Below are positions 1 to 64,000 of a DNA stretch of 64,000 nucleotides, one piece after another (position 1 is the first letter of the stretch; each line of letters begins with the position of its first letter). Position numbers and translations under genes: made by a program. Origin of the DNA: Nitrososphaerota archaeon (lineage in GTDB: Archaea > Thermoproteota > Nitrososphaeria > Nitrososphaerales > Nitrosopumilaceae); the NCBI GenBank assembly GCA_028867595.1, contig JAGWGB010000002.1, positions 62,001 to 126,000 of the forward strand. The letters run 5' to 3'. Under the pieces are notes generated by a model. That model had not been told where the DNA came from and did not search any database. It saw nothing but the letters and a program-made list of their open reading frames with translations.

Positions 1-1749
1 CTAAGAAGGAACTTTAAGATTCATCCACACGTTGGAATTTTCTTGTATCAGTCTAGTGTAGAAGGTTCTACTAAGCGACTCTATGTCAACTGCAATGCAG
101 GTAGAGTTTTGAGACCATTGATTGTAATCAAGGACAACAAATTACTGTTAACACAAGAACTCATCGACAAAGTTAGCAAAAAGTTTCTGTCTTGGACAGA
201 TCTCTTGCACATGGGAGTAATTGAGCTAGTTGATGCAAATGAAGAAGAAAATTGTTACATTGCAATAGATGAGACTGACATGAAAAAGCACACTCACATG
301 GAAATATTTCCATCTGCAATTCTTGGAGCAGGCGCATCAATCATTCCGTATCCAGAACACAACCAGTCTCCTAGAAATACATACGAGTCAGCCATGGCAA
401 AACAAAGTCTTGGCTTTTCAACACCATTGATGAATGCAAGTACATACGTGAGACAACATCTTATGTTATATCCACAAACACCGATTGTTACAACAAAAGC
501 AATGGGCCTTTTGGGGTTGGAAGATAGACCAGCAGGACAAAACTGTGTTGTAGCAGTATTACCTTTTGACGGTTACAATATCGAAGATGCCATAGTATTG
601 AGCAAGTCATCTGTAGAAAGAGGACTTGGTAGGACATTCTTCTATAGAATTTACGAAGCAGAAGCTAAACAATATCCCGGTGGGATGAGAGATAATTTCG
701 AAATTCCAACTGCTGAAGGAAACATTCGAGGATTTCGAGGAGATAAAGCGTATAGATTGTTGGAAGAAGATGGTGTCATCGCAACCGAGTCAACAGTACA
801 GGGTGGAGACATATTAATTGGAAAAACAAGTCCGCCTAGATTTATGGAAGAATATCGTGAGTTTGAAGTAAAGGGACCATATCGAAGAGATACATCGATA
901 GGTGTTAGACCGTCCGAAAATGGAGTTGTTGACACTGTTGTTATGACACAATCCCATGACGGTGGAAGAATGTATAAGATTAGAGTACGAGACTTGAGAA
1001 TTCCAGAGATTGGAGACAAGTTTGCATCACGACACGGACAGAAAGGAGTAGTCGGTCTGCTTGTAAACCATGAAGACTTGCCATATACAGCTGATGGTGT
1101 AGTGCCAGACGTTATGATTAATCCTCATGCATTCCCGTCAAGAATGACAGTGGGAATGTTTCTTGAATCTGTAACAGGAAAGGCTGCAGCTTTGCGTGGA
1201 TCAAAGATGGATGGCTCTGCATTTGTTGGCGAAAAATTAGAAGATGTCAAAGGTGTTTTGGAATCTGCGGGATTCAAGTATTCTGGAAAGGAAGTTATGT
1301 ATGACGGCAGAACAGGAAAAGCATTTCCAGTTGATGTCTTTGTAGGAGTTGTATATTATCAAAAACTTCACCACATGGTTGCAGATAAAATTCATGCAAG
1401 AGCAAGAGGTCAGGTACAAATGCTCACAAAGCAACCAACAGAAGGACGTGCAAGAGGTGGTGGTCTGAGATTTGGTGAAATGGAAAGAGACTGTCTTATT
1501 GCATATGGTGCATCGATGATGCTAAAGGACAGACTCCTCGAAGAATCTGACAAGGCAGAAATCTATGTCTGTGAGAGATGTGGCTTGGTGTCATATTATG
1601 ATATTAAACAAAGAAGATTTGTCTGCAGAGTATGTGGGGACAAGGCAAAGGTTACTTCGATATCAGTTGCATATGCTTTCAAGCTATTGTTGCAGGAAAT
1701 GATGAGTCTTGATGTTGCTCCTAGACTTTTGATAAAGGAGAGAGTGTAA
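1..1749 (+). CDS. rpoB: DNA-directed RNA polymerase subunit B, 3' part (cut by window edge)
   Basis: The frame is open from the first base, so the true start lies upstream; about 582 residues of a protein usually near 1100 residues are present. It is the second-largest RNA polymerase subunit and forms half of the catalytic cleft. The conserved block with GDKFASRHGQKG (about bases 1012-1050) is the hybrid-binding region, and a C-terminal zinc ribbon (CERC and CRVC, about bases 1570-1640) precedes the end LLIKERV. The rpoA start follows the stop codon immediately, so the two large subunits are co-transcribed. Confidence 0.97.
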   Translation, partial: LRRNFKIHPHVGIFLYQSSVEGSTKRLYVNCNAGRVLRPLIVIKDNKLLLTQELIDKVSKKFLSWTDLLHMGVIELVDANEEENCYIAIDETDMKKHTHMEIFPSAILGAGASIIPYPEHNQSPRNTYESAMAKQSLGFSTPLMNASTYVRQHLMLYPQTPIVTTKAMGLLGLEDRPAGQNCVVAVLPFDGYNIEDAIVLSKSSVERGLGRTFFYRIYEAEAKQYPGGMRDNFEIPTAEGNIRGFRGDKAYRLLEEDGVIATESTVQGGDILIGKTSPPRFMEEYREFEVKGPYRRDTSIGVRPSENGVVDTVVMTQSHDGGRMYKIRVRDLRIPEIGDKFASRHGQKGVVGLLVNHEDLPYTADGVVPDVMINPHAFPSRMTVGMFLESVTGKAAALRGSKMDGSAFVGEKLEDVKGVLESAGFKYSGKEVMYDGRTGKAFPVDVFVGVVYYQKLHHMVADKIHARARGQVQMLTKQPTEGRARGGGLRFGEMERDCLIAYGASMMLKDRLLEESDKAEIYVCERCGLVSYYDIKQRRFVCRVCGDKAKVTSISVAYAFKLLLQEMMSLDVAPRLLIKERV

Positions 1750-4700
1750 ATGGCATCTGAAACAATCAAAGTAATCGATGGAATCAAATTTTCTGTCTGG
1801 TCTCCAACTGAGATAAGAAAATACTCTGTTGCAGAGATCACCGCGCCTGAAACATATGATGAAGATGGTATGTCTGTTCAGGGTGGACTTATGGATGGAA
1901 GACTTGGGACACTTGAACCGGGCCAGAAATGTCTTACATGTGGAAACACTGCAGCAAGATGTCCTGGACACTTTGGACACATCGAACTTGCAGAACCAGT
2001 TTTGCACATTGCATTCATTGACAACATCTACAAACTTTTACTAACAACTTGCAGATCATGTGCACGACTCAAGATACCGCAAGAAGAACTTGCAGAATAT
2101 CATCAAGTTATGCAAAAAGAAGCTGCATACAGCGTAATCTCAATCAAACACATTCCAGATGAAATAATTGAAAGGGCAAAGAAAGAAAAAACATGTCCTC
2201 ACTGCGGCAAGTCACAATATGAGATGATATTTACAAAACCTACAATCTTCATTGAACGCACAGAACTTGGAGAAAATAGATTGCTTCCAATTACTATACG
2301 TGAAAGATTTTCTCACATGATAGACGATGACCTAAAACTGCTTGGATATGATCCTACCACTGCAAGACCAGAATGGTTTGTACTTCAGGTCCTGCCTGTG
2401 CCACCTGTTACTGTTAGACCTTCAATCATTTTAGAGACTGGAATTAGATCAGAAGACGATTTAACACACAAACTTGTAGATATCATCAGGGTAAACCAGA
2501 GACTCAAAGAAAGCAAGGAAGCCGGTACTCCACCTCTAATCGTACAAGACCTTGTAGACTTGTTGCAATACCATGTAACTACCTACTTTGACAATGAAGT
2601 ATCTGGAATTCCACAGGCTCATCACAGATCTGGCAGACCACTAAAGACGCTAACACAAAGACTGAAAGGAAAGGAAGGAAGATTCAGAGGCTCACTTTCT
2701 GGTAAGAGAGTCGACTTTTCAAGTAGAACTGTAATATCACCTGACCCAAGCCTAGAGATTTCCGAAGTCGGAGTTCCTGAATCTGTTGCAATAAAACTCA
2801 CAATTCCTGAAGTTGTTACAGAATGGAATATTGAAAGACTAAAGAAACTTGTTGTCAACGGCCCAATGAAATTCCCTGGCGCTAACTATATCGTTAGACC
2901 TGACGGTGTAAAGATAAGATTAGACTTTGTAGAGGACAGGGAAACAATTGCAAACAACATTGAGATTGGATATCTTGTTGAGAGACACCTATCTGATGGC
3001 GATATCGTAATGTTCAACAGACAGCCATCATTACACCAAATGTCCATCATGGGACACTATGTCAGAGTATTACCAAATAAGACATTTAGATTGCATCCTT
3101 CAGTCTGTCCTCCTTACAACGCAGACTTTGATGGAGATGAGATGAATCTTCACGTACCACAAAGCGAGGAAGCAAGAGCTGAAGCAATACTACTCATGAG
3201 AGTACAGGATCAAATCATATCACCAAGATATGGTGGTCCAATAATTGGCGCACTGCGTGACTTTATCACAGGTGCGTATCTGCTTACAAAAGATGACACA
3301 ACTCTTACTCCACAAGAATTTGCAAACTTGGCAATGCTTGCTGGATATCAAGGAACATTCCCAGAACCCCAAGTCAAAGGAAAGGGTGGTCCGCTGTATA
3401 CTGGAAAACAACTGTTCTCGCTATTTCTGCCAAAAGACTTCAACTATGTAATCACATCAAAATGGTCTAAAGGAACCAAGGGACCGACAAAAGACGTTGT
3501 AATAAAGAATGGCCAACTTGTAAGCGGAGTAATTGACAAGGCATCAATTGGTGCAGAAGAACCAGACAGTGTACTGCATAGGATTGCCAAAGACTACGAC
3601 TATGATGCAGCAAAGCGCTTCCTCAACTCCATACTTATCATGCTAAAGCAATTCATCACTGGATATGGATTCAGCTATGGATATGCAGACTTGGAACTTT
3701 CAACAAAGACCAAAGAGTCCATACTGACAGACATTCACGAATCTTATGACAAAGTATATGATTTCATATCGCAAGCCAAAAAAGGAACACTGCAACTTAG
3801 CAGAGGACTTTCTGCAGAAGAAGCCCTTGAAGCTTACATCGTAAACGAATTGTCAAAGGCAAGAGACCGTGCAGGAAGCACAGCAGACAAGTCATTTGAC
3901 GAAACAAACGCAGGAAGAATCATGGCAACAACAGGAGCAAGAGGTTCTTCACTTAACATTGGACAGATGGCAGGCGCACTTGGCCAGCAGTCAATTCGTG
4001 GCAGAAGAATTCACAAAGGCTACAGCAACAGGGCATTGCCACACTTTAAAGAAAACGACACAAACCCTGACTCGAGGGGATTTGTAAAATCAAACTATAG
4101 AGATGGACTATCAACACTTGAATTTTTCTTCCATGCAATGGGTGGAAGAGAAGGTCTCGTAGATACTGCAGTAAGAACTCAGCAGAGTGGATACATGCAG
4201 AGGAGATTGATAAATGCACTAGAGCACCTCAAACTAGAATATGATCAGACTGTGAGGGATCCTCATGGTCACATCATACAATTCCTGTATGGCGAAGATG
4301 GAATCGATGTATCAAAAAGTGACCACGGTGAAGCATTTAGAATTCCACGATTGATTGAATCTGAAAGCATCATTGACTCTGGAAAGAAAGCAACAAAAGA
4401 AGACGTTGCAGAACTTGTCAAAAAGTTTACCAAGACATTCAATCCGCGTCTGACACAAACAGTGCATGATGCTCTGGCAGAGTCTAAACTGAGCAGGGAC
4501 GGTGTAGAAAAAGTGCTAAAGAAGGCACTTGATCTATATGACAAGGCAAAGGTAGAACCAGGCCAAGCAGTAGGTGTAATCACTGCTCAATCAATAGGTG
4601 AGCCTGGTACACAGATGACACTTAGAACTTTCCACTTTGCAGGTATTAGAGAAAGAAACGTCACACTGGGACTTCCAAGACTAATTGAACTTGTAGATGC

Positions 4701-5544
4701 AAGAAAGAAACCAGTTACTCCTACAATGGATATCTACTTGGAAGAGCACCACAAAAAATCAAAAGAAAAATCAATCAAGGTAGCAAGAGAGATCCTGCAC
4801 ACAAAGATTAGTGCATTAATCACAAGCACGGAAACTGATTACTCTACAAAAATAAAACTAAATCTAAACCAAGACAGACTAAAAGAGAGAGCATGTACAG
4901 TAGAAGATGTTGTAGCAGCATTGCAGTCATCGAAGAAGAAATTTGATATCGAAGCTAGCGGACACTCTATTACACTTACTCTGCCTGAAGAGTCTGACGC
5001 ACAAACAATACTTGGTCTTAGAAACAAGGTGCTCTCAACAACAGTCAAGGGAGTAACTGATGTGGAACGAGTTACAATTGTACAACAAGGAGATGAATGG
5101 GTTATTCAAACATCCGGCTCTAATATTGCCAAAGTGATGGAAGTCGACGGCATTGACAAGAAGAACATTAGGACAAACAATGTCTTTGAGATTGCAAACA
5201 CGCTTGGCATCGAGGCTGCTCGAAATGCATTGATAAATGAGCTGAGCTCGACCCTTGAAGATCAGGGACTTGAAGTTGATTCTAGATATATCATGTTGGT
5301 AGCAGATTTGATGTGCTCAAGAGGTTACCTGCAGCAAATTGGAAGACATGGAATTGCAGGTACAAAGACAAGTGTACTGGCAAGGGCAGCATTTGAGATT
5401 ACAGTTCCTACAATTGCTGAAGCGGCACTAGCAGGCGAAGTCGAAGAACTCAAAGGAGTAACAGAAAACGTCATAGTTGGTGCAAACATTCCAATTGGTA
5501 CTGGTACGGTAGATCTTTACATGAAGGTGGTAGAAGATGGTTAA
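1750..5544 (+). CDS. rpoA: DNA-directed RNA polymerase subunit A, unsplit (A' + A'')
   Basis: This 1264-residue chain holds both halves of the largest RNA polymerase subunit. The N-terminal zinc region reads CLTCGNTAARCPGHFGH, the Mg-binding loop NADFDGDEMN places its aspartates at residues 459, 461 and 463, and the A''-type region (GVITAQSIGEPGTQMTLRTF) follows in the same frame around residue 940. Most other archaea encode A' and A'' as separate genes; a single gene is a known thaumarchaeal trait. It abuts rpoB and overlaps L30e by eight bases, so it sits in one operon with the translation genes downstream. Confidence 0.98.
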   Translation: MASETIKVIDGIKFSVWSPTEIRKYSVAEITAPETYDEDGMSVQGGLMDGRLGTLEPGQKCLTCGNTAARCPGHFGHIELAEPVLHIAFIDNIYKLLLTTCRSCARLKIPQEELAEYHQVMQKEAAYSVISIKHIPDEIIERAKKEKTCPHCGKSQYEMIFTKPTIFIERTELGENRLLPITIRERFSHMIDDDLKLLGYDPTTARPEWFVLQVLPVPPVTVRPSIILETGIRSEDDLTHKLVDIIRVNQRLKESKEAGTPPLIVQDLVDLLQYHVTTYFDNEVSGIPQAHHRSGRPLKTLTQRLKGKEGRFRGSLSGKRVDFSSRTVISPDPSLEISEVGVPESVAIKLTIPEVVTEWNIERLKKLVVNGPMKFPGANYIVRPDGVKIRLDFVEDRETIANNIEIGYLVERHLSDGDIVMFNRQPSLHQMSIMGHYVRVLPNKTFRLHPSVCPPYNADFDGDEMNLHVPQSEEARAEAILLMRVQDQIISPRYGGPIIGALRDFITGAYLLTKDDTTLTPQEFANLAMLAGYQGTFPEPQVKGKGGPLYTGKQLFSLFLPKDFNYVITSKWSKGTKGPTKDVVIKNGQLVSGVIDKASIGAEEPDSVLHRIAKDYDYDAAKRFLNSILIMLKQFITGYGFSYGYADLELSTKTKESILTDIHESYDKVYDFISQAKKGTLQLSRGLSAEEALEAYIVNELSKARDRAGSTADKSFDETNAGRIMATTGARGSSLNIGQMAGALGQQSIRGRRIHKGYSNRALPHFKENDTNPDSRGFVKSNYRDGLSTLEFFFHAMGGREGLVDTAVRTQQSGYMQRRLINALEHLKLEYDQTVRDPHGHIIQFLYGEDGIDVSKSDHGEAFRIPRLIESESIIDSGKKATKEDVAELVKKFTKTFNPRLTQTVHDALAESKLSRDGVEKVLKKALDLYDKAKVEPGQAVGVITAQSIGEPGTQMTLRTFHFAGIRERNVTLGLPRLIELVDARKKPVTPTMDIYLEEHHKKSKEKSIKVAREILHTKISALITSTETDYSTKIKLNLNQDRLKERACTVEDVVAALQSSKKKFDIEASGHSITLTLPEESDAQTILGLRNKVLSTTVKGVTDVERVTIVQQGDEWVIQTSGSNIAKVMEVDGIDKKNIRTNNVFEIANTLGIEAARNALINELSSTLEDQGLEVDSRYIMLVADLMCSRGYLQQIGRHGIAGTKTSVLARAAFEITVPTIAEAALAGEVEELKGVTENVIVGANIPIGTGTVDLYMKVVEDG

Positions 5545-5857
5545 GCTCTTAGAAAAAGCCATCAAAGATGCAGTAGAAGATGGCAAATGTTCTTTTGGAA
5601 CAAAAGAAGTCCTCGGTTCACTGAAGAACTCAAAATTAATTGTGCTGTCGCACTCTGTACCATCTACCATGACACAAAAAATAGTTGAGGCGGCAAAGGG
5701 TGCAAAGGTGCCAACTCTGAATTACAAAGGGTCATCAGTAGAACTTGGAAGACTGTGCGGAACACAATTCCGAATTTCGGCAGTATCGCTAAAAACTTTG
5801 AGTGATACTAATCTTAAAGCGATTATAAAAGATGTGGAAACAGAGAAGTCAGCATAA
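5537..5857 (+). CDS. rpl30e: Large ribosomal subunit protein eL30 (L30e)
   Basis: A 106-residue protein of the L7Ae/L30e RNA-binding fold, recognised from the SGTKEVLGSLK-type N-terminus and the C-terminal core LGRLCGTQFRISAVSL. It is a structural protein of the large ribosomal subunit. Its ATG lies inside the last codons of rpoA (8-base overlap), which suggests translational coupling. The position between rpoA and nusA is the usual archaeal arrangement. Confidence 0.93.
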   Translation: MVKLLEKAIKDAVEDGKCSFGTKEVLGSLKNSKLIVLSHSVPSTMTQKIVEAAKGAKVPTLNYKGSSVELGRLCGTQFRISAVSLKTLSDTNLKAIIKDVETEKSA

Positions 5858-5927
5858 ATGTCTTGTTTTTCTCAAATCACCCATCAAGATTTAAATGTCC
5901 CCCCAAGAGATCGAGTTTAAAAAAGAC

Positions 5928-6386
5928 ATGACAGAGACAATCAAACTGACAACAGACCAAATAAAACTAATGTCACTTTTTCAAAATGTGACAGGTGCAA
6001 CTGCACGTGACTGCATCGAAGATGAGAGACAGGACAGAGTGATTTTTGTAGTAAACCAGGGTAAGATGGGCCTTGCAATTGGAAAGGGTGGCTCTACAAT
6101 AAGAAACCTGCAAAATGTCGTAAAAAGAAACGTCGAACTAGTAGAGTATTCCGAAGATCCAGCAGAATTTCTAAAAAACATGTTAAATCCAAAATTAGTA
6201 TCCGAAGTTAAATTAAACAAAAGATTAGACGGTTCTCTTCAAGCAATTGTTCTTGTTGATGCAAAGAAGAAAGGCATAGTAGTAGGCAGAGAAGGCCGAA
6301 ATGCCGAAAAAGCAAGACTGCTTGCAAAAAGATACTTTCAAATTTCCAGTGTACTGATACAAAGTCCTGAAAAAATAATGGAGTAA
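5928..6386 (+). CDS. nusA: Transcription factor NusA homologue, short archaeal form
   Basis: About 152 residues made almost only of two KH RNA-binding modules, with the signatures [11 protein letters not shown] and [13 protein letters not shown]. Archaeal NusA lacks the S1 and N-terminal polymerase-binding parts of the bacterial protein. It sits between L30e and S12 as in other archaeal str-type operons. An in-frame ATG at 5895 would add 11 residues; 5928 is preferred because the [12 protein letters not shown] start matches the family. Confidence 0.9.
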
Positions 6387-6393
6387 TGATATA

Positions 6394-6831
6394 ATGGCAA
6401 AATCCCCCCTTGGTCTATTCTCAGGTAGAGTCCTTAGAGACAAAAGAAAGAGACAGAAATGGTCTATTGGTACCTATAAGAGAAGACAGCTAGGCCTTGA
6501 CAAAAAGGCAAGTCCTCTTGGAGGCGCACCTCAGGCCCGTGGCATCGTATTGGAAAAGGTGGGAATCGAGGCAAAGCAGCCAAACTCTGCCGTAAGAAAA
6601 TGTGTTCGTGTTCAATTGATTAAAAACGGTAAGACCGTAACCGCATTCCTTCCAAAAGACGGCGCACTAAACTTTGTTGATGAACATGACGAGGTTCATG
6701 TAGAGGGAATGGGCGCATCCATGGGAGGAGCAATGGGAGATATTCCTGGAGTAAGGTGGAAAGTATTCAAGGTGAACGGTACATCACTCAAAGAACTAGT
6801 CTATGGCAAGAAAGAAAAGCCGAGAAGATAA
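6394..6831 (+). CDS. rps12: Small ribosomal subunit protein uS12
   Basis: A 145-residue decoding-centre protein with the conserved stretches [20 protein letters not shown] and [17 protein letters not shown]. The archaeal and eukaryotic N-terminus ([15 protein letters not shown]) is present. It follows nusA by seven bases and precedes S7 by three, so it belongs to the rpoB-rps7 operon. Confidence 0.98.
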
Positions 6832-6834
6832 AAC

Positions 6835-7434
6835 ATGACAGAAACACAAAATCTTTTACTTTTCAGAAAATGGGACACGACAAAAATTGAGATAAAAGAC
6901 CCAGGACTGCGAAATGTCATATCGCTAAAAAAAGAAATAATTCCAATGTCATTTGGCCGCTCTGCACTGAAGAGATTCAACAAGGCCGAAGTAAACATCG
7001 TCGAACGATTGATAAACAAACTCTCTCACTTTGGAAAAAAATATGCCAAGAACACAGGCAGGATGGGAGGAAAAAAAGTTCATGCAATAAACACTGCAAA
7101 AGCCGCACTTGAAATAATTCATCTCAAGACTGGAAAGAATCCGGTTGAAGTTTTGATAAGGGCAGTAGAAAACTCGGCTCCAAACGAGGACACTACAAGA
7201 ATAGTTTACGGTGGAACTGTATACCATGTGTCTGTAGATGTTGCCCCACTTAGAAGAATTGACCTTGCATTGCGATTTATCGCCGAAGGAGTACGAGATG
7301 CAACATTTTCAAATCCAAAGGCAATCGAAGAAAATTTGGCAGAGCACCTGATTCTTGCTGCCTCAAATGACATGAGCGCACCTTCTGTTAAAAAGAAGAA
7401 TGAGCTAGAAAGAATCGCAATGGCATCACGATAG
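6835..7434 (+). CDS. rps7: Small ribosomal subunit protein uS7
   Basis: A 199-residue protein that organises the head of the small subunit. Its signature region (NTGRMGGKKVHAINTAKAAL) and the loop GGTVYHVSVDVAPLRRIDLA identify it. It is the last gene of the operon here. EF-1 alpha and S10, which often follow S7 in archaea, are not present; instead a minus-strand tRNA begins within 30 bases. Confidence 0.97.
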   Translation: MTETQNLLLFRKWDTTKIEIKDPGLRNVISLKKEIIPMSFGRSALKRFNKAEVNIVERLINKLSHFGKKYAKNTGRMGGKKVHAINTAKAALEIIHLKTGKNPVEVLIRAVENSAPNEDTTRIVYGGTVYHVSVDVAPLRRIDLALRFIAEGVRDATFSNPKAIEENLAEHLILAASNDMSAPSVKKKNELERIAMASR

Positions 7435-7440
7435 TCTGCG

Positions 7441-7458
7441 AGATTTTTTAAAAAAATT
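7441..7458 (+). terminator. T-rich stretch after rps7
   Basis: Six consecutive T residues followed by an A-run lie just after the S7 stop codon and before the tRNA on the other strand. Archaeal RNA polymerase terminates at oligo-T, so this is a plausible end of the rpoB-rps7 transcript. The following A-run would read as oligo-T for the convergent tRNA transcript. Confidence 0.45.
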
Positions 7459-7462
7459 AGGA

Positions 7463-7567
7463 TAGCCCGAGGCAGATTCGAACTGCCGTCTCCAGGTATC
7501 CTCTCATATGATCCAGAGCCTGGAATCCCTAGCCCAAAAATTTGTTTGGCCACTAGACTATCGGGCT
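7463..7567 (-). tRNA. tRNA-Gln (CUG anticodon) with two apparent introns
   Basis: On the minus strand the acceptor strands AGCCCGA and TCGGGCT pair, with discriminator A. The T arm is GGCAG-TTCGAAT-CTGCC and the anticodon stem is CCAGG/CCTGG. The 22 bases between the anticodon-stem strands fit a 7-base loop CUCUGGA plus a 15-base intron at the standard 37/38 position. Its CTCT can pair with AGAG in a relaxed bulge-helix-bulge. The D-arm region is also too long: GTC-TAGTGG is followed by a hairpin (CCAAA/TTTGG) before CTAGG-GAT. Removing about 17 bases there gives a 73-base tRNA. CCA is not encoded. The exact D-loop splice sites are uncertain. Confidence 0.9.
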
Positions 7568-7772
7568 ACCGAATCGAGTGGCATACGTTGAGAATATAAT
7601 TATTGTGTATTACTGTGATTTTGTACGTTGGAAACATCTGGTAATTGATCCTGCATTTTAAATAATTGAATTCTGTATTTTCATTAATGCATTTGACTCA
7701 AATACAAAATTATGCATTGAAAATCATATCAAACAATTTACAAAATGATGTACGTATCATGGAGAAAAGAAA

Positions 7773-8816
7773 ATGATTCCAGTCAAAGGATATGCTGCAC
7801 AGGATTCAAGCACACCGCTTGGGCCATACTCATTTCAAAGACGCGAACCACATGATCATGATATTGTAATAGATATCAAATACTGTGGCATTTGTCACAC
7901 TGACATACATCAAGTAACCAATGGATGGGGAGGCTCCACATATCCTATGGTTCCGGGCCACGAGATTGCAGGTACTGTATCACAAGTAGGATCAAAGGTT
8001 ACGCGCTATAAGGTGGGAGACAAGGTGGGAGTAGGATGCTTTGTGGACTCGTGCCGTAAATGCGATCCATGCAAAAGGGGACTGGAACAATATTGTCAAG
8101 AAGGAATGAGTACAACATATAACGGAGTCGAAAGGGATGGCAAGACTCCAACTCAGGGAGGGTATTCAAACAAAATAGTCGTAGACGAAAACTACGTTCT
8201 CCGGATACCAGAAAATATTCCACTTGACCGTGCAGCACCACTTCTTTGCGCAGGAATCACGCTTTATTCTCCACTTGCACACTGGAAGGCAGGACCTGGA
8301 AAAAAGGTTGGAATTGTGGGACTAGGAGGTCTTGGACACATTGGAGTAAAAATTGCACACGCTCTTGGTTCTGAAGTAACTGTACTATCACACTCACTTG
8401 CAAAACAAAATGATGCAAAAAAACTTGGTGCAGACAAGTTTTATGCAACGTCTGACTCACAAACTTTTGAAAAACTAAGGGGATACTTTGATTTGATAAT
8501 CAATACAGTATCATCTGGAATTGATCTAAATGCATACCTTGAGCTACTGAAACTTGATGGAGCCATGATACTAGTTGGCATGCCTGAGACTGAAGCTTCG
8601 GTTGGTCCATTCTTACTTGCTGGTGCTAGACGAACACTTGCAGGTTCATTGATTGGAGGAATTAAGGAGACTCAGGAGATGCTTGATTTTTGCGGTAAAC
8701 ACAACGTAGCATGCGATATTGAAATCATACCAATTCAAAAGGTAAATGAGGCATACAAGAGAATTTTGAATAGCGATGTAAGATATAGATTTGTGATTGA
8801 TATCAAATCACTCTAG
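7773..8816 (+). CDS. Zinc-dependent alcohol dehydrogenase (cinnamyl-type MDR family)
   Basis: A 347-residue medium-chain dehydrogenase. The catalytic zinc site is visible as CGICHTD with GHEIAG, the structural zinc site as four cysteines in [15 protein letters not shown], and the nucleotide-binding fold as [11 protein letters not shown] near residues 182-192. The family interconverts alcohols and aldehydes with NAD(P)H; the closest subgroup by pattern is the broad-specificity YahK/cinnamyl alcohol dehydrogenase type. A GGAG sits eight bases before the ATG. The 200 bases upstream, back to the tRNA, hold no gene. Substrate not predictable. Confidence 0.93.
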
Positions 8817-8818
8817 CT

Positions 8819-9079
8819 TTGGTAAACTACAAAAAACTTCCACCAGATGTATACTATACGATAAAAAGGTCGCTTACCGAAGATTTCATCGTTTCACAAT
8901 ACCCATCATATCATGATTCCATGCTGGAATCATTTGAGATTGTATCAATTGATGGCAAGGTCTCCGTTTATTATTACAAGGATGGAACGCTTGAAATTCA
9001 GGGTAGTGACGCCAATCCAACATTTCGCCGAATTGTAAAAAAAGTAAATGGATTGGTATCGAAAAAAGACTATATCTAA
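8819..9079 (+). CDS. Small conserved hypothetical protein
   Basis: An 86-residue protein starting with TTG two bases after the alcohol dehydrogenase stop, so probably co-transcribed with it. The central part (VSVYYYKDGTLEIQGSDANPTFRRIV) resembles the beta-strand repeats of small nucleic-acid-binding modules of the RNase-HIII N-terminal or RnlA type. That is an impression from pattern only; no function is assigned. Confidence 0.65.
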   Translation: MVNYKKLPPDVYYTIKRSLTEDFIVSQYPSYHDSMLESFEIVSIDGKVSVYYYKDGTLEIQGSDANPTFRRIVKKVNGLVSKKDYI

Positions 9080-9105
9080 TTGCATTTGAAAAATAACTAG
9101 AAAAT

Positions 9106-10119
9106 ATGAAAAATGAAAAGATTAGTACTGTCCAATTGGCACCAGACTTGAAAATCTGCCGTATACTAAACGGCATGTGGCAAACAGCAGGTGGGCATGG
9201 TGCAATAGATCCAGATCTTGCAGTATCAGAGATGCGTTCGTATCATGATTCTGGCTTTACAACTTGGGATATGGCAGACATTTACGGGCCTGCCGAGGAA
9301 TATCTCGGGGAATTTAGAAGAAGGCTTGCAAAAAAGAATGAAAAAGAACTTGATAATGTGCAGGCGTTGACAAAGTTTGTGCCAAATCCTGGACCTATGA
9401 CTAGAACCATAGTAGAACACCACATCGATAAATCAATTCGCAGAATGAATGTAAAAACAATTGATGCCATACAATTCCACTGGTGGGATTATAATGACAC
9501 AAGATATCTTGATGCCTTGCACCATTTGTCAAAGCTGCGTGATGAGGGAAAGATAAAGCACTTAGCATTGACAAATTTTGATACTGAAAGAATAGAAACT
9601 ATGGTAGAAAATGGGTTCAAGCTGGTCTCAAATCAAGTACAATACTCAATCATAGATAGGAGGCCTGAAATCAAGATGGTTCCATTTTGCCAAAAACATG
9701 GGATGAAGTTGCTGACTTATGGTACTCTACTGGGAGGATTCTTGTCTGAAAAATATCTGGGAAAATCTGAATCTGCTAGATATGATCTTGATACACTTAG
9801 CCTGCAAAAATACAAACAAATGATTGATGCATGGGGAGGATGGAATCTGTTTCAGGAATTGCTTGCAGTGCTTGATAGTGTAGCAAAAAAACATCATGTA
9901 AGCATAGCAAATGTTGCCGCGCGATATGTTCTGGACAAGCCTGCAGTTGCAGGTGTAATAATTGGTGTAAGGCTTGGAATATCAGAACACAGATCAGACA
10001 ATATGCGTGTATTTGGTTTGGAACTAGACCGCGATGACAATGATTCCATTGATGCAGTCACATCACGGTCTCACGACTTGTTTACAAGAATTGGAGATTG
10101 CGGTGACGAATACCGATAG
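9106..10119 (+). CDS. Aldo/keto reductase family oxidoreductase
   Basis: A 337-residue TIM-barrel oxidoreductase. The catalytic tetrad is visible as Asp and Tyr in WDMADIYGPAEE, Lys in ALTKFVPNP and His in IQFHWWD, with a late barrel strand SNQVQYSIIDRRPE. Members reduce aldehydes or ketones with NADPH. It follows the dehydrogenase and small unknown gene in the same direction after a 26-base gap, which suggests a small redox gene set. The substrate is unknown. Confidence 0.92.
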   Translation: MKNEKISTVQLAPDLKICRILNGMWQTAGGHGAIDPDLAVSEMRSYHDSGFTTWDMADIYGPAEEYLGEFRRRLAKKNEKELDNVQALTKFVPNPGPMTRTIVEHHIDKSIRRMNVKTIDAIQFHWWDYNDTRYLDALHHLSKLRDEGKIKHLALTNFDTERIETMVENGFKLVSNQVQYSIIDRRPEIKMVPFCQKHGMKLLTYGTLLGGFLSEKYLGKSESARYDLDTLSLQKYKQMIDAWGGWNLFQELLAVLDSVAKKHHVSIANVAARYVLDKPAVAGVIIGVRLGISEHRSDNMRVFGLELDRDDNDSIDAVTSRSHDLFTRIGDCGDEYR

Positions 10120-10137
10120 GCATTACATCTAGAACAG

Positions 10138-10776
10138 CTATTTTCTACGTATGGAATCAAGACGCAAAAATATTGGGTTGAGATACTTGCTAAAGCCCAC
10201 TATGATAGAACTTACACCCGTTCCAACAAGTGTTCCTCCTATGACATCTAACGGATAATGATCTCCGACATAAACTCTTGAGTAAATTACTAGAAATGCT
10301 TCAACAACAAGTATCAGCGAAGCAATAATCTGTTTTCTCTGGTTAAACCTTGCAAGCATGATGAACGCACCTGCAGAAACAATTACGGCATGGCCTGATG
10401 GAAAAGACGGATCATTTTCTCCCTTTACCAATATGTTGTCAGGTGTTGCTGGAGTCGGTCTTGGTCTGTCAATCTCATCTTTTAGAACTGTTCCAAGAGG
10501 TATCAGTATGATGAATGCTATGACAAGCAGAACTGCGGTCCTTCTACCTTCCTTTCCGCCAAACATGAAAATCAGTGCGGTAGTAGCTATCCATACTGCT
10601 TCTCTTCCATATTTTGTAAGTGCAATCATTATCTCATTGATAATTTTACTGTAAGGATTGTTTATTGACGCAAATGCAGAATGATCCCATCTTGTAAGTG
10701 AGTTATCCTGTCCTATCGATAATGCAAGAAATGCAAATATTGCAAACAATGCTATACCTGCAATGTAATACTTCAT
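10138..10776 (-). CDS. PAP2-family membrane phosphatase
   Basis: A 212-residue membrane protein with the three phosphatase motifs: KDEIDRPRP, PSGHAV, and SRVYVGDHYPLDVIGG with its catalytic His. A hydrophobic N-terminus and several further membrane segments are visible. The family removes phosphate from lipid phosphates such as polyprenyl diphosphates or phosphatidic-acid analogues at the membrane. It converges on the aldo/keto reductase gene. The lipid substrate cannot be told from the sequence. Confidence 0.92.
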   Translation of the reverse strand: MKYYIAGIALFAIFAFLALSIGQDNSLTRWDHSAFASINNPYSKIINEIMIALTKYGREAVWIATTALIFMFGGKEGRRTAVLLVIAFIILIPLGTVLKDEIDRPRPTPATPDNILVKGENDPSFPSGHAVIVSAGAFIMLARFNQRKQIIASLILVVEAFLVIYSRVYVGDHYPLDVIGGTLVGTGVSSIIVGFSKYLNPIFLRLDSIRRK

Positions 10777-10866
10777 CTAAATACAATCAAAAAATGACAC
10801 TATAAAATCTAATGAGAAATTCTCACAAATCCGAGATGTCTGACTGTATGCTGGTTTTTGTCTTGT

Positions 10867-11187
10867 CTATTTTGTACTTGCTTCACGAACAGCAGTTGCA
10901 TAGTCACAATCCGCCTTGAGCCTCATGTATGGAATCAATCTATAATGAATTGAATAGATTTTTTTTTCCTTGTAGAGTATCCCCTTTAGCAAAAGCGAGA
11001 CAAATCCGCCCGCCACTTTGGATGAAGGAATGCCCAACTCCTTGCATATCTCATCACGCTTTTTCTTGTATTGCTCCAAAGTAAAACTAACATTATTTAT
11101 TTCTAAAATTAGAGGCCACATGACTTTTTCCCAAACTAGCCGCCTGTTTTGGGTTGCAGATGCATATTTTCCCTTCTGGCTTGACAT
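10867..11187 (-). CDS. Hypothetical protein, possible winged-helix fold
   Basis: A 106-residue basic protein. The segment with YKKKRDEICKELGIPSSKVAGGFVSLLLKGIL looks like a helix-turn-helix or winged-helix module, in which case it could bind nucleic acid. A TATA-like ATAAATTC on the minus strand lies about 28 bases before the ATG. No family is recognised. Confidence 0.7.
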   Translation of the reverse strand: MSSQKGKYASATQNRRLVWEKVMWPLILEINNVSFTLEQYKKKRDEICKELGIPSSKVAGGFVSLLLKGILYKEKKIYSIHYRLIPYMRLKADCDYATAVREASTK

Positions 11188-11226
11188 TGATAACGTTCAA
11201 AAGTATTGTGATGAATTTATTGGTTG

Positions 11227-11931
11227 ATGCAAAACAAAATTGAAGAATCACTAGAAATGTTATCAAAAGACTGGAAAATTGAACCTGTAATTCGGGATTT
11301 CATTTTGGGCAAGAAAACTGACGTATCCGACTTTCAGACTAAAGTAAATGATGTGATATTTCACATACCATATCTACCATCAGATGGCGGATATGTCATT
11401 TGGAAGTGCTACTGGCCTGACTGCCACAACTGCTGCAACAGACAAGGGAGGCTGCCTCTGACCTCAAGCGACCTGATAACAATCAGCAAGAACTTGAAAT
11501 ATGAAAAAGTATCTGATTTTGTAAAAAATGAAACTAATGTAAACACATGGGAAGAGCGGGGGCCTGCTGGAAATTCAATAGTAATGACAATGATTAATCT
11601 CAAGCGAAAAACTGATGAGACAGAAGCAGAAGATGGCACTCACGTCAGATGCAGGTTCCTTGATGACAAGGGATATTGCGGTCTTCACCCCTCCAGACCA
11701 GGAGTCTGCTACCTGTATCCTTTCTCGTCATGGCTTGAAAACGAGAAAGGCAAGGCACGTGTACATGCAACATTTCAGTTTACTGGAGATTGCCCTGGAT
11801 TTTACTTTGCAAAATCCATTGATGAAATGAAAGAGATCCTTGTGGAATACTCTAAAATTATCTACGACTATACAATGAGCTCAAATCGAACCACTCGTGA
11901 AAATTTTGGATATGTAAGTATGGGCCTTTAG
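11227..11931 (+). CDS. YkgJ-family cysteine-cluster protein
   Basis: A 234-residue protein with the N-terminal cluster CYWPDCHNCCNRQG and a second group C...YCGLHPSRPGVCYLYPF, the pattern of the YkgJ (CxxCxxCC) family. The cysteines probably bind zinc or an iron-sulfur cluster; the biochemical role of the family is unknown. An alternative TTG one codon upstream exists. The stop codon overlaps that of the convergent reductase by four bases. Confidence 0.85.
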   Translation: MQNKIEESLEMLSKDWKIEPVIRDFILGKKTDVSDFQTKVNDVIFHIPYLPSDGGYVIWKCYWPDCHNCCNRQGRLPLTSSDLITISKNLKYEKVSDFVKNETNVNTWEERGPAGNSIVMTMINLKRKTDETEAEDGTHVRCRFLDDKGYCGLHPSRPGVCYLYPFSSWLENEKGKARVHATFQFTGDCPGFYFAKSIDEMKEILVEYSKIIYDYTMSSNRTTRENFGYVSMGL

Positions 11932-12935
11932 GCCTTGGCTACCTTCATCATGTCGGCCATTCGGATTTCCATTCCAAATCGCCATTCGTTTTTCTTCATG
12001 TATCTGTAAATTGCTATCAAATCTGCAAAGTTTTTCAGTATGCCAAACTTGCTGTCCATCTTGCTTCTGACAAAAGATAACACTCTTGAGTATATTGCAA
12101 ATTTTTCCAATACCATCTGGCGATATCTCTCATTATTTCCAATGTTCTCGACAAATATGTCAGCACATGTCATGCTTGGTATGATTCCCTCACCAAGTAG
12201 TGGATATACAGTACCTATCGACTCTCCCACTCCTACCACTTTACCATGATAGAATGGCTCGCACATGTCAGGTGTAGCAAGTCGAATTGGCCTTCCAACT
12301 GTCTTGATCACCTTGCCTCCGTATTTTTTCAAAAATGCGTCAGTTTCTGCAATGTGATTTCTGTTCTTGTCGCCAGCTCCTATGTGCGCGAGGTTTTTTC
12401 CAAGTGGGAAATACCAGAAATAGCCACTCATGGATGAAAATGGCTTAAGATAAAAGTCATCAAATGGAACGCCGTTCTCATATTCTACTTTGTATTGGTA
12501 TGTTGGCAAATGGAAATCGCGCGCAAGTCTTGGTAGGTAAGACCTGTGAAAGCCCGTAGAATCTATTATTATGTCAAATTCTGATTCCAAGTCTTCAATC
12601 TTTGGGGCCTTGCCATAGTGAATCTTGCAGCCTTTTGCCATGTCTTTTATCAAACCTATCTTGTTGTATGTGCACAGTCCCATCAGCTTGATTGTAAACT
12701 GGTCAGAATTCATGCTGATGTACATCTTCTTTCCGTCATGTATCAGGTAATCATTAAAATCAAGATCACACTTTTTTGCAAATTCATTCATAGGGCCTTT
12801 TGTGGTGCCCCAAGCACATATGGAATCATGGTTTTCTTCTGTACTTCTCTCAAAGCCTACCACTTCGTGTTGCTTTTTCAATCTTGCAAGAAGATATGCG
12901 CCGGCAACCCCTATTCCAACAACAGCTATTTTCAA
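11928..12935 (-). CDS. FAD-dependent oxidoreductase, geranylgeranyl-reductase-like
   Basis: A 335-residue flavoprotein. The N-terminal dinucleotide-binding motif (VVGIGVAGAYLLARL) is at residues 4-18, and the GG-reductase pattern continues with DIIIDSTGFHRSYLPR and VGVGESIGTVYPLLGEGI in the FAD-contact region. Related archaeal enzymes saturate the isoprenoid chains of membrane lipids. It is short for that family, so a different substrate is possible. The TTG start is supported by TTTTTTATTAGG 26 bases upstream. Confidence 0.82.
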   Translation of the reverse strand: MKIAVVGIGVAGAYLLARLKKQHEVVGFERSTEENHDSICAWGTTKGPMNEFAKKCDLDFNDYLIHDGKKMYISMNSDQFTIKLMGLCTYNKIGLIKDMAKGCKIHYGKAPKIEDLESEFDIIIDSTGFHRSYLPRLARDFHLPTYQYKVEYENGVPFDDFYLKPFSSMSGYFWYFPLGKNLAHIGAGDKNRNHIAETDAFLKKYGGKVIKTVGRPIRLATPDMCEPFYHGKVVGVGESIGTVYPLLGEGIIPSMTCADIFVENIGNNERYRQMVLEKFAIYSRVLSFVRSKMDSKFGILKNFADLIAIYRYMKKNEWRFGMEIRMADMMKVAKA

Positions 12936-12988
12936 ACGAGCTTATACCTGAAATGACCTAATAAAAAAGATGTGGCTAGAAAAATTGG

Positions 12989-15868
12989 TTACTCTATTAA
13001 AATGGCAGGCTTGTATGGTCTAGCTGTTCTTGCCTTGTTTTTTGGATCATACTTGGCTTGATCAGTCTCGGAAAAAACTTGCAGACCTATGCCATATTCG
13101 CCTTTTATCAAAGATTCTAGCTCAGATAATGCTTTTATCTCGTCTACTGCACCAACCTTGTTTTTAGAATCTCTGCTCTCTTGAGATTCAGATAAAATGT
13201 CATTGACTGTTTTTTTGACAAAGTCAGGGTCTTTTTTTATCTCAGCTGTCTCGTTGTCTGCTATCAGTGATTTTATCATGGTGCCTATGTTGACGTTTCC
13301 GCTCGTAACCTGGTACAATATTTTCTGGTACGCCTTTGCTTTCCATGCTGCTGCGGTGTATATTGTAATTTTCTTTGGAGTCATCTTTGTTACCTTGATT
13401 ATGTTCTTGATGTCATCTAAGGTTGTCTTGAGAAGGTCTTCTGATTGGACTGAAAGAAGATCAATTTTTGTCTCATCTGGGTTGGGCCAAGGTGACATTG
13501 ACACAAGTCCTTGATTCCCAAGTCTTGACCACATCTCTTCTGAAACATATGGTGCAAAAGGCGACAGCATTGCTACTCTTGCAGAAAGCACTTCATGCAA
13601 AATTCCTGCTTGGTCTGTTCTGTTTTTTGCCTCGACTCTCCTAAGATACCACTGTATGTCAGAGTCAAACTCGTACAAGACATGATGAAGTGCCTCTCTT
13701 AATCTCATTTTTTGAATAGATACTGTTGCCTTTGCAATCAACTGCTGCAAGCGGCTATGAATCCACTTGTCTTCTTGCATGAGCAAGGCTTCTTTTGCAG
13801 CCTTGTACTTGGTGGATTCTTCTAGCATGTTTTCTAGCTTGTTCTTGATTCCGCGAACCGCTTCCTGGTTAAAATCTGCATCCTGGAGAAGTTCTGCAGA
13901 AATCAAGATTGCAAGCCTAATGGAATCCGCGCCATGTGTCTTGATTGCGTCCCTTAGCGGTATTATGTTTCCCATTGATTTTGACATTTTTTTACCATCC
14001 ATCAAAACTGAGCCGTTGACAACTATCTCCTCGGGCCAATATTTTTTTGGAAATATTGCCAGATGGTTAAAAATGAAAAATGTCAGGTGGTTTGGTACCA
14101 AGTCCCTGCCTGAATGTCTGGCATTGACTGGATAGTAATATTGGAATTCTTTTTTTATTTTTTCTAATGTCTCTTGCGGAATTTTTGATTCAGATGATAT
14201 CTTTTGCAAATCTCCTTTTTCAAGAAAGACATAATCAAAAAATGAATCAGATATGTAGTCTGGCTTTATCTCGCCGGCATTGACGTATTTCACTATTGTA
14301 TAATATGCCATGTAAATGACAGAATCTGACAGGCTCTCTATTATCCAGTTCTTGTCCCATGGAAGCTTGGTTCCAAGCCCGTGCTGTCTTGCACACGCCC
14401 TCTCTTTTAGCCAGTCTACTACATGGTTGAACTCATTTCTTATCTCTTCGGGAAGTATCTTCATTTCATTTATCCATGAATGGACCTTTTCCTTCCATTC
14501 TGGGTTTGAGTAATTGAGAAACCATTGGTTGTCCAAGAGTTTTACGACACATTCTGCGCCGCATCTGCACCTTACGGGATTTTCATTTAGTTCATACAAA
14601 ATGTCTGCGTTACCGTTGTCGAGAATCCATTTTTTGACCGCTTCTTTTGCATCTGCAACAACTTTGTTGGCAAATTTACCTGTGTTTTGTTTTAACTTGC
14701 CACCATAGAATTCTTTTGAGTATATCTCCTTTGTAGCCTCTTCTAGTTTTGGATCATCTTGGTTTTTGATTCCAAGTTTTTCAATTATTTCTCTTGCAGG
14801 AATATCCCCATAACCTTCTGTCTCAATTATGGAAATTGGCTTGATCTCTGATAGGGCAGGAATGTTGGGATGCCTTGAAGCCTCTTTTTTCAGGTCGTCT
14901 AGTGCCTGATAATCAAATGGGGCATGTGCAGGAACAGACATTACCACACCAGTTCCGTTATCGCTTTCGACAAATGTGGCAGGCAGGATGTAGACCTCGT
15001 CACTTCTTTCTGGAATCTTGACTTTTTTGCCTACAAGTTCTGATCCTGAAATGTTTCCAGTCTTTGTTATTTTTTTATTAAGAAATCCTAGTTTTATTGC
15101 GCACTCGGGACTGATTATCCATTCTTCATTGTCTACTTTGGCAATCTCATAGTTGACATTGGGGTTTACCCAAAGATTTGTTACTCCAAATATTGTTTCT
15201 GGGCGCAGTGTAGCTGTCGGCAAAACATAGTTGTCATACTTGAATTTGATAACTGTATATTCCGTAAAGCTTGGTTCGATATCGCCAAGCGTGTCATGCT
15301 GTGATACTGGGTTTTGATCTTTTGGACACCAGCCGACTGGATGTGTTCCTTGGATGACAAGTCCATTTTCTTTTAGTTTCTTAAACTGCCACTCTATGAA
15401 CTTGTTGTAAAAGGGATCTATTGTAGTAAATTCTCTTCTCCAGTCTATCGAGTATCCCATCTCTATCATACCTGCCTTGATTTCCTGATGGAAATAATCT
15501 GCAATCTTTACAGGCTCTGAAAACTCTCTTATCTTTTCGTCAGGAACTTTGTACAAGGTTCTGAACGCCTCGATTAGGTCCTTATCATTTTCCTGAACTC
15601 TTCTTGCCATGCCAAGAATGGGAGTTCCAGTATAATGGAATCCCATTGGAAACAAGACATTGTATCCTGACATTCGCATAAACCTTGCATGTACGTCTGC
15701 CAACGTGTATGTCCTGCCGTGCCCTATGTGCTGCGGTGAATTGGGATACGGATATGCTACTGTAACAAAAAATTTTTTTCTTGAATCGGGATTACTCTCA
15801 AACTGTTTTTCATCATTCCATTTTTTCCTCCATTTCTCCTCAATCTGTGCCCATTCCATCTTTGTCAC
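12989..15868 (-). CDS. leuS: Leucyl-tRNA synthetase
   Basis: A 959-residue class I aminoacyl-tRNA synthetase of the archaeal/eukaryotic type. The HIGH motif is at residues 47-50 (NSPQHIGHGRT) and KMSKS is near residue 625 (DGKKMSKSMGN). The long insertion between them is the editing domain. Its ATG overlaps the alaS stop region by four bases, so both synthetases are translated from one message. Confidence 0.97.
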   Translation of the reverse strand: MTKMEWAQIEEKWRKKWNDEKQFESNPDSRKKFFVTVAYPYPNSPQHIGHGRTYTLADVHARFMRMSGYNVLFPMGFHYTGTPILGMARRVQENDKDLIEAFRTLYKVPDEKIREFSEPVKIADYFHQEIKAGMIEMGYSIDWRREFTTIDPFYNKFIEWQFKKLKENGLVIQGTHPVGWCPKDQNPVSQHDTLGDIEPSFTEYTVIKFKYDNYVLPTATLRPETIFGVTNLWVNPNVNYEIAKVDNEEWIISPECAIKLGFLNKKITKTGNISGSELVGKKVKIPERSDEVYILPATFVESDNGTGVVMSVPAHAPFDYQALDDLKKEASRHPNIPALSEIKPISIIETEGYGDIPAREIIEKLGIKNQDDPKLEEATKEIYSKEFYGGKLKQNTGKFANKVVADAKEAVKKWILDNGNADILYELNENPVRCRCGAECVVKLLDNQWFLNYSNPEWKEKVHSWINEMKILPEEIRNEFNHVVDWLKERACARQHGLGTKLPWDKNWIIESLSDSVIYMAYYTIVKYVNAGEIKPDYISDSFFDYVFLEKGDLQKISSESKIPQETLEKIKKEFQYYYPVNARHSGRDLVPNHLTFFIFNHLAIFPKKYWPEEIVVNGSVLMDGKKMSKSMGNIIPLRDAIKTHGADSIRLAILISAELLQDADFNQEAVRGIKNKLENMLEESTKYKAAKEALLMQEDKWIHSRLQQLIAKATVSIQKMRLREALHHVLYEFDSDIQWYLRRVEAKNRTDQAGILHEVLSARVAMLSPFAPYVSEEMWSRLGNQGLVSMSPWPNPDETKIDLLSVQSEDLLKTTLDDIKNIIKVTKMTPKKITIYTAAAWKAKAYQKILYQVTSGNVNIGTMIKSLIADNETAEIKKDPDFVKKTVNDILSESQESRDSKNKVGAVDEIKALSELESLIKGEYGIGLQVFSETDQAKYDPKNKARTARPYKPAILIE

Positions 15869-18570
15869 TTTCCAAGAATAGATTGTTCAGCAGCAACGAG
15901 GGCATCTTTTATCTTGAGTATGTCTTTTCCTCCGCCCTGTCCAAATGTATCCTTTCCGCCACCCGAACCGCCAAGAACTTTGGATACGTCTCTGACCAAA
16001 TCTCCTGCCTTCTTTGTCTTTACAGCATCGGTGCCACAAAATGCAACTATGCGAATCGCGCCGTTTTTCACTATCAATGCGCAGTAGATGAGCGACTTGT
16101 CTAGGCTAACTGCCTGCTCGCCAACTGCAATGTGGTATTCGTCATCAAGCTCTTCTTCTATGATACTAAACAACTTGACATTTCCTAGATTCTTTGCCTG
16201 AGATATGGCAGATTTTGCAGAAGACTCTGATGTTCTTTTTATTATTTGCTTGATCCTCTTTTTTGCGTCTTCACCATCTCTTACTACATGTTCAAATGAC
16301 TCTAGGACTTTTTCCTTGCTTGAACCAAGCGACTTTACAATCTGTGATATTTTCTTGTCTTGACTTTGCGTATACTTGATTGCAGCTTCGCCTGAAACAA
16401 ATTCTAGCCTTACCACACCATCCTGAATTCTTTCTGATTTTGTAATTTTGATTAGGCCAAGCTCGCCTGTCTTGCGTACATGTGTGCCACCACATGCCTC
16501 AACATCAAGTCCATCGATGTTCACTATTCTGACCATTTTTACAGGCACCACTCCTCCTTGGTATATTCTAAAACCGTATTTCTGCTCTGCATCACCACGG
16601 TCAAATTCGTTGATCAGAATTGGTATGTCTTTTCGAATTGAAAGATTTGCAAAGTCTTCTATCTTTGTTATCTCTTCTTCTGTAAGATTTGAGTGATGGG
16701 TGATGTCAAGCCTTGCATAGTTCTGTTCTTTAAACGCAGAATGCTGCCAGATCCACGAGCCCAAAGTGTTTCTTGCTGATGCGTTAACTACATGTGTACT
16801 TGTGTGGTGTCGCGTGATACCGTATCGTCTTGCCTCATCTATCTTGCATCTTACAACTTCTCCTTCTTGAGGGGCCCCTCCCTTTGTTTCATGTACTACT
16901 ACATTGCCGTGCTTGCTTACATCCATTACATCGTAATTTCCAATCTTTCCATGATCTGGCTCTTGACCTCCTCCTCTTGGGTAAAATGACGTCTTATCAA
17001 GAACTACGTACTTTCCATTTAGAACCTTGAGAACTTTGGCTTCAAATTCATGAGGATCCTCTTTGTAGTATGACAAGACTGTATCTGGTATTCCGTCTAG
17101 GTTCAACTGGATTGTTTTTTCAGCCTTTTCTGATTGGTGCAAGTCAGACAGCTTTTCATAAAATGTAGATGGGATCTCTGAGATAATCTGTGTCTCTTTT
17201 AGGAAATCTGGTGTTATGCCATCTGATTCGTAGAGGCGAATCAAGTCGTCCACTGATAATTTCTTGTTCTGTGTTCGCAATGTGTTTGAAATGTTTGTCA
17301 TTCTAATTCGTGATTCCTTGTAGCGCTCCTTTTCAATTCCAATGATTGTTTTTACATCATTTCTGGTTCCTTCAAGTTCGTGATATGTTGATTTCAAATA
17401 ATCTATGTGAAGATCAATTAGATCATCCAAGTCAAAATTCCAGCCAAACCTATCTATTGTTGCAAGTGTACGCCTCAGTATCATTCTAAGGTTGTATCCG
17501 CCTCCAACATTGCTTGGCAGTGCACCGTCTGAGATGGCAAAGACCAAAGTTCGCAGGTGATCTGCAATGAGGTAGATTCCCTCTAAAGGTGAGATCATCT
17601 TGTCCATTTTCGTGCTATCAATTCCAGCCAGCAAAGCGGCATTTTTTCTTGCAATGGATAGGTCGTTAGATTCCGATAGCGTCTTTGCTATGGCTCTAAA
17701 GTATCTTGAGATTGTGTCAGAATCTGTGTCTATGCCTATTTTTTCTATCATGTGCTTTGTTATAGGTCCAAAACAGCAGTCATATGCTGTTGGAGTTCCC
17801 ATGGTAATCCATGCAAACCGCTCAAGGCCTGCTCCCATGTCTATTATTTTTTGATCCAGGACAGAGTAGTTTTCAAGCTCGCCTTGAAACTCGGTAAATA
17901 CTGCATTGCCAAGCTCTAATCCGCGTACAAAGTACTCTAGCGATGATCCAAAAGATCCGCCGCCTGCCCATACGTCTTCTACGAAAACTATCTCTTCTTT
18001 GTTGATTCCAAACTTTTCAGTTAACATTCGAAAATCAAGCTCGACACATCTGTCTTTCCAATATCCTTGTGAGTTTGGTATGCTGTGTTGGCCAATCATG
18101 CAAAAACTTGAAAAGTGTCTACCTGTTACACCGACATTTTCAATGTCTTTGAATCTAAGACATGTCTGTGGCACTACCAAGGGATTTGCTGGAAACTCAA
18201 ATACAACCTTTGAACCCATAACTCTTTGGAAATCAACTATCGAAGCAATTGTAAAATAAAGATCATCTCTCCATCTACACACGACTGGATACCGACTTAC
18301 TGACTTGTGTCCGTTGTTTACGAAAAAAGATTCTACCTCCTTCCAGGCTTGTGTATAGTCAAATCGTTTTTTTGTAGGCGGATCACCTATGAATGAGTAG
18401 CTGTTCTCTAGATGATCTGGACAGACAGCTCGACTGTCATCTAGCGTCCAGAAATAGCGTCTACACTTGGAACAAGACTTTCTTTTGAATCCCTCGTTTT
18501 CAAAAAGAGCGACCTTGTAATACCTATCTGGTTCTGATGAAAACTTGGCAAGAATCTGACTCTTGTCCAT
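15865..18570 (-). CDS. alaS: Alanyl-tRNA synthetase
   Basis: A 901-residue class II synthetase of archaeal type. An N-terminal Cys-rich segment (KSCSKCRRYFW) precedes the catalytic domain. The editing domain carries HHTSTHVVN near residue 588 and CGGTHVRKTGE near residue 692, the zinc-binding set that clears mischarged Ser/Gly-tRNA-Ala. The C-terminal end has a Gly-rich GGSGGGKDTFGQGGGKD stretch. GCTTAATATCC lies about 26 bases before the ATG, indicating a leaderless start for the alaS-leuS operon. Confidence 0.97.
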   Translation of the reverse strand: MDKSQILAKFSSEPDRYYKVALFENEGFKRKSCSKCRRYFWTLDDSRAVCPDHLENSYSFIGDPPTKKRFDYTQAWKEVESFFVNNGHKSVSRYPVVCRWRDDLYFTIASIVDFQRVMGSKVVFEFPANPLVVPQTCLRFKDIENVGVTGRHFSSFCMIGQHSIPNSQGYWKDRCVELDFRMLTEKFGINKEEIVFVEDVWAGGGSFGSSLEYFVRGLELGNAVFTEFQGELENYSVLDQKIIDMGAGLERFAWITMGTPTAYDCCFGPITKHMIEKIGIDTDSDTISRYFRAIAKTLSESNDLSIARKNAALLAGIDSTKMDKMISPLEGIYLIADHLRTLVFAISDGALPSNVGGGYNLRMILRRTLATIDRFGWNFDLDDLIDLHIDYLKSTYHELEGTRNDVKTIIGIEKERYKESRIRMTNISNTLRTQNKKLSVDDLIRLYESDGITPDFLKETQIISEIPSTFYEKLSDLHQSEKAEKTIQLNLDGIPDTVLSYYKEDPHEFEAKVLKVLNGKYVVLDKTSFYPRGGGQEPDHGKIGNYDVMDVSKHGNVVVHETKGGAPQEGEVVRCKIDEARRYGITRHHTSTHVVNASARNTLGSWIWQHSAFKEQNYARLDITHHSNLTEEEITKIEDFANLSIRKDIPILINEFDRGDAEQKYGFRIYQGGVVPVKMVRIVNIDGLDVEACGGTHVRKTGELGLIKITKSERIQDGVVRLEFVSGEAAIKYTQSQDKKISQIVKSLGSSKEKVLESFEHVVRDGEDAKKRIKQIIKRTSESSAKSAISQAKNLGNVKLFSIIEEELDDEYHIAVGEQAVSLDKSLIYCALIVKNGAIRIVAFCGTDAVKTKKAGDLVRDVSKVLGGSGGGKDTFGQGGGKDILKIKDALVAAEQSILGK

Positions 18571-18647
18571 TTCACAAGTTTTTGTTCTGAAGGATATTAA
18601 GCATTCTGAAGCAACACATTAAATATGATCTTTTTTGAGATTTTCTT

Positions 18648-19160
18648 ATGTTCATATTCGAAAAGAAAGGGTGGAAAGAAGGAGATTATGTTTTCACTTC
18701 GCAGAAAAACGGTGACTATAGAGATATGATTATTGGCATGGTCACAGGAGTGGAAAATTCAAAGATAGGGATAAACGGCATCATAGTAAATGCGGCTGGT
18801 CTGAAAAACAAAGTTTCTCAAGGAAAAGCAGGCCCGCAGTCTGAACGCGTGTTAAAAAATCCAGATCCAAAAGAGGCTGTCTTTGCTTTAATTTACAGAG
18901 TCGAATATGACAACTTTACAGGCATTTTTGATGTAAACACTGATCCTGTAGAAAAACTGAACAAGACTCTTTACAACATACTCAATGGATGGATAAGGGA
19001 ATCAATCCCTGAATTGATAAACAATGTTCTTTCTTTGCCTGATGGCGAAGAAAAAAATCTTGCAAAAAGAGTCTTGAAACAAAGGATGGATACGTTGTAT
19101 GACAAAGATCTCAAGAGATACATGTATTCTGTATGCCGAAGTCTTAAGATTCTAAACTAG
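18648..19160 (+). CDS. Conserved hypothetical protein
   Basis: A 170-residue soluble protein divergent from alaS. No family is recognised. The N-terminal half is beta-rich (EGDYVFTSQKNGDYRDMIIGMVTGV), while the C-terminal half is helical and charged (KNLAKRVLKQRMDTLYDKDLKRY). TTAAATAT at 18619-18626 is a TATA-like element placed for a leaderless ATG at 18648. Confidence 0.75.
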   Translation: MFIFEKKGWKEGDYVFTSQKNGDYRDMIIGMVTGVENSKIGINGIIVNAAGLKNKVSQGKAGPQSERVLKNPDPKEAVFALIYRVEYDNFTGIFDVNTDPVEKLNKTLYNILNGWIRESIPELINNVLSLPDGEEKNLAKRVLKQRMDTLYDKDLKRYMYSVCRSLKILN

Positions 19161-19208
19161 ATGCAAGTAGACGCACTAGTGTTTTTTGTAATCTAGAATC
19201 TCCATAGT

Positions 19209-19216
19209 TTTATATT
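19209..19216 (+). promoter_or_regulatory. TATA-like box for rpl12
   Basis: TTTATATT lies about 26-33 bases before the L12 ATG, the spacing expected for an archaeal promoter with a very short or absent leader. Confidence 0.5.
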
Positions 19217-19241
19217 ATGGCTCTGGCAAAATCCGTTTACA

Positions 19242-19544
19242 ATGGAATACGTATACGCTGCATTGCTTTTGCACAAAGAAAAGAAGGAGATCAATGAGGC
19301 AAACATTACTAGCATAATCAAGGCCTCAGGAGCTACAGTAAATGAAGCTCAAGTAAAAGCACTCATTGCAGCACTTGCTGATGTGAACATTGAAGAGGCA
19401 ATCAAAGCTGCACCAGTTGCAGTGGCAGCAGCAGCCCCAGCAGCACCAGCCGCAGGCGGTGCAAAAGAAGAGAAGAAAGAGGCTGAAGCACCTGCAAAGA
19501 GCGAAGAGCAGGCAATGGAAGGCCTTTCAGCACTGTTCGGTTAA
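19242..19544 (+). CDS. rpl12: Ribosomal stalk protein P1/L12
   Basis: A 100-residue archaeal stalk protein with an N-terminal dimerisation helix region ([18 protein letters not shown]), an Ala/Pro-rich hinge, and the charged tail ending [13 protein letters not shown], which contacts translation factors. It is transcribed alone on the plus strand here, away from L10-L1 on the minus strand, whereas these genes are adjacent and co-directional in many archaea. Confidence 0.95.
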
Positions 19545-19573
19545 ATCTGTTATTTCTATTTCCTTTTTTGTAA
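19545..19573 (+). terminator. T-rich tract after rpl12
   Basis: Several T-runs, the longest of six bases, follow the L12 stop. They are plausible oligo-T terminators for this single-gene transcript. Confidence 0.35.
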
Positions 19574-19615
19574 TCATCTAAAGATTATTTACTATCTCAT
19601 CTAATACCTTGTAAT

Positions 19616-20251
19616 TTGACCGAGTTTTCATTACCCATTCAGGCCACAATTCTCATTTTAGATCTTTTTGGCACAATGGCATTTGCCGTAACCGGAGCGT
19701 TCAAAGCGATAGAACACAAGGCAGACATTGTTGGCATAATTCTTCTTGCTACAATTACAGGCGTGGCAGGGGGAACCATTCGAGATGTAGTGATGGGACA
19801 CTTTCCGCCGCATTCTGTCTCTGATCCTTACTATGTGGTCATAACAGTATCAACTGGAATTGTAATCTTCTTTTTGTATCCGAAGATGCAAAAACATTGG
19901 AATTTATTTTTAAAGTTTGATGCAATAGGGCTTGGTGTTTTTACTGCAATCGGTGCTACATTTGCATACCAAATCTATGGAATGAACTTTCTTGCGATTG
20001 CACTGGCAGGCATGGTTACAGCCATAGGGGGTGGAATACTGCGTGACATGTTCGTAAACGAGGTGCCTATAGTTTTTGTTAAGGAACTCTATGCCTCTGC
20101 AAGTTTCTTAGGGATATTGGTCTTTTATGCAATACTTGCAGCTGGCTCTAACCTGGAAACAGCCACAATATCGTCTATCATAGTGGTTACAGTGCTTAGG
20201 CTTGTAGCCATGAAGTATAATTGGAACCTGCCCAAAGCCCGTGAAAGATAA
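19616..20251 (+). CDS. UPF0126/TRIC-type membrane protein
   Basis: A 211-residue protein with about seven membrane segments arranged as two repeats, each ending in a glycine-rich RD motif (TGVAGGTIRDVVMG and TAIGGGILRDMFV). This is the YicG/TRIC family, whose bacterial and archaeal members form trimeric cation channels. Start is TTG, supported by a TATA-like GATTATTTAC about 28 bases upstream. The physiological ion is not predictable. Confidence 0.9.
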   Translation: MTEFSLPIQATILILDLFGTMAFAVTGAFKAIEHKADIVGIILLATITGVAGGTIRDVVMGHFPPHSVSDPYYVVITVSTGIVIFFLYPKMQKHWNLFLKFDAIGLGVFTAIGATFAYQIYGMNFLAIALAGMVTAIGGGILRDMFVNEVPIVFVKELYASASFLGILVFYAILAAGSNLETATISSIIVVTVLRLVAMKYNWNLPKARER

Positions 20252-20257
20252 TCTTTC

Positions 20258-21124
20258 TTACTGTGGTGTATAGTTCTTTAGCTTGCCTGCAAGTGCAGAA
20301 GCCTGAGCGTTGGCCTTTTGTAATGTTTGCTTCTTTGTCTCCTCTGTGAGATAGCCTGACTCTATTGCAAGTGATCTGGCATGCTGTGCTGCCTTTGCAA
20401 GAATTGCGTTGATGTTGTCCTTTGTCACATATCCAATCTCGATAGACAATGACATTGCCTCTTGGTGTGCCCTTGCAAATGCCTCTCTGTACTTTTCTAC
20501 ATCTATTACAAGCTCTTCTTGGTTGTAGACAATGCTTTCCTCAAGAGCTGCATTTAGGAGAATTCCTGCCTCCACTGGCTTGACATCAAGCTTGCTTAGA
20601 AGTGTTGCAAGTTTTGTAGAGATTACATCGCCTTTTTTGGCTGCTGTAGAATCCTTTGTTATCCAAATAGTTCCTTGATCAATCTTTGTGGCAACTCCTG
20701 CTTCCTTAAAGTCAGTAAGTATTGGGCCTGGAGTGATTCCTGTATTGCCTGCCTTTATGACTACATCAATGCTTGCCTTGTCGCCGCCTCTTGCTGCTAG
20801 CATTATCTTGTTCTTTCCAAGCATGATGTTTAGCTTGTGCGGGCTCATGTTTGTGAACATCAATACACACTGACCCACCAGCTTGTCAATCATCTTCTCG
20901 ACTGCTGGCATCTTAAGTGCGGCTAACGCTTTTTGCGCCACTTTATCTTTGACACTGATAATCTCGACTTCATTTTTGAATTTCTTTCTTAATGGAAGCA
21001 GCTGGGAAGATCTAACCTTTTCCATTCTTACTAGTGCAATTACTTTGTATTTTTTTGGAAGCTCTTGTACTTGTTGGTACATCTGCATTTTCTTTTGAGG
21101 GTACTTTGTTCTGTTCTGGTGCAT
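20258..21124 (-). CDS. rpl10: Ribosomal stalk base protein P0/L10
   Basis: A 288-residue protein that binds 23S rRNA and anchors L12 dimers. The N-terminal rRNA-binding domain and the archaeal insertion (AGNTGITPGPILTDFKEAGV) are clear, followed by helical segments that should bind L12 (EAMSLSIEIGYVTKDNINAI and a related second copy). The protein ends KLKNYTPQ, without the acidic linker and LFG tail seen in many archaeal P0 proteins. It starts one base downstream of the L1 stop. Confidence 0.95.
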   Translation of the reverse strand: MHQNRTKYPQKKMQMYQQVQELPKKYKVIALVRMEKVRSSQLLPLRKKFKNEVEIISVKDKVAQKALAALKMPAVEKMIDKLVGQCVLMFTNMSPHKLNIMLGKNKIMLAARGGDKASIDVVIKAGNTGITPGPILTDFKEAGVATKIDQGTIWITKDSTAAKKGDVISTKLATLLSKLDVKPVEAGILLNAALEESIVYNQEELVIDVEKYREAFARAHQEAMSLSIEIGYVTKDNINAILAKAAQHARSLAIESGYLTEETKKQTLQKANAQASALAGKLKNYTPQ

Positions 21125-21125
21125 C

Positions 21126-21782
21126 TTACTTTACCCCTACTGCTTGTGGCTTGATTACTTTGCCCATCGTAGTTTTTACCATAACTTTTTTTATGTTCTT
21201 GTCACCGCTTGGCAGTTTTTTCTCAATTGTATTGATTACTGCATTTACGTTGGCAACTAGATCCTCATCTGACATTGTCTCATCCCCTACCTTGCATGCA
21301 AGAGAAAGGGAATTTCTCAGTCTTACTCTTATTGAAGATCTGAATCTCTCCAATATGGAATCTATTGGAGCATTGAATGGAACTGGAGTGGGCATCTTTC
21401 CTCTGGGACCCATGAACTGGCCTAATGTCTTACCGACGTTTGCCATAAGCTGTGTATCTGCAAGAAAGAAATCATAGCCGTTTATCAACTTGCGTGATTC
21501 TCTTTTGTTAGCGCCAATTTGGTTAAGTTGAGTTCCGTCTACAACCTTGTCAGCGTTAGCACTCTTAGCCTTTAGGCCGAGGTCGCCTGATGCAATGACA
21601 CATACAGAAGCTGGTTGGTTTAGCTTCTTTGGTAGCTGGACAGTCTCATTAATGGCAAAACCTTTCTTAACATCAATATCTTTGAAAACCATGATTAGCT
21701 CTAGCGATTGTTTGAATTTTCTTTCCTTTTGGTTCTTTTTAGCTTCGCTTACCATCTGAACTATCTGGGTCTCGTTGATCAT
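21126..21782 (-). CDS. rpl1: Large ribosomal subunit protein uL1
   Basis: A 218-residue protein of the L1 stalk, recognised from the MANVGKTLGQFMGPRGKMPTP-type core and VMVKTTMGKVIKP near the C-terminus. It is the first gene of the L1-L10 pair on the minus strand. In several archaea L1 represses its own operon; no clear mimic of its rRNA site was identified here. Confidence 0.96.
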   Translation of the reverse strand: MINETQIVQMVSEAKKNQKERKFKQSLELIMVFKDIDVKKGFAINETVQLPKKLNQPASVCVIASGDLGLKAKSANADKVVDGTQLNQIGANKRESRKLINGYDFFLADTQLMANVGKTLGQFMGPRGKMPTPVPFNAPIDSILERFRSSIRVRLRNSLSLACKVGDETMSDEDLVANVNAVINTIEKKLPSGDKNIKKVMVKTTMGKVIKPQAVGVK

Positions 21783-21948
21783 TACGAAAAGGCTTTCTGA
21801 GAGCCTATTTAAAATCGTTTACTGGCAGAGTTACTTGAAAATGGCTTACATCTAAAAATTTCATCTTATGAAGTTTAATTTGTAAGAACATCAGTTTTAG
21901 ACAATAGAACTTACATTTATTAAATAGTAACAAAAAGTAGTCGCAAAC

Positions 21949-22404
21949 TTGCACAAATTCGATGAACTGGACATGAAAATAATTACCGAACTTACTCATG
22001 ATGGTAATATCTCTGTTCCAAACCTTTCAAAAAAATTAGGAATAAACACATCTGTACTATACAGTAGAATAAAACGACTTAGCAAAAAGAAACTGATAAA
22101 GAAATTCACAATAGTAGTGGATGAGTCTCTCATAGGGATTGGTGTTCGCGCCACTATGGGAATAAACAGGGATCCCAAACAAAAGGAACAGATTCACAAG
22201 GCACTCATGAAGACGCCAGAGGTAGTCGAGATATCTGAAGTGACTGGTAGGTTTGACATCTTGATCACATTACGATCTAAGAACTTGGAGGAATTGCATA
22301 CTGTGGCAATTGAAAAGATTGGAAAGATAGAGGGAATACAAAACACTGAAACTTTTGTAGAACTTCAGAGAACAGATAAAGATCCTGTATATTCTGTAAA
22401 CTAA
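21949..22404 (+). CDS. Lrp/AsnC-family transcriptional regulator
   Basis: A 151-residue protein with an N-terminal helix-turn-helix (ISVPNLSKKLGINTSVLYSRIKRL) and a C-terminal ligand-sensing RAM domain (VEISEVTGRFDILITLRSKN). Family members bind DNA as dimers to octamers and often respond to amino acids. It lies between the L1 and L11 transcription units, in the opposite direction. Start is TTG; ATTTATTAAATA about 28 bases upstream supports it. Confidence 0.93.
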   Translation: MHKFDELDMKIITELTHDGNISVPNLSKKLGINTSVLYSRIKRLSKKKLIKKFTIVVDESLIGIGVRATMGINRDPKQKEQIHKALMKTPEVVEISEVTGRFDILITLRSKNLEELHTVAIEKIGKIEGIQNTETFVELQRTDKDPVYSVN

Positions 22405-22405
22405 T

Positions 22406-22888
22406 TTACTTGAATTTATCGTCCCATTTTCCAGAAGTAATCTCAGCAGTTACTTCTTTTGGGTTTCTTCCATCTACCTTTATTCCAAGGGAAAGGCATG
22501 TGCCAATTACTTCTTTTGCTGCAGCCTTGAAATCTATTGCATAGGAAGAATCAATTTTTAATTTTGCAACCTTTACGGCAGCATCTACTGTAATGTCGCC
22601 AACCCAAGTGGCACCAGACGTTCCAGAGCCTTTCTGAAGTCCAGCCTCTTTCAAGATCAATGCTGCTGCAGAAGGAATGCCAACCTCGACTGACCACTGC
22701 TTTGTTTTTTTGTCTACAGTGACAGTTACTGGAACTTTCATTCCTTCAAAATCCTTTGTCTTGTCGTTGATAGCGTTGACTATTTGCAGAATGTTCACAC
22801 CCAGCGGTCCTAATGTTGGACCTAATGGCGGACCTGCACTTGCCTGTCCTCCTGTTACTAGTGCAGAAACAGTTTGAACATCTGTCAT
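22406..22888 (-). CDS. rpl11: Large ribosomal subunit protein uL11
   Basis: A 160-residue protein at the GTPase-associated centre, identified from QASAGPPLGPTLGPLGVNI and the C-terminal rRNA-binding domain ending in EVIGTCLSLGIKVDGRNP. It is the last gene of a SecE-Spt5-L11 unit and converges on the Lrp gene with one intervening base. Confidence 0.97.
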   Translation of the reverse strand: MTDVQTVSALVTGGQASAGPPLGPTLGPLGVNILQIVNAINDKTKDFEGMKVPVTVTVDKKTKQWSVEVGIPSAAALILKEAGLQKGSGTSGATWVGDITVDAAVKVAKLKIDSSYAIDFKAAAKEVIGTCLSLGIKVDGRNPKEVTAEITSGKWDDKFK

Positions 22889-22925
22889 GATTTCTTTTCC
22901 CTCTCTACTGTAAATTTAATCCTTG

Positions 22926-23381
22926 CTACTGTGATGATGGTTTTAGGTAGTTTGCATCTACTGTGACTGGAAGTTGGTATGGCGCGTCAAGCAAAATTAC
23001 TGTTGCCTCTTCTTTGTCATGATCAATTCTAGTAATGGTAGCTTTCATGCCCTTGAAGGGACCTCCGATTATCTCGACTACTTGATCAACTGAGAGCTCT
23101 GACACTGTCGATTTCTTGACAAGATATCCTTCGATATCCTTGAACTGTAGTTCGCCTCGAAGCTGGCCTCTGATGTGTCTCATTCCTTGTAACGCATCAA
23201 ATGCTGCATTTGCATCAATTGCCTCTATTACGACATACCCCTTTAGGTTCTCTAAAAGCAAAACAGATTGTAGGTTTATCTTTTTTAGTTTGATTCGGTT
23301 TTCTAATAGTCCGAGAACTACTTTTTCTTGACCTCCCGTGGTCCTAACTGCAAAAAAATGAGATTTTACTTCTTGTGTCAT
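22926..23381 (-). CDS. spt5: Transcription elongation factor Spt5 (NusG family)
   Basis: A 151-residue protein with an N-terminal NGN domain (FFAVRTTGGQEKVVL) that binds the RNA polymerase clamp, and a C-terminal KOW domain (QVVEIIGGPFKGMKATITRI). It starts one base after the secE stop and precedes L11, the same order as in many archaea and the bacterial secE-nusG-rplK cluster. Confidence 0.95.
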   Translation of the reverse strand: MTQEVKSHFFAVRTTGGQEKVVLGLLENRIKLKKINLQSVLLLENLKGYVVIEAIDANAAFDALQGMRHIRGQLRGELQFKDIEGYLVKKSTVSELSVDQVVEIIGGPFKGMKATITRIDHDKEEATVILLDAPYQLPVTVDANYLKPSSQ

Positions 23382-23382
23382 T

Positions 23383-23562
23383 TTATCTGTGTCCCAAATT
23401 GATTACCGCAAATGTAAACTGTATTATGAAGCCGATGCCTCCGACAGTAGCCATTCCTAGAACCACTAGTCGCAAATGTTGCATATAGTCGTCTTTATCT
23501 GATTTTCTTGCAAGTTTGATGGTATTTGCCATGTCCTTTAGCATCTGCCTTGGATTAAACAT
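23383..23562 (-). CDS. secE: Preprotein translocase subunit SecE/Sec61 gamma
   Basis: A 59-residue protein read on the minus strand from ATG at 23562. It has an amphipathic N-terminal helix (KDMANTIKLARKSDKDDYMQ) and one C-terminal membrane segment (VVLGMATVGGIGFIIQFTFAV), the standard SecE layout. It completes the translocon with SecY (35984-37417). It ends one base before the Spt5 start. Confidence 0.92.
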   Translation of the reverse strand: MFNPRQMLKDMANTIKLARKSDKDDYMQHLRLVVLGMATVGGIGFIIQFTFAVINLGHR

Positions 23563-23642
23563 TTAAGGAATTGTTGCCAAAGTGTACTTATAATTCTTAT
23601 TTTATGCTGAGACGATTATCTGTCTAGAATTTGCCTACAGTT

Positions 23643-24230
23643 TCATTTGATCAGCAAGACAGGAGCAATGGCTTTTTGGGAAACCCCTATTGAAACACTA
23701 CCAATCATCAGTCTGTTGTCCCCTTTTCCTCTGGTGCCCATCACTATGAGATCTACTTTGTTTGAATTGGCAAATGTAACTACAGCATCAGATACTGAAG
23801 ATGAAACAAATATTTCTGTCTTGATAGGAATTGAAAACTTTTCTGAGAGCGCGTGCATCTTCTTAAAGTATCTCTCCATTGCGGCCATTTTTTCTTTATC
23901 CACAATTTTTCTGTCAGGCTCCTCAACATCAACGAATGAATTTTCAGCAGATGAAGTTGCCATGACGGTTCCAACTGTAATGGATGAGTTGTACTTGGCT
24001 GCCAAGTCTAGTGCAAATTCAAATGCGCGGTTTGAAAATGATGAACCGTCATAAGGAACAAAGATGTGTTTGATTAGTGAGACATCAAGTTCTCTGCATG
24101 ACAGATCAGAGCAAACTATTTGCTTTTGCTTGAATGTAAATGGAATTTCGTGAGGATGTCCACACTTGCCTTCTTTGCATTCTTCTAACGTCTTTTCTAT
24201 CTTTATGGTATATCTAGACAATACATCCAC
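23643..24230 (-). CDS. Universal stress protein with Cys/His-rich N-terminal extension
   Basis: A 195-residue protein whose residues from about 54 form a UspA domain (HIFVPYDGSSFSNRAFEFAL ... DLIVMGTRGKG). The ATP-loop reads G-x2-G-x8-G-S, one residue shorter than the usual G-x2-G-x9-G-S. The first 50 residues are additional and contain C18-x4-C23, H25, H27 and C40-x4-C45, a possible metal site. Start is GTG, with GTTTATC about 30 bases upstream. Confidence 0.9.
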   Translation of the reverse strand: MDVLSRYTIKIEKTLEECKEGKCGHPHEIPFTFKQKQIVCSDLSCRELDVSLIKHIFVPYDGSSFSNRAFEFALDLAAKYNSSITVGTVMATSSAENSFVDVEEPDRKIVDKEKMAAMERYFKKMHALSEKFSIPIKTEIFVSSSVSDAVVTFANSNKVDLIVMGTRGKGDNRLMIGSVSIGVSQKAIAPVLLIK

Positions 24231-24287
24231 TTGGATCTATCTTGTATGCCGCATACGATAAACATCCGTTTGTTTAAAAAATAAAAC

Positions 24288-24324
24288 TATACGACACCAC
24301 CCAATCGCCCCTTGGAATCGTATA
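24288..24324. promoter_or_regulatory. Inverted repeat between uspA and dtdA promoters
   Basis: TATACGA at 24288-24294 is the exact inverse of TCGTATA at 24318-24324. The right arm lies just upstream of TTTAATAG (24332-24339), the TATA-like box of dtdA, and both arms lie in the divergent region shared with the stress-protein gene. It could be a regulator site; the arms are short and 23 bases apart, so chance is possible. Confidence 0.35.
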
Positions 24325-24360
24325 ACTTCACTTTAATAGTCTATTTTCAATTCTTATTTT

Positions 24361-25137
24361 ATGCAACTTCTTGTGGCGTACCAATCAGATCCGGCTGGCT
24401 TTAACATGGCATCTTACATTGCGCAAGACATGGATGAGCAAGACGGCATCTACAAAGGAAAGAATTTTGATCTAGTTGTAATACCCACCCCTGCAATATC
24501 TGCTGACTGGCTTGAAGAAAAATATCAATACCAAGGATACGTGTTTTTGTCAAAGCATGCTGCAGAAAGCGGTACACTTGCACTTACATGCCACAGCACT
24601 GGAAACTTTTCCCAGGCGCAGTTTGGGGGACTGCCAAGGCAGGTGGCAGTACCGCATCCATATCTTCAAAAATCATACATGAAACACCTGTGGATGAAAA
24701 GAGAACTTTTTTCAAAATTTGAGATCACTATAGAAGCAACACACCACGGACCCACTGCCCTGAGCAAACCCACGCTGTTCATCGAGATTGGCACTACGGA
24801 AAAAGAATGGAACAACAAGAAACTATGCGAAGATGTAGCCAAAATAATAGTTGAGGAATTCAAAAAAGAGCCTCAAAAACATAAAACCGCAATATGCTTT
24901 GGTGGTACCCACTATCCAAAAAAGTTCAACAAGGAATTGATTGAAGGCGAATTTGCCCTTGGCACTGTCATACCAAAACACGCATTGGACAATTTAGACA
25001 AGGAATTATTTTCACATATAGTGGACAGGAACAAAGAATCCAAGTATGCGCTTGTAGAATGGAGCGGCCTTGGACAAAATAAACAAAAAGTAGTTAATCT
25101 TATACAAGATGCAGGACTAGAGATGATCAAGGTTTGA
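24361..25137 (+). CDS. dtdA: D-aminoacyl-tRNA deacylase, archaeal type
   Basis: A 258-residue zinc-dependent hydrolase that frees tRNA from D-amino acids. The family blocks LTCHSTGNFSQAQFGG, EATHHGPTALSKPTLFIEIG and ICFGGTHYPKKFN are all present; the histidines in them are the probable metal ligands. TTTAATAG 22-29 bases before the ATG suggests leaderless initiation. It overlaps the next gene by four bases. Confidence 0.95.
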   Translation: MQLLVAYQSDPAGFNMASYIAQDMDEQDGIYKGKNFDLVVIPTPAISADWLEEKYQYQGYVFLSKHAAESGTLALTCHSTGNFSQAQFGGLPRQVAVPHPYLQKSYMKHLWMKRELFSKFEITIEATHHGPTALSKPTLFIEIGTTEKEWNNKKLCEDVAKIIVEEFKKEPQKHKTAICFGGTHYPKKFNKELIEGEFALGTVIPKHALDNLDKELFSHIVDRNKESKYALVEWSGLGQNKQKVVNLIQDAGLEMIKV

Positions 25138-25430
25138 GACTAGAAGATAAAGTATACAAAAAACTAATGGAAGTTCCAAAAGGCCAAGTAACAACATATG
25201 GCGAACTTGCCAAGGCAGTTGGACTAAAAAACGGGCAGCGTGCAATTGGAAGAATCATGAACAAGAATCCTTATCCTGTGATAGTTCCGTGCCACAGAGT
25301 AATTCTGTCAAGCGGCAAAGTGGGTGGATATGCATGGGGTGAGAAAATAAAGGCTAACATGCTTGCAAAAGAAGGAATAAAAATTAAAGACGGAAAAATT
25401 ACCGACTCGAAAATAATTCACAGGTTTTAA
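25134..25430 (+). CDS. ogt: Methylated-DNA-cysteine methyltransferase-type protein
   Basis: A 98-residue protein that consists only of the C-terminal DNA-binding and active-site domain of the O6-alkylguanine alkyltransferase family. The acceptor cysteine is present in IVPCHRVI, with the helix-turn-helix VTTYGELAKAVG and RAIGRIM before it. It should repair O6-alkylguanine by self-alkylation; lack of the N-terminal domain makes it one of the minimal forms. TTG start overlaps the dtdA stop. Confidence 0.9.
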   Translation: MRLEDKVYKKLMEVPKGQVTTYGELAKAVGLKNGQRAIGRIMNKNPYPVIVPCHRVILSSGKVGGYAWGEKIKANMLAKEGIKIKDGKITDSKIIHRF

Positions 25431-25432
25431 TT

Positions 25433-25882
25433 TTATTTCTTGGAGCGAACTTCTTCTATCAAGGTTCTAAGGTGTGCCAAGTTTCTTACTTGATTTCCGC
25501 TTACTTGCTTGTACAGCTTCCAGTATGATTCGTTTGTAATCTCTTTTCTTGCCTTGGATACGTGGAGTTGGTGTCTCATCGCTCTTATTCTCTTGACGTA
25601 TACTTGCTTTTTGCCAATTCGAGCTCCCTTTCTACCCTTCTTTGATCCTTGCTTTCTGCTACGTTTTTTGTGCTGAGCCTTTTTGAAATGTGCTCTTCCC
25701 TTGGAGGTGCCCTTGATTGGCTTTATTTCAATTACATTTGCAGTAATCAAACTTCGTATATTCTGACGAGTAATTGCATCAGTAACATCATCGAGGTAAG
25801 TTGGATCAAACTTGATTCTGTCTGCTCCCACTCCAAGAATTCTGGAGACTAGCTGTCTTTTTGACTTAAGATTTACTACCAC
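25433..25882 (-). CDS. rpl19e: Large ribosomal subunit protein eL19 (L19e)
   Basis: A 149-residue basic protein with the family stretch KSKRQLVSRILGVGADRIKF at the start and a very basic central region (AQHKKRSRKQGSKKGRKGAR). GTG start. It overlaps the end of L32e by 17 bases and converges on the alkyltransferase gene. Confidence 0.95.
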   Translation of the reverse strand: MVVNLKSKRQLVSRILGVGADRIKFDPTYLDDVTDAITRQNIRSLITANVIEIKPIKGTSKGRAHFKKAQHKKRSRKQGSKKGRKGARIGKKQVYVKRIRAMRHQLHVSKARKEITNESYWKLYKQVSGNQVRNLAHLRTLIEEVRSKK

Positions 25883-26267
25883 TTGTTGACACTCTCGCGT
25901 TGAAAACCTTGAAGTTTTTCTCTTTTGCCTTAGCTATGATCTCAAGTCGTTTCTTCTTTCCTACGCCATGGCCAAACCTAACACCGTCGGTTTTAGGATT
26001 GAGTTTTTCTAAATCTTTCAAATTGTAAACTAAATTATCAGTATAACCCGATGGATGCAGTCCTCTTGCTACCTTTGGTCCTCCATAGCCTACCTTGACA
26101 AGAGAAGGCCAACCTTTCTTCTGCTTTCGCTGGTGGTTGTCGATGCCTTTTGGCTTTCTCCATGATGGATCAAGTCTTACATATCTCCAACTTTCCTGTC
26201 TTACAAAGCTAGGTTTGTTCTGTAACACTTTTCTTCTAAGTTCTAGCGCTTCTTTGTTGATCGGCAT
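25866..26267 (-). CDS. rpl32e: Large ribosomal subunit protein eL32 (L32e)
   Basis: A 133-residue protein with the core SWRYVRLDPSWRKPKGIDNH and KVARGLHPSGYTDNLVYNL. It is the first gene of an L32e-L19e pair. In most archaea these two sit inside the large spc-type ribosomal cluster, but here they are separated from the L18-S5-L30-L15 block by about 7.7 kb. Confidence 0.95.
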   Translation of the reverse strand: MPINKEALELRRKVLQNKPSFVRQESWRYVRLDPSWRKPKGIDNHQRKQKKGWPSLVKVGYGGPKVARGLHPSGYTDNLVYNLKDLEKLNPKTDGVRFGHGVGKKKRLEIIAKAKEKNFKVFNARVSTSGSKS

Positions 26268-26356
26268 GTAGAGGTCCTTGCCTGAATTTTACAATAAATA
26301 CGTTTCTTGATCGATGCACGCATGATCCGAAGAGATAATAAGGAAAATCCGAAGAA

Positions 26357-27973
26357 ATGGTTTATCCGATGATTGAGGATTTGGAACCAGCCAGTACTCG
26401 TCTACTTGTATCTCAATTGGAGAAAATTGGTGTCAAACCAAGAAAGATACAGAGAAATTTACCAGTCCAAAATCTTGTAGATCTAATAGTTGAAAAAAAC
26501 GAGGGAACACTCGCTGCAAATAAAGCAATTTCTGTTAAAACCGGCAAGTATACTGGCAGATCTCCTGATGACCGGTTCATAGTAGACGATGAGCAAACTC
26601 ACAATACTGTAGACTGGGGAAAGATAAACCACCCATTTCCAGGAGACAAATTTGACAAGCTATTTGAAAAGATGAAAAAGCACGTTGAAAACAAGGACAT
26701 ATTTGTTTTTGATGGATTTGTTGGCGCAGACAAAGAACATCGATTGCCAATTAGGATAATCACTGACCATGCTTGGCAAAGTTTGTTTGTAAGGCAGTTA
26801 TTCATAAGACCTACTGCAGAAGAACTTGAATCGCACAAGCCGGAATACACACTCTTTGCAATAAATGATTTCAAAGCTATTCCTGAAGTTGACGGCACAA
26901 GATCTGACGTCTTCATCATACTTGATTATTCAAGAAAAACTGTTTTGATTGGAGGAACTTCGTATGCAGGTGAAATTAAAAAGGCAATGTTTTCTGTCAT
27001 GAATTATTCTCTTCCATCAAAAGGAGTTTTTCCAATGCACTGCTCTGCTAACATAGGCAAGAATGGTGATACAGCTCTGTTCTTTGGGCTCTCTGGAACT
27101 GGAAAGACAACACTGTCTGCAGATTCTAACAGAATGCTAATAGGAGATGACGAACACGGTTGGTCCGACAGAGGAGTATTCAACTTTGAAGGAGGTTGTT
27201 ATGCAAAATGCATCAATCTCAATAGAGACGCCGAACCGCAAATCTGGGATGCGATAAGGTTTGGTACTGTGTTGGAAAATGTAATGCTTGACAAAGAAAA
27301 GATGATGCCAAATTTCAATGATAGCAGCCTTACAGAGAACACCAGAGCGGCATATCCTCTTGACTATATTCCAGGTGCAATAATTCCAAGCCTTGGAGGA
27401 AATCCCAATGTGATTATCTTTCTAACTGCTGATGCGTTTGGTGTAATGCCACCAATTGCAAGACTGACAAAAGAAAGCGCAATGTATCACTTTATGTCTG
27501 GATACACAAGCAAACTTGCAGGAACAGAGAGGGGAATTACAGAACCCAAGGCCACGTTTTCAGAATGTTTTGGGGCGCCGTTTATGTCAAGGCATGCATC
27601 TGTATACGCAAAACTTCTTGGAGAAAAAATAACCAAACACAACACAATTGTTTATCTTGTTAATACTGGATGGTCGGGAGGCCCATACGGAATAGGGAAA
27701 AGAATGAACATCAATCACACAAGAAGAATGGTGACTGCTGCACTAACAGGAGAGCTTGATGCAGTAAATTACAGACATGATGAAATATTCAACCTCGAGG
27801 TTCCAATTGAATGTCCTGGAATACCGTCTGACGTATTGAACCCGCGCAACACTTGGTCTGAGAAGGATGCATACGACAACTCTGCAAGGAAACTTGCCCA
27901 AATGTTTGTAGAAAACTTTAGGAAGTTTGGAAGCGTTGCTCAGGATATAGTCGGCGCAGGGCCAAAAATCTAG
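26357..27973 (+). CDS. pckA: Phosphoenolpyruvate carboxykinase (ATP)
   Basis: A 538-residue ATP-type PEPCK that converts oxaloacetate to phosphoenolpyruvate at the entry to gluconeogenesis. The P-loop GLSGTGKTTLSAD is near residues 245-257, followed by GDDEHGWSDRGVFNFEGGCYAK, which holds metal and substrate contacts. The substrate loop TGKYTGRSPDDRF is at the N-terminus. An alternative ATG four codons in (26369) exists. For an organism fixing carbon autotrophically this fits anabolic sugar synthesis. Confidence 0.97.
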   Translation: MVYPMIEDLEPASTRLLVSQLEKIGVKPRKIQRNLPVQNLVDLIVEKNEGTLAANKAISVKTGKYTGRSPDDRFIVDDEQTHNTVDWGKINHPFPGDKFDKLFEKMKKHVENKDIFVFDGFVGADKEHRLPIRIITDHAWQSLFVRQLFIRPTAEELESHKPEYTLFAINDFKAIPEVDGTRSDVFIILDYSRKTVLIGGTSYAGEIKKAMFSVMNYSLPSKGVFPMHCSANIGKNGDTALFFGLSGTGKTTLSADSNRMLIGDDEHGWSDRGVFNFEGGCYAKCINLNRDAEPQIWDAIRFGTVLENVMLDKEKMMPNFNDSSLTENTRAAYPLDYIPGAIIPSLGGNPNVIIFLTADAFGVMPPIARLTKESAMYHFMSGYTSKLAGTERGITEPKATFSECFGAPFMSRHASVYAKLLGEKITKHNTIVYLVNTGWSGGPYGIGKRMNINHTRRMVTAALTGELDAVNYRHDEIFNLEVPIECPGIPSDVLNPRNTWSEKDAYDNSARKLAQMFVENFRKFGSVAQDIVGAGPKI

Positions 27974-30012
27974 TTCTTTTTACGACTAGCAGCTAGACCT
28001 ACTATGAAAATCATTATGATGATTCCTGATATTATCGCAATTTGTTTTTGAGGGATTCCAATATCTTGAAAATCTAATATGCTTTTTTGGGCAGTCTCAT
28101 TGACAAGGACAGTTTGGTATGCCTCATCTGTCTTGTTTGAGTTTGTTATCTGGGCCAAGATCCAATACTGGCCCTTCTCATATGCAGGAAGAGAACTTGG
28201 TTGCGTTGGTGTAATTGAAGTAGTTGAGACTTGGCCGTTGCCTGAATCTATTAGGGAAACTTTTGCATAAGACCAGTTGTCTGGATAATCAAGCGAAAAG
28301 TAAAGCGTTCCATTTTTTTGTTCCACTAGAAGAGTTCCACGAGTTACATGAATTACAATCGGTATGCGGTAATTTGTCTTGGCATCACTTAGAGTGAGAA
28401 AACCGTCATAGGTTCCCTCTCTTTTTGCACTAGTAGAGATTTTTACATTTAAGATGTCATTATACTGTGTATAGCCAAAACTCAAGCTAGATTCATTTGA
28501 TGAAAAACTTGCCTGCAGTTGCGGTACTGCAGAACCGTCAAGAGTTTTAAGATAAAGCGACTTTGTTTGAGACTGGTTGTCAAAAGAGAGATTGAAAACC
28601 ATACCGTGCGGCGTAATTATCATGTTGGACTCTAGGGCCCTTGTAATGTTCAGCCTCCCACTTCCTGCAGCAGAGATGGGAAATAGATGGCCATATGCAT
28701 CAGTAACTGGATCTGTTGTTGTAACAAGCAACGATGCTACCTCTGCAGGAGACAAACTGGGATGTTTCTGTAAAAGAATTGCAGCAGCGCCTGCTACATG
28801 AGGAGCCGCAAAACTTGTACCGCTTGTAATGTTGTATTTTCCTCCAAGAGTTGTAGAATTTACAAAGACTCCAGGTGCGACAAGATCTGGTTTTATGTAG
28901 AAAGGTGATACTGGACCCTCAGAGCTAAACGCTGCCATAAAATCTGGGTGGTAAAACATGTCGATGCTCCCAATAGTGTCTGCAGTAAGCATTGACTTGA
29001 GCTTTAGTCCGTCTTCGCCTGACATGGATATGACAGGTATTCTTGGGGCGTAACCTGCAGTCTTGTTTGGTTCTATTAGTTCGCCAAAAAATATGCCGCT
29101 CTCATTGTTGAACACAACTAGTGCCCTTGCACCAAAGTCTGCTGCGTTTTTTTCTTTTTCAGCAAAATAGACTTTTTGTCCCTTGATATCGCTGCCCCTC
29201 TCTTCAAGAAGTATGGAATTTTTGACATCTAGGTTTTGCAGATCCTCAACCCTTCCGTATCCGCCATACACTATCTTGCTCTGTATGGGACCCTGTAGAT
29301 TCTTGACGCCTACCATTGGAAGGACTTGATATTGATTTTTGCCGACTTCAAAAGTTGCCACTAGACTCGATGTCAAGTTGTTGTATGTGGCACCTACAGT
29401 AATTGCATCAGAATCTTTGCCTGGGCTGCCAATTGTATTTTGTTGTGGGCCGCTATTTCCTGCGGCAACGACTACGACAACTCCTTTCTTTACAGATGCA
29501 TCAATTGCATTATCAATCTCGTCATTTGTTTTGTTTATTCCAAGACTGATGTTTATGACGTTGACCCCGTCTTTTGTGGCCTGCTCAATTGCCTTGACTA
29601 TGTAATCTGATGAGACTGCCTCGCCAGTTGATGAAACCTTGTATGAAAACAGCTTTGCCTTGGGCACTATGCCTGTAAAGTTGCCATCTCCAGAGATGAT
29701 TCCAGCAACCTCAGTGCCATGTCCGTTGGTGTCTAGCGGCTTTTCTGCTGAATTGACATAGTCGTATCCTCCGGCCACTTTGCCAGAGGGCCCATAGCCC
29801 AATAGATCTGGGTGATTGTAGTCAATTCCAGTATCTATGACACCAATCTTCATTCCTTGGCCGTCAAGTCCATCAAGCCAGGCAGTCTTGGTACCGACAA
29901 GTTCTATGCTTTTCTGCAAATTGCTTGCAATTTCTTGCTCGCTTGATTCTGATACAAATAGAAATATGCAAAAAACAAAAAAGAATGAAAAGACAAGTAA
30001 TCGGTTAATCAT
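27970..30012 (-). CDS. Secreted, membrane-anchored subtilisin-like serine protease (S8)
   Basis: A 680-residue protein. A signal peptide (LLVFSFFFVFCIFLFVSES) opens it. The catalytic triad is Asp60 (GVIDTGIDYNHPDL), His98 (NGHGTEVAG) and a Ser near residue 400 (TSGTSFAAPHVAGAA). A long insertion between His and Ser regions resembles a PA domain. The C-terminal part is beta-rich and ends in one membrane segment plus SRKKN, so the enzyme is held at the outside of the cytoplasmic membrane. It overlaps pckA by four bases, convergently. Confidence 0.94.
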   Translation of the reverse strand: MINRLLVFSFFFVFCIFLFVSESSEQEIASNLQKSIELVGTKTAWLDGLDGQGMKIGVIDTGIDYNHPDLLGYGPSGKVAGGYDYVNSAEKPLDTNGHGTEVAGIISGDGNFTGIVPKAKLFSYKVSSTGEAVSSDYIVKAIEQATKDGVNVINISLGINKTNDEIDNAIDASVKKGVVVVVAAGNSGPQQNTIGSPGKDSDAITVGATYNNLTSSLVATFEVGKNQYQVLPMVGVKNLQGPIQSKIVYGGYGRVEDLQNLDVKNSILLEERGSDIKGQKVYFAEKEKNAADFGARALVVFNNESGIFFGELIEPNKTAGYAPRIPVISMSGEDGLKLKSMLTADTIGSIDMFYHPDFMAAFSSEGPVSPFYIKPDLVAPGVFVNSTTLGGKYNITSGTSFAAPHVAGAAAILLQKHPSLSPAEVASLLVTTTDPVTDAYGHLFPISAAGSGRLNITRALESNMIITPHGMVFNLSFDNQSQTKSLYLKTLDGSAVPQLQASFSSNESSLSFGYTQYNDILNVKISTSAKREGTYDGFLTLSDAKTNYRIPIVIHVTRGTLLVEQKNGTLYFSLDYPDNWSYAKVSLIDSGNGQVSTTSITPTQPSSLPAYEKGQYWILAQITNSNKTDEAYQTVLVNETAQKSILDFQDIGIPQKQIAIISGIIIMIFIVGLAASRKKN

Positions 30013-30088
30013 AAATTATCTGAAATTTGACTAGATAAAATGCATTTGCAACCAAAGCCATAAATTGCAAGAGCTGCGTTGGAATTCC

Positions 30089-30712
30089 ATGGCAAAATAT
30101 GAACTTCCAAAGTTACCTTACGCATATGATGCGTTAGAGCCACACATAGATGCCAAAACAATGGAAATACACCACTCAAAACATCATCAGGCATACACTG
30201 ATGGTCTCAACAAAGCTTTGGAGACTCTAAGTTCTGAAATACAAAACATGGAGTTGACAAAGTTGCTTGCAAGCCTGGACAAAGTTCCAGAGGGCACGCG
30301 CGGAGCAGTGAATTTTCATGGCGGTGGATTTGAAAACCATGCGCTGTTTTGGACCAGCATGAAATCAAACGGTGGCGGAAAACCAGGCGGAAGCTTGGCT
30401 GATGCAATTAATGCGGGATTTGGCAACTTTGATAGCTTCAAAGAAAAATTCACAAAAGACACAATTGCTATTCAAGGAAGCGGCTGGGGATGGTTAGCAT
30501 ACAACCCACAGAGCAAGAAAGTTGAATTTACTACAATGCCAAACCAGACAAGTCCTAGAACCAAGGGTCTGATTCCGTTATTGGGGTTAGATGTTTGGGA
30601 GCATGCATACTATCTCAAGTACCAAAATCGCAGAGCCGATTATGTTGGTGCATGGTGGAATGTTGTAAACTGGGATGAAATAGACGCAAGGCTGTCAAAA
30701 ATAAAGGCATAA
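30089..30712 (+). CDS. sod: Superoxide dismutase (Fe/Mn family)
   Basis: A 207-residue enzyme that dismutates superoxide. The four metal ligands are in MEIHHSKHHQAYTD (His), GFENHALFWTSM (His) and LDVWEHAYYLKYQN (Asp and His). ATAAATTG about 26 bases upstream supports the ATG at 30089 over the upstream TTG at 30065. Whether the metal is iron or manganese cannot be read from these motifs alone. Confidence 0.97.
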   Translation: MAKYELPKLPYAYDALEPHIDAKTMEIHHSKHHQAYTDGLNKALETLSSEIQNMELTKLLASLDKVPEGTRGAVNFHGGGFENHALFWTSMKSNGGGKPGGSLADAINAGFGNFDSFKEKFTKDTIAIQGSGWGWLAYNPQSKKVEFTTMPNQTSPRTKGLIPLLGLDVWEHAYYLKYQNRRADYVGAWWNVVNWDEIDARLSKIKA

Positions 30713-30740
30713 TCCTTTTTCTTTCTTTTGTATTTTCTAC
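30713..30740 (+). terminator. T-rich tract after sod
   Basis: A run of T-rich segments (ccttttt, ctttctttt, tattttc) follows the sod stop and could terminate transcription. It precedes the convergent small zinc-protein gene. Confidence 0.35.
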
Positions 30741-30813
30741 GTTAATTCTGAAATTAAGCAAGATATTCTGGCATGTCTATATGATAATAAAAAATGATTA
30801 AGCGTATTTCAGC

Positions 30814-30954
30814 TTAAACTCTTCTTTCGCCACGATGTTTTGGTAAACAATCACGACAATATACTGGTCTTCCTTCTTTTGGTTGGAAAGGTACCTGTGT
30901 TTCTTTCTTGCAGTCTGAGCAAGTAGCAGGATACATTTGTCTGTCTGATGACAT
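30814..30954 (-). CDS. Small CxxC-x17-CxxC zinc-ribbon protein
   Basis: A 46-residue protein on the minus strand with two CxxC pairs (CSDC and CRDC) exactly 17 residues apart, and the ending LPKHRGERRV. This matches a small archaeal and bacterial zinc-ribbon domain with the same spacing. The fold should bind one zinc, and the basic tail suggests a nucleic-acid or ribosome partner. Function unknown. Confidence 0.82.
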   Translation of the reverse strand: MSSDRQMYPATCSDCKKETQVPFQPKEGRPVYCRDCLPKHRGERRV

Positions 30955-31086
30955 GATTGTTGTTGTTTCCTACTCCATAATAACTATTGACACGAGCTGA
31001 TTTGACAACAAGGTGGTAAATGTGAACACACTGAATTTCACGTGCCTAACCTCCAGTATCTTAACAGAAGTTTTTTCCAGAATGCA

Positions 31087-31093
31087 TTTATAG
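31087..31093 (+). promoter_or_regulatory. TATA-like box for pfdA-ftsY-argF
   Basis: TTTATAG lies about 27 bases before the prefoldin ATG at 31117, giving a near-leaderless transcript. Confidence 0.45.
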
Positions 31094-31116
31094 GCGGGTA
31101 AGAGAATTTTTTGCAA

Positions 31117-31536
31117 ATGAGTGAAGAACAGGCTCAAGCCTTAATGCAACAACTTCAAGCACTTGAAGGATATTTGTCAGATGTTGTGCAAAAGGAAGAA
31201 TCTGTAATGAGGCTTTTACAAGAGGCAGTGAGTGCTATTGAATCCATGAAAGCAATAGGAACATCAGCCAATGAGACACTTGTGCCTGTTGGCATGGGGG
31301 CTTATGTGAAAGCAAAGATAGAACCAAACGAAAAAGTGATTGTCCATGTAGGAGCAGGTACCTCAATTGAACAAGATAAAGAATCTGCAATAAACTATGT
31401 AGAGGCCAGAATAAAGGAACTGGAAATCGTACTTCAGCAATTGGCAGCCCAGCGACAAGAAGTATCAATCAGACTTGATCAGGGGCAACAAGAAATGAAC
31501 AGACTTATACAATCAAGCCGCGGTTCTACGCAGTAA
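31117..31536 (+). CDS. pfdA: Prefoldin alpha subunit
   Basis: A 139-residue chaperone subunit formed by two coiled coils flanking a beta hairpin region (LVPVGMGAYVKAKIEPNEKVIVHVG). Two alpha and four beta subunits build the jellyfish-shaped complex that passes unfolded proteins to the thermosome. The beta subunit is at 63566-63955. The gene precedes ftsY by 11 bases. A TTG two codons upstream is a less likely start. Confidence 0.94.
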   Translation: MSEEQAQALMQQLQALEGYLSDVVQKEESVMRLLQEAVSAIESMKAIGTSANETLVPVGMGAYVKAKIEPNEKVIVHVGAGTSIEQDKESAINYVEARIKELEIVLQQLAAQRQEVSIRLDQGQQEMNRLIQSSRGSTQ

Positions 31537-31547
31537 GGAAATCTGTC

Positions 31548-33014
31548 ATGTTTGATAAATTACGAAATGCGTTTTCTTCAGCAGTAAAAAGTCTTGGAGA
31601 AAAAGAGCTAAAGGAGAAAGACATTGATGAAGTTTTATTTGAGCTTGAGATAGCCCTGCTGGAATCTGACGTCGCAACCGAAGTAATTGATCTGATAAAA
31701 TCTGACTTAAAAAAACAGTTGATTGGTACCACAGTACAAAAAGATACCATAGATGGATTTGTCAAGCAAAGCTTGAGGAAAAGCATTTCAAACATGTTTG
31801 ATTCCACGCCAAAAATTGACATTCTGTCTAACATTCAAAAGAAAAAGGAAAAGGGAGAACCATACATTATTTCATTTATGGGCATAAATGGGACAGGAAA
31901 AACTACCACTATAGCAAAGTTTGCCAATCTTTTACGAGAAAATAAATTCTCTGCAGTAATTGCAGCAGCTGATACGTACAGAGCTGGTGCAATTGAGCAG
32001 ATCACAGAGCATGGAAAGCGGCTAAACATCAAGGTAATAGCGCAGAACTATGGGTCTGATCCGGCAGCTGTCTCACGTGACGCTGTACTTTATGCAAAAT
32101 CTCACAAGGTTGACTGTGTGTTGATAGATACTGCTGGAAGGATGCAGACAAGCAAGAACTTGATGGACCAGATATCTAAAATCAACAAAGTGGTAAATCC
32201 AGATCTAAAATTATTTGTAGGAGATTCACTAGCCGGAAATGATACCGTAAGCCAGGCAAGGGAGTTTCATAACTATACTAAATTTGATGGGGCTATACTT
32301 ACCAAAAGTGATGCAGATGCACGTGGAGGAGCTGCAATATCTATAGTAAAGATAACATCATGTCCAATTCTTTACCTAGGAGTAGGCCAAGAATACAAAG
32401 ATTTGAAGCCATTTGATAAGGACACTTTTCTTGAATCTATATTTGGACAGCAAGAGTCCATGCCTGAAATAGAACAAAAAGAAAAACCTCTACAACAACC
32501 AGAAAGAAAAATGTTTGAAGAAAAGAAAGAAGTAAAACAACAAGAACCCCAAGTCGAGATAAAGCAAGTAAAACCCGAAGTTATCGAGACTAAACCAGTA
32601 CCGCCGCCTATGGAAAAAACCGAAATTAAAACTGAGAAAGAGATCACTGCAAAACCTGAACCCAAGATAGAACCAAAACCTGAACCAAAGATAGAACCAA
32701 AACCTGAACCGAAGATCAAGCAAGAAGTAAAAACTAAACCTGTAAAAGATACTGCGGATGAAGGCGATGATCCTTTTGCTGGAATAGAAACTAAAGACAT
32801 TGAAAAATATTCTGATTTGTATGATGTTCCACCTCCTGAGACTGACGATGAAGCAAGAAAACTTGCAGCAAAAATCCGACGATGGGTTTCTGAAGGCAGG
32901 CCAAAATCCGCAAAAGAAGATAAAAAAGATGTTATTGAGGAAGAAATTGATGAGGTATCTGAAGATGAAAAACCAAAAAAGAAGCGCTCTATGTTTGGAT
33001 GGATGAAGAAATGA
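31548..33014 (+). CDS. ftsY: Signal recognition particle receptor FtsY with C-terminal extension
   Basis: Residues 1 to about 302 form the NG GTPase: GINGTGKTTTIAKF (P-loop), DTYRAGAIEQ, DTAGRMQTSKNL and TKSDADARGG, closing with GVGQEYKDLKPFDKDTF. Targeting of nascent membrane proteins to SecY is its role. Unusually, about 186 further residues follow: a Lys/Glu/Pro linker with three 8-residue PEPKIEPK-type repeats, then a conserved-looking acidic/basic end finishing KKKRSMFGWMKK. Most FtsY proteins carry extra sequence at the N-terminus instead. It overlaps argF by four bases. Confidence 0.95.
   Translation: MFDKLRNAFSSAVKSLGEKELKEKDIDEVLFELEIALLESDVATEVIDLIKSDLKKQLIGTTVQKDTIDGFVKQSLRKSISNMFDSTPKIDILSNIQKKKEKGEPYIISFMGINGTGKTTTIAKFANLLRENKFSAVIAAADTYRAGAIEQITEHGKRLNIKVIAQNYGSDPAAVSRDAVLYAKSHKVDCVLIDTAGRMQTSKNLMDQISKINKVVNPDLKLFVGDSLAGNDTVSQAREFHNYTKFDGAILTKSDADARGGAAISIVKITSCPILYLGVGQEYKDLKPFDKDTFLESIFGQQESMPEIEQKEKPLQQPERKMFEEKKEVKQQEPQVEIKQVKPEVIETKPVPPPMEKTEIKTEKEITAKPEPKIEPKPEPKIEPKPEPKIKQEVKTKPVKDTADEGDDPFAGIETKDIEKYSDLYDVPPPETDDEARKLAAKIRRWVSEGRPKSAKEDKKDVIEEEIDEVSEDEKPKKKRSMFGWMKK
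32655..32726 (+). repeat. Three 24-base tandem repeats inside ftsY
   Basis: Units at 32655-32678, 32679-32702 and 32703-32726 encode PEPKIEPK, PEPKIEPK and PEPKIKQE. The first two differ by one base and the third diverges at its end. This is a recent in-frame expansion in the linker. Confidence 0.9.
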
Positions 33015-33928
33015 AATTAAAAACAAAAGATCTGTTAACATTAAACGAACTTGGCAAAACAGATCTATCTGGAATAATAGACAATGCAATAAAAATGAAA
33101 AAAGATCTAAAGGAAGGAATCTCTAAACCTCTTCTTAAAAATAAAACACTTGCAATGATTTTCCAAAAACCATCTACAAGAACTAGGGTAAGCTTTGAAA
33201 CTGGAATGTTTCAACTAGGCGGACATGCCTTGAATCTATCTGCAGATGAACTGCAACTAAAAAGGGGAGAAACCATAGAAGACACTGCAAAGACACTTTC
33301 GCGATATGCCGACCTGATAATGGCCAGGGTCTATTCTCATGAAGAATTGGAATTACTTGCAAAAAACTCAACCATTCCTGTAATAAATGGACTTTCTGAC
33401 TCTTTCCATCCATGTCAAATATTAGCAGACCTTATGACAATCAAGGAAAAGAAGAAAAAATTAGACGGACTCAAACTTGCATGGATTGGCGACGGTAACA
33501 ATGTATGTAACTCAATGATATATGGATGCGCAAAATCCGGCATTGAAATTAGCATCGCAACTCCGAAAGGATATGAGCCAAATCACAATGTCGTAAAAGA
33601 ATCTGGCAAACTAACTGAAGTAAAACTATCGAACAGTCCTGAAACTGCTGTCCATGGAGCAGATGTTGTGGTTACAGATACTTTTGTTTCAATACATCAT
33701 CAGACAACTGACAGAACAAATGACTTTCTTCCGCGTTTCCAAGTAAACTCATCTTTAATGAAAAAAGCCAAACCGTCTGCAATTTTCATGCATTGCCTGC
33801 CTGCTAAACGAGGCCAAGAGGTAACAAGCGACGTAATTGATGGTTCACAGTCAGTAGTATGGGATGAAGCTGAAAACAGACTCCATGCTCAAAAGGCCCT
33901 TATGGTAGCATTGCTGCGACGAGTCTAA
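33011..33928 (+). CDS. argF: Ornithine carbamoyltransferase
   Basis: A 305-residue enzyme forming citrulline from ornithine and carbamoyl phosphate. The carbamoyl-phosphate loop STRTRVSFE, the HPCQ motif and the ornithine-binding HCLPA motif are present. ATG at 33011 overlaps the ftsY stop as ATGA, which favours it over the earlier in-frame ATG at 32999. Its linkage to ftsY and prefoldin has no obvious metabolic logic. Confidence 0.95.
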   Translation: MKLKTKDLLTLNELGKTDLSGIIDNAIKMKKDLKEGISKPLLKNKTLAMIFQKPSTRTRVSFETGMFQLGGHALNLSADELQLKRGETIEDTAKTLSRYADLIMARVYSHEELELLAKNSTIPVINGLSDSFHPCQILADLMTIKEKKKKLDGLKLAWIGDGNNVCNSMIYGCAKSGIEISIATPKGYEPNHNVVKESGKLTEVKLSNSPETAVHGADVVVTDTFVSIHHQTTDRTNDFLPRFQVNSSLMKKAKPSAIFMHCLPAKRGQEVTSDVIDGSQSVVWDEAENRLHAQKALMVALLRRV

Positions 33929-33930
33929 CG

Positions 33931-33938
33931 TTTATAAG
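33931..33938 (+). promoter_or_regulatory. TATA-like box for the L18-Cbf5 operon
   Basis: TTTATAAG lies about 40 bases before the L18 ATG, so the transcript would carry a leader of roughly 15 bases. It is the only clear promoter element seen before this 5.7 kb gene run. Confidence 0.5.
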
Positions 33939-33974
33939 AGCTTCACCAAAATTTTTTGTAAACAGGTAATGTAG

Positions 33975-34460
33975 ATGGCATATTCGCAAATATTACGTAG
34001 ATCTCGTGAAGAGAAAACCAACTATGGTAGAAGAAGGAACCTTCTCATGGGTAGGAGAGACTTTGTTACAGTTCAGATATCTAACGAAAATACACTTGTA
34101 CAAATTCACAAGCCAGAAATGGCGGGAGACAAAGTCCTGTCATCGGCTCATTCTAGATCTCTTTTGAAAAAAGGCTGGAAGGGTTCAAGAAAAAGCATTC
34201 CAGCTGCTTATCTGACAGGTTATCTTGCAGGTAAAAAAGCACTGGCTCACGGTGTTGACGGTGCAGTTCTTTATGTTGGTACTAGGAGATACACTCAAAG
34301 AATTGCAGCTGCATTGAAAGGAATAATAGATGCCGGACTAGAGGTACCAGCAGATGAGGAAACTTTTCCTTCTGCAGATAGGATTACTGGAAAGCATCTC
34401 AAAGTTGCAAATGAGATTGATAAAATAAAATCCGCAATAGACAGCGAGGTAAAAAAATAA
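33975..34460 (+). CDS. rpl18: Large ribosomal subunit protein uL18
   Basis: A 161-residue 5S rRNA-binding protein with YGRRRNLLMGRRDFVTVQIS and AYLTGYLAGKKALAHG. It heads the L18-S5-L30-L15-SecY-Adk-Cmk-Cbf5 run, the distal part of the archaeal spc operon. Confidence 0.96.
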   Translation: MAYSQILRRSREEKTNYGRRRNLLMGRRDFVTVQISNENTLVQIHKPEMAGDKVLSSAHSRSLLKKGWKGSRKSIPAAYLTGYLAGKKALAHGVDGAVLYVGTRRYTQRIAAALKGIIDAGLEVPADEETFPSADRITGKHLKVANEIDKIKSAIDSEVKK

Positions 34461-35090
34461 TTGAGTAGATCAGAAACAAGACAAAGATCAAGAGAACCCG
34501 AAGTAGTATGGGTACCAAGGACCACCTTGGGGAAATTAGTTGCTACTGATAAAATTACTACAATGAAAGAGATTTACGAAAATGGTTATAGAATTCAAGA
34601 AGCAGGAATTATCAAAAAATTATTGCCTGGCATCAAGACAGAAGTAATCGATGTTGGCATTGTTCAAAAGCAAACTACCAACGGAGAATATACTAGATTC
34701 AAGGCACTTGTAGCTGCAGGCGATGAAAACGGATGGCTTGGCATAGGTCAAGGAAAATCAAAACAGATGAGAATTGCTATAGAAAAAGCTACAAATCAAG
34801 CTTATCTTAATGTAAGTCCAGTAAAACTGGGCTGTGGAAGCTGGGAATGCAAATGTGATCAGCATCACTCCGTACCCTTCAAGGTCAGAGGTAGAGGTGG
34901 AAGCGTTACAGTAGAAATTATTCCAGGACCAAGAGGTCTTGGACTAGTGGCTGGTGGAAACATCAGAAATCTATTGAAGCTGGCAGGCCTCAAAGATGCA
35001 TGGACTAAAAGCACCGGTTCTACAAATACAATGACATCAACATCGAGAGCAGTCTTGAATTGCTTGAGACAAACATTTAGTCAAGGTTGA
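34461..35090 (+). CDS. rps5: Small ribosomal subunit protein uS5
   Basis: A 209-residue protein with the double-stranded-RNA-type domain (RFKALVAAGDENGWLGIGQGK) and the C-terminal GPRGLGLVAGGNIRNLLKLAG. TTG start immediately after the L18 stop. A CGSWECKCDQHH segment in the middle gives two Cys and two His that could bind metal. Confidence 0.95.
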   Translation: MSRSETRQRSREPEVVWVPRTTLGKLVATDKITTMKEIYENGYRIQEAGIIKKLLPGIKTEVIDVGIVQKQTTNGEYTRFKALVAAGDENGWLGIGQGKSKQMRIAIEKATNQAYLNVSPVKLGCGSWECKCDQHHSVPFKVRGRGGSVTVEIIPGPRGLGLVAGGNIRNLLKLAGLKDAWTKSTGSTNTMTSTSRAVLNCLRQTFSQG

Positions 35091-35095
35091 GTGTA

Positions 35096-35563
35096 ATGGG
35101 AAAAGCTTTCTTAGTAGTTAGAATGAAGGGAACAATCAATGTTCCACACTGGGCAAATACTACATTAGATCTGCTTCATCTGGATAAAAGATTCCGAGCT
35201 ACCATAGTCCCAGAACGAGACAATACAAAGGGAATGCTAAACAAGATAAAACACTATGTCTCTTGGCAAGAAATTGACGTTCCAACTGCAAAAGAGCTCT
35301 TAGAAAAGAAAGCACGAAAGTCAGGCTATAGAAAACTTACCGGTGATGATATCTCAAAACTTGGATTCAAAACAACAGACGACTTGGCAAAATCTTTGGC
35401 AGAAGGCTCTATCGCATTATCAAAATTAAAACCACTAAAACCATGGTTTGCTCTTGCTCCACCAAAGCATGGATTCAAGCGAAGCACCAAAAAGATGTAT
35501 GGCGAAGGTGGCATATTGGGAAATCACAAGGAGCTCCTTGTACAAGTGAGGCTAATGATGTAA
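35096..35563 (+). CDS. rpl30: Large ribosomal subunit protein uL30
   Basis: A 155-residue archaeal L30, from the start MGKAFLVVRMKGTINVPHWA and the C-terminal PPKHGFKRSTKKMYGEGG. A TTG at 35087 would overlap the S5 stop and add three residues; ATG is preferred on family grounds. The ORF flows into L15 with one base between stop and start. Confidence 0.94.
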   Translation: MGKAFLVVRMKGTINVPHWANTTLDLLHLDKRFRATIVPERDNTKGMLNKIKHYVSWQEIDVPTAKELLEKKARKSGYRKLTGDDISKLGFKTTDDLAKSLAEGSIALSKLKPLKPWFALAPPKHGFKRSTKKMYGEGGILGNHKELLVQVRLMM

Positions 35564-35564
35564 T

Positions 35565-35987
35565 ATGGCAACTAGACTGCGTAAGACAAGAAAGTATAGG
35601 GGAGGAAGAAACCACGGCTGGGGACAAATAGGACAACACAGAGCCAGCGGTCACAAGGGAGGACTTGGAAAATCTGGTATGCATAAACACCATTTTATCA
35701 GAATGCTTTTAACAGATCCAAATCATTTTGGTCATGATTCTACTCACCCGCCACATCCAAACCTAGTAAGAAAATGGGCAAGTGTAAGAGATCTTGATGA
35801 TATCTATGCAAAACATGGAAAACAAGAAGGCGGAAAGAAAATAATAGATCTCTCAGACCTTGGCTATGACAAGTTGTTAGGAGGAGGACAAACAAAGAAT
35901 TCATACGTCGTCAAAGTAGAGCGATTTTCTGCTACAGCAGAAGAAAAAATCAAAAAATCTGGTGGCGAGGTGCTCGCAGTAGCATGA
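35565..35987 (+). CDS. rpl15: Large ribosomal subunit protein uL15
   Basis: A 140-residue protein with the glycine-rich N-terminus RKYRGGRNHGWGQIGQHRAS and the C-terminal ATAEEKIKKSGGEVL. It overlaps secY by four bases (ATGA). Confidence 0.95.
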   Translation: MATRLRKTRKYRGGRNHGWGQIGQHRASGHKGGLGKSGMHKHHFIRMLLTDPNHFGHDSTHPPHPNLVRKWASVRDLDDIYAKHGKQEGGKKIIDLSDLGYDKLLGGGQTKNSYVVKVERFSATAEEKIKKSGGEVLAVA

Positions 35988-37417
35988 GTGAAGAAGAGAC
36001 ATCAAAGGGTTTTCTTAGAACAATAATATCAAAGGCAGAAACTTACATTCCACAAGTTCCAAAACCCAAGAAAAAAATTCCTTTACATATCAGACTGATC
36101 TGGTGTGGTGTAGCCCTTTTCATATACATGATAATGGGACAAACTCCACTGTATGGAGCATCAACTCCTGCATTTGACTTTCTTGCTTTTGCTAGAGTAA
36201 TTTTTGCATCTCAACAAGGCACGCTTGTAGAACTTGGTATAGGGCCTATAGTAACAGCTGGACTTTTGATGCAGCTCTTGAAAGGCTCTGAAATATTCCA
36301 TCTAGATTTCAAAAAGCCAGAAGATAGAGAGCTCTATCAAACAGCAACAAAAATTGTAACGTATATCGTAATCATTGCCGAATCTTCATTATATGGCATG
36401 GCTGTATATGGACCAAGACTTCCAAATCACGAAGCTGCAGTCATTCTAATTGGACAACTTGTAGGCGCATCAATAATCATCATGTTACTTGATGAATTGG
36501 TTCAGAAAGGTTGGGGAATAGGAAGTGGAATCAGTTTGTTCATTGCAGCTGGTGTAGCTCAACAGGTTGTATGGGCTCTTATCAGTCCAATTCCGGCAGG
36601 AGACGGAGGACCAGTTGGAGTTATTGCAAATATCATCTATGCATTTCTACATCATGACTTTAGTAACCTGCTGTTTAGGGCAAACCAAATACCCAGTGTC
36701 TTTGGGCTACTGATTACGGCAGGTGTGTTGCTTATTCTAGTGTATACTCAAGGAATTAAGGTCGAGATTCCTATTGTATCTACAAAATACAGAGGATTTT
36801 CTGCAGTATACCCAATCAAGTTGATGTATGTTTCAAACATTCCTGTCATCTTGGCATCTGCGCTTACTGCTAATGCTGTATTCATAGGGCAAATAATGTG
36901 GGCCAACTTTAACCCTCGAAACGCAAACCCGATTATGAATTTCTTAGGCATGTTTGATCCAACATCGCCTTCTACTCCGACCGGAGGTATACTCTATTAC
37001 GTAACAGCTCCGCGTGGTCTTGATATTATTGCGCTAGATCCTGGTCGTGCCGTTGCGTATATCTTATTCATGGTAGGAATTGTAGTTCTCTTTGGTAGGC
37101 TCTGGATTGAGCTTGGAGGCCTCTCTGCAAAAAGTGCTGCAAAGAACTTGCTTGATGCAGAGGTCCAGATACCAGGTTTTAGACGTTCTAATCAACCAGT
37201 GGAAAATCTCTTGCAAAAATACATTCCATCTGTCACAATAATTGGTTCTATTATTCTTGGATTGTTAGCTGGATGTTCAGATGTTTTAGGAACTTTTGGC
37301 TCAGGGACGGGTATGCTACTTACAGTTGACATCTTGATTAACTATTACAACTTGCTAGTAAGAGAAAGAGTAGAGGAAGTAATGCCTACCTTGGGTGCCC
37401 TTCTTGGCAGAAAGTAA
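35984..37417 (+). CDS. secY: Protein translocase subunit SecY
   Basis: A 477-residue integral membrane protein with about ten membrane segments, the channel of the Sec61/SecYEG translocon. Characteristic stretches include LGIGPIVTAGLLMQLLKGSE and KGWGIGSGISLFIAAGV. The cytoplasmic C-terminus ends LLGRK. It pairs with SecE at 23383-23562. Confidence 0.97.
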   Translation: MSEEETSKGFLRTIISKAETYIPQVPKPKKKIPLHIRLIWCGVALFIYMIMGQTPLYGASTPAFDFLAFARVIFASQQGTLVELGIGPIVTAGLLMQLLKGSEIFHLDFKKPEDRELYQTATKIVTYIVIIAESSLYGMAVYGPRLPNHEAAVILIGQLVGASIIIMLLDELVQKGWGIGSGISLFIAAGVAQQVVWALISPIPAGDGGPVGVIANIIYAFLHHDFSNLLFRANQIPSVFGLLITAGVLLILVYTQGIKVEIPIVSTKYRGFSAVYPIKLMYVSNIPVILASALTANAVFIGQIMWANFNPRNANPIMNFLGMFDPTSPSTPTGGILYYVTAPRGLDIIALDPGRAVAYILFMVGIVVLFGRLWIELGGLSAKSAAKNLLDAEVQIPGFRRSNQPVENLLQKYIPSVTIIGSIILGLLAGCSDVLGTFGSGTGMLLTVDILINYYNLLVRERVEEVMPTLGALLGRK

Positions 37418-38009
37418 GAGAGTAATAATTGTTGGAATCCCAGGGGTTGGAAAAACCACTGTCGTTTCCAAAGTTGTTGACATACTAAAAGAAAAAAACA
37501 TCAGTGTAAGCGTCTCAATATTTGGTACTGTGATGTTTGATGAGGCAAAAAAGACCAAAGGGATACAAAGCAGAGACGACCTCCGCAGGCTGACAGTAAA
37601 AGAACAAAAAGATCTTCAATCTATGGCTGCAAAAAAGATTGCATCCATAACTGATGAAGCCGTAATTGTAGATACTCATGCATTTATCTCGACAAAAGAA
37701 GGATTCTACCCAGGTCTACCGCATAATGTCTTGGAAATTTTAATGCCTGATAGTTTTATCATGATTACTGCTAGGCCAGAGGAGATTTACAATCGAAGAA
37801 TGAAAGATACCACAAGAAGCCGTGATATTGTATCGATTGATGCCATAAAAAAAGAACTTGATGTTACAAGCGCAATGCTGTCTACTTGCTCGATATTATG
37901 TGGTTCACCAATAAAGATGGTTCTTAACACGGAAGGAAAGATCGACGAAGCAGCAAAAGGAATTGTAAGTGCAATGGGATTTAACAATGGGACCAACAAC
38001 ACTCTCTAA
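37395..38009 (+). CDS. adkA: Adenylate kinase, archaeal type
   Basis: A 204-residue nucleoside monophosphate kinase (AMP + ATP to 2 ADP). P-loop GIPGVGKTTVVSK is near residues 14-26 and the archaeal signature DTHAFISTKEGFYPGLP follows. The GTG at 37395 lies inside the end of secY; a TTG at 37404 is another possible start. Confidence 0.92.
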   Translation: MPFLAESKRVIIVGIPGVGKTTVVSKVVDILKEKNISVSVSIFGTVMFDEAKKTKGIQSRDDLRRLTVKEQKDLQSMAAKKIASITDEAVIVDTHAFISTKEGFYPGLPHNVLEILMPDSFIMITARPEEIYNRRMKDTTRSRDIVSIDAIKKELDVTSAMLSTCSILCGSPIKMVLNTEGKIDEAAKGIVSAMGFNNGTNNTL

Positions 38010-38077
38010 ATTGGCGTCTGTTTCCTCCAGTGGCGTAATTATACATCTTACCAAAGATATAATGGAAGCAATCTGAA

Positions 38078-38662
38078 TTGCTCAAATCCATAATAATATC
38101 AGGTCCTCCAGCCATTGGAAAGACTACCATTGCAATAGGGCTTGCAAAGGAATTTGGCCTGAAATATCTCAGTGGGGGAGATGTGCTAAAAGACATGGCA
38201 AAGGAAAAAGGGTTTCAGACCGAAGGGGATGATTTTTGGGATACCGAAGCAGGAATGAAATTCCTAAACATGAGGAAAGGAAACTCTGAATTTGACAAGT
38301 TAGTTGATGAGAAACTAAAAAAGATATTTGTAACTGAGGACGTGGTCATAACTAGCTATACTCTTCCATGGCTTGTCCAAGATGGAATTAAGATATGGCT
38401 TGCCGGGTCACAGGAAATCAGTGCAAAAAGGATGACTACAAGAGACAATATATCATATGATGATGCGTTTGGAATTGTGAAAAAAAGATATGAAGAAAAC
38501 AAAATGATATACAAGAAACTATATGGATTTAATTTTGGAGATGACCTATCTGTGTTTAACGAAATAATAAATACAGACGGACTTGGTCCAGGACAAGTTC
38601 TTGAACTTGCAAAAGAGAAAGTGAAAAAACATTATGGTGCTCAAACAACTAGAAAATCTTAG
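38078..38662 (+). CDS. cmk: Cytidylate kinase
   Basis: A 194-residue kinase of CMP/dCMP with P-loop SGPPAIGKTTIAIGLA, the motif YLSGGDVLKDMAKEKG and the lid-type arginine stretch KRMTTRDNISYDDA. TTG start. It ends 29 bases inside cbf5. In other archaea an EMC3/DUF106 membrane protein gene often lies between adk and cmk; only 68 bases separate them here. Confidence 0.92.
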   Translation: MLKSIIISGPPAIGKTTIAIGLAKEFGLKYLSGGDVLKDMAKEKGFQTEGDDFWDTEAGMKFLNMRKGNSEFDKLVDEKLKKIFVTEDVVITSYTLPWLVQDGIKIWLAGSQEISAKRMTTRDNISYDDAFGIVKKRYEENKMIYKKLYGFNFGDDLSVFNEIINTDGLGPGQVLELAKEKVKKHYGAQTTRKS

Positions 38663-39632
38663 AGTCATAGACCAAGACATACCAAACGATTCGTATGGTA
38701 CTTACTATGACAAAAGATCAATAGAACAGTTGCTTGACTATGGCTTCATATTGTTGGACAAACCAAATGGACCTACAAGCCATGAAACTGTTGCATGGGT
38801 AAAGAAAATATTCAATGTTCCAAAAGCAGGACATAGCGGAACGCTAGACCCTCAAGTCTCCGGACTTTTGCCAATTGGTTTTGGTGAAGCGACAAAAGCA
38901 TTGATAGTTCTCTTGCTTGGGCCAAAGGAATACCATGCACTAGGAAGGCTGCATTCTTTGCCTCCAAAAGAAAAACTGGACGAAGTACTAAAGTTGCTAA
39001 CAGGAAAGATTTACCAAAAACCTCCACAACGTTCATCTGTATCAAGGCAAACTAGAGTAAGAACTGTTTACGAAATTGAGGTCATTGAGCAAAAGGAGAG
39101 GTTATTGCTTACACGCATCTTGTGTGAAGCAGGAACATACATCAGGAAAATTTTCTACGATATGGGGGAAATTCTCGGGCCTGGGGCTACAATGATTGAA
39201 CTGCGTAGAACTAGAGTGGGACAATTCAATGAAGATTCTAACCTTGTAAAGATGCATGATCTTGTAGATGCATATGCGTTGTGGAAAGAAAAGAACGACG
39301 AATCAAAATTGCGAAGAATACTCATGCCAATAGAGTATTGTCTTAGCGAGATAAAGTCTGTAGTAATACGAGATTCTGCAGTGGATGCACTATGTCACGG
39401 TGCACAGCTTGCAATACCTGGAATCCTCGAAATTTCACCTGGACTCAAAAAAGGCGACTTGGTTGGCATCTATACTCTAAAAGGGGAAATTGTAGCGCTT
39501 GCTGAGGCCATAATGCCAGAAGATGAAATAGTTGAGAACACCAAGGGATTTGCTTTTCAGATAAAAAGGATCATCATGGCTCCTAACACTTATCCCAAGA
39601 ACTGGCGCACAAGGGCAGTAGTTAACAATTAA
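38634..39632 (+). CDS. cbf5: tRNA/rRNA pseudouridine synthase Cbf5
   Basis: A 332-residue TruB-family enzyme and catalytic subunit of the H/ACA RNP. The catalytic Asp is residue 73 in GHSGTLDPQVSG; the thumb and active-site region CEAGTYIRKIFYDMG follow. A C-terminal PUA domain (SAVDALCHGAQLAIPGI ... GEIVALAEAIM) binds RNA ends. Overlap with cmk suggests coupled expression. Confidence 0.95.
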   Translation: MVLKQLENLRVIDQDIPNDSYGTYYDKRSIEQLLDYGFILLDKPNGPTSHETVAWVKKIFNVPKAGHSGTLDPQVSGLLPIGFGEATKALIVLLLGPKEYHALGRLHSLPPKEKLDEVLKLLTGKIYQKPPQRSSVSRQTRVRTVYEIEVIEQKERLLLTRILCEAGTYIRKIFYDMGEILGPGATMIELRRTRVGQFNEDSNLVKMHDLVDAYALWKEKNDESKLRRILMPIEYCLSEIKSVVIRDSAVDALCHGAQLAIPGILEISPGLKKGDLVGIYTLKGEIVALAEAIMPEDEIVENTKGFAFQIKRIIMAPNTYPKNWRTRAVVNN

Positions 39633-39659
39633 AAAGGAATCAAATTCACCTTTTGAAAG

Positions 39660-40109
39660 TTGATCCCAAAAGGAGCTACCATATGTTTTGTCATAGGAGT
39701 AGTAGGCGCTGGAGCAATTGGGGCCTTTTTGTTCCAAATCGCAAGTCAGGCACCTACGCTAGTTTACCAAGACGGTCCATCGCTTTCAATTATACCTGAA
39801 AAAATAAACTATCATCTGGGAGAGCCTGTACACATAAGGATAATCAATTCAGGAACAACCGCCTTGACGTTTTCTGATTCTTCATTTGGGTTGAAGATTA
39901 GAGGTCTAGATGGGACCATAATTTATTCGCCAATATCTGCGCAAATACTGTCAACTTTGTCGCCACATGAAGAAAAAATGTTTGTCTGGAATCAGACAAA
40001 AACTGGGGGAGGAAAGGTCTTTGAAGGAAGGTACAAAATTGAATCCAATACATCGCCAGATGCAGGAAATGAACTGAAAAAATCGGTTACAATAAACATC
40101 TTTCAATAG
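39660..40109 (+). CDS. Membrane-anchored beta-sandwich protein of unknown function
   Basis: A 149-residue protein with one N-terminal membrane segment (ATICFVIGVVGAGAIGAFLF), then an extracellular beta-rich domain. The pattern KINYHLGEPVHIRIINSGTT ... LSPHEEKMFVWNQ resembles the BsuPI/proteinase-inhibitor type immunoglobulin-like fold (inference). TTG start; no ATG is available. Confidence 0.75.
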   Translation: MIPKGATICFVIGVVGAGAIGAFLFQIASQAPTLVYQDGPSLSIIPEKINYHLGEPVHIRIINSGTTALTFSDSSFGLKIRGLDGTIIYSPISAQILSTLSPHEEKMFVWNQTKTGGGKVFEGRYKIESNTSPDAGNELKKSVTINIFQ

Positions 40110-40186
40110 GTTCTAAAATTGTCTCAAACCTCAATTAACGTAATATATGGTCGGTTTTTACAACGAGATTGACATGGCGAACTGAT

Positions 40187-40283
40187 GCCGGGGTCGCCTA
40201 GCCTGGTAGGGCGCGCGCCTGGAAATGAAAACCATAAAGCGCGTACTCGCAAGGGTTCGAGAGTTCAAATCTCTCTCCCGGCG
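40187..40283 (+). tRNA. tRNA-Ser (GGA anticodon) with a 13-base intron
   Basis: Acceptor strands GCCGGGG and TCCCGGC pair, with discriminator G as expected for serine. The D stem is GCC/GGC, the T arm GAGAG-TTCAAAT-CTCTC, and a long variable arm (ACTC-GCAA-GGGT) confirms the class II shape. Between the anticodon-stem strands CGCGC and GCGCG there are 20 bases: a loop CUGGAAA plus 13 intron bases at position 37/38, with TGG and CCA able to pair as a short bulge-helix-bulge core. CCA is not encoded. A remnant integrase gene begins 42 bases downstream. Confidence 0.93.
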
Positions 40284-40325
40284 CCTTTAATTTAGTTTAA
40301 AGCCCACCCCAGCTATTACGATCCG

Positions 40326-40604
40326 ATGAAGCAGCAACTGGGTTCCGGACCTCAGATTAGCCCTATCTACAACTATGATGACAGGATAGAGCGCACCTAC
40401 AAGATTATAGAAAAGGAACTTTCAGCGCAAAACCTGGCGCTAATCACAAAATATGATCGCTCCATGATGGCAGAATCTCTTGCCAAGGCAACGCGACACA
40501 AGCACCTTCAGGTGATACTGAATCTGACTCGATTCTTGGGTAAAGACTGGCAAATGTGTTCTAGACTGAAATTTAACATCCTGGCATGTGGTTTACTAGA
40601 ATAA
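40326..40604 (+). pseudogene. Truncated tyrosine-recombinase/integrase, N-terminal part only
   Basis: The first 75 or so residues (YDDRIERTYKIIEKELSAQN ... KHLQVILNLTRFLGKDW) look like the core-binding (SAM-like) domain of archaeal chromosomal integrases. After that the frame runs 18 unrelated residues and stops. No catalytic Arg-His-Arg-Tyr domain is found in the following DNA. Its position directly after a tRNA 3' end and pointing away from it is typical for an integrated element. The tail of the ORF and the family call are inference from pattern. Confidence 0.7.
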
Positions 40605-40654
40605 AATTATACTTCATTTGATTTATAAAAAAAGGAAAATGGATTGTGTTCTTC

Positions 40655-41266
40655 CTAATGTTCTGCGTCAGAAGGACTTACAGTTACAGAGCCCGTGGTT
40701 GGAGATCCGTCTAGCAGTACACCCAAACCAGAACCAGTACATACATCTGGCTCTGACACTATTGAAAAGCCTACTGCTGAACCAGTCAGGTCATCAGGCA
40801 ATTCGGAATTGTTGACGTTTATCGTCATGTTCGTTCCCTTGATGTCTAGGTCTGCAAATGTATCTTTAGTCACATGTACAATGCAGTAGTCCGGAAGTGG
40901 TACTTTTGATTTGGAGATGCATTTTCCTGATATCTCTTTTCCTAGGCAAACTGGACTCAACACAACGTTATGTGTATGCCATCCATTTGGATCTTGTACA
41001 GAATCTACAACTCCTTCATGCGTGACTCCTACAAATACCAGATTTGGTATGTTTTTGTAAAACCATGCAAATCCGGCAAGCGTTGTTGTCTTTTTTGGAA
41101 TGTTGTCAGAAGCCGTTACAGACAGCGTTGTCTTTTTGTTATGTATAACAACGGAGCTGGACACTGCTTGTTGCCATGACTCAAACGAGGTTGCCATAAC
41201 AGGGGATATTACTACCACTGCTAGGGCTGCGGCCATTATGGCCGGCAAATATTTTTTAAAAGTCAT
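40655..41266 (-). CDS. Secreted protein of unknown function (Cys/His containing)
   Basis: About 203 residues from the ATG at 41266. A signal peptide (KKYLPAIMAAALAVVVISPVMA) is followed by a mature domain with four Cys (VCLGKEISGKCISK, DYCIVH, DVCTG) and the pair WHTHNVVLS, which might bind metal. No family is recognised. TATATTATT (complement 41288-41296) is centred 26 bases before the ATG, so the message is probably leaderless. Its upstream region is a relative of the one before the NirK-like oxidase. Confidence 0.82.
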   Translation of the reverse strand: MTFKKYLPAIMAAALAVVVISPVMATSFESWQQAVSSSVVIHNKKTTLSVTASDNIPKKTTTLAGFAWFYKNIPNLVFVGVTHEGVVDSVQDPNGWHTHNVVLSPVCLGKEISGKCISKSKVPLPDYCIVHVTKDTFADLDIKGTNMTINVNNSELPDDLTGSAVGFSIVSEPDVCTGSGLGVLLDGSPTTGSVTVSPSDAEH

Positions 41267-41487
41267 TGGGCGTACTTTCGAGATACAAATAATATACTTA
41301 TCCGACAAATTTGCAATTTATTGCACTATAGATTAATTTCATGTTACTGAAAATTCGGCAAAATTATTTAATGAAACTCTGTTATAGAAGAAAATTCTGT
41401 AACTAAACTCCATGATCATATTTAACACTTGTCTACATTAATTTGTCATTTTTTAATTTCATCATTGTGTCCATAGATCTGTTAGTT
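41261..41487. repeat. Duplicated upstream region, copy 1
   Basis: This segment, which covers most of the 323-base gap between two divergent genes, aligns along its length with 44733-44952. By eye most positions from 41308 to about 41460 match, with small gaps. Best-conserved blocks are AAATTTGCAATTTATTGCA with CTATAGA, TTATAGAAGAAAATTCTGTA and TTTAACACTTGT. The copies lie at the same distance from the start codons of two secreted-protein genes. No coding frame was seen in it. Confidence 0.85.
41312..41325. promoter_or_regulatory. Palindrome TGCAAT-TT-ATTGCA, candidate operator
   Basis: A perfect 6+6 inverted repeat with a two-base spacer, 46 bases before the secreted-protein ATG and directly upstream of its TATA-like box. 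The same palindrome occurs at 44783-44796 at the matching place before the NirK-like gene. The position fits an activator or repressor site for a dimeric regulator. Confidence 0.6.
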
Positions 41488-41589
41488 GAAATGTCAAATG
41501 CCAAACAATGCATCAATAAAATAACAGAACGCATTTGTCTTAGTAATGATAAATAATATCCCGGATAAATTTACAACTACTATTGAGAC

Positions 41590-42156
41590 ATGCTTGCCTT
41601 AGAATACCTCGACTCGCTAAAAGGCAAGCAGCATATTGGTCTGTTTTATCAGGATCGAGAATTTGCACGATTGATTGAATTCCGATTCATTAAAAACGGA
41701 CTGGTAAATGGAGAACAATGTGTCTATGTATCAAGTGAGGATTCAGGCGGCATTATACTTTCTATGTTGCAATACGGTATACCGATAAAATACTTCAACA
41801 ACAAAACCATCAAAGTTATTCAGATTCACAATAAGGGTGGAAAGGCAGGCAGGATATTGGAGAAATCAAAAAGCGAGGCCCAAAGAATTGCATCTGAGTT
41901 ATCGTCGCCGTTTCGCATAGTTTCAAGTATAATTCCAAACATTAACACTTTCAATGGGATATCAACCGAGTTGACCATGGAACATGATATGCATGAAAAC
42001 TTTGAGGATTTTGGAGGCTCTCTTGTTTGTTCATACGATGTATCAACGATTGAGCATACCCAACGCAGTAAGTGGATAAAACAATTGATATCTGAACATC
42101 ACACGACCATCTTTACCCCAAAGTTTGGCGAAAGCAATGTCATCTCTCTAAAATGA
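41590..42156 (+). CDS. MEDS-domain sensory protein
   Basis: A 188-residue soluble protein matching the MEDS (methanogen/methylotroph DcmR sensory) domain: KGKQHIGLFYQDREFARLIEFRFIKNGL, then GEQCVYVSSEDS and the C-terminal SLVCSYDVSTIEHTQRSKWI. In known proteins this domain senses small molecules ahead of a DNA-binding or kinase module; here it stands alone. It is transcribed away from the secreted-protein gene at 41266 and shares its intergenic region. Confidence 0.85.
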   Translation: MLALEYLDSLKGKQHIGLFYQDREFARLIEFRFIKNGLVNGEQCVYVSSEDSGGIILSMLQYGIPIKYFNNKTIKVIQIHNKGGKAGRILEKSKSEAQRIASELSSPFRIVSSIIPNINTFNGISTELTMEHDMHENFEDFGGSLVCSYDVSTIEHTQRSKWIKQLISEHHTTIFTPKFGESNVISLK

Positions 42157-42225
42157 CTTCATCCTATGAGACTCGGACTCTCCCAGATCTGAATCCTGTA
42201 AATTTGGCCAACGCAAGATTCGTGA

Positions 42226-43290
42226 CTAGAATTTCTTTGTAGACTTGAATTTTGAAAAAACCGTAACTACTGTAAGGCCAACCACGGCTGTCAATATCGG
42301 AAATGGATATTCTGGAGTTTGTACCGTAGGCTGTATTGATATGTGATTGAGCCCAAAGGGGAAAAGGACGCTCAGGTGCTTGTATTCCTTGCCGTCAATC
42401 ATCTCATGGGAATAAATGCTTGTTGAATAGTTTGTACCATTTATGGTAGCTGCCAGTTTTTGCGTATTTTCCAAGGATGATGGTTCCGAGAGGAACATCA
42501 GTTCAGTATATCCACCATTTGGAAAGACTCCTCTTGCATCAAAATTAAGTGAATGGTCTGAAGCATTGTAATAGATATTTTTGAAGACGCCGTTTCCACC
42601 AAGCTCAAAAAGTACGGGCTTTCCAGTCTCATCAGTAAAGGTATAGTTTTGCTCCAACTGGCCTGCCACAAAGCAGCTGTAATAGCCCACCTCTTTTGAG
42701 ACCGTGTCAACCGGTTTCAGGGTGAAACTTGCATGACCATGTGCCGGGATCATACTAATAGGCTGACTTTGTGTTACGTCAAGTACCTTGGCCTGTGCGC
42801 TCTCGGCTATTGCAAGAACAACGACATTAGTGGCATCAAGGGCTGATGTATTATTTATCACTCCATTTATTGTACCAGAACTTTTGTTCAAGTGAAGCGT
42901 TCTGTAATCGACCTTTAGAAAGTCCATCGGTTGACCCAGTGTCGTAAACGAATCCACCTTCATATCTGATAAGGTCATATTCCTTCCATTTGGAACCTTT
43001 GACATGTCTATTCTAAACGGCATTGCCATGTTGTTTCCTACTATTCCGATGTTTTGAAAATAGCTAGAGTTTGCAGGAGAATCTCCAAAGTAAATGATCG
43101 CTTCTATGTTGTTTTTCTGGTCCGTGTTTTGGATCTCGCCTATGAAATATTGGTTGCCTTTGCTATCGGTCACTTTTTGCTTGAAATTAAATATGGCTGT
43201 CTCATTTTCTGCATTAACAGACGGTAATACTAGGATGCAAAGGGCAACGATTGGGATGAGATAGAGTTTTAGCATTATAGAGTTGTGCAT
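42226..43290 (-). CDS. Secreted protein with C-terminal membrane anchor
   Basis: About 354 residues from ATG 43290. A signal peptide (LKLYLIPIVALCILVLPSVNA) leads into beta-rich domains; the middle part (SSGTINGVINNTSALDATNVV) resembles an FxLYD-like extracellular domain. One membrane segment (PILTAVVGLTVVTVF) and a basic tail end the protein. TTTTTAATA on the minus strand lies about 24 bases before the start. It is 47 bases downstream of the NirK-like gene in the same direction, so the two may act together outside the cell. Confidence 0.78.
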   Translation of the reverse strand: MHNSIMLKLYLIPIVALCILVLPSVNAENETAIFNFKQKVTDSKGNQYFIGEIQNTDQKNNIEAIIYFGDSPANSSYFQNIGIVGNNMAMPFRIDMSKVPNGRNMTLSDMKVDSFTTLGQPMDFLKVDYRTLHLNKSSGTINGVINNTSALDATNVVVLAIAESAQAKVLDVTQSQPISMIPAHGHASFTLKPVDTVSKEVGYYSCFVAGQLEQNYTFTDETGKPVLFELGGNGVFKNIYYNASDHSLNFDARGVFPNGGYTELMFLSEPSSLENTQKLAATINGTNYSTSIYSHEMIDGKEYKHLSVLFPFGLNHISIQPTVQTPEYPFPILTAVVGLTVVTVFSKFKSTKKF

Positions 43291-43337
43291 GGTTCTATCA
43301 ATATAACTATTAAAAATGGAAAGGATTGTAGCGTTTG

Positions 43338-44738
43338 CTACTGGTTGTTCGAGTTCGTATCCACGGTTCCGCCATTTGATTGAGGTTTTTGATCGTTGCA
43401 TGATGATGCGGAAGATATAGTCCATGTTCCGCTGTTGTCAATAAGGCAACTTGCAGGAAGCGGTGTGCCAAATGCATATTGCAGTGGAGGTCCCTGTGGT
43501 AGGCTGTCTCGGCCCATTGGTGGAACAGCATTTGATGGATTGGAGTTGTTTGGAGAACTGTTGTCCACCAGTATTACTGCAACTCTTCCCTTGAACAGTT
43601 GTGCGTAGTTGTGGTCAACTATGACATATGCCCCGGGTTGATTAAAGGTCACATCCGCAATTGCGCTGTTAGAGCCTCCAAGATTGAATGTCTGTACATT
43701 CTCCTGTATAGCTCCGCCTTGGTCGACCCTCTGTAGCTGTTGCCCTACCAGATGGTAGTTTATCAGCGTGTCGCCTGCATTTAGCAGGAAGAACCTGATG
43801 TGGTCCCCTACATTGAAGTGAAGCGGCACGGCTCCTACTACGCTTGGCAGGCCTACGGTGCTAAAAGGTGGCAGTGGTGCGCCAGAACCTGAGGGATATG
43901 TGGTTGGTCCAAGTACTTGGTATCCAAATGGTATTCCGTTCATCCATGTGTATGTTGGTTGGTTGTTGAACATGGCAGTCCAGTCAAAGTCTCCTGTATT
44001 TGCAAGGTAGTACTCTGAAAAGTCAAGGAATATGTCCTTGGCAGGACCTGTCTTGTATCCGTCTCTTGGGTCAACAATCACGCCTCCCTGCATGCCACGA
44101 AAGACATGCTCTGCAAGGTCGTCAACGTTTCCTTCACAGTGGTACAAAAAGAGTCCTGGCTCCGTTGCTTGGAAGAGGTAGTGCTTTGTGGTACCTGGTG
44201 CTGTTGGAAGGAAGTTTGGAACTGCAGAGATAATGGCTGCGTGGTTATCTACGCCATGATTGTCGGTGTTTGTAACAGGATCAATTACTGTGACATTGAT
44301 GTAATCACCTTGGTTTACCCTGATTGTAGGGCCAGGGATCGTTCCGTTGAATGTATATGCAATCACTTGTGTGGCAGGACCCATTGGCAGATTTCCGCTT
44401 GGACCTACAACAAGAGGTAGTTGAATTGTTTTTTCAACTGCCACAAGTGTGATGTTATGCACTACTCCGTGAACATGATCCGAATCCTCGTCAGCATATG
44501 CCTGCTGTGGTGTTACTGGAACAAACGCAGCTGGCATGGAAAGCTGTAGGTCCTCACTTGAGAGGATGGCAGATGATACAGGCTTGGCAGGAATTATCTG
44601 GTCTACATTTTTTATTTGTGTAGTCGACTGTATCGACGCGGTTGCGTGTGTCGGTATGAAAAGCATGGTCATGACAAAAATTCCAGCTATCGCGGCAGCT
44701 GAAACTGCCATGGTTGCTTTTCGCTTGGTAAAAGTCAT
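43338..44738 (-). CDS. nirK: NirK-like two-domain multicopper oxidase (copper nitrite reductase type)
   Basis: About 466 residues from ATG 44738, with a signal peptide. Copper ligands are where NirK has them: His and Asp-x-His in NHGVDNHAA (about residue 160), His-Cys in YHCEGN (about 198), His-x4-Met in EHVFRGM (about 212), and in domain 2 the catalytic-type His in NYHLVG (about 327) and His in VDHNYAQ (about 375). The residue two after that catalytic-type His is Val rather than the Ile of bacterial NirK. An Asn/Ser/Pro-rich tail follows. The role is probably reduction of nitrite to NO or another copper oxidase reaction in the pseudo-periplasm. Confidence 0.85.
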   Translation of the reverse strand: MTFTKRKATMAVSAAAIAGIFVMTMLFIPTHATASIQSTTQIKNVDQIIPAKPVSSAILSSEDLQLSMPAAFVPVTPQQAYADEDSDHVHGVVHNITLVAVEKTIQLPLVVGPSGNLPMGPATQVIAYTFNGTIPGPTIRVNQGDYINVTVIDPVTNTDNHGVDNHAAIISAVPNFLPTAPGTTKHYLFQATEPGLFLYHCEGNVDDLAEHVFRGMQGGVIVDPRDGYKTGPAKDIFLDFSEYYLANTGDFDWTAMFNNQPTYTWMNGIPFGYQVLGPTTYPSGSGAPLPPFSTVGLPSVVGAVPLHFNVGDHIRFFLLNAGDTLINYHLVGQQLQRVDQGGAIQENVQTFNLGGSNSAIADVTFNQPGAYVIVDHNYAQLFKGRVAVILVDNSSPNNSNPSNAVPPMGRDSLPQGPPLQYAFGTPLPASCLIDNSGTWTISSASSCNDQKPQSNGGTVDTNSNNQ

Positions 44739-44760
44739 TGAGCATGCTGGATGGATATAG

Positions 44761-44768
44761 GTAATAAG
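44761..44768 (-). promoter_or_regulatory. TATA-like box for the NirK-like gene
   Basis: CTTATTAC on the minus strand is centred about 26 bases before the ATG at 44738, the spacing for a leaderless archaeal message. It supports this ATG over the longer upstream frame. Confidence 0.5.
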
Positions 44769-44782
44769 ACTACCTAAAAATT

Positions 44783-44796
44783 TGCAATTGATTGCA
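44783..44796. promoter_or_regulatory. Palindrome TGCAAT-TG-ATTGCA, candidate operator
   Basis: The same inverted repeat as at 41312-41325, differing only in the spacer, 45 bases before the NirK-like start codon and just upstream of the TATA-like box. Confidence 0.6.
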
Positions 44797-44942
44797 CTAT
44801 AGAATAATTCCACAATATTGTAAATTTAGTAAAAATATATGATAGAACTCAATTATAGAAAAAAATTCTGTATTCAAGATCCATAATTATATTAACACTT
44901 GTGCACACTGTCATTTTAGAGTTTCATAATTTTACCAATAGA

Positions 44943-45169
44943 TTTGTCAATAACAAAAAACTTGTCTATACTTGGCAGCCCACCGATGAGCCGGGCTTTC
45001 CCGAAACCATAGTAACGTGGGAATTGGAAGAAATAAGCAAGAACAAGACCAGATTAACATTAACTCTACAGGATTTGCAAATAAGGACCAAGTCAAAGGC
45101 CATTCCGAAGGATGGTCGTTCTTTCTTAATGAATTAGCTTCCTATCTTACAAAATTCCATGCATTGTAA
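44943..45169 (+). pseudogene. Frameshifted AHSA1/SRPBCC-domain remnant
   Basis: Two adjoining frames together give the C-terminal half of an AHSA1-type START-like domain. The first frame has KKLVYTWQPTDEPGFPETIVTWELEE ISKNKTRLTL split by a shift near 45070, and the second continues GFANKDQVKGHSEGWSFFLNELASYL to a stop at 45167. The N-terminal half is missing. It is a decayed gene; no start codon or promoter is assigned. Confidence 0.72.
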
Positions 45170-45178
45170 GTACAAATC

Positions 45179-45373
45179 CTAAAGGGATGGATGCCCGGCT
45201 GTTACCTGGCGAGAAAGATACGAGCTTTGCTGTAGCCGCTTTCCTAGATAAAACACGCCTGTAATCACGCCCATCTCGATAGGTGCAAGGCACCACAGGC
45301 AGACTAGAAGGATCTTCTTTCTTCTAGGTGACATACTCATAATCTGTGTGTACCATTGTGATACATACTTCAT
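45179..45373 (-). CDS. Possible small membrane protein
   Basis: A 64-residue frame with ATG start, a basic stretch SPRRKK and one hydrophobic segment (ILLVCLWCLAPIEMGVITGVF), then a basic tail. The charge pattern suits a single-span membrane protein. There is no recognised family and it could be chance. Confidence 0.4.
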   Translation of the reverse strand: MKYVSQWYTQIMSMSPRRKKILLVCLWCLAPIEMGVITGVFYLGKRLQQSSYLSRQVTAGHPSL

Positions 45374-45552
45374 TTCTTAAACATCTAATTGGCATACTCT
45401 GTCTTAAGGTTATACGTAGCACTCACTTGCACCAATAGATCGGCTCAGCCCCGTCTTGGAGTTGTATATCATAGAACTAGATGCTGGAAATTACAGAATT
45501 CTCATGGATTGCACTGACCAAACTTAATATTATTAAATAATACAAAAAAGCC

Positions 45553-45813
45553 GTGTTTCCAGAACGCTGCTCTGTTAGGGAAAGTGGAAAAGACTGCCCA
45601 ATGCCTCCGGAGTTTGTCATATCTGTAAAATCAGATTCTGGTGAATACATGGTAGGGGTAACATGCGACAAACACAAGAAAATGTTTGGCGATAAACTAG
45701 AGTCTCTACAGAAGGAAGGTAAGGTTCCGCAAGGATCTATTCATTTTGGTGAACTAAAGCCAGTGGGAACAAGCTGCATCAAGGTCGATCCAAACGACTT
45801 GATTCAACTTTGA
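45553..45813 (+). CDS. Conserved-looking small hypothetical protein
   Basis: An 86-residue soluble protein with GTG start. Three cysteines and one His (CSVRESGKDCPMPPEF, VTCDKHKKMF) suggest a metal site. AATATTATTAAATAAT lies about 20-30 bases upstream, consistent with a promoter. Its 3' end overlaps the convergent dehydrogenase gene by 35 bases. Function unknown. Confidence 0.7.
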   Translation: MFPERCSVRESGKDCPMPPEFVISVKSDSGEYMVGVTCDKHKKMFGDKLESLQKEGKVPQGSIHFGELKPVGTSCIKVDPNDLIQL

Positions 45814-46765
45814 CTTGGTAGATTGGTTTTTTCCCTGAAAGTGACAAAACGAGGTTTTGTACTGCTATTTCTGCCATTTTTCTTCTAGTTTCTACAGTAG
45901 CGCTTCCAATGTGTGGTGTTATGACAACATTTGGTAGTCTTGTTAAAGGATTAGAACCGTCTATTGGTTCGTTACCAAAGACATCCAAGGCAGCACCAGA
46001 AATAATTTTTCGTTTCAAGGCAGTGGCCAAGTCCTTTTCATTTATTATCTTTCCACGTGCAGTATTTACTAGAAACGAAGTTTTTTTCATTTTTTTGAGC
46101 AATTTGAGGTTAATCATTTCATGTGTCTTTGGGGTGTGTGGTGCATGAATGCTGATAACATCGCTTCTTCTGAATAATTCGTCAAATGAGACATATTTCA
46201 CATTAAGGCTTTTTTCCTTTTGAGGCAAGATTCGCTTTCTATTGTGGTATAATACTTTCATCTCAAACCCCGATGCTCTTTTTGCAACTGCCATGCCTAT
46301 TCTTCCCATGCCAAATATTCCAAGCGTCTTTCCATAAAGGTCTGAACCTAGGAACTCATACGGACCAAGTATTGTCTTCCATCTTCCTTTTCGAATCATC
46401 TTGTCTCCCTCGTTGACCCTGCGGAATAGATCTAGCATAAGCGCTATGGTAAGATCTGCTGTTGCCCTTGTAAGCACCTCGGGAGTATAGCTCACAACAA
46501 TTCCTCTCCTTGATGCTGCGTTGACGTTAATGTGATCGTACCCCACGCTAAACGTGGATATCGCTTTAAGACTAGATCCCGCACTTATCACATCTGCATC
46601 AATCTTGTCGTATGGATAACAAATCAAGCCATCCTTGTCTCTTATTTTGGACATGAGCAAATTTTTGGGCATGGGAATTTTTCCAGTATGAATCTCCACC
46701 TGGTATCTCTTCTTCAGCTCTTTTATTGCAAAATCATGCAAACGTCTTGTAAGTAAAATTTTCAT
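45779..46765 (-). CDS. D-2-hydroxyacid dehydrogenase (glyoxylate reductase-like)
   Basis: A 328-residue NAD(P)-dependent enzyme. The nucleotide-binding motif GKTLGIFGMGRIGMAVAKRA is near residues 145-164. Catalytic Arg and Glu lie in FLVNTARGKIINE and GAALDVFGNEPID, and the His in ITPHIGSAT. Closest in pattern to glyoxylate/hydroxypyruvate reductases of archaea; other 2-keto acids are possible substrates. Confidence 0.92.
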   Translation of the reverse strand: MKILLTRRLHDFAIKELKKRYQVEIHTGKIPMPKNLLMSKIRDKDGLICYPYDKIDADVISAGSSLKAISTFSVGYDHINVNAASRRGIVVSYTPEVLTRATADLTIALMLDLFRRVNEGDKMIRKGRWKTILGPYEFLGSDLYGKTLGIFGMGRIGMAVAKRASGFEMKVLYHNRKRILPQKEKSLNVKYVSFDELFRRSDVISIHAPHTPKTHEMINLKLLKKMKKTSFLVNTARGKIINEKDLATALKRKIISGAALDVFGNEPIDGSNPLTRLPNVVITPHIGSATVETRRKMAEIAVQNLVLSLSGKKPIYQVKVESSRLDRP

Positions 46766-46831
46766 TTAGAAAGGCACTCAAAAGCTCAATATGATAACTC
46801 ATTTATAATAACTCTGTGTAGTTATATCGAA

Positions 46832-46966
46832 TTGAAACACAAAGAAGAATTTGCTGTTTGTGTTCAATGCAGAAATCCCATTGAAAAATGTGTTTGTGTG
46901 TGTCCTTTCTGTGGTGAACGTGACAAATGCGAATGTGCTCTGTTTGATGCAGCTACTGGCGGCTAG
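46832..46966 (+). CDS. Very small Cys-rich protein
   Basis: A 44-residue frame with TTG start: Cys pairs in CVQC, KCVCVCPFCGE and KCEC give eight cysteines in 28 residues, ending DAATGG. The regular CxxC/CxC spacing suggests one or two zinc sites and argues for a real protein. TTTATAATA lies about 30 bases upstream. No family is recognised. Confidence 0.6.
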   Translation: MKHKEEFAVCVQCRNPIEKCVCVCPFCGERDKCECALFDAATGG

Positions 46967-46989
46967 ACCGAAAAACAGGAATCATAGCA

Positions 46990-46999
46990 TTATTAATAT
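46990..46999 (+). promoter_or_regulatory. TATA-like box for korAB
   Basis: TTATTAATAT is centred about 27 bases before the GTG start of korA, consistent with leaderless initiation and supporting this start codon. Confidence 0.5.
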
Positions 47000-47021
47000 T
47001 TGATGGAAGTTTAGATTCAAC

Positions 47022-48935
47022 GTGACCTCAATAGATCTAACGTGGGTTATCGGCGGTCCTCAGGGGGGAGGAGTTGAATCTGCTGCTAACATATTTGCAG
47101 GAGCCTGTGCCGGTTGCGGACTGCAAATCTTTGGAAAAAGAGAATATTATTCAAACATCAAGGGAGAACACAGTTATTTTGGAGTCAGGGTGTCTGACAA
47201 ACCAATTCGTTCTAACGTAACTGGTATCACAATGCTTGCTGCATTTGACGCAGAAACCATATTCAGACATGCAGATGATGTGTACAACGATGGCGCGATT
47301 GTATACGAAGCAGATCTTGAACAAATTAAGTCTGATGAGGTACCAACTCTTGACAAACCATTCAAGGATAGATTGGAAAAACGACTATCATCAAAAAATA
47401 AACCGTTTACCATAAAAGGTGTACTAGAAGAAGCAAAGGAAAGAGGAGTTATTCTATACCCTGTATCATTTAAGACAATACTTTCTACATTGGCAGACGA
47501 GATGAAAAACCCCGCAATTCGAGGTATGTTTAGAATGTTAAATGTCCTGTCTGTGTCTGTATCAATTGGCTTGCTCGGCCTGCCTCCTGACACGTTACTA
47601 CGTTCTGTAGATGGAGTATTTTCAAGCAAGCCAAAGATTGCAGAGATGAATAAACATGCAGCAAACTATGCATATAATTTTGCAACTGCCAAGTATCAGA
47701 AATTCAAACATCAATTATCTCAAATACCAAAAAATCAAGATACAATTCTTGTTCAAGGATTTCAATCTACAGGCCTTGGGAAAATGGCAGCAGGGTGCAG
47801 ATTTCAGTCATATTATCCTATAACACCTGCATCAGATGAGAGTGTATTTTTAGAATCTCACGAAACATTTGATGTTGAAAACAATAGGCCAGGTTCTAAT
47901 ATCATCGTACAAACTGAAGATGAAATTTCTGCAATAGGGATGCTAATTGGTGCAGCACTAACAGGTACACGAGCCGCTACTAGTACATCGGGACCAGGAT
48001 TCTCTCTTATGGCTGAAGCACTCGGCTGGGCTGGAATAAACGAAGTCCCAATAGTTGTCACACTTTACCAACGAAGTGGTCCATCCACAGGACTCCCAAC
48101 AAGACATGGGCAAGATGATCTACTTTCTGCAATTTATGCAGGACATGGAGACTTTCCAAGGATTGTATATGCCTCTGGAGATATCGAAGAAGGGTTCTAC
48201 GACACTGCAAAATGCTTCAATTTTGCAGAGACATTTCAAATGCCTGTAATTCACATGATGGATAAATTCATTGCAAGTACTGTGGCAAGTGTAAAAAGAT
48301 TTGATCCAAAAAAGATCACAATTGAACGAGGCAAACTCTTGGAAAAAATAAGTGACGGTGATTACAAGCGCTTTACCCCCTCGCCAGATGGTATATCGCC
48401 TAGGTCAAGGTTGGGATTAGAAAATGGCATATTTTGGAATACTGGAGATGAAAGTGATATCGAGGGGCATATCTCAGAAGACCCAGAAAACAGGATATAC
48501 AAGATGGATAAAAGAGCAAAAAAACTTGAAGTTGCCTTGGATACCATTCCAAAGGATGACCAAGCAGTAAATCATGGAATTTCTGACTTTTGCGTTATAA
48601 GCTGGGGTTCTACTAAAGGACCAATTCTTGATGCAATTGAAATGCTGCGAAAAGATAACTATAATGTTGGATTTGTACAAGTAAAACTGTTGCAGCCATT
48701 CCCTACAAACCACGTCAAATCCTTACTTCAGGGTGTTAAAACTATAATAGATGTGGAAGCAAATCATTCGGCACAACTTGGAAAACTGCTAAATGAAAAT
48801 TTGGATCGTAAAGTTGATTATTATATTGTAAAATATACTGGAAGAGCAATGACTTGTTCAGAATTGTACGAGTCAATTAAGAAGATCATAGACGGCAAAG
48901 CTGACAAAAGACAGGTGTTATCATATGGCGTCTAA
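47022..48935 (+). CDS. korA: 2-oxoacid:ferredoxin oxidoreductase, fused gamma/alpha subunit
   Basis: A 637-residue chain. The first about 200 residues form the gamma domain (GGPQGGGVESAANIF ... NIKGEHSYFGVRVSD), and the alpha domain starts near residue 250 with the CoA-region motif YYPITPASDES. With the beta subunit it should oxidise or carboxylate 2-oxoglutarate or pyruvate using ferredoxin, part of the central carbon route. No separate delta (ferredoxin) subunit is encoded nearby. It overlaps korB by 11 bases. Confidence 0.95.
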   Translation: MTSIDLTWVIGGPQGGGVESAANIFAGACAGCGLQIFGKREYYSNIKGEHSYFGVRVSDKPIRSNVTGITMLAAFDAETIFRHADDVYNDGAIVYEADLEQIKSDEVPTLDKPFKDRLEKRLSSKNKPFTIKGVLEEAKERGVILYPVSFKTILSTLADEMKNPAIRGMFRMLNVLSVSVSIGLLGLPPDTLLRSVDGVFSSKPKIAEMNKHAANYAYNFATAKYQKFKHQLSQIPKNQDTILVQGFQSTGLGKMAAGCRFQSYYPITPASDESVFLESHETFDVENNRPGSNIIVQTEDEISAIGMLIGAALTGTRAATSTSGPGFSLMAEALGWAGINEVPIVVTLYQRSGPSTGLPTRHGQDDLLSAIYAGHGDFPRIVYASGDIEEGFYDTAKCFNFAETFQMPVIHMMDKFIASTVASVKRFDPKKITIERGKLLEKISDGDYKRFTPSPDGISPRSRLGLENGIFWNTGDESDIEGHISEDPENRIYKMDKRAKKLEVALDTIPKDDQAVNHGISDFCVISWGSTKGPILDAIEMLRKDNYNVGFVQVKLLQPFPTNHVKSLLQGVKTIIDVEANHSAQLGKLLNENLDRKVDYYIVKYTGRAMTCSELYESIKKIIDGKADKRQVLSYGV

Positions 48936-49890
48936 TCTGTCTGATTACAAGACCGAAGTCCACAATGACTGGTGTCCTGGCTGTGGAGATTTTGGAATCG
49001 TAAGCGCAATTCAGATGGCATTGGCAGAAATGGCTATCCCAAGACACAAAGCTGCAATATTTTCTGGAGTTGGTTGTTCTGGCAAGACATCACATTATGT
49101 CAATGTTTACGGTGTACACACGTTACATGGACGAGTATTGACTTTTGCACAGGGTGCAAAGCTTGCAAACCCTGAAATGACAATTGTAGCAGCAGGAGGT
49201 GACGGTGATGGGCTAGGTATAGGTGCTGGTCACTTTGTCGCAGCAGGAAGGAGAAACGTGGACATGACTTATCTTATATTTAATAATGCAGTCTATGGCC
49301 TTACAAAAGGGCAAGCCTCTCCCACTCTCAAACTTGGCTTGAAAACAAAATCACTTCCAGAACCAAATGTAAATCAATCTGTAAACCCAATTGCATTGGC
49401 AATAGCAAGCGGTTTCACATTTGTTGCAAGGGGATATGCATATGACGTCAGACAACTAAAAGATCTGATTATTGCTGCAGTAAAACACAAGGGACTTTCC
49501 TTCCTTGACGTCCTGCAGCCTTGTCCTACCTATAATGACATTAACACAAGAGATTGGTTTGCAGGTATGGATCACATTGATGAGATAACAAAGAAACCGC
49601 GCCCAAGAATTTACAAGTTGGAAGACACGGGGTATGATCCAGTTGTGCACATTGATTCTCCAGATGAGGAAAACGCAAAGTTAACTCAGGCTCTCATAAA
49701 ATCAAACGAGTGGGATGATAAAATCCCGACAGGAATATTTTATAAAAATGAAATAATCGCACCATATGACGAAAGAATAGCAGATAGGATTCCAAACTAT
49801 CTTGAAAATCCTCCAGCGTATCAAGAAATCTCATCTAATGGCAAATCTATAACCAATATATCGAAAATTCTAGATTCACTTCAGGTCTAG
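48925..49890 (+). CDS. korB: 2-oxoacid:ferredoxin oxidoreductase, beta subunit
   Basis: A 321-residue subunit binding thiamine diphosphate through GGDGDGLGIGAGHF ... FNNAVYGLTKGQ. Cysteines in WCPGCGDFG, GVGCSGKT and QPCPTYND are those that hold the single [4Fe-4S] cluster in two-subunit family members. The ATG lies within the last codons of korA, so subunits are made in step. Confidence 0.96.
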   Translation: MASNLSDYKTEVHNDWCPGCGDFGIVSAIQMALAEMAIPRHKAAIFSGVGCSGKTSHYVNVYGVHTLHGRVLTFAQGAKLANPEMTIVAAGGDGDGLGIGAGHFVAAGRRNVDMTYLIFNNAVYGLTKGQASPTLKLGLKTKSLPEPNVNQSVNPIALAIASGFTFVARGYAYDVRQLKDLIIAAVKHKGLSFLDVLQPCPTYNDINTRDWFAGMDHIDEITKKPRPRIYKLEDTGYDPVVHIDSPDEENAKLTQALIKSNEWDDKIPTGIFYKNEIIAPYDERIADRIPNYLENPPAYQEISSNGKSITNISKILDSLQV

Positions 49891-49992
49891 TACTCCTGTA
49901 GAGCAAATCCATTCTTTTACATTGGAAGAATCGAATTTGATAACTGTAATGATATAAGTTATTAGCATGATGTACAGAAGAATAACTCTACA

Positions 49993-50427
49993 TTGAATTT
50001 AGAGGAAGTTAACAAAATATTCCGAAAATCAATTATCAAGGGATACTTCGAACCAAGTCTCCTAAATCTTGATTTCAAGAAATCAAACATAAAACATCCA
50101 ACTATGAGAGATGATGGACTGATGCAGACAAATCTACTCCATCTCTTTTTTGACATTGAGACAGGCTCTGATTATCCAGATGGCGACGAATGGTTTATGG
50201 CGGAATTTCTTTTTCCTTATAGCATAAAACTTCCTGACAATCTGAAAGGGCCTGATTACTTTAGCACAATGTCTGTCGGTGAGGGAAAGAGCTTTTGGCG
50301 ACACAGAGAGCTTATACGATACAAATATGGAAAATCAAAGAAGCTTGAAGAATCTCTTGATTTTATAGAAAAAAAATACCGCGAATTAAATTCTATGTTA
50401 GAACCTTTGGAAAAGGAAATCAAATAG
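49993..50427 (+). CDS. Hypothetical protein
   Basis: A 144-residue soluble protein, TTG start, with an acidic-aromatic middle (FFDIETGSDYPDGDEWFMAEF) and a coiled-coil-like C-terminus (SLDFIEKKYRELNSMLEPLEKEIK). No family recognised. It stands alone between korB and minus-strand unknowns. Confidence 0.68.
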   Translation: MNLEEVNKIFRKSIIKGYFEPSLLNLDFKKSNIKHPTMRDDGLMQTNLLHLFFDIETGSDYPDGDEWFMAEFLFPYSIKLPDNLKGPDYFSTMSVGEGKSFWRHRELIRYKYGKSKKLEESLDFIEKKYRELNSMLEPLEKEIK

Positions 50428-50452
50428 CATCTTATTTGTTCTGAAAAATCTA

Positions 50453-50950
50453 CTATATGCCATTTTCCGGCGTATTGTAGTCAACATTCCATCTCTGTGT
50501 TCTATCATCAAAATAGTATGTTACTTCAGAAATATCTTTAGGTATTTTTTGTGGGTCTAGGTGATACGGAAGAAGTTCCAAAACAAAATCTATTTTCTCA
50601 ATTGCAGAATCAAACAGACTTCTATCGCCTAGATCTAGGATGAACTTTATGCTTGGTTTGCCAACAAACTTGATGTAAACTCGTAGTGTTTTTCCCTCAC
50701 CACGTCTTCTCTTGAATTCCTTGAATATTGCCTTGGTTTTATCCCATCTTGCTTTTCCAAACCACTTGAAAAATGCATCATTGAATGCAAGAGGAAAAAC
50801 AATGTCAATTAATGTTGTAAAGTCGTCATCAGGTTGTTCTCGTTTGTCTTCCTCTACTTGGAAAAGACTGTGAAGAAGACTATACAACACCTCCAACTCC
50901 CAAGGGGACACACCATAAAATTTCAGCGAAAGCGGGGGTTTGGCACTCAT
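50453..50950 (-). CDS. Hypothetical protein
   Basis: A 165-residue soluble protein with ATG start. A basic segment (FKEFKRRRGEGKTLRVYIKF) sits in the middle and the C-terminus ends TYYFDDRTQRWNVDYN. No family recognised; part of a run of three minus-strand unknowns. Confidence 0.7.
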   Translation of the reverse strand: MSAKPPLSLKFYGVSPWELEVLYSLLHSLFQVEEDKREQPDDDFTTLIDIVFPLAFNDAFFKWFGKARWDKTKAIFKEFKRRRGEGKTLRVYIKFVGKPSIKFILDLGDRSLFDSAIEKIDFVLELLPYHLDPQKIPKDISEVTYYFDDRTQRWNVDYNTPENGI

Positions 50951-51027
50951 CTAATCTAACTCCGAAAAAATTCTAATTAAAGTTTCAATTCTTTTTACGA
51001 AGGAATTGGCTTTCGTATGAAAAGCAT

Positions 51028-51477
51028 CTAGGACACATGTACTTGATTGAATATGTAAAATCTGACCAATTCGTTTGCACGCTTGTACTGGTGTTCCAAA
51101 TTTCCTATTTTTGCATAATAAATGTCGTCTAGCATATCTTTTTCTTCTTTTGTCACCTTTCTGCCTAGCAAGTGGTCATAACTTGGACCATCGTAAAATA
51201 TTGCCTTGGCAAATCCCATAAACGTATCAACGAGCACATTGTCATGTAGAACTGTGCTCATTTTTGCTGAACCTATGGCTTGTCCGATAAAACAATGCTT
51301 GCTATTTTCTTGTTTTAGTGTGTCACAAGTGGCAGAAGATTCTATCTTGGCCCTTTGTAGTGAAGAAAGATGGTTCCATAACCACTCTACCTTGTTGAGG
51401 TATTCTTGCTCATGTCTATTTAGCATATGGCCATTGTCCTTCCACGACATTGCCATACCTTGTAATTGGTAGAACAT
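51028..51477 (-). CDS. Hypothetical helical protein
   Basis: A 149-residue, mostly helical protein (KVEWLWNHLSSLQRAKIESS ... NELVRFYIFNQ), ATG start with other Met codons close behind. No motif is recognised and no membrane segment is present. Confidence 0.65.
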   Translation of the reverse strand: MFYQLQGMAMSWKDNGHMLNRHEQEYLNKVEWLWNHLSSLQRAKIESSATCDTLKQENSKHCFIGQAIGSAKMSTVLHDNVLVDTFMGFAKAIFYDGPSYDHLLGRKVTKEEKDMLDDIYYAKIGNLEHQYKRANELVRFYIFNQVHVS

Positions 51478-51511
51478 TGATTTAAGAATTGAATCTGAAC
51501 TGTATTTGTGA

Positions 51512-52060
51512 CTAGATGGTCAGAAGATACTTGAATAGATATAGGACACCTGTCGCTCCTATGAAAAACACCATTGGCTTCCATGCCAAAACTGGAAAGC
51601 TTGGGGTTTTGAGCTGGACCATATAGTTGTCAACTACTGCCTTGACATACTTGCGTATTCTCTCATTCCAGATCTTGTATTCTATTTGGTGTTTTTTGAG
51701 CAAGACCTCAATTTCGTACAAGACTGGTGTACGCTGACAAAATAGGTGCTGAAGATAGTCTCGCGAAACCTCGACTTCTGCATGTATTGCAACCAAACCC
51801 TTTTTCATCTCAAGCAGTCTTACATGCATCTCCCACGGTTTTTTGAGTTTTAATGACAAACCGTGACCTATTTGCGTAGTTTGCTTGTGCTCAAACTTGA
51901 CATGTGTGAAACCCTCATGAGCGAAGATCTTTAGCAATTCATCAACGCTCTTTTTTACCACGATTGTGAGTTGCTCTACGCCGTTTGTATCCACCTTTAC
52001 CTTTGCCTTCACTCCATCTAGGAGTGATACCGTCTTTGGATATCGAGTGAGGAATTCCAT
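51512..52060 (-). CDS. Hypothetical protein with C-terminal membrane anchor
   Basis: A 182-residue protein. The first 150 residues look like an alpha/beta cytoplasmic domain; one membrane segment (PMVFFIGATGVLYLFKYLL) closes it, a tail-anchored layout. TTTTAATAG on the minus strand is 26 bases before the ATG. Function unknown. Confidence 0.75.
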   Translation of the reverse strand: MEFLTRYPKTVSLLDGVKAKVKVDTNGVEQLTIVVKKSVDELLKIFAHEGFTHVKFEHKQTTQIGHGLSLKLKKPWEMHVRLLEMKKGLVAIHAEVEVSRDYLQHLFCQRTPVLYEIEVLLKKHQIEYKIWNERIRKYVKAVVDNYMVQLKTPSFPVLAWKPMVFFIGATGVLYLFKYLLTI

Positions 52061-52101
52061 AATCAGCCGTCAAATTTACCTCTATTAAAACTATAGTTGT
52101 A

Positions 52102-52872
52102 TCAGATTCTTGTTCCTAGTCCACGAACATATACACACTGATCATAGGAAATAGCCATCTCATTTTCACGAATCTGTCTGTCTGTAAGCTTGGCACCTGA
52201 ATCTCTCACAAGTGCAGCTGGAATGGCTTCAGAGCCTTCACCCATCTTGAGGTTTGCAATGGACGCCAGATTGTCTGCAACAGCTTGTAATGTAACCTTG
52301 AGTGGATTTCCGTGCAAGTCTTTTTGACCTCTAAGATCTGATAACGGTTCTATACCAGAACATGCAATTGCAACACCAATTGTTCCGACTCTGGAAGGCA
52401 TCAATCTACTGTCTACGATGATGATTCCAACATGGATTTGATATGTGAGAAGAAATTTGCGCCTAAGTTGTTCTGCTACTACATATGGATCAGTTGGATA
52501 TAGGATCACTGAACCTTTTTTTGCATTGGATTTATCGATACCTGCATTTGGAGCCATGATGTAATCTGATGATGTTATGACAAATCCAGGAATGCCGCCA
52601 AAGATCACATCTGATTCTCTTAAGATAACTTCAGCTATCTTTGGTTTGATTTGAAACCTTGATGCAACTCTTTCAGCTTCTGGGGAAGGTATCACTTTGT
52701 CGTATTCGACTATTCTTCCTTGTGAATTTGCAACATATTTGCTTGATATGACAATGACATCACCAGTTTGCGGTTTTATTTCATTAATTTCAAGATCTGA
52801 TTTCAGGCTTTCAAAGAGATCAAATTTGCCGTCCTTCGGAGTTGACTTTATAGAGATCACGGAAAGTGGCAT
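52102..52872 (-). CDS. cofE: Coenzyme F420-0:L-glutamate ligase
   Basis: A 256-residue enzyme that adds glutamates to the deazaflavin F420. The family blocks KPQTGDVIVISSKYVANSQGR-like start, VDSRLMPSRVGTIGVAIACSGIEPL and GEGSEAIPAALVRD are present. F420 biosynthesis is known from thaumarchaea. The other cof genes are not in this window. TAAATAATAAATTC upstream serves as a TATA-like element. Confidence 0.94.
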   Translation of the reverse strand: MPLSVISIKSTPKDGKFDLFESLKSDLEINEIKPQTGDVIVISSKYVANSQGRIVEYDKVIPSPEAERVASRFQIKPKIAEVILRESDVIFGGIPGFVITSSDYIMAPNAGIDKSNAKKGSVILYPTDPYVVAEQLRRKFLLTYQIHVGIIIVDSRLMPSRVGTIGVAIACSGIEPLSDLRGQKDLHGNPLKVTLQAVADNLASIANLKMGEGSEAIPAALVRDSGAKLTDRQIRENEMAISYDQCVYVRGLGTRI

Positions 52873-52923
52873 GACATCTTGTGTTTGAATTTATTATTTA
52901 GCGTTCTGCAGATGTGGCAGTCA

Positions 52924-53547
52924 TCACGATTGGCCCTTGCTTTGCTTTGAAACAATTTTTCTCCTAACAATGAATGCAATCAGACCTGCCGCAATTACAA
53001 CCAATATGCCGTCAATCAAAACATGGCTGTTGTCTGTGCTGGAAACATCTGTATTGACTATGGTGCTATTCTGAACTGTAGTGTCCAAAGACGTTTGGTT
53101 GTCTTCTTGTGGCACTCCCTGTACTATGTAAACAGGAAAAGTAGCCTCATCAAGCGAGCCGGCGCTGGACTTTGAGATATCCGTATCGTTCAAGTCAATT
53201 TCAACTTGGTAATTTCCTGGATTGTCAAATTGATATGGTATTCCTACTTTTCCTGCTATGGTGGACCCGCCTGGCATCACAAATACAGGCTCGGTTGAAT
53301 TTCTTATGACAAGTTTATAGTAAATGTCGCCTCGGGGCGCCTTTGTCTGCGGATCTAAAAATTGTAGGAGAATGATAGTGGGTTGTCCTGAGACGGGGAT
53401 TGATGGTGAAGTCGAAAGTTCTACGTATGCCAATCCCTTACTTGAAAGTCTAATTTGCGGTGCAGATTCTTCTTGTGCAAAAGCTATGCATTGGAGCAAT
53501 GATATCAGTATGATGAAAGATAACACTTGCAAAAGCCTAGAAGTCAC
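52924..53547 (-). CDS. Secreted protein with C-terminal membrane anchor
   Basis: A 207-residue protein: signal peptide (LLQVLSFIILISLLQCIAFA), a beta-rich extracellular domain (SIPVSGQPTIILLQFLDPQT), an Asn/Thr/Ser-rich linker, and a membrane segment (GILVVIAAGLIAFIV) with a basic tail. GTG start. No family is assigned; it is built like the anchored protein at 42226-43290. Confidence 0.78.
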   Translation of the reverse strand: MTSRLLQVLSFIILISLLQCIAFAQEESAPQIRLSSKGLAYVELSTSPSIPVSGQPTIILLQFLDPQTKAPRGDIYYKLVIRNSTEPVFVMPGGSTIAGKVGIPYQFDNPGNYQVEIDLNDTDISKSSAGSLDEATFPVYIVQGVPQEDNQTSLDTTVQNSTIVNTDVSSTDNSHVLIDGILVVIAAGLIAFIVRRKIVSKQSKGQS

Positions 53548-53608
53548 TTCTTTTCTAGATGGCTTTTGATGGAATGTAAATCTTTGTAAGTACTCCTTTC
53601 TGCAAACG

Positions 53609-53615
53609 TTTTAAT
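53609..53615 (+). promoter_or_regulatory. TATA-like box for the leuCD cluster
   Basis: TTTTAAT is centred about 29 bases before the TTG start at 53641, which supports that start and a leaderless message. Confidence 0.45.
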
Positions 53616-53640
53616 TTCTAAAAAATGCTAATTTCTTCTG

Positions 53641-54912
53641 TTGAATATTACTGAAAAGATCCTAGCGAAAGCATCAGGCAAGAATAAGGTTTCACCAGAC
53701 GATGTTATCTTTGCCAATGTAGACAAGGTGATGGTACATGATGTATCTGGGCCAGGTGTGATAGCTGTATTTGAGAAATTAAAGAAAACTGGAATGAAAA
53801 TTGAAAAATTGTGGAATCCGGATAAAGTATGGGTAGCTGAAGATCATTTTGTCCCAGCAGCCGATAAAATATCTGCTCAAAATGTAGTGTTGTTGACGCA
53901 GTTTACAAAAGATTATGGAATCAAAAAACACTTCAAGTATGGAATGGGGCAGTACGGGATATGTCATACTCTATCTCATGAAGAAGCTATGGTTTTACCT
54001 GGTGAAGTATATGTTGGTGGAGATTCGCATACAAATACCACTGGAGCACTAGGCGCATTTGCAGCGGGACTAGGGCATACTGATGTAGCATATGTTCTAT
54101 TGAATGGAAAAATTTGGTTTAAGGTGCCAGAGACATTATACTTTAAGCTAAATGGAAAATTACCAGATTATGTAATGGCAAAGGATTTGATATTGAAAAT
54201 AATTGGAGAGATTGGTACTGATGGTGCAGCATACAAAACGATGCAATTTGGTGGTTCTGGCGTTTCTGAAATGTCAGTTGAAGAGCGATTAACATTAACC
54301 AATATGACTACAGAGGCTGGGGCAAAAAGCGGGATAATCGAACCTGATCAAAAAATACGAGACTATCTTGCACAGCGAGGAGCTACTAATTACAATGAGG
54401 TTCATGGGGATTCTGACGCTCAATACTCAAAAATATACGAGTATGAAGCATCTGAAATCGAGCCAATTGTGGCAAAGCCTTTTTCACCTGAAAACATAAC
54501 TGTTGCACGTGAGTTATCCTCTATCCCACTTGACAAGGCATACATAGGATCATGTACCGGGGCAAAACTTGATGACTTGAGAGCCGCTGCAAAAATTCTC
54601 AAAGGAAGAACCGTAAAGATAAGAACCGAAGTGCTTCCAGCCGCAATATCTATTTTCAGAAAGGCGATGGATGAAGGACTGGTGAAAATTTTCATGGATG
54701 CCGGAGTAATGGTAGGCCCACCAACATGTGGTGCTTGCTGTGGTGCACACATGGGAGTCTTGGCAAAAGACGAGGTGTGTATCAGTACAACAAATAGAAA
54801 CTTCCCAGGCAGGATGGGACACGTTGAATCAAAAACATATCTTGCCTCGCCGCTTGTTGCAGCAGCATCAGCAGTAACAGGAAAGATTACGGACCCAAGG
54901 GATCTCAAATGA
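53641..54912 (+). CDS. leuC: Aconitase-family isomerase large subunit, archaeal LeuC/HacA type
   Basis: A 423-residue hydro-lyase large subunit. Iron-sulfur cysteines are in YIGSCTGAKLDDL and PPTCGACCGAHMG; the YVGGDSHTNTTGALGAFAAG region carries active-site residues. This short form is shared by archaeal isopropylmalate isomerase and homoaconitase, so the substrate is not certain. It overlaps its small subunit by four bases. Confidence 0.9.
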   Translation: MNITEKILAKASGKNKVSPDDVIFANVDKVMVHDVSGPGVIAVFEKLKKTGMKIEKLWNPDKVWVAEDHFVPAADKISAQNVVLLTQFTKDYGIKKHFKYGMGQYGICHTLSHEEAMVLPGEVYVGGDSHTNTTGALGAFAAGLGHTDVAYVLLNGKIWFKVPETLYFKLNGKLPDYVMAKDLILKIIGEIGTDGAAYKTMQFGGSGVSEMSVEERLTLTNMTTEAGAKSGIIEPDQKIRDYLAQRGATNYNEVHGDSDAQYSKIYEYEASEIEPIVAKPFSPENITVARELSSIPLDKAYIGSCTGAKLDDLRAAAKILKGRTVKIRTEVLPAAISIFRKAMDEGLVKIFMDAGVMVGPPTCGACCGAHMGVLAKDEVCISTTNRNFPGRMGHVESKTYLASPLVAAASAVTGKITDPRDLK

Positions 54913-55391
54913 AAGGCTCTGTAATAAAATACGAAAGAGACAACATTGACACCGACGTAATATTGCCTGGTCCGTATCTGAAAATTCATGATTACAATGA
55001 ACTTGCAAAACATGCCATGGAGGGAATTGACAAAGACTTTCACAAAAAAGTAAAACCAGGTGATTTCATAGTTGCAGGCAGAAACTTTGGCTGTGGTTCT
55101 TCAAGAGAGCACGCACCAATAGCTCTGTCATATTCCGGAATTAAGGCAGTCATAGCAATATCATTTGCCAGAATATTTTATCGAAATGCGGTGGACGGTG
55201 CATTCCTGCTACCTATTGAGGTGGAAGAAGATACCTATAGGGACATATCAGAAGGAGACCAACTTGAGATAGATACGTCTAAAAATGAAATAAGAAATTT
55301 GACAAAAAACAAAACTTACAAAATGAAGCCGTTTCCAGAACTGATAGGAAAAATAATTGCTGCAGGCGGACTGTTCAACTACAAAGCCTAG
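54909..55391 (+). CDS. leuD: Aconitase-family isomerase small subunit, archaeal LeuD type
   Basis: A 160-residue swivel domain with the signature NFGCGSSREHAPIALSYSGI. The loop that helps decide between isopropylmalate and homocitrate-type substrates reads PYLKIHD here. As recalled, characterised enzymes have YLRT (isopropylmalate) or YLV-type (homoaconitase) sequences at this place, so specificity stays open. Start ATG overlaps the large subunit stop. Confidence 0.9.
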   Translation: MKGSVIKYERDNIDTDVILPGPYLKIHDYNELAKHAMEGIDKDFHKKVKPGDFIVAGRNFGCGSSREHAPIALSYSGIKAVIAISFARIFYRNAVDGAFLLPIEVEEDTYRDISEGDQLEIDTSKNEIRNLTKNKTYKMKPFPELIGKIIAAGGLFNYKA

Positions 55392-55458
55392 CAATTATCT
55401 GCACGCGCTAAACTGTTTGTTATACCATTATATCTCCGATTCGAAGATGAATAATTAA

Positions 55459-56874
55459 ATGTCAAAAACCCTGATTGAAAAAATATGGGACTCGCATACT
55501 GTAGTAGATGAAGGAAATGGCCGTTCTCTATTGTATGTAGATAGACATCTAGTTCATGAAGTTACATCGCCGCAGGCTTTTGACGGCTTGCGTGCAAACA
55601 AGAGAAAAGTGCGACGAACAGATCTTACCTTTGCAACCATGGATCATAACGTGCCTACAAGTAACAGATCATTGCCAATTGTAGATCAAACATCAGCAAT
55701 GCAAGTAAAAGCACTTGAAAAAAATTGCAAGGAATTTGGAATTGAGCTTTTTGATATGAATAGTCCAAACCAAGGAATAGTTCATGTCATAGGCCCGGAG
55801 CTTGGAATAACTTTGCCTGGTACAACAATAGTTTGCGGAGACAGCCATACCTCAACTCATGGAGCATTTGGCGCACTTGCATTTGGAATAGGCACCAGTG
55901 ATGTAGAACATGTTTTGGCAACTCAATGCATATGGATGGAAAAGCCAAAAACATTTGAAATTCGAGTAGAAGGTAAAAGAAAAAACCCTCATACTATAAC
56001 TGCTAAAGACATTATTCTCTCTATAATACGGAGAATCGGCACTGCAGGAGGAACAGGAACGGCATTTGAATATCGAGGGGAAGCAATTTCAGATCTTAGT
56101 ATGGAACAAAGAATGACAATATGTAACATGTCAATTGAGGGTGGTGCAAGAGCAGGACTAATAGCTCCAGATAAAAAAACATTTGATTATCTACGGGGAC
56201 GAAGATATGTTCCAGAAAATTATGATAAATTAGTTGAATACTGGGAAGAAAATTTGAAGACTGACAGCAATGCAAGATTTGATAAAAGTTTTACATTACA
56301 TGTAGATGATATTGCGCCTCAGGTAAGCTGGGGAACAAACCCTGCTATGACAGTTGATGTTACAGGAAAGGTTCCATTTCCTGATGAGTACGCGAAAGGA
56401 AACATTGAGGAAGAAAAGGCTGCAACTAAAGCACTTCAATACATGGGGCTAAAACCTGGAACTCTTGTTACAGAAATCGAACTTGACCGAGTCTTCATTG
56501 GTTCGTGTACTAACTCAAGACTGGAAGACTTGACTGAAGCTGCAAAAGTTGTCAAAGGAAAAAAGGTTTCATCAAAAATTCGTGCAATGATAGTGCCAGG
56601 TTCGCAGCATGTAAAGAAACAAGCAGAAGAATTGAGTCTTGACAAAATTTTCAAAGATGCTGGATTTGAATGGAGAGAATCTGGTTGCAGTATGTGCCTT
56701 GGCATGAACCCTGATATCTTGGCTGCAGGAGAAAGATGCGCTAGCACTTCTAATAGAAACTTTGAAGGCAGACAGGGTGCAGGCGGGAGAACTCATCTTG
56801 TTAGTCCTGTTATGGCAGCAGCTGCCGCAATTGAGGGCCATTTTGTAGATGTACGAGAATTGGATTTGAACTAA
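55459..56874 (+). CDS. leuC: 3-isopropylmalate dehydratase large subunit, bacterial type
   Basis: A 471-residue LeuC of the long bacterial form: [23 protein letters not shown] start, [32 protein letters not shown], and the cluster cysteines in [12 protein letters not shown] and [10 protein letters not shown]. With the following small subunit it should isomerise 2- to 3-isopropylmalate for leucine. It follows the archaeal-type pair after 67 bases. Confidence 0.95.
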
Positions 56875-56875
56875 G

Positions 56876-57466
56876 ATGGAGCCTTTTAAAAAAATATCTA
56901 GCATTGCAACTCCGCTTGACAAAGTTAACGTTGATACTGATCAGATAATCCCAAAACAATTTTTAAAACTAATTCAAAAAACTGGATTTGGTCAATATCT
57001 TTTCTATGATTGGAGGTATGAAAAAGATGGAACACCGCGCAAGGATTTTGTTCTAAATGATTCCAAATATAAAAACTCAAAAATATTGCTAACTCGAAGT
57101 AACTTTGGCTGTGGTTCAAGCAGAGAACATGCCGCTTGGGCGCTTCTAGACTTTGGGTTCAAGGTAGTGATATCAACATCATTTGCTGACATTTTCTTTA
57201 ACAATTGTTTCAAAAATGGAATATTGCCAATAAAGGTAGACGAACATATCTTGCAAAAGTTGTTTGAAAGTAAATCTGAAATTGAAATTGATTTGGAAAA
57301 ACAAACCATAAGAAACAATGACGTGAACGTGTCTTTCCACATTGAACCTCACTGGAAGAAGATTCTTCTTGAAGGTCTTGATGATATTGCAATTACGCTA
57401 AATTATGATGACAAGATTTCAAAGTATGAAAATGTGAACAGGACCTCTAATCCTAGAGCTTTTTGA
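56876..57466 (+). CDS. leuD: 3-isopropylmalate dehydratase small subunit, bacterial type
   Basis: A 196-residue LeuD with the bacterial-length insertions: VNVDTDQIIPKQFLKLIQKTGFG, then FGCGSSREHAAWALLDFGFK and FADIFFNNCFKNGILPI. The ATG follows the LeuC stop by one base. It overlaps the convergent nucleotidyltransferase gene by 14 bases. Confidence 0.95.
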   Translation: MEPFKKISSIATPLDKVNVDTDQIIPKQFLKLIQKTGFGQYLFYDWRYEKDGTPRKDFVLNDSKYKNSKILLTRSNFGCGSSREHAAWALLDFGFKVVISTSFADIFFNNCFKNGILPIKVDEHILQKLFESKSEIEIDLEKQTIRNNDVNVSFHIEPHWKKILLEGLDDIAITLNYDDKISKYENVNRTSNPRAF

Positions 57467-58178
57467 TTATTGAATTTACCAAATCTTTTTCTCTTTCAAC
57501 GCGACCTGGGGAATCTATATCGATCCATGGTGTCTTGCCTATGTCATAAGAACTAATTTTGCCTTTTTTTGACAATGGCTGAAGTATGTCATATGAAAGA
57601 TTCAGCTCTTTTCTGGTCTTTTTTGATTTTATCATCTTCAGTATCTTTGAGTCTAGTATGTAGACCCCTAGACATTCTGCCATTTCTAATTTTATTGTAG
57701 GTTTTTCTTTGAATTCGGTTACAATTCCATTCTCTACCATTGCATAACCTGTCTCTTCCTTTCGATATCTTCTTGTGGCTATTGTGGCTAGAGTATTTTT
57801 TTGCGTATGAAATTGATGCATATTTTTGACATCTATAGGAGTAAGGTTATCTACAAACCAAAGCAGGAATTCTGAGTTTTTTCCTAGCATTTTGTCTATA
57901 TGTGCAAGGTCTCCGCCTGTGCCGCTTTGCGAATCTTGGACAAATCTTAGGGGTTTTTTTACTTCCATGTGATTTTCAAAATATTTTTCTATTTGTTTGC
58001 CTAGCCTGCTAAAATCGGCCAAGATGATTATCTCATCTATGATTTTAAACGAAGAAAGATGTTTGACAATATGCGCAATTAACGGCTTCCCGTGGATGGG
58101 TATCATTGCTTTTGGAATATAGTCTGTAAATGGTCTTCCACGTGTTCCGCGCCCGCCGGCTAGAACGACAGCTTTCAA
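57453..58178 (-). CDS. Sugar-1-phosphate nucleotidyltransferase
   Basis: A 241-residue enzyme with the nucleotide-binding motif VLAGGRGTRGRPFTDYIPKAM and the metal/substrate region FLLWFVDNLTPID. No left-handed helix acyltransferase domain follows, so it is a plain nucleotidyltransferase, likely making NDP-sugars for glycosylation. The usual LRPLT of the family is changed to RGRPFT. TTG start, two bases after the S9 stop. Confidence 0.9.
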   Translation of the reverse strand: MKAVVLAGGRGTRGRPFTDYIPKAMIPIHGKPLIAHIVKHLSSFKIIDEIIILADFSRLGKQIEKYFENHMEVKKPLRFVQDSQSGTGGDLAHIDKMLGKNSEFLLWFVDNLTPIDVKNMHQFHTQKNTLATIATRRYRKEETGYAMVENGIVTEFKEKPTIKLEMAECLGVYILDSKILKMIKSKKTRKELNLSYDILQPLSKKGKISSYDIGKTPWIDIDSPGRVEREKDLVNSIIKKL

Positions 58179-58180
58179 AG

Positions 58181-58624
58181 CTATCGGTAGGACTTCTGTT
58201 TTCTTCTTCTGGCGCCAGGTCCACCAAACTTCTTTGGTTCTTTTCTCCTGTCGTCGCCACTAAGTAAATGCTTATCGTATTCTGATAATTTCTTTTTTAG
58301 ATCCTCACGAACTGTTCTTGTGAATGGATGTTCCTTTGGTTCCTTTCTTGTCTTAGTCCATCCTGTAAGAGCTCTTGATATTGCAACGGCGCTGGCATAT
58401 GATTGACCCATATATCCTCCTCCGCGCACCTTTACTGAAACATCAACTTTGTTTCTGAGGTCTCCTGTAATCTCAAGAGGTGCGAGAATAACTTCTCTTG
58501 CTACTTCTTGTTGAATCATCTCTACTGGTACATTGTTGATTCTAACTTTGCCTACTCCTTTGGTAATGAATGCATGAGCGCGTGCAGTTTTTCTTGATGC
58601 GTAGTAGCTTTCAAGTTTTGCCAT
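58181..58624 (-). CDS. rps9: Small ribosomal subunit protein uS9
   Basis: A 147-residue protein ending FGGPGARRRKQKSYR, the basic tail that reaches the decoding site. GGGYMGQSYASAVAISRALTG is the family core. Its start overlaps the L13 stop by one base. Confidence 0.96.
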   Translation of the reverse strand: MAKLESYYASRKTARAHAFITKGVGKVRINNVPVEMIQQEVAREVILAPLEITGDLRNKVDVSVKVRGGGYMGQSYASAVAISRALTGWTKTRKEPKEHPFTRTVREDLKKKLSEYDKHLLSGDDRRKEPKKFGGPGARRRKQKSYR

Positions 58625-59100
58625 TATTCATGCCACCCTACTGTTCTACCTAGATCTCCAAAAGTAGTGTAATATGGAGCAGGCTTGCGTATCTTTGCGT
58701 CTTCAAACTGTATGGTCTTCTTTGATTTTAATTCATTTGGAACACCCAAGTATGCACGTAATCTTTTCAATGCTGTTTGGCCAGATGATTTGTTCTTTGG
58801 TAGCATCCCGCGTACCATTTTTGTGATCATGGTATCCGGTCTGCGTGGATGGAATGGACCGAACTTGGGGTTGTTAATGCTAGCTATCTCAAGAAACTTT
58901 TGGTATTCTTCAACTACCATTTTTCTACTTCCGCTAAACATGATGTTTTCAGAATTTACAATTGAGACTCTTGAACCGTTTATCAACAATTTTGCTACAT
59001 GAGAACATAATCTTCCAGCAATTTGGTTTGTTCCATCTACAATTACATTTTGTGTAGTTTTAGATTCTTCTTTAACTTGGGCTTGTTCTTGCTTAACCAA
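58624..59100 (-). CDS. rpl13: Large ribosomal subunit protein uL13
   Basis: A 158-residue protein with VIVDGTNQIAGRLCSHVAKL and MVRGMLPKNKSSGQTALKRL. TTG start inside the end of L18e. The first about 18 residues are a charged Gln/Glu/Lys extension. Confidence 0.95.
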   Translation of the reverse strand: MVKQEQAQVKEESKTTQNVIVDGTNQIAGRLCSHVAKLLINGSRVSIVNSENIMFSGSRKMVVEEYQKFLEIASINNPKFGPFHPRRPDTMITKMVRGMLPKNKSSGQTALKRLRAYLGVPNELKSKKTIQFEDAKIRKPAPYYTTFGDLGRTVGWHE

Positions 59101-59440
59101 TTATTTTCACTCCCTTACCTGTTGGGTTGTTTTTAATCAACTGTGCAAAGTCTATGATTTTTCCTCCTGACTGGGTTACCTTCTTTGCTCCAGTTGTTGA
59201 AATTGAAAATGAACATAATGTTATTTTGTGAGAAACGGTTCCAGTCCCCAGTACTTTTCCAGGTACTACTACTATGTCGTTATCGCTGACAAACTTGTCA
59301 ATCTGACCTAGATTGAGCACCCGTTTTGCTCTGGATGGTTTTAATGCCAACTCTGCAAGTTTAGACCAAATGGGCGCCTTGTTTTTCTTTGAGGCTACTT
59401 GAAGCTCCTTTGCCATTTGTATAACAACTTGATTAGTCAT
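59093..59440 (-). CDS. rpl18e: Large ribosomal subunit protein eL18 (L18e)
   Basis: A 115-residue protein with RVLNLGQIDKFVSDNDIVVVPGKVLGTG and a C-terminus FAQLIKNNPTGKGVKIIG. It follows rpoD by 40 bases and precedes L13 with an 8-base overlap. Confidence 0.94.
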   Translation of the reverse strand: MTNQVVIQMAKELQVASKKNKAPIWSKLAELALKPSRAKRVLNLGQIDKFVSDNDIVVVPGKVLGTGTVSHKITLCSFSISTTGAKKVTQSGGKIIDFAQLIKNNPTGKGVKIIG

Positions 59441-59480
59441 GTGTAATTATGCCAATTTTTACCCAAATATAATATATGCT

Positions 59481-60116
59481 TCAACTAAGCGCTGTTATTG
59501 TCTGGTGGAATTCGCCTAGTCTTTTCTCCAATTCTTCAACTGCATTTTTGACTACTTCAGCTGGAGTAAGGCTTCCCACTGTCTCTATAGTTAGAATGTG
59601 CTCATCTGCGTTGCTGCCTTGAGTCAGAACTGCAACAGTTGAGGAATTCCACTTTGCATGTTCACTGCCGCGTCCAAGTCTTGCATAAGCTTCGACTTTT
59701 AGCTTTTGACCTGGTGCCAAAGCTACGATAGGAACATTGGGGTTTACAGGTCTGACAAATTCATCTTCTGAACTGAGATCTTGTGATGTAATAGTGCGGG
59801 TTGTATCTGAATTGCCAGAATCTAACATTAGGAGAACTCTACAACGACTGCAACCTAGTTCACTGTGGCAATCACATGCAGAAGGTTCTACAAATCTAGA
59901 CAAGTCTGTCTTCAATGGCAGCATTGCAAGCCTATGGGCTACACCTTCATCAGATAAAACCGATGAATTCTCAATTATTACAACATCGTCAACTGCAAAC
60001 GTAGGAACCCCTGAAAGACAAATTCTTCTAAGTGCGTTGGCATATTGAAGAGGTATTCCCTTCAGTTTAACAACAATACTATTTTCACTTTCTTCAACTA
60101 TTTCAAAAGAAGTCAA
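59481..60116 (-). CDS. rpoD: DNA-directed RNA polymerase subunit D
   Basis: A 211-residue homologue of bacterial alpha and eukaryotic Rpb3. The assembly domain reads LQYANALRRICLSGVPTFAVDDV. A loop with four cysteines (CDCHSELGCSRC, spacing CxC-x5-CxxC) resembles the zinc loop of Rpb3, and the chain has no room for the ferredoxin-like cluster domain some archaeal D subunits have. TTG start, with ATTTTTATTTG upstream. First gene of the RpoD-L18e-L13-S9 operon. Confidence 0.95.
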   Translation of the reverse strand: MTSFEIVEESENSIVVKLKGIPLQYANALRRICLSGVPTFAVDDVVIIENSSVLSDEGVAHRLAMLPLKTDLSRFVEPSACDCHSELGCSRCRVLLMLDSGNSDTTRTITSQDLSSEDEFVRPVNPNVPIVALAPGQKLKVEAYARLGRGSEHAKWNSSTVAVLTQGSNADEHILTIETVGSLTPAEVVKNAVEELEKRLGEFHQTITALS

Positions 60117-60202
60117 ACCTTACGGGTGAAGGTTGAAATTCCAAATAAAAATCTAGCGAGTTTTTCTGTATAGATAAATACCAAGAATGATTACCTCCAG
60201 TC

Positions 60203-60889
60203 ATGGATAAAGTCACAGTTGTTAGATTTGCTGTGGAAGGGGAAAAGTTCGAAATTATTGTCAAGCCAGATCCTGCCCTTGAGTTTAAGCTTGGAAAAAG
60301 GAAGGAAATCTCAGGCGTTCTAGTTTCTGACGAAGTTTATTCCGATTCTAACAAAGGAACTAGGGCATCTACAGAGAAGTTAATGAAGGCGTTCAAAACC
60401 ACTGATACAACTTCCATTGCTACAATTATACTGCAAAAAGGCGACTTGAATCTAACTACAGATCAAAGACGAAAGATGGTGTCCGAGAAACGTAAACAAA
60501 TTGTAGACTTTATAGCAAAAACCTTTGTTGACCCAAGATCTCATTTGCCACATCCTCCTCTAAGAATAGAACAGGCTATGGATGATGCTAGGATCTCAAT
60601 AGATCCGTTCAAAAGCGTAGATGAGCAAACTAAAGAAATTGTTGAACAACTTCGTCCTATCATTCCACTAAAGTCCGAAAATATGTTACTGGAAATTGTT
60701 GTGCCTGCACAATTTGCAGCTCAGTCTTATTCTGTGTTAAAGTCGTTTGGTTCTTTGAAGAAGGAAGATTGGCAATCAAATGGATCTCTCAAAGTAATAC
60801 TAGATATACCGGCTGCGGCAAGGTCAAATGTGATTGATAGATTAGGCTCAGTTACAAAAGGTACTGCTTCTGTTGAGGTTTCAAAATGA
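60203..60889 (+). CDS. sdo1: Ribosome maturation factor SDO1/SBDS
   Basis: A 228-residue SBDS-family protein with three domains: the N-terminal FYSH domain (VVRFAVEGEKFEIIVKPD, then TEKLMKAFKTTD), a helical middle (LPHPPLRIEQAMDDARISID) and a ferredoxin-like C-terminal domain. In eukaryotes it releases eIF6 from the 60S subunit. It leads the exosome operon, an archaeal arrangement. GATAAATACC 24-33 bases upstream is TATA-like. Confidence 0.95.
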   Translation: MDKVTVVRFAVEGEKFEIIVKPDPALEFKLGKRKEISGVLVSDEVYSDSNKGTRASTEKLMKAFKTTDTTSIATIILQKGDLNLTTDQRRKMVSEKRKQIVDFIAKTFVDPRSHLPHPPLRIEQAMDDARISIDPFKSVDEQTKEIVEQLRPIIPLKSENMLLEIVVPAQFAAQSYSVLKSFGSLKKEDWQSNGSLKVILDIPAAARSNVIDRLGSVTKGTASVEVSK

Positions 60890-61590
60890 TGGACGTAAAA
60901 AGAAGATATGTTATTCCAGGCGATGTCATTGCAAGCGGGCCTTTGAGACCGGAGCAAAATGTATACCAAGATGGAGATAGAATAATTTCAACATGTGTAG
61001 GCATATCGGAAATTTTTGAAAATGCAGTAAGAGTTATTCCATTAACAGGTGTATACGTACCAAAAACAAATGATTTGGTTATTGGAAAAGTAATTGGTAC
61101 TTCCCCATTATCATGGGAGTTTGACATTAATTCTTGTTTTATAGGATTTTTACCAGCTCAAGATGTCTTTGGTAGAGATTATTCTCCAACTAAGGATGAA
61201 CTAAAACAAAGACTGAACATTGGAGACTTGGTCGCTGCAAGAGTAGCAAATTTTGACAGATCCAGAGATCCTCTTCTGACAGTTCAAGACAGAGATCTTG
61301 GTAAAATCGATTCTGGTGAACTAATTGAAATAGCACCAAGCAAAGTACCTAGATTGATAGGAAAGAGAGGATCAATGATTCAAACTATAGAAATGGCAAC
61401 AAGAGCAATGATAACAATAGGACAGAACGGATGGGTTGTAGTATCATGCGATAATTCAGAGGGATTATTAAAGGCGGTTGAAGCAGTAAAAATGGTGGAT
61501 GCCCTAGCGCATACGCCTAACTTGACTGAAAGAGTCAAATCTATGCTAGGAGTACCAGAGGGTGAAAATAATGACACAATTAATGACTGA
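60886..61590 (+). CDS. rrp4: Exosome RNA-binding subunit Rrp4
   Basis: A 234-residue cap subunit of the archaeal exosome. N-terminal domain (YVIPGDVIASGPLRPEQNVY), an S1 domain (LNIGDLVAARVANFDRSRDPLLT) and a KH domain (VPRLIGKRGSMIQTIEM) follow in order. It selects RNA for the Rrp41-Rrp42 ring. The start overlaps sdo1 by four bases; a second ATG follows directly. Confidence 0.95.
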   Translation: MMDVKRRYVIPGDVIASGPLRPEQNVYQDGDRIISTCVGISEIFENAVRVIPLTGVYVPKTNDLVIGKVIGTSPLSWEFDINSCFIGFLPAQDVFGRDYSPTKDELKQRLNIGDLVAARVANFDRSRDPLLTVQDRDLGKIDSGELIEIAPSKVPRLIGKRGSMIQTIEMATRAMITIGQNGWVVVSCDNSEGLLKAVEAVKMVDALAHTPNLTERVKSMLGVPEGENNDTIND

Positions 61591-62287
61591 AGATGGAATT
61601 AGATGTGATGGTAGAAGGGTAGACCAGCTAAGGAATATTTCGATTAAAGTTGGCGTTCTAAAGAATGCAGATGGATCAGCATACATTGAATTTGGTAAAA
61701 ACAAGATTCTTGCAGGAGTGTTTGGACCTAGAGATGTACATCCAAAACACATGGCAAACCAGGACACTGGAATTCTGCGTTGCAGATACCACATGTCTCC
61801 GTTTTCTGTAACTGAAAGAAAAAATCCAGCCCCATCAAGACGTGAAATTGAGATATCTAAAGTTCTAAAAGAAGCACTGCAGCCTGCTTTGATCTTGAAA
61901 GACTTTCCAAGAACTGTGATTGATGTTTTTGTAGAAGTACTTCAAGCTGATGGTGGTTCTAGATGCGCCGCACTTGATGCAGCGGCAGTAGCATTGGCAG
62001 ATGCAGGTATACCAATGAGAGATCTAGTATCTGCTTGTGCAGCAGGTAAGGTAGCAGATAGAATTGTTTTGGATGTTAATAATGAGGAAGATCAAGAGGG
62101 CCAAGCCGATATGCCAGTAGCTATCATGCCCAATATTGGTAAAGTTACTTTAATGCAACTTGATGGAATTCTAACACCAGATGAATACAAAACATGTCTG
62201 CAAACCGCTATTGGTGGTTGTAGAACAGTATATGAAGTTCAAAGAAGAGCCCTAGTTGAAAAATATTTTGAAAGCGGAGAACAGTAG
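61571..62287 (+). CDS. rrp41: Exosome catalytic subunit Rrp41
   Basis: A 238-residue RNase PH-type subunit with the catalytic region (EVLQADGGSRCAALDAAAVALADAGI) and the conserved Asp in QEGQADMPVAIMPN. It degrades RNA 3' to 5' using phosphate. ATG at 61571 is preferred over GTG at 61562; both lie within the end of rrp4. Confidence 0.96.
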   Translation: MTQLMTEDGIRCDGRRVDQLRNISIKVGVLKNADGSAYIEFGKNKILAGVFGPRDVHPKHMANQDTGILRCRYHMSPFSVTERKNPAPSRREIEISKVLKEALQPALILKDFPRTVIDVFVEVLQADGGSRCAALDAAAVALADAGIPMRDLVSACAAGKVADRIVLDVNNEEDQEGQADMPVAIMPNIGKVTLMQLDGILTPDEYKTCLQTAIGGCRTVYEVQRRALVEKYFESGEQ

Positions 62288-62289
62288 AA

Positions 62290-63093
62290 ATGGAATCGGC
62301 TATACTCGATCAATTAAAACTAGATAAAATCTTGGACCTGCTCAAACAAGGAAAAAGGCTTGATGGCAGGGCTCTTGATGAACAACGACCACTAACTATT
62401 GAAACTGGAGTAATTCCAAAAGCAAATGGTTCTGCTAGAGTAAAATTCGGAGATACTGAAGTTATCACCGGTGTCAAAGTGCAACCTGACAAGCCATTTC
62501 CTGATTTGGGTGACAAAGGAATACTCATCTGTACTGCTGAGATTCTTCCACTTGCAGATCCATATGTAGAACCAGGACCTCCAACAGAAGATGTAATTGA
62601 GCTTGCTCGAGTTGTAGATAGAGGTATACGCGAAACAGAAATGATTGATTTACATCAACTTGTTTTAATTGAAGATAAATCCGTAGTAGGAATATTCATT
62701 GATAGCAGCGTTATTGATTCAGCTGGAAATCTTTTTGATGCTTGTTCTTATGCTTCAGTAGCAGCAGTTCTTTCCTCTACTATTCCAAAATACGAAATTA
62801 AAGATGAGGCACCAGTCTTAGTTGAGGGAGTTACATCAAAACCTCCAGTAAAGACTCTTCCAGTGTCAGTCACTATGGCAAGAATAGGGGATTACATAAT
62901 TGTAGATCCTAGCAAGGAGGAAGAAGCATGCATGGATGCAAGAATTACTATTACTACAAACTCCGCAGGCAATATTTGTGCGCTACAGAAAGGAGGAGAT
63001 GATGGATTTTCAGTTGAACAACTTGTCAAGTGCTCTGAACTAGCGCTTTCTGTAGGAACAAAAATAAGGAAGAAATTTGAGCAGTTGATGTAG
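62290..63093 (+). CDS. rrp42: Exosome subunit Rrp42
   Basis: A 267-residue RNase PH-like subunit that is inactive itself but completes the ring with Rrp41. Family stretches are GKRLDGRALDEQRPLTIETGV and NLFDACSYASVAAVLSSTIPKYE. It lies two bases after rrp41, and L37Ae starts directly after its stop. Confidence 0.96.
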   Translation: MESAILDQLKLDKILDLLKQGKRLDGRALDEQRPLTIETGVIPKANGSARVKFGDTEVITGVKVQPDKPFPDLGDKGILICTAEILPLADPYVEPGPPTEDVIELARVVDRGIRETEMIDLHQLVLIEDKSVVGIFIDSSVIDSAGNLFDACSYASVAAVLSSTIPKYEIKDEAPVLVEGVTSKPPVKTLPVSVTMARIGDYIIVDPSKEEEACMDARITITTNSAGNICALQKGGDDGFSVEQLVKCSELALSVGTKIRKKFEQLM

Positions 63094-63309
63094 ATGGCAA
63101 AAAGTAAAGGCGCTTCACTCAAAGGCTTGGGTCAAAAGTACGGACTAAAACCGCGCAAAAAGTTTACCGCAGTACACCGATTGTTAAAATCCAAGAGAAG
63201 ATGTCCAGACTGTGGCTCCATAAGATTTGGAAGAGAGGCAGTTGGCATATGGAAATGCCAAAAATGTGGTTTTAAAGTGGCAGGCTTGGCCTATGACATC
63301 AAACTATAG
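63094..63309 (+). CDS. rpl37ae: Large ribosomal subunit protein eL43 (L37Ae)
   Basis: A 71-residue zinc-ribbon ribosomal protein with CPDC and CQKC pairs. It overlaps pcc1 by 17 bases. In many archaea the RNA polymerase subunit P gene follows; no such gene is found here. Confidence 0.94.
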   Translation: MAKSKGASLKGLGQKYGLKPRKKFTAVHRLLKSKRRCPDCGSIRFGREAVGIWKCQKCGFKVAGLAYDIKL

Positions 63310-63541
63310 TGCAAAAATAAAAATTTCTGCAGGTAAAAAAAATAAAGCAATTTTCAAATCGCTAGAAACCGACAACAAATTCTATGATGAGAATCCTACA
63401 CAGACAAAAATGTCACTAGATAAGGATAATATTACAATCCTAATTGATGCCCAAGAGCTTTCGCATCTTAGGGCCAATCTTAATTCCACTCTACGTCTTC
63501 TTCAAACAAGCAACGATGCCATCGAATCGGTAAAAATATAA
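63293..63541 (+). CDS. pcc1: KEOPS complex subunit Pcc1
   Basis: An 82-residue protein from ATG 63293 (TSNYSAKIKISAGKKNKAIF, then ELSHLRANLNSTLRLLQTSNDA). Pcc1 is the dimerising subunit of KEOPS, which makes t6A37 in tRNA. The gene order L37Ae-Pcc1-prefoldin beta after the exosome genes is a typical archaeal superoperon. The longer frame from 63227 is a shadow of L37Ae. Confidence 0.88.
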   Translation: MTSNYSAKIKISAGKKNKAIFKSLETDNKFYDENPTQTKMSLDKDNITILIDAQELSHLRANLNSTLRLLQTSNDAIESVKI

Positions 63542-63565
63542 GCAAACCAACTTAGTGGTAGATGC

Positions 63566-63955
63566 ATGTCAGCAGGCGAGCAAGTTCCTCCATGGTTACA
63601 AGAACAATTTGGAAGATTACAACAATTACAACAGAACCTTCAATCCATCATGATGCAAAAGCAGCATCTTGAAACAGAACAACTGGAAACAGAAAGAGCT
63701 CTTGAGGCATTAAAAAAGGCTGCAGAAACTGACAGCGTTTACAAGGCAGCAGGTTCAATTCTTGTTAAATCGACAAAGGCTACTTTAATTTCAGAGCTTG
63801 AAGAAAAAAAGGAACTTGCAAATACTCGCATAACTGTATTGACAAAACAAGAAGCTAGGCTAAAGGAAAATCTCAAAGAGGCAGAAACAAAGATCCGAGA
63901 AATGTTGCGGGGACCTCCGACACAAACAGGTCAAAAGACAGATACTCCTAAATAA
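63566..63955 (+). CDS. pfdB: Prefoldin beta subunit
   Basis: A 129-residue chaperone subunit made of two long coiled coils around a short hairpin (SVYKAAGSILVKSTKATLISEL). It partners PfdA (31117-31536). The C-terminus is a polar tail (GPPTQTGQKTDTPK). Confidence 0.95.
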   Translation: MSAGEQVPPWLQEQFGRLQQLQQNLQSIMMQKQHLETEQLETERALEALKKAAETDSVYKAAGSILVKSTKATLISELEEKKELANTRITVLTKQEARLKENLKEAETKIREMLRGPPTQTGQKTDTPK

Positions 63956-63981
63956 AATACTGACTGAATTTTAGCAGTTCT

Positions 63982-64000
63982 ATGAAGATAGAAGACCTTC
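63982..64000 (+). CDS. Start of a further gene, cut by window edge
   Basis: ATG followed by five codons (KIEDL) is open to the window end. CCTAAATAAAAT about 26 bases upstream would be its TATA-like element. The product cannot be identified. Confidence 0.35.

Follow-up and report, generated by a model that had tools for sequence, protein, structure and literature searches.

The window, by which we mean the whole 64,000-nucleotide stretch of DNA analysed, belongs to a genome whose genus is the Nitrosotalea group and carries, on its minus strand, a tRNA-Gln(CUG) gene that runs from A1 to the discriminator A73 and forms acceptor, D, anticodon and T stems of 7, 4, 5 and 5 bp, respectively (Table 1). 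Its upstream neighbours, named from their translations, presumably encode RNA polymerase subunit A and the ribosomal proteins S12 and S7. A first-pass annotation had described a 105-base gene with intact standard arms and two introns, comprising 15 extra bases at position 37/38 and about 17 in the D loop. The arms and both inserts are present as described, and 33 of the 35 loci from this genus carry the pair of inserts, a degree of conservation far beyond chance. The two exceptions are a contig-end fragment (L065) and an internally deleted copy (L064); in the latter (G016:C61), a short stretch between GGATCT repeats is gone and the anticodon with it, reflecting either a true deletion or an assembly error.

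Table 1 Features of the tRNA-Gln(CUG) locus (positions in the window; arrows mark predicted cuts)
Feature	Position	Strand	Description
tRNA-Gln(CUG) gene	7463..7567	-	105 nt with both introns; CCA not encoded
Exon 1	7546..7567	-	Positions 1-21: acceptor 5′ strand, D stem 5′ strand, D loop AGTGGCCAA
D-arm intron at 21/22 (predicted)	7529..7545	-	ACAAATTTTTGGGCTAG, 17 nt; placed by intronless orthologues and BHB register
Exon strand of D-arm central helix	7548..7551	-	GGCC (positions 18-20a)
Intron strand of D-arm central helix	7531..7534	-	GGCT, then 3′ bulge AG↓G
Intron-internal hairpin h′ of D-arm intron	7535..7544	-	CAA/TTG, loop ATTT; set off by 3-nt 5′ bulge AA↓A
Exon 2	7513..7528	-	Positions 22-37: D stem 3′ strand, anticodon stem 5′ strand
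Anticodon CTG	7514-7516	-	Within exon 2
Canonical 37/38 intron	7498..7512	-	ATCATATGAGAGGAT, 15 nt
Exon 3	7463..7497	-	Positions 38-73
TTATAT, box A/TATA-like	7594..7599	-	About 27-32 nt upstream; AT-rich counterpart in genus relatives
T7 run, oligo-T terminator-like	7450..7456	-	Directly downstream of the gene

When both inserts are removed, the remaining 73 nt are called tRNA-Gln(ctg) by ARAGORN with a score of 124.6, and excision of the two introns yields a standard cloverleaf with which the intronless orthologues agree. As a warning for annotation, ARAGORN otherwise missed the gene (0 genes in the window when run without introns) or mis-called it, as Pro(agg) when introns were permitted in the anticodon loop only and again as Pro when the D insert was left in, and cmscan of the whole window at the gathering score left it unlisted. 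A search of the window's own genome gave an RF00005 (Rfam) match of 43.7 bits at exactly 7463-7567.

Most likely, both inserts are introns of the archaeal bulge-helix-bulge (BHB) type that are spliced by proteins, and we put at roughly 94% the probability that the tRNA-Gln(CUG) gene is functional and has two such introns, the D-arm one lying at 21/22. It is very improbable that the gene is a pseudogene and that tRNA-Gln(UUG) decodes the CAG codons for glutamine in its place: the genome does have an intact Gln(UUG) gene (L016) and one CUG copy in the genus, L064, is internally deleted, but exons, stems and flanking signals are kept in 33 of the 35 genus loci and orthologues occur across the class. 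A second complete tRNA-Gln(CUG) gene, which the first-pass annotation had named as evidence that would count against its reading, was not found in a search of the window's own genome, which is 96.5% complete.

Position of the D-arm junction

Comparative evidence places the D-arm junction between positions 21 and 22 (TAGTGGCCAA↓ACAAATTTTTGGGCTAG↓GGAT), four bases 3′ of the 19/20 junction proposed earlier, at which TAGTGG would be joined to CTAGG. Among 124 loci, 53 distinct sequences fitted the exon pattern, the remainder being other isoacceptors, genes with other intron positions, fragments and duplicate sequences. Drawn from genus and family representatives, 45 distinct genes that fit the pattern bear the intron; the intronless Gln(CUG) genes (8 of the 53 sequences) all read TCTAGNGGYCAAGGAT. 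In the sister genus g27, in which 40 genomes were searched and 30 loci were kept as the basis of the counts, the D-arm intron is present in 15 loci and exactly absent from the other 15, and the 37/38 intron is retained in all 30. Two of these loci (L352 and L370) are identical in every printed part except for the 17-nt D-arm intron. Across the junction, intronless orthologues read AGYGGYCAA-GGAT, and the isoacceptor Gln(UUG) of the window's own genome (L016) has the D loop AGCGGTCAA followed by GCAT, without an insert.

Splicing at 19/20, which would give TAGTGG-CTAGGGAT, leaves a product of the same length and with the same ARAGORN score (124.6 for each), so the choice of junction rests on comparison. 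The minimum-energy fold of the unspliced precursor likewise contains the 5-bp hairpin (CCAAA/TTTGG) that the first-pass annotation had noted in the D insert, and lacks the BHB; folding alone and ARAGORN scores do not discriminate between the junctions. The hairpin is nevertheless unconserved, a property of close relatives: tabulation over 26 genes, in most of which the pairs past two C-G pairs are broken, rules it out as the splice motif. Moreover, all 8 intronless sequences and all 15 intronless g27 loci read GGYCAA-GGAT, and AGTGGCTAG, the D loop that 19/20 splicing implies, is absent from every one of them. With the BHB register also lying elsewhere, a 19/20 junction is scarcely credible. 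The intronless orthologues, a conserved four-pair central helix and an in-register 3-base 5′ bulge argue for 21/22, and these together with the own-genome isoacceptor contradict the earlier placement.

Alternatively, the mature tRNA might retain the insert and so have a larger D loop; the insert is conserved, it lies within a loop, and the D stem forms with the insert present. Such retention is highly unlikely given that the insert is precisely lost in some loci of the sister genus, that the own-genome intronless isoacceptor has a matching D loop, that insert length varies from 13 to 33 nt among relatives, and that a conserved BHB and endonuclease genes are present. Judged from sequence, the D-arm insert at 21/22 is an old intron shared among glutamine tRNAs and not a private insertion.

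Predicted splice motif and splicing endonuclease

With the junction set by the intronless orthologues, intron bases 6 to 3 from the intron's end are the partners of exon GGYC, and this helix of four pairs (GGYC in the exon, G[AG]YY in the intron) is preserved in all 117 distinct introns. The count includes related and hence non-independent sequences, tRNA function leaves the exon letters little room to vary, and some of the loci were collected with a pattern that specified two of the four letters on the intron side, others with a model in which these pairs add to the score. In the 80 loci kept from at least 119 stretches matching that pattern, the two intron letters that it did not specify are paired throughout. 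An A stands opposite U20 in 22 of 40 introns and opposite C20 in 0 of 77. Over 26 diverse genes, all four columns pair in every gene (104/104 cells), and sliding the helix by 1-3 columns pairs 75% of cells at best; the window's row in this alignment spans 7463-7566, without the first base of the gene, which leaves the counted columns unaffected. Because the exon letters hardly vary, a shuffle control for the 26-gene helix is weak: 8 of 500 shuffles attain the percentage observed.

The intron hairpin h′ begins at the second base of the intron, which sets the length of the 5′ bulge at exactly 3 nt. In this register all 94 introns tested form the first h′ pair, other registers scoring far lower, and h′ reaches at least two pairs in 75 of the 94 and at least three in 37, compared with 13.7 and 4.6 for shuffled introns. 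A 3′ bulge (AG↓G) can be drawn, and the outer helix within the genus consists only of the D stem across an internal loop, on account of which the motif is best described as relaxed and not as a strict hBHBh′. Complementarity between GGGCTA of the intron and the acceptor 5′ strand was set aside, the central helix accounting for it well enough. Separately, a GGYYRGR element of Aigarchaeal-type introns occurs in the cores of 35 of the 117 distinct introns (for example, L124, L138, L410 and L421; that in L442 is probably there by chance). Possible pairing partners of this element are exon GGYCA and the 5′ strand of the D stem.

The 37/38 intron, though canonical, is less regular than the D-arm intron. 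Its position and length fit a BHB; the strict register shows a C34-A mismatch in 8 of 26 rows. In the window, CTCT pairs fully with AGAG, giving a 3′ bulge of 4 nt, or alternatively pairs with GAGG at the cost of one C34-A mismatch.

The genome encodes two PF01974 proteins (L101 and L102), predicted to be the catalytic and structural subunits of an (αβ)2 splicing endonuclease. L101 aligns without gaps to the catalytic subunit of Aeropyrum pernix (E 4e-42) and has a lysine at the position of A. pernix residue 44, which we take to be the lysine of the crenarchaea-specific loop. L102 is divergent, with a glycine in place of the histidine of the Methanocaldococcus jannaschii enzyme, a residue that has a catalytic role there. 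We propose that a two-subunit (αβ)2 EndA would cleave between nucleotides of the bulges: in the D arm on the 3′ side of A21 and the 5′ side of G22 (AA↓A ... AG↓G), and in the anticodon loop on the 3′ side of G37 and the 5′ side of A38. The exons would next be joined by a tRNA ligase, which in archaea is RtcB, to give a 73-nt tRNA that has the D loop AGTGGCCAA and is expected to contain TAGTGGCCAAGGATTCC. What the DNA shows directly is the tRNA gene with its two inserts, the junction at 21/22 as an evolutionary unit, the conserved motif and the genes for the endonuclease; that pre-tRNA-Gln(CUG) is transcribed, cleaved and ligated is inferred. Reviews assign efficient cutting of relaxed motifs only to (αβ)2 and ε2 enzymes (PMC6379350) and describe the endonuclease of Thaumarchaeota as the α2β2 type (PMC4090602). 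The expectation of an endonuclease with relaxed substrate range is borne out to the extent that the genome encodes a two-subunit enzyme expected to cut such motifs.

Distribution among archaea

The first-pass annotation had called D-arm introns rare, which is too strong: the 21/22 intron is, on the loci compared, widespread in the class and also occurs in other classes of the phylum. A scan of named genomes found at least 119 stretches with the arrangement, 80 of which were kept as loci, and the genera labelled among the listed matches include Nitrosotalea, Nitrosocosmicus, Nitrososphaera, Caldarchaeum, Calditenuis and Geocrenenecus. In a phylum-wide model search, all 27 of the additional top loci that were parsed have the intron, three of them in Gln(UUG); as these loci are the best matches to an intron-bearing model, 27/27 is not a frequency. 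Nor do the numbers of matches to the glutamine model, among which are Gln(UUG) and tRNAs of other kinds, count introns. The D arm is intronless in several further members of the phylum (L432-L437, L439 and L445). By eye, other D-arm intron positions are seen in relatives, at 10/11 (for example, L077 and L272), 24/25 (for example, L298 and L338) and 15/16 (L271).

Several further tRNA genes were observed in passing. The window itself contains a tRNA-Ser(GGA) with a 13-nt 37/38 intron at 40187-40283. Elsewhere in the genome, a tRNA that by eye is initiator Met(CAU) (L252:1501-1605; G000:C126:4872-4976) seems to have a D-loop intron, ACTACGGGGCTAG, together with a 37/38 intron; the former ends GGCTAG↓G like the glutamine intron, and matches occur in 34 of 41 genomes searched. 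Another (L097; G000:C104:45556-45663), Asp(GUC) by eye and Arg according to ARAGORN, appears to lack an insert at 37/38 and to have two on the 5′ side of the anticodon. On the 7-kb contig C97 of this genome (L001), a tRNA-Arg(TCT) that looks bacterial and encodes its CCA is a possible assembly contaminant. In genus g29, both glutamine tRNAs of one genome (L322 and L323 in G105) are intronless, nearly alike and apparently have C33 instead of U, and the CUG gene there looks to have been copied from the UUG gene.

Relation to reported introns and implications

D-arm introns have long been established in archaea (PMC4090602, PMC4307357), and published work already describes D-arm introns, multi-intron tRNAs and thaumarchaeal noncanonical introns (PMC8450103, PMC4090602, PMC3293823, PMC3218864, PMC4307357). 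The D-arm intron of the window therefore adds one more well-supported case to a familiar archaeal pattern and is no surprise. tRNAscan-SE 2.0, which has a covariance model trained on thaumarchaeal introns, counted 107 noncanonical BHB introns in thaumarchaeal tRNA genes (PMC8450103); these share with the present intron the archaeal group, the BHB type and a location outside 37/38, and may include the Gln(CUG) intron. For Caldiarchaeum subterraneum, D-arm introns are mentioned and a multi-intron tRNA is printed as tRNA-Glu[CUG] (PMC3293823). It has multiple introns, as here, and differs in the printed isotype, Glu instead of Gln; because the anticodon CUG is that of glutamine, it is probably an orthologue of the window's gene. 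Two Caldarchaeum-labelled loci in our set (L124 and L136) have the 21/22 intron. In Sulfolobus tokodaii, EndA is reported to cleave a synthetic pre-tRNA-Glu at the predicted BHB-like sites of its D-arm introns (PMC4307357), a case that is alike in the location of the introns but differs in isotype and order and is experimentally confirmed, whereas the intron of the window is predicted from sequence. Literature searches that did not extend to most subscription papers or to the GtRNAdb tables turned up no report of a D-arm intron at 21/22 in a thaumarchaeal tRNA-Gln(CUG).

The present analysis corrects the junction of one gene and documents a widespread D-arm intron. It also identifies a pair of related species in which the genes differ, in the printed sequence, by exactly this intron, a clean system in which to ask whether the introns act and in which order the two leave the pre-tRNA. 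A tentative and rather doubtful extension is that the 21/22 intron is ancestral to the glutamine tRNA of the phylum and has persisted in many lineages, and that introns have been lost singly by way of an incompletely spliced RNA copy; loss by this route would mean that the D-arm intron leaves before the 37/38 intron. If the intron were indeed ancestral and repeatedly retained, this would point to a use, such as the ordering of pre-tRNA folding or modification.
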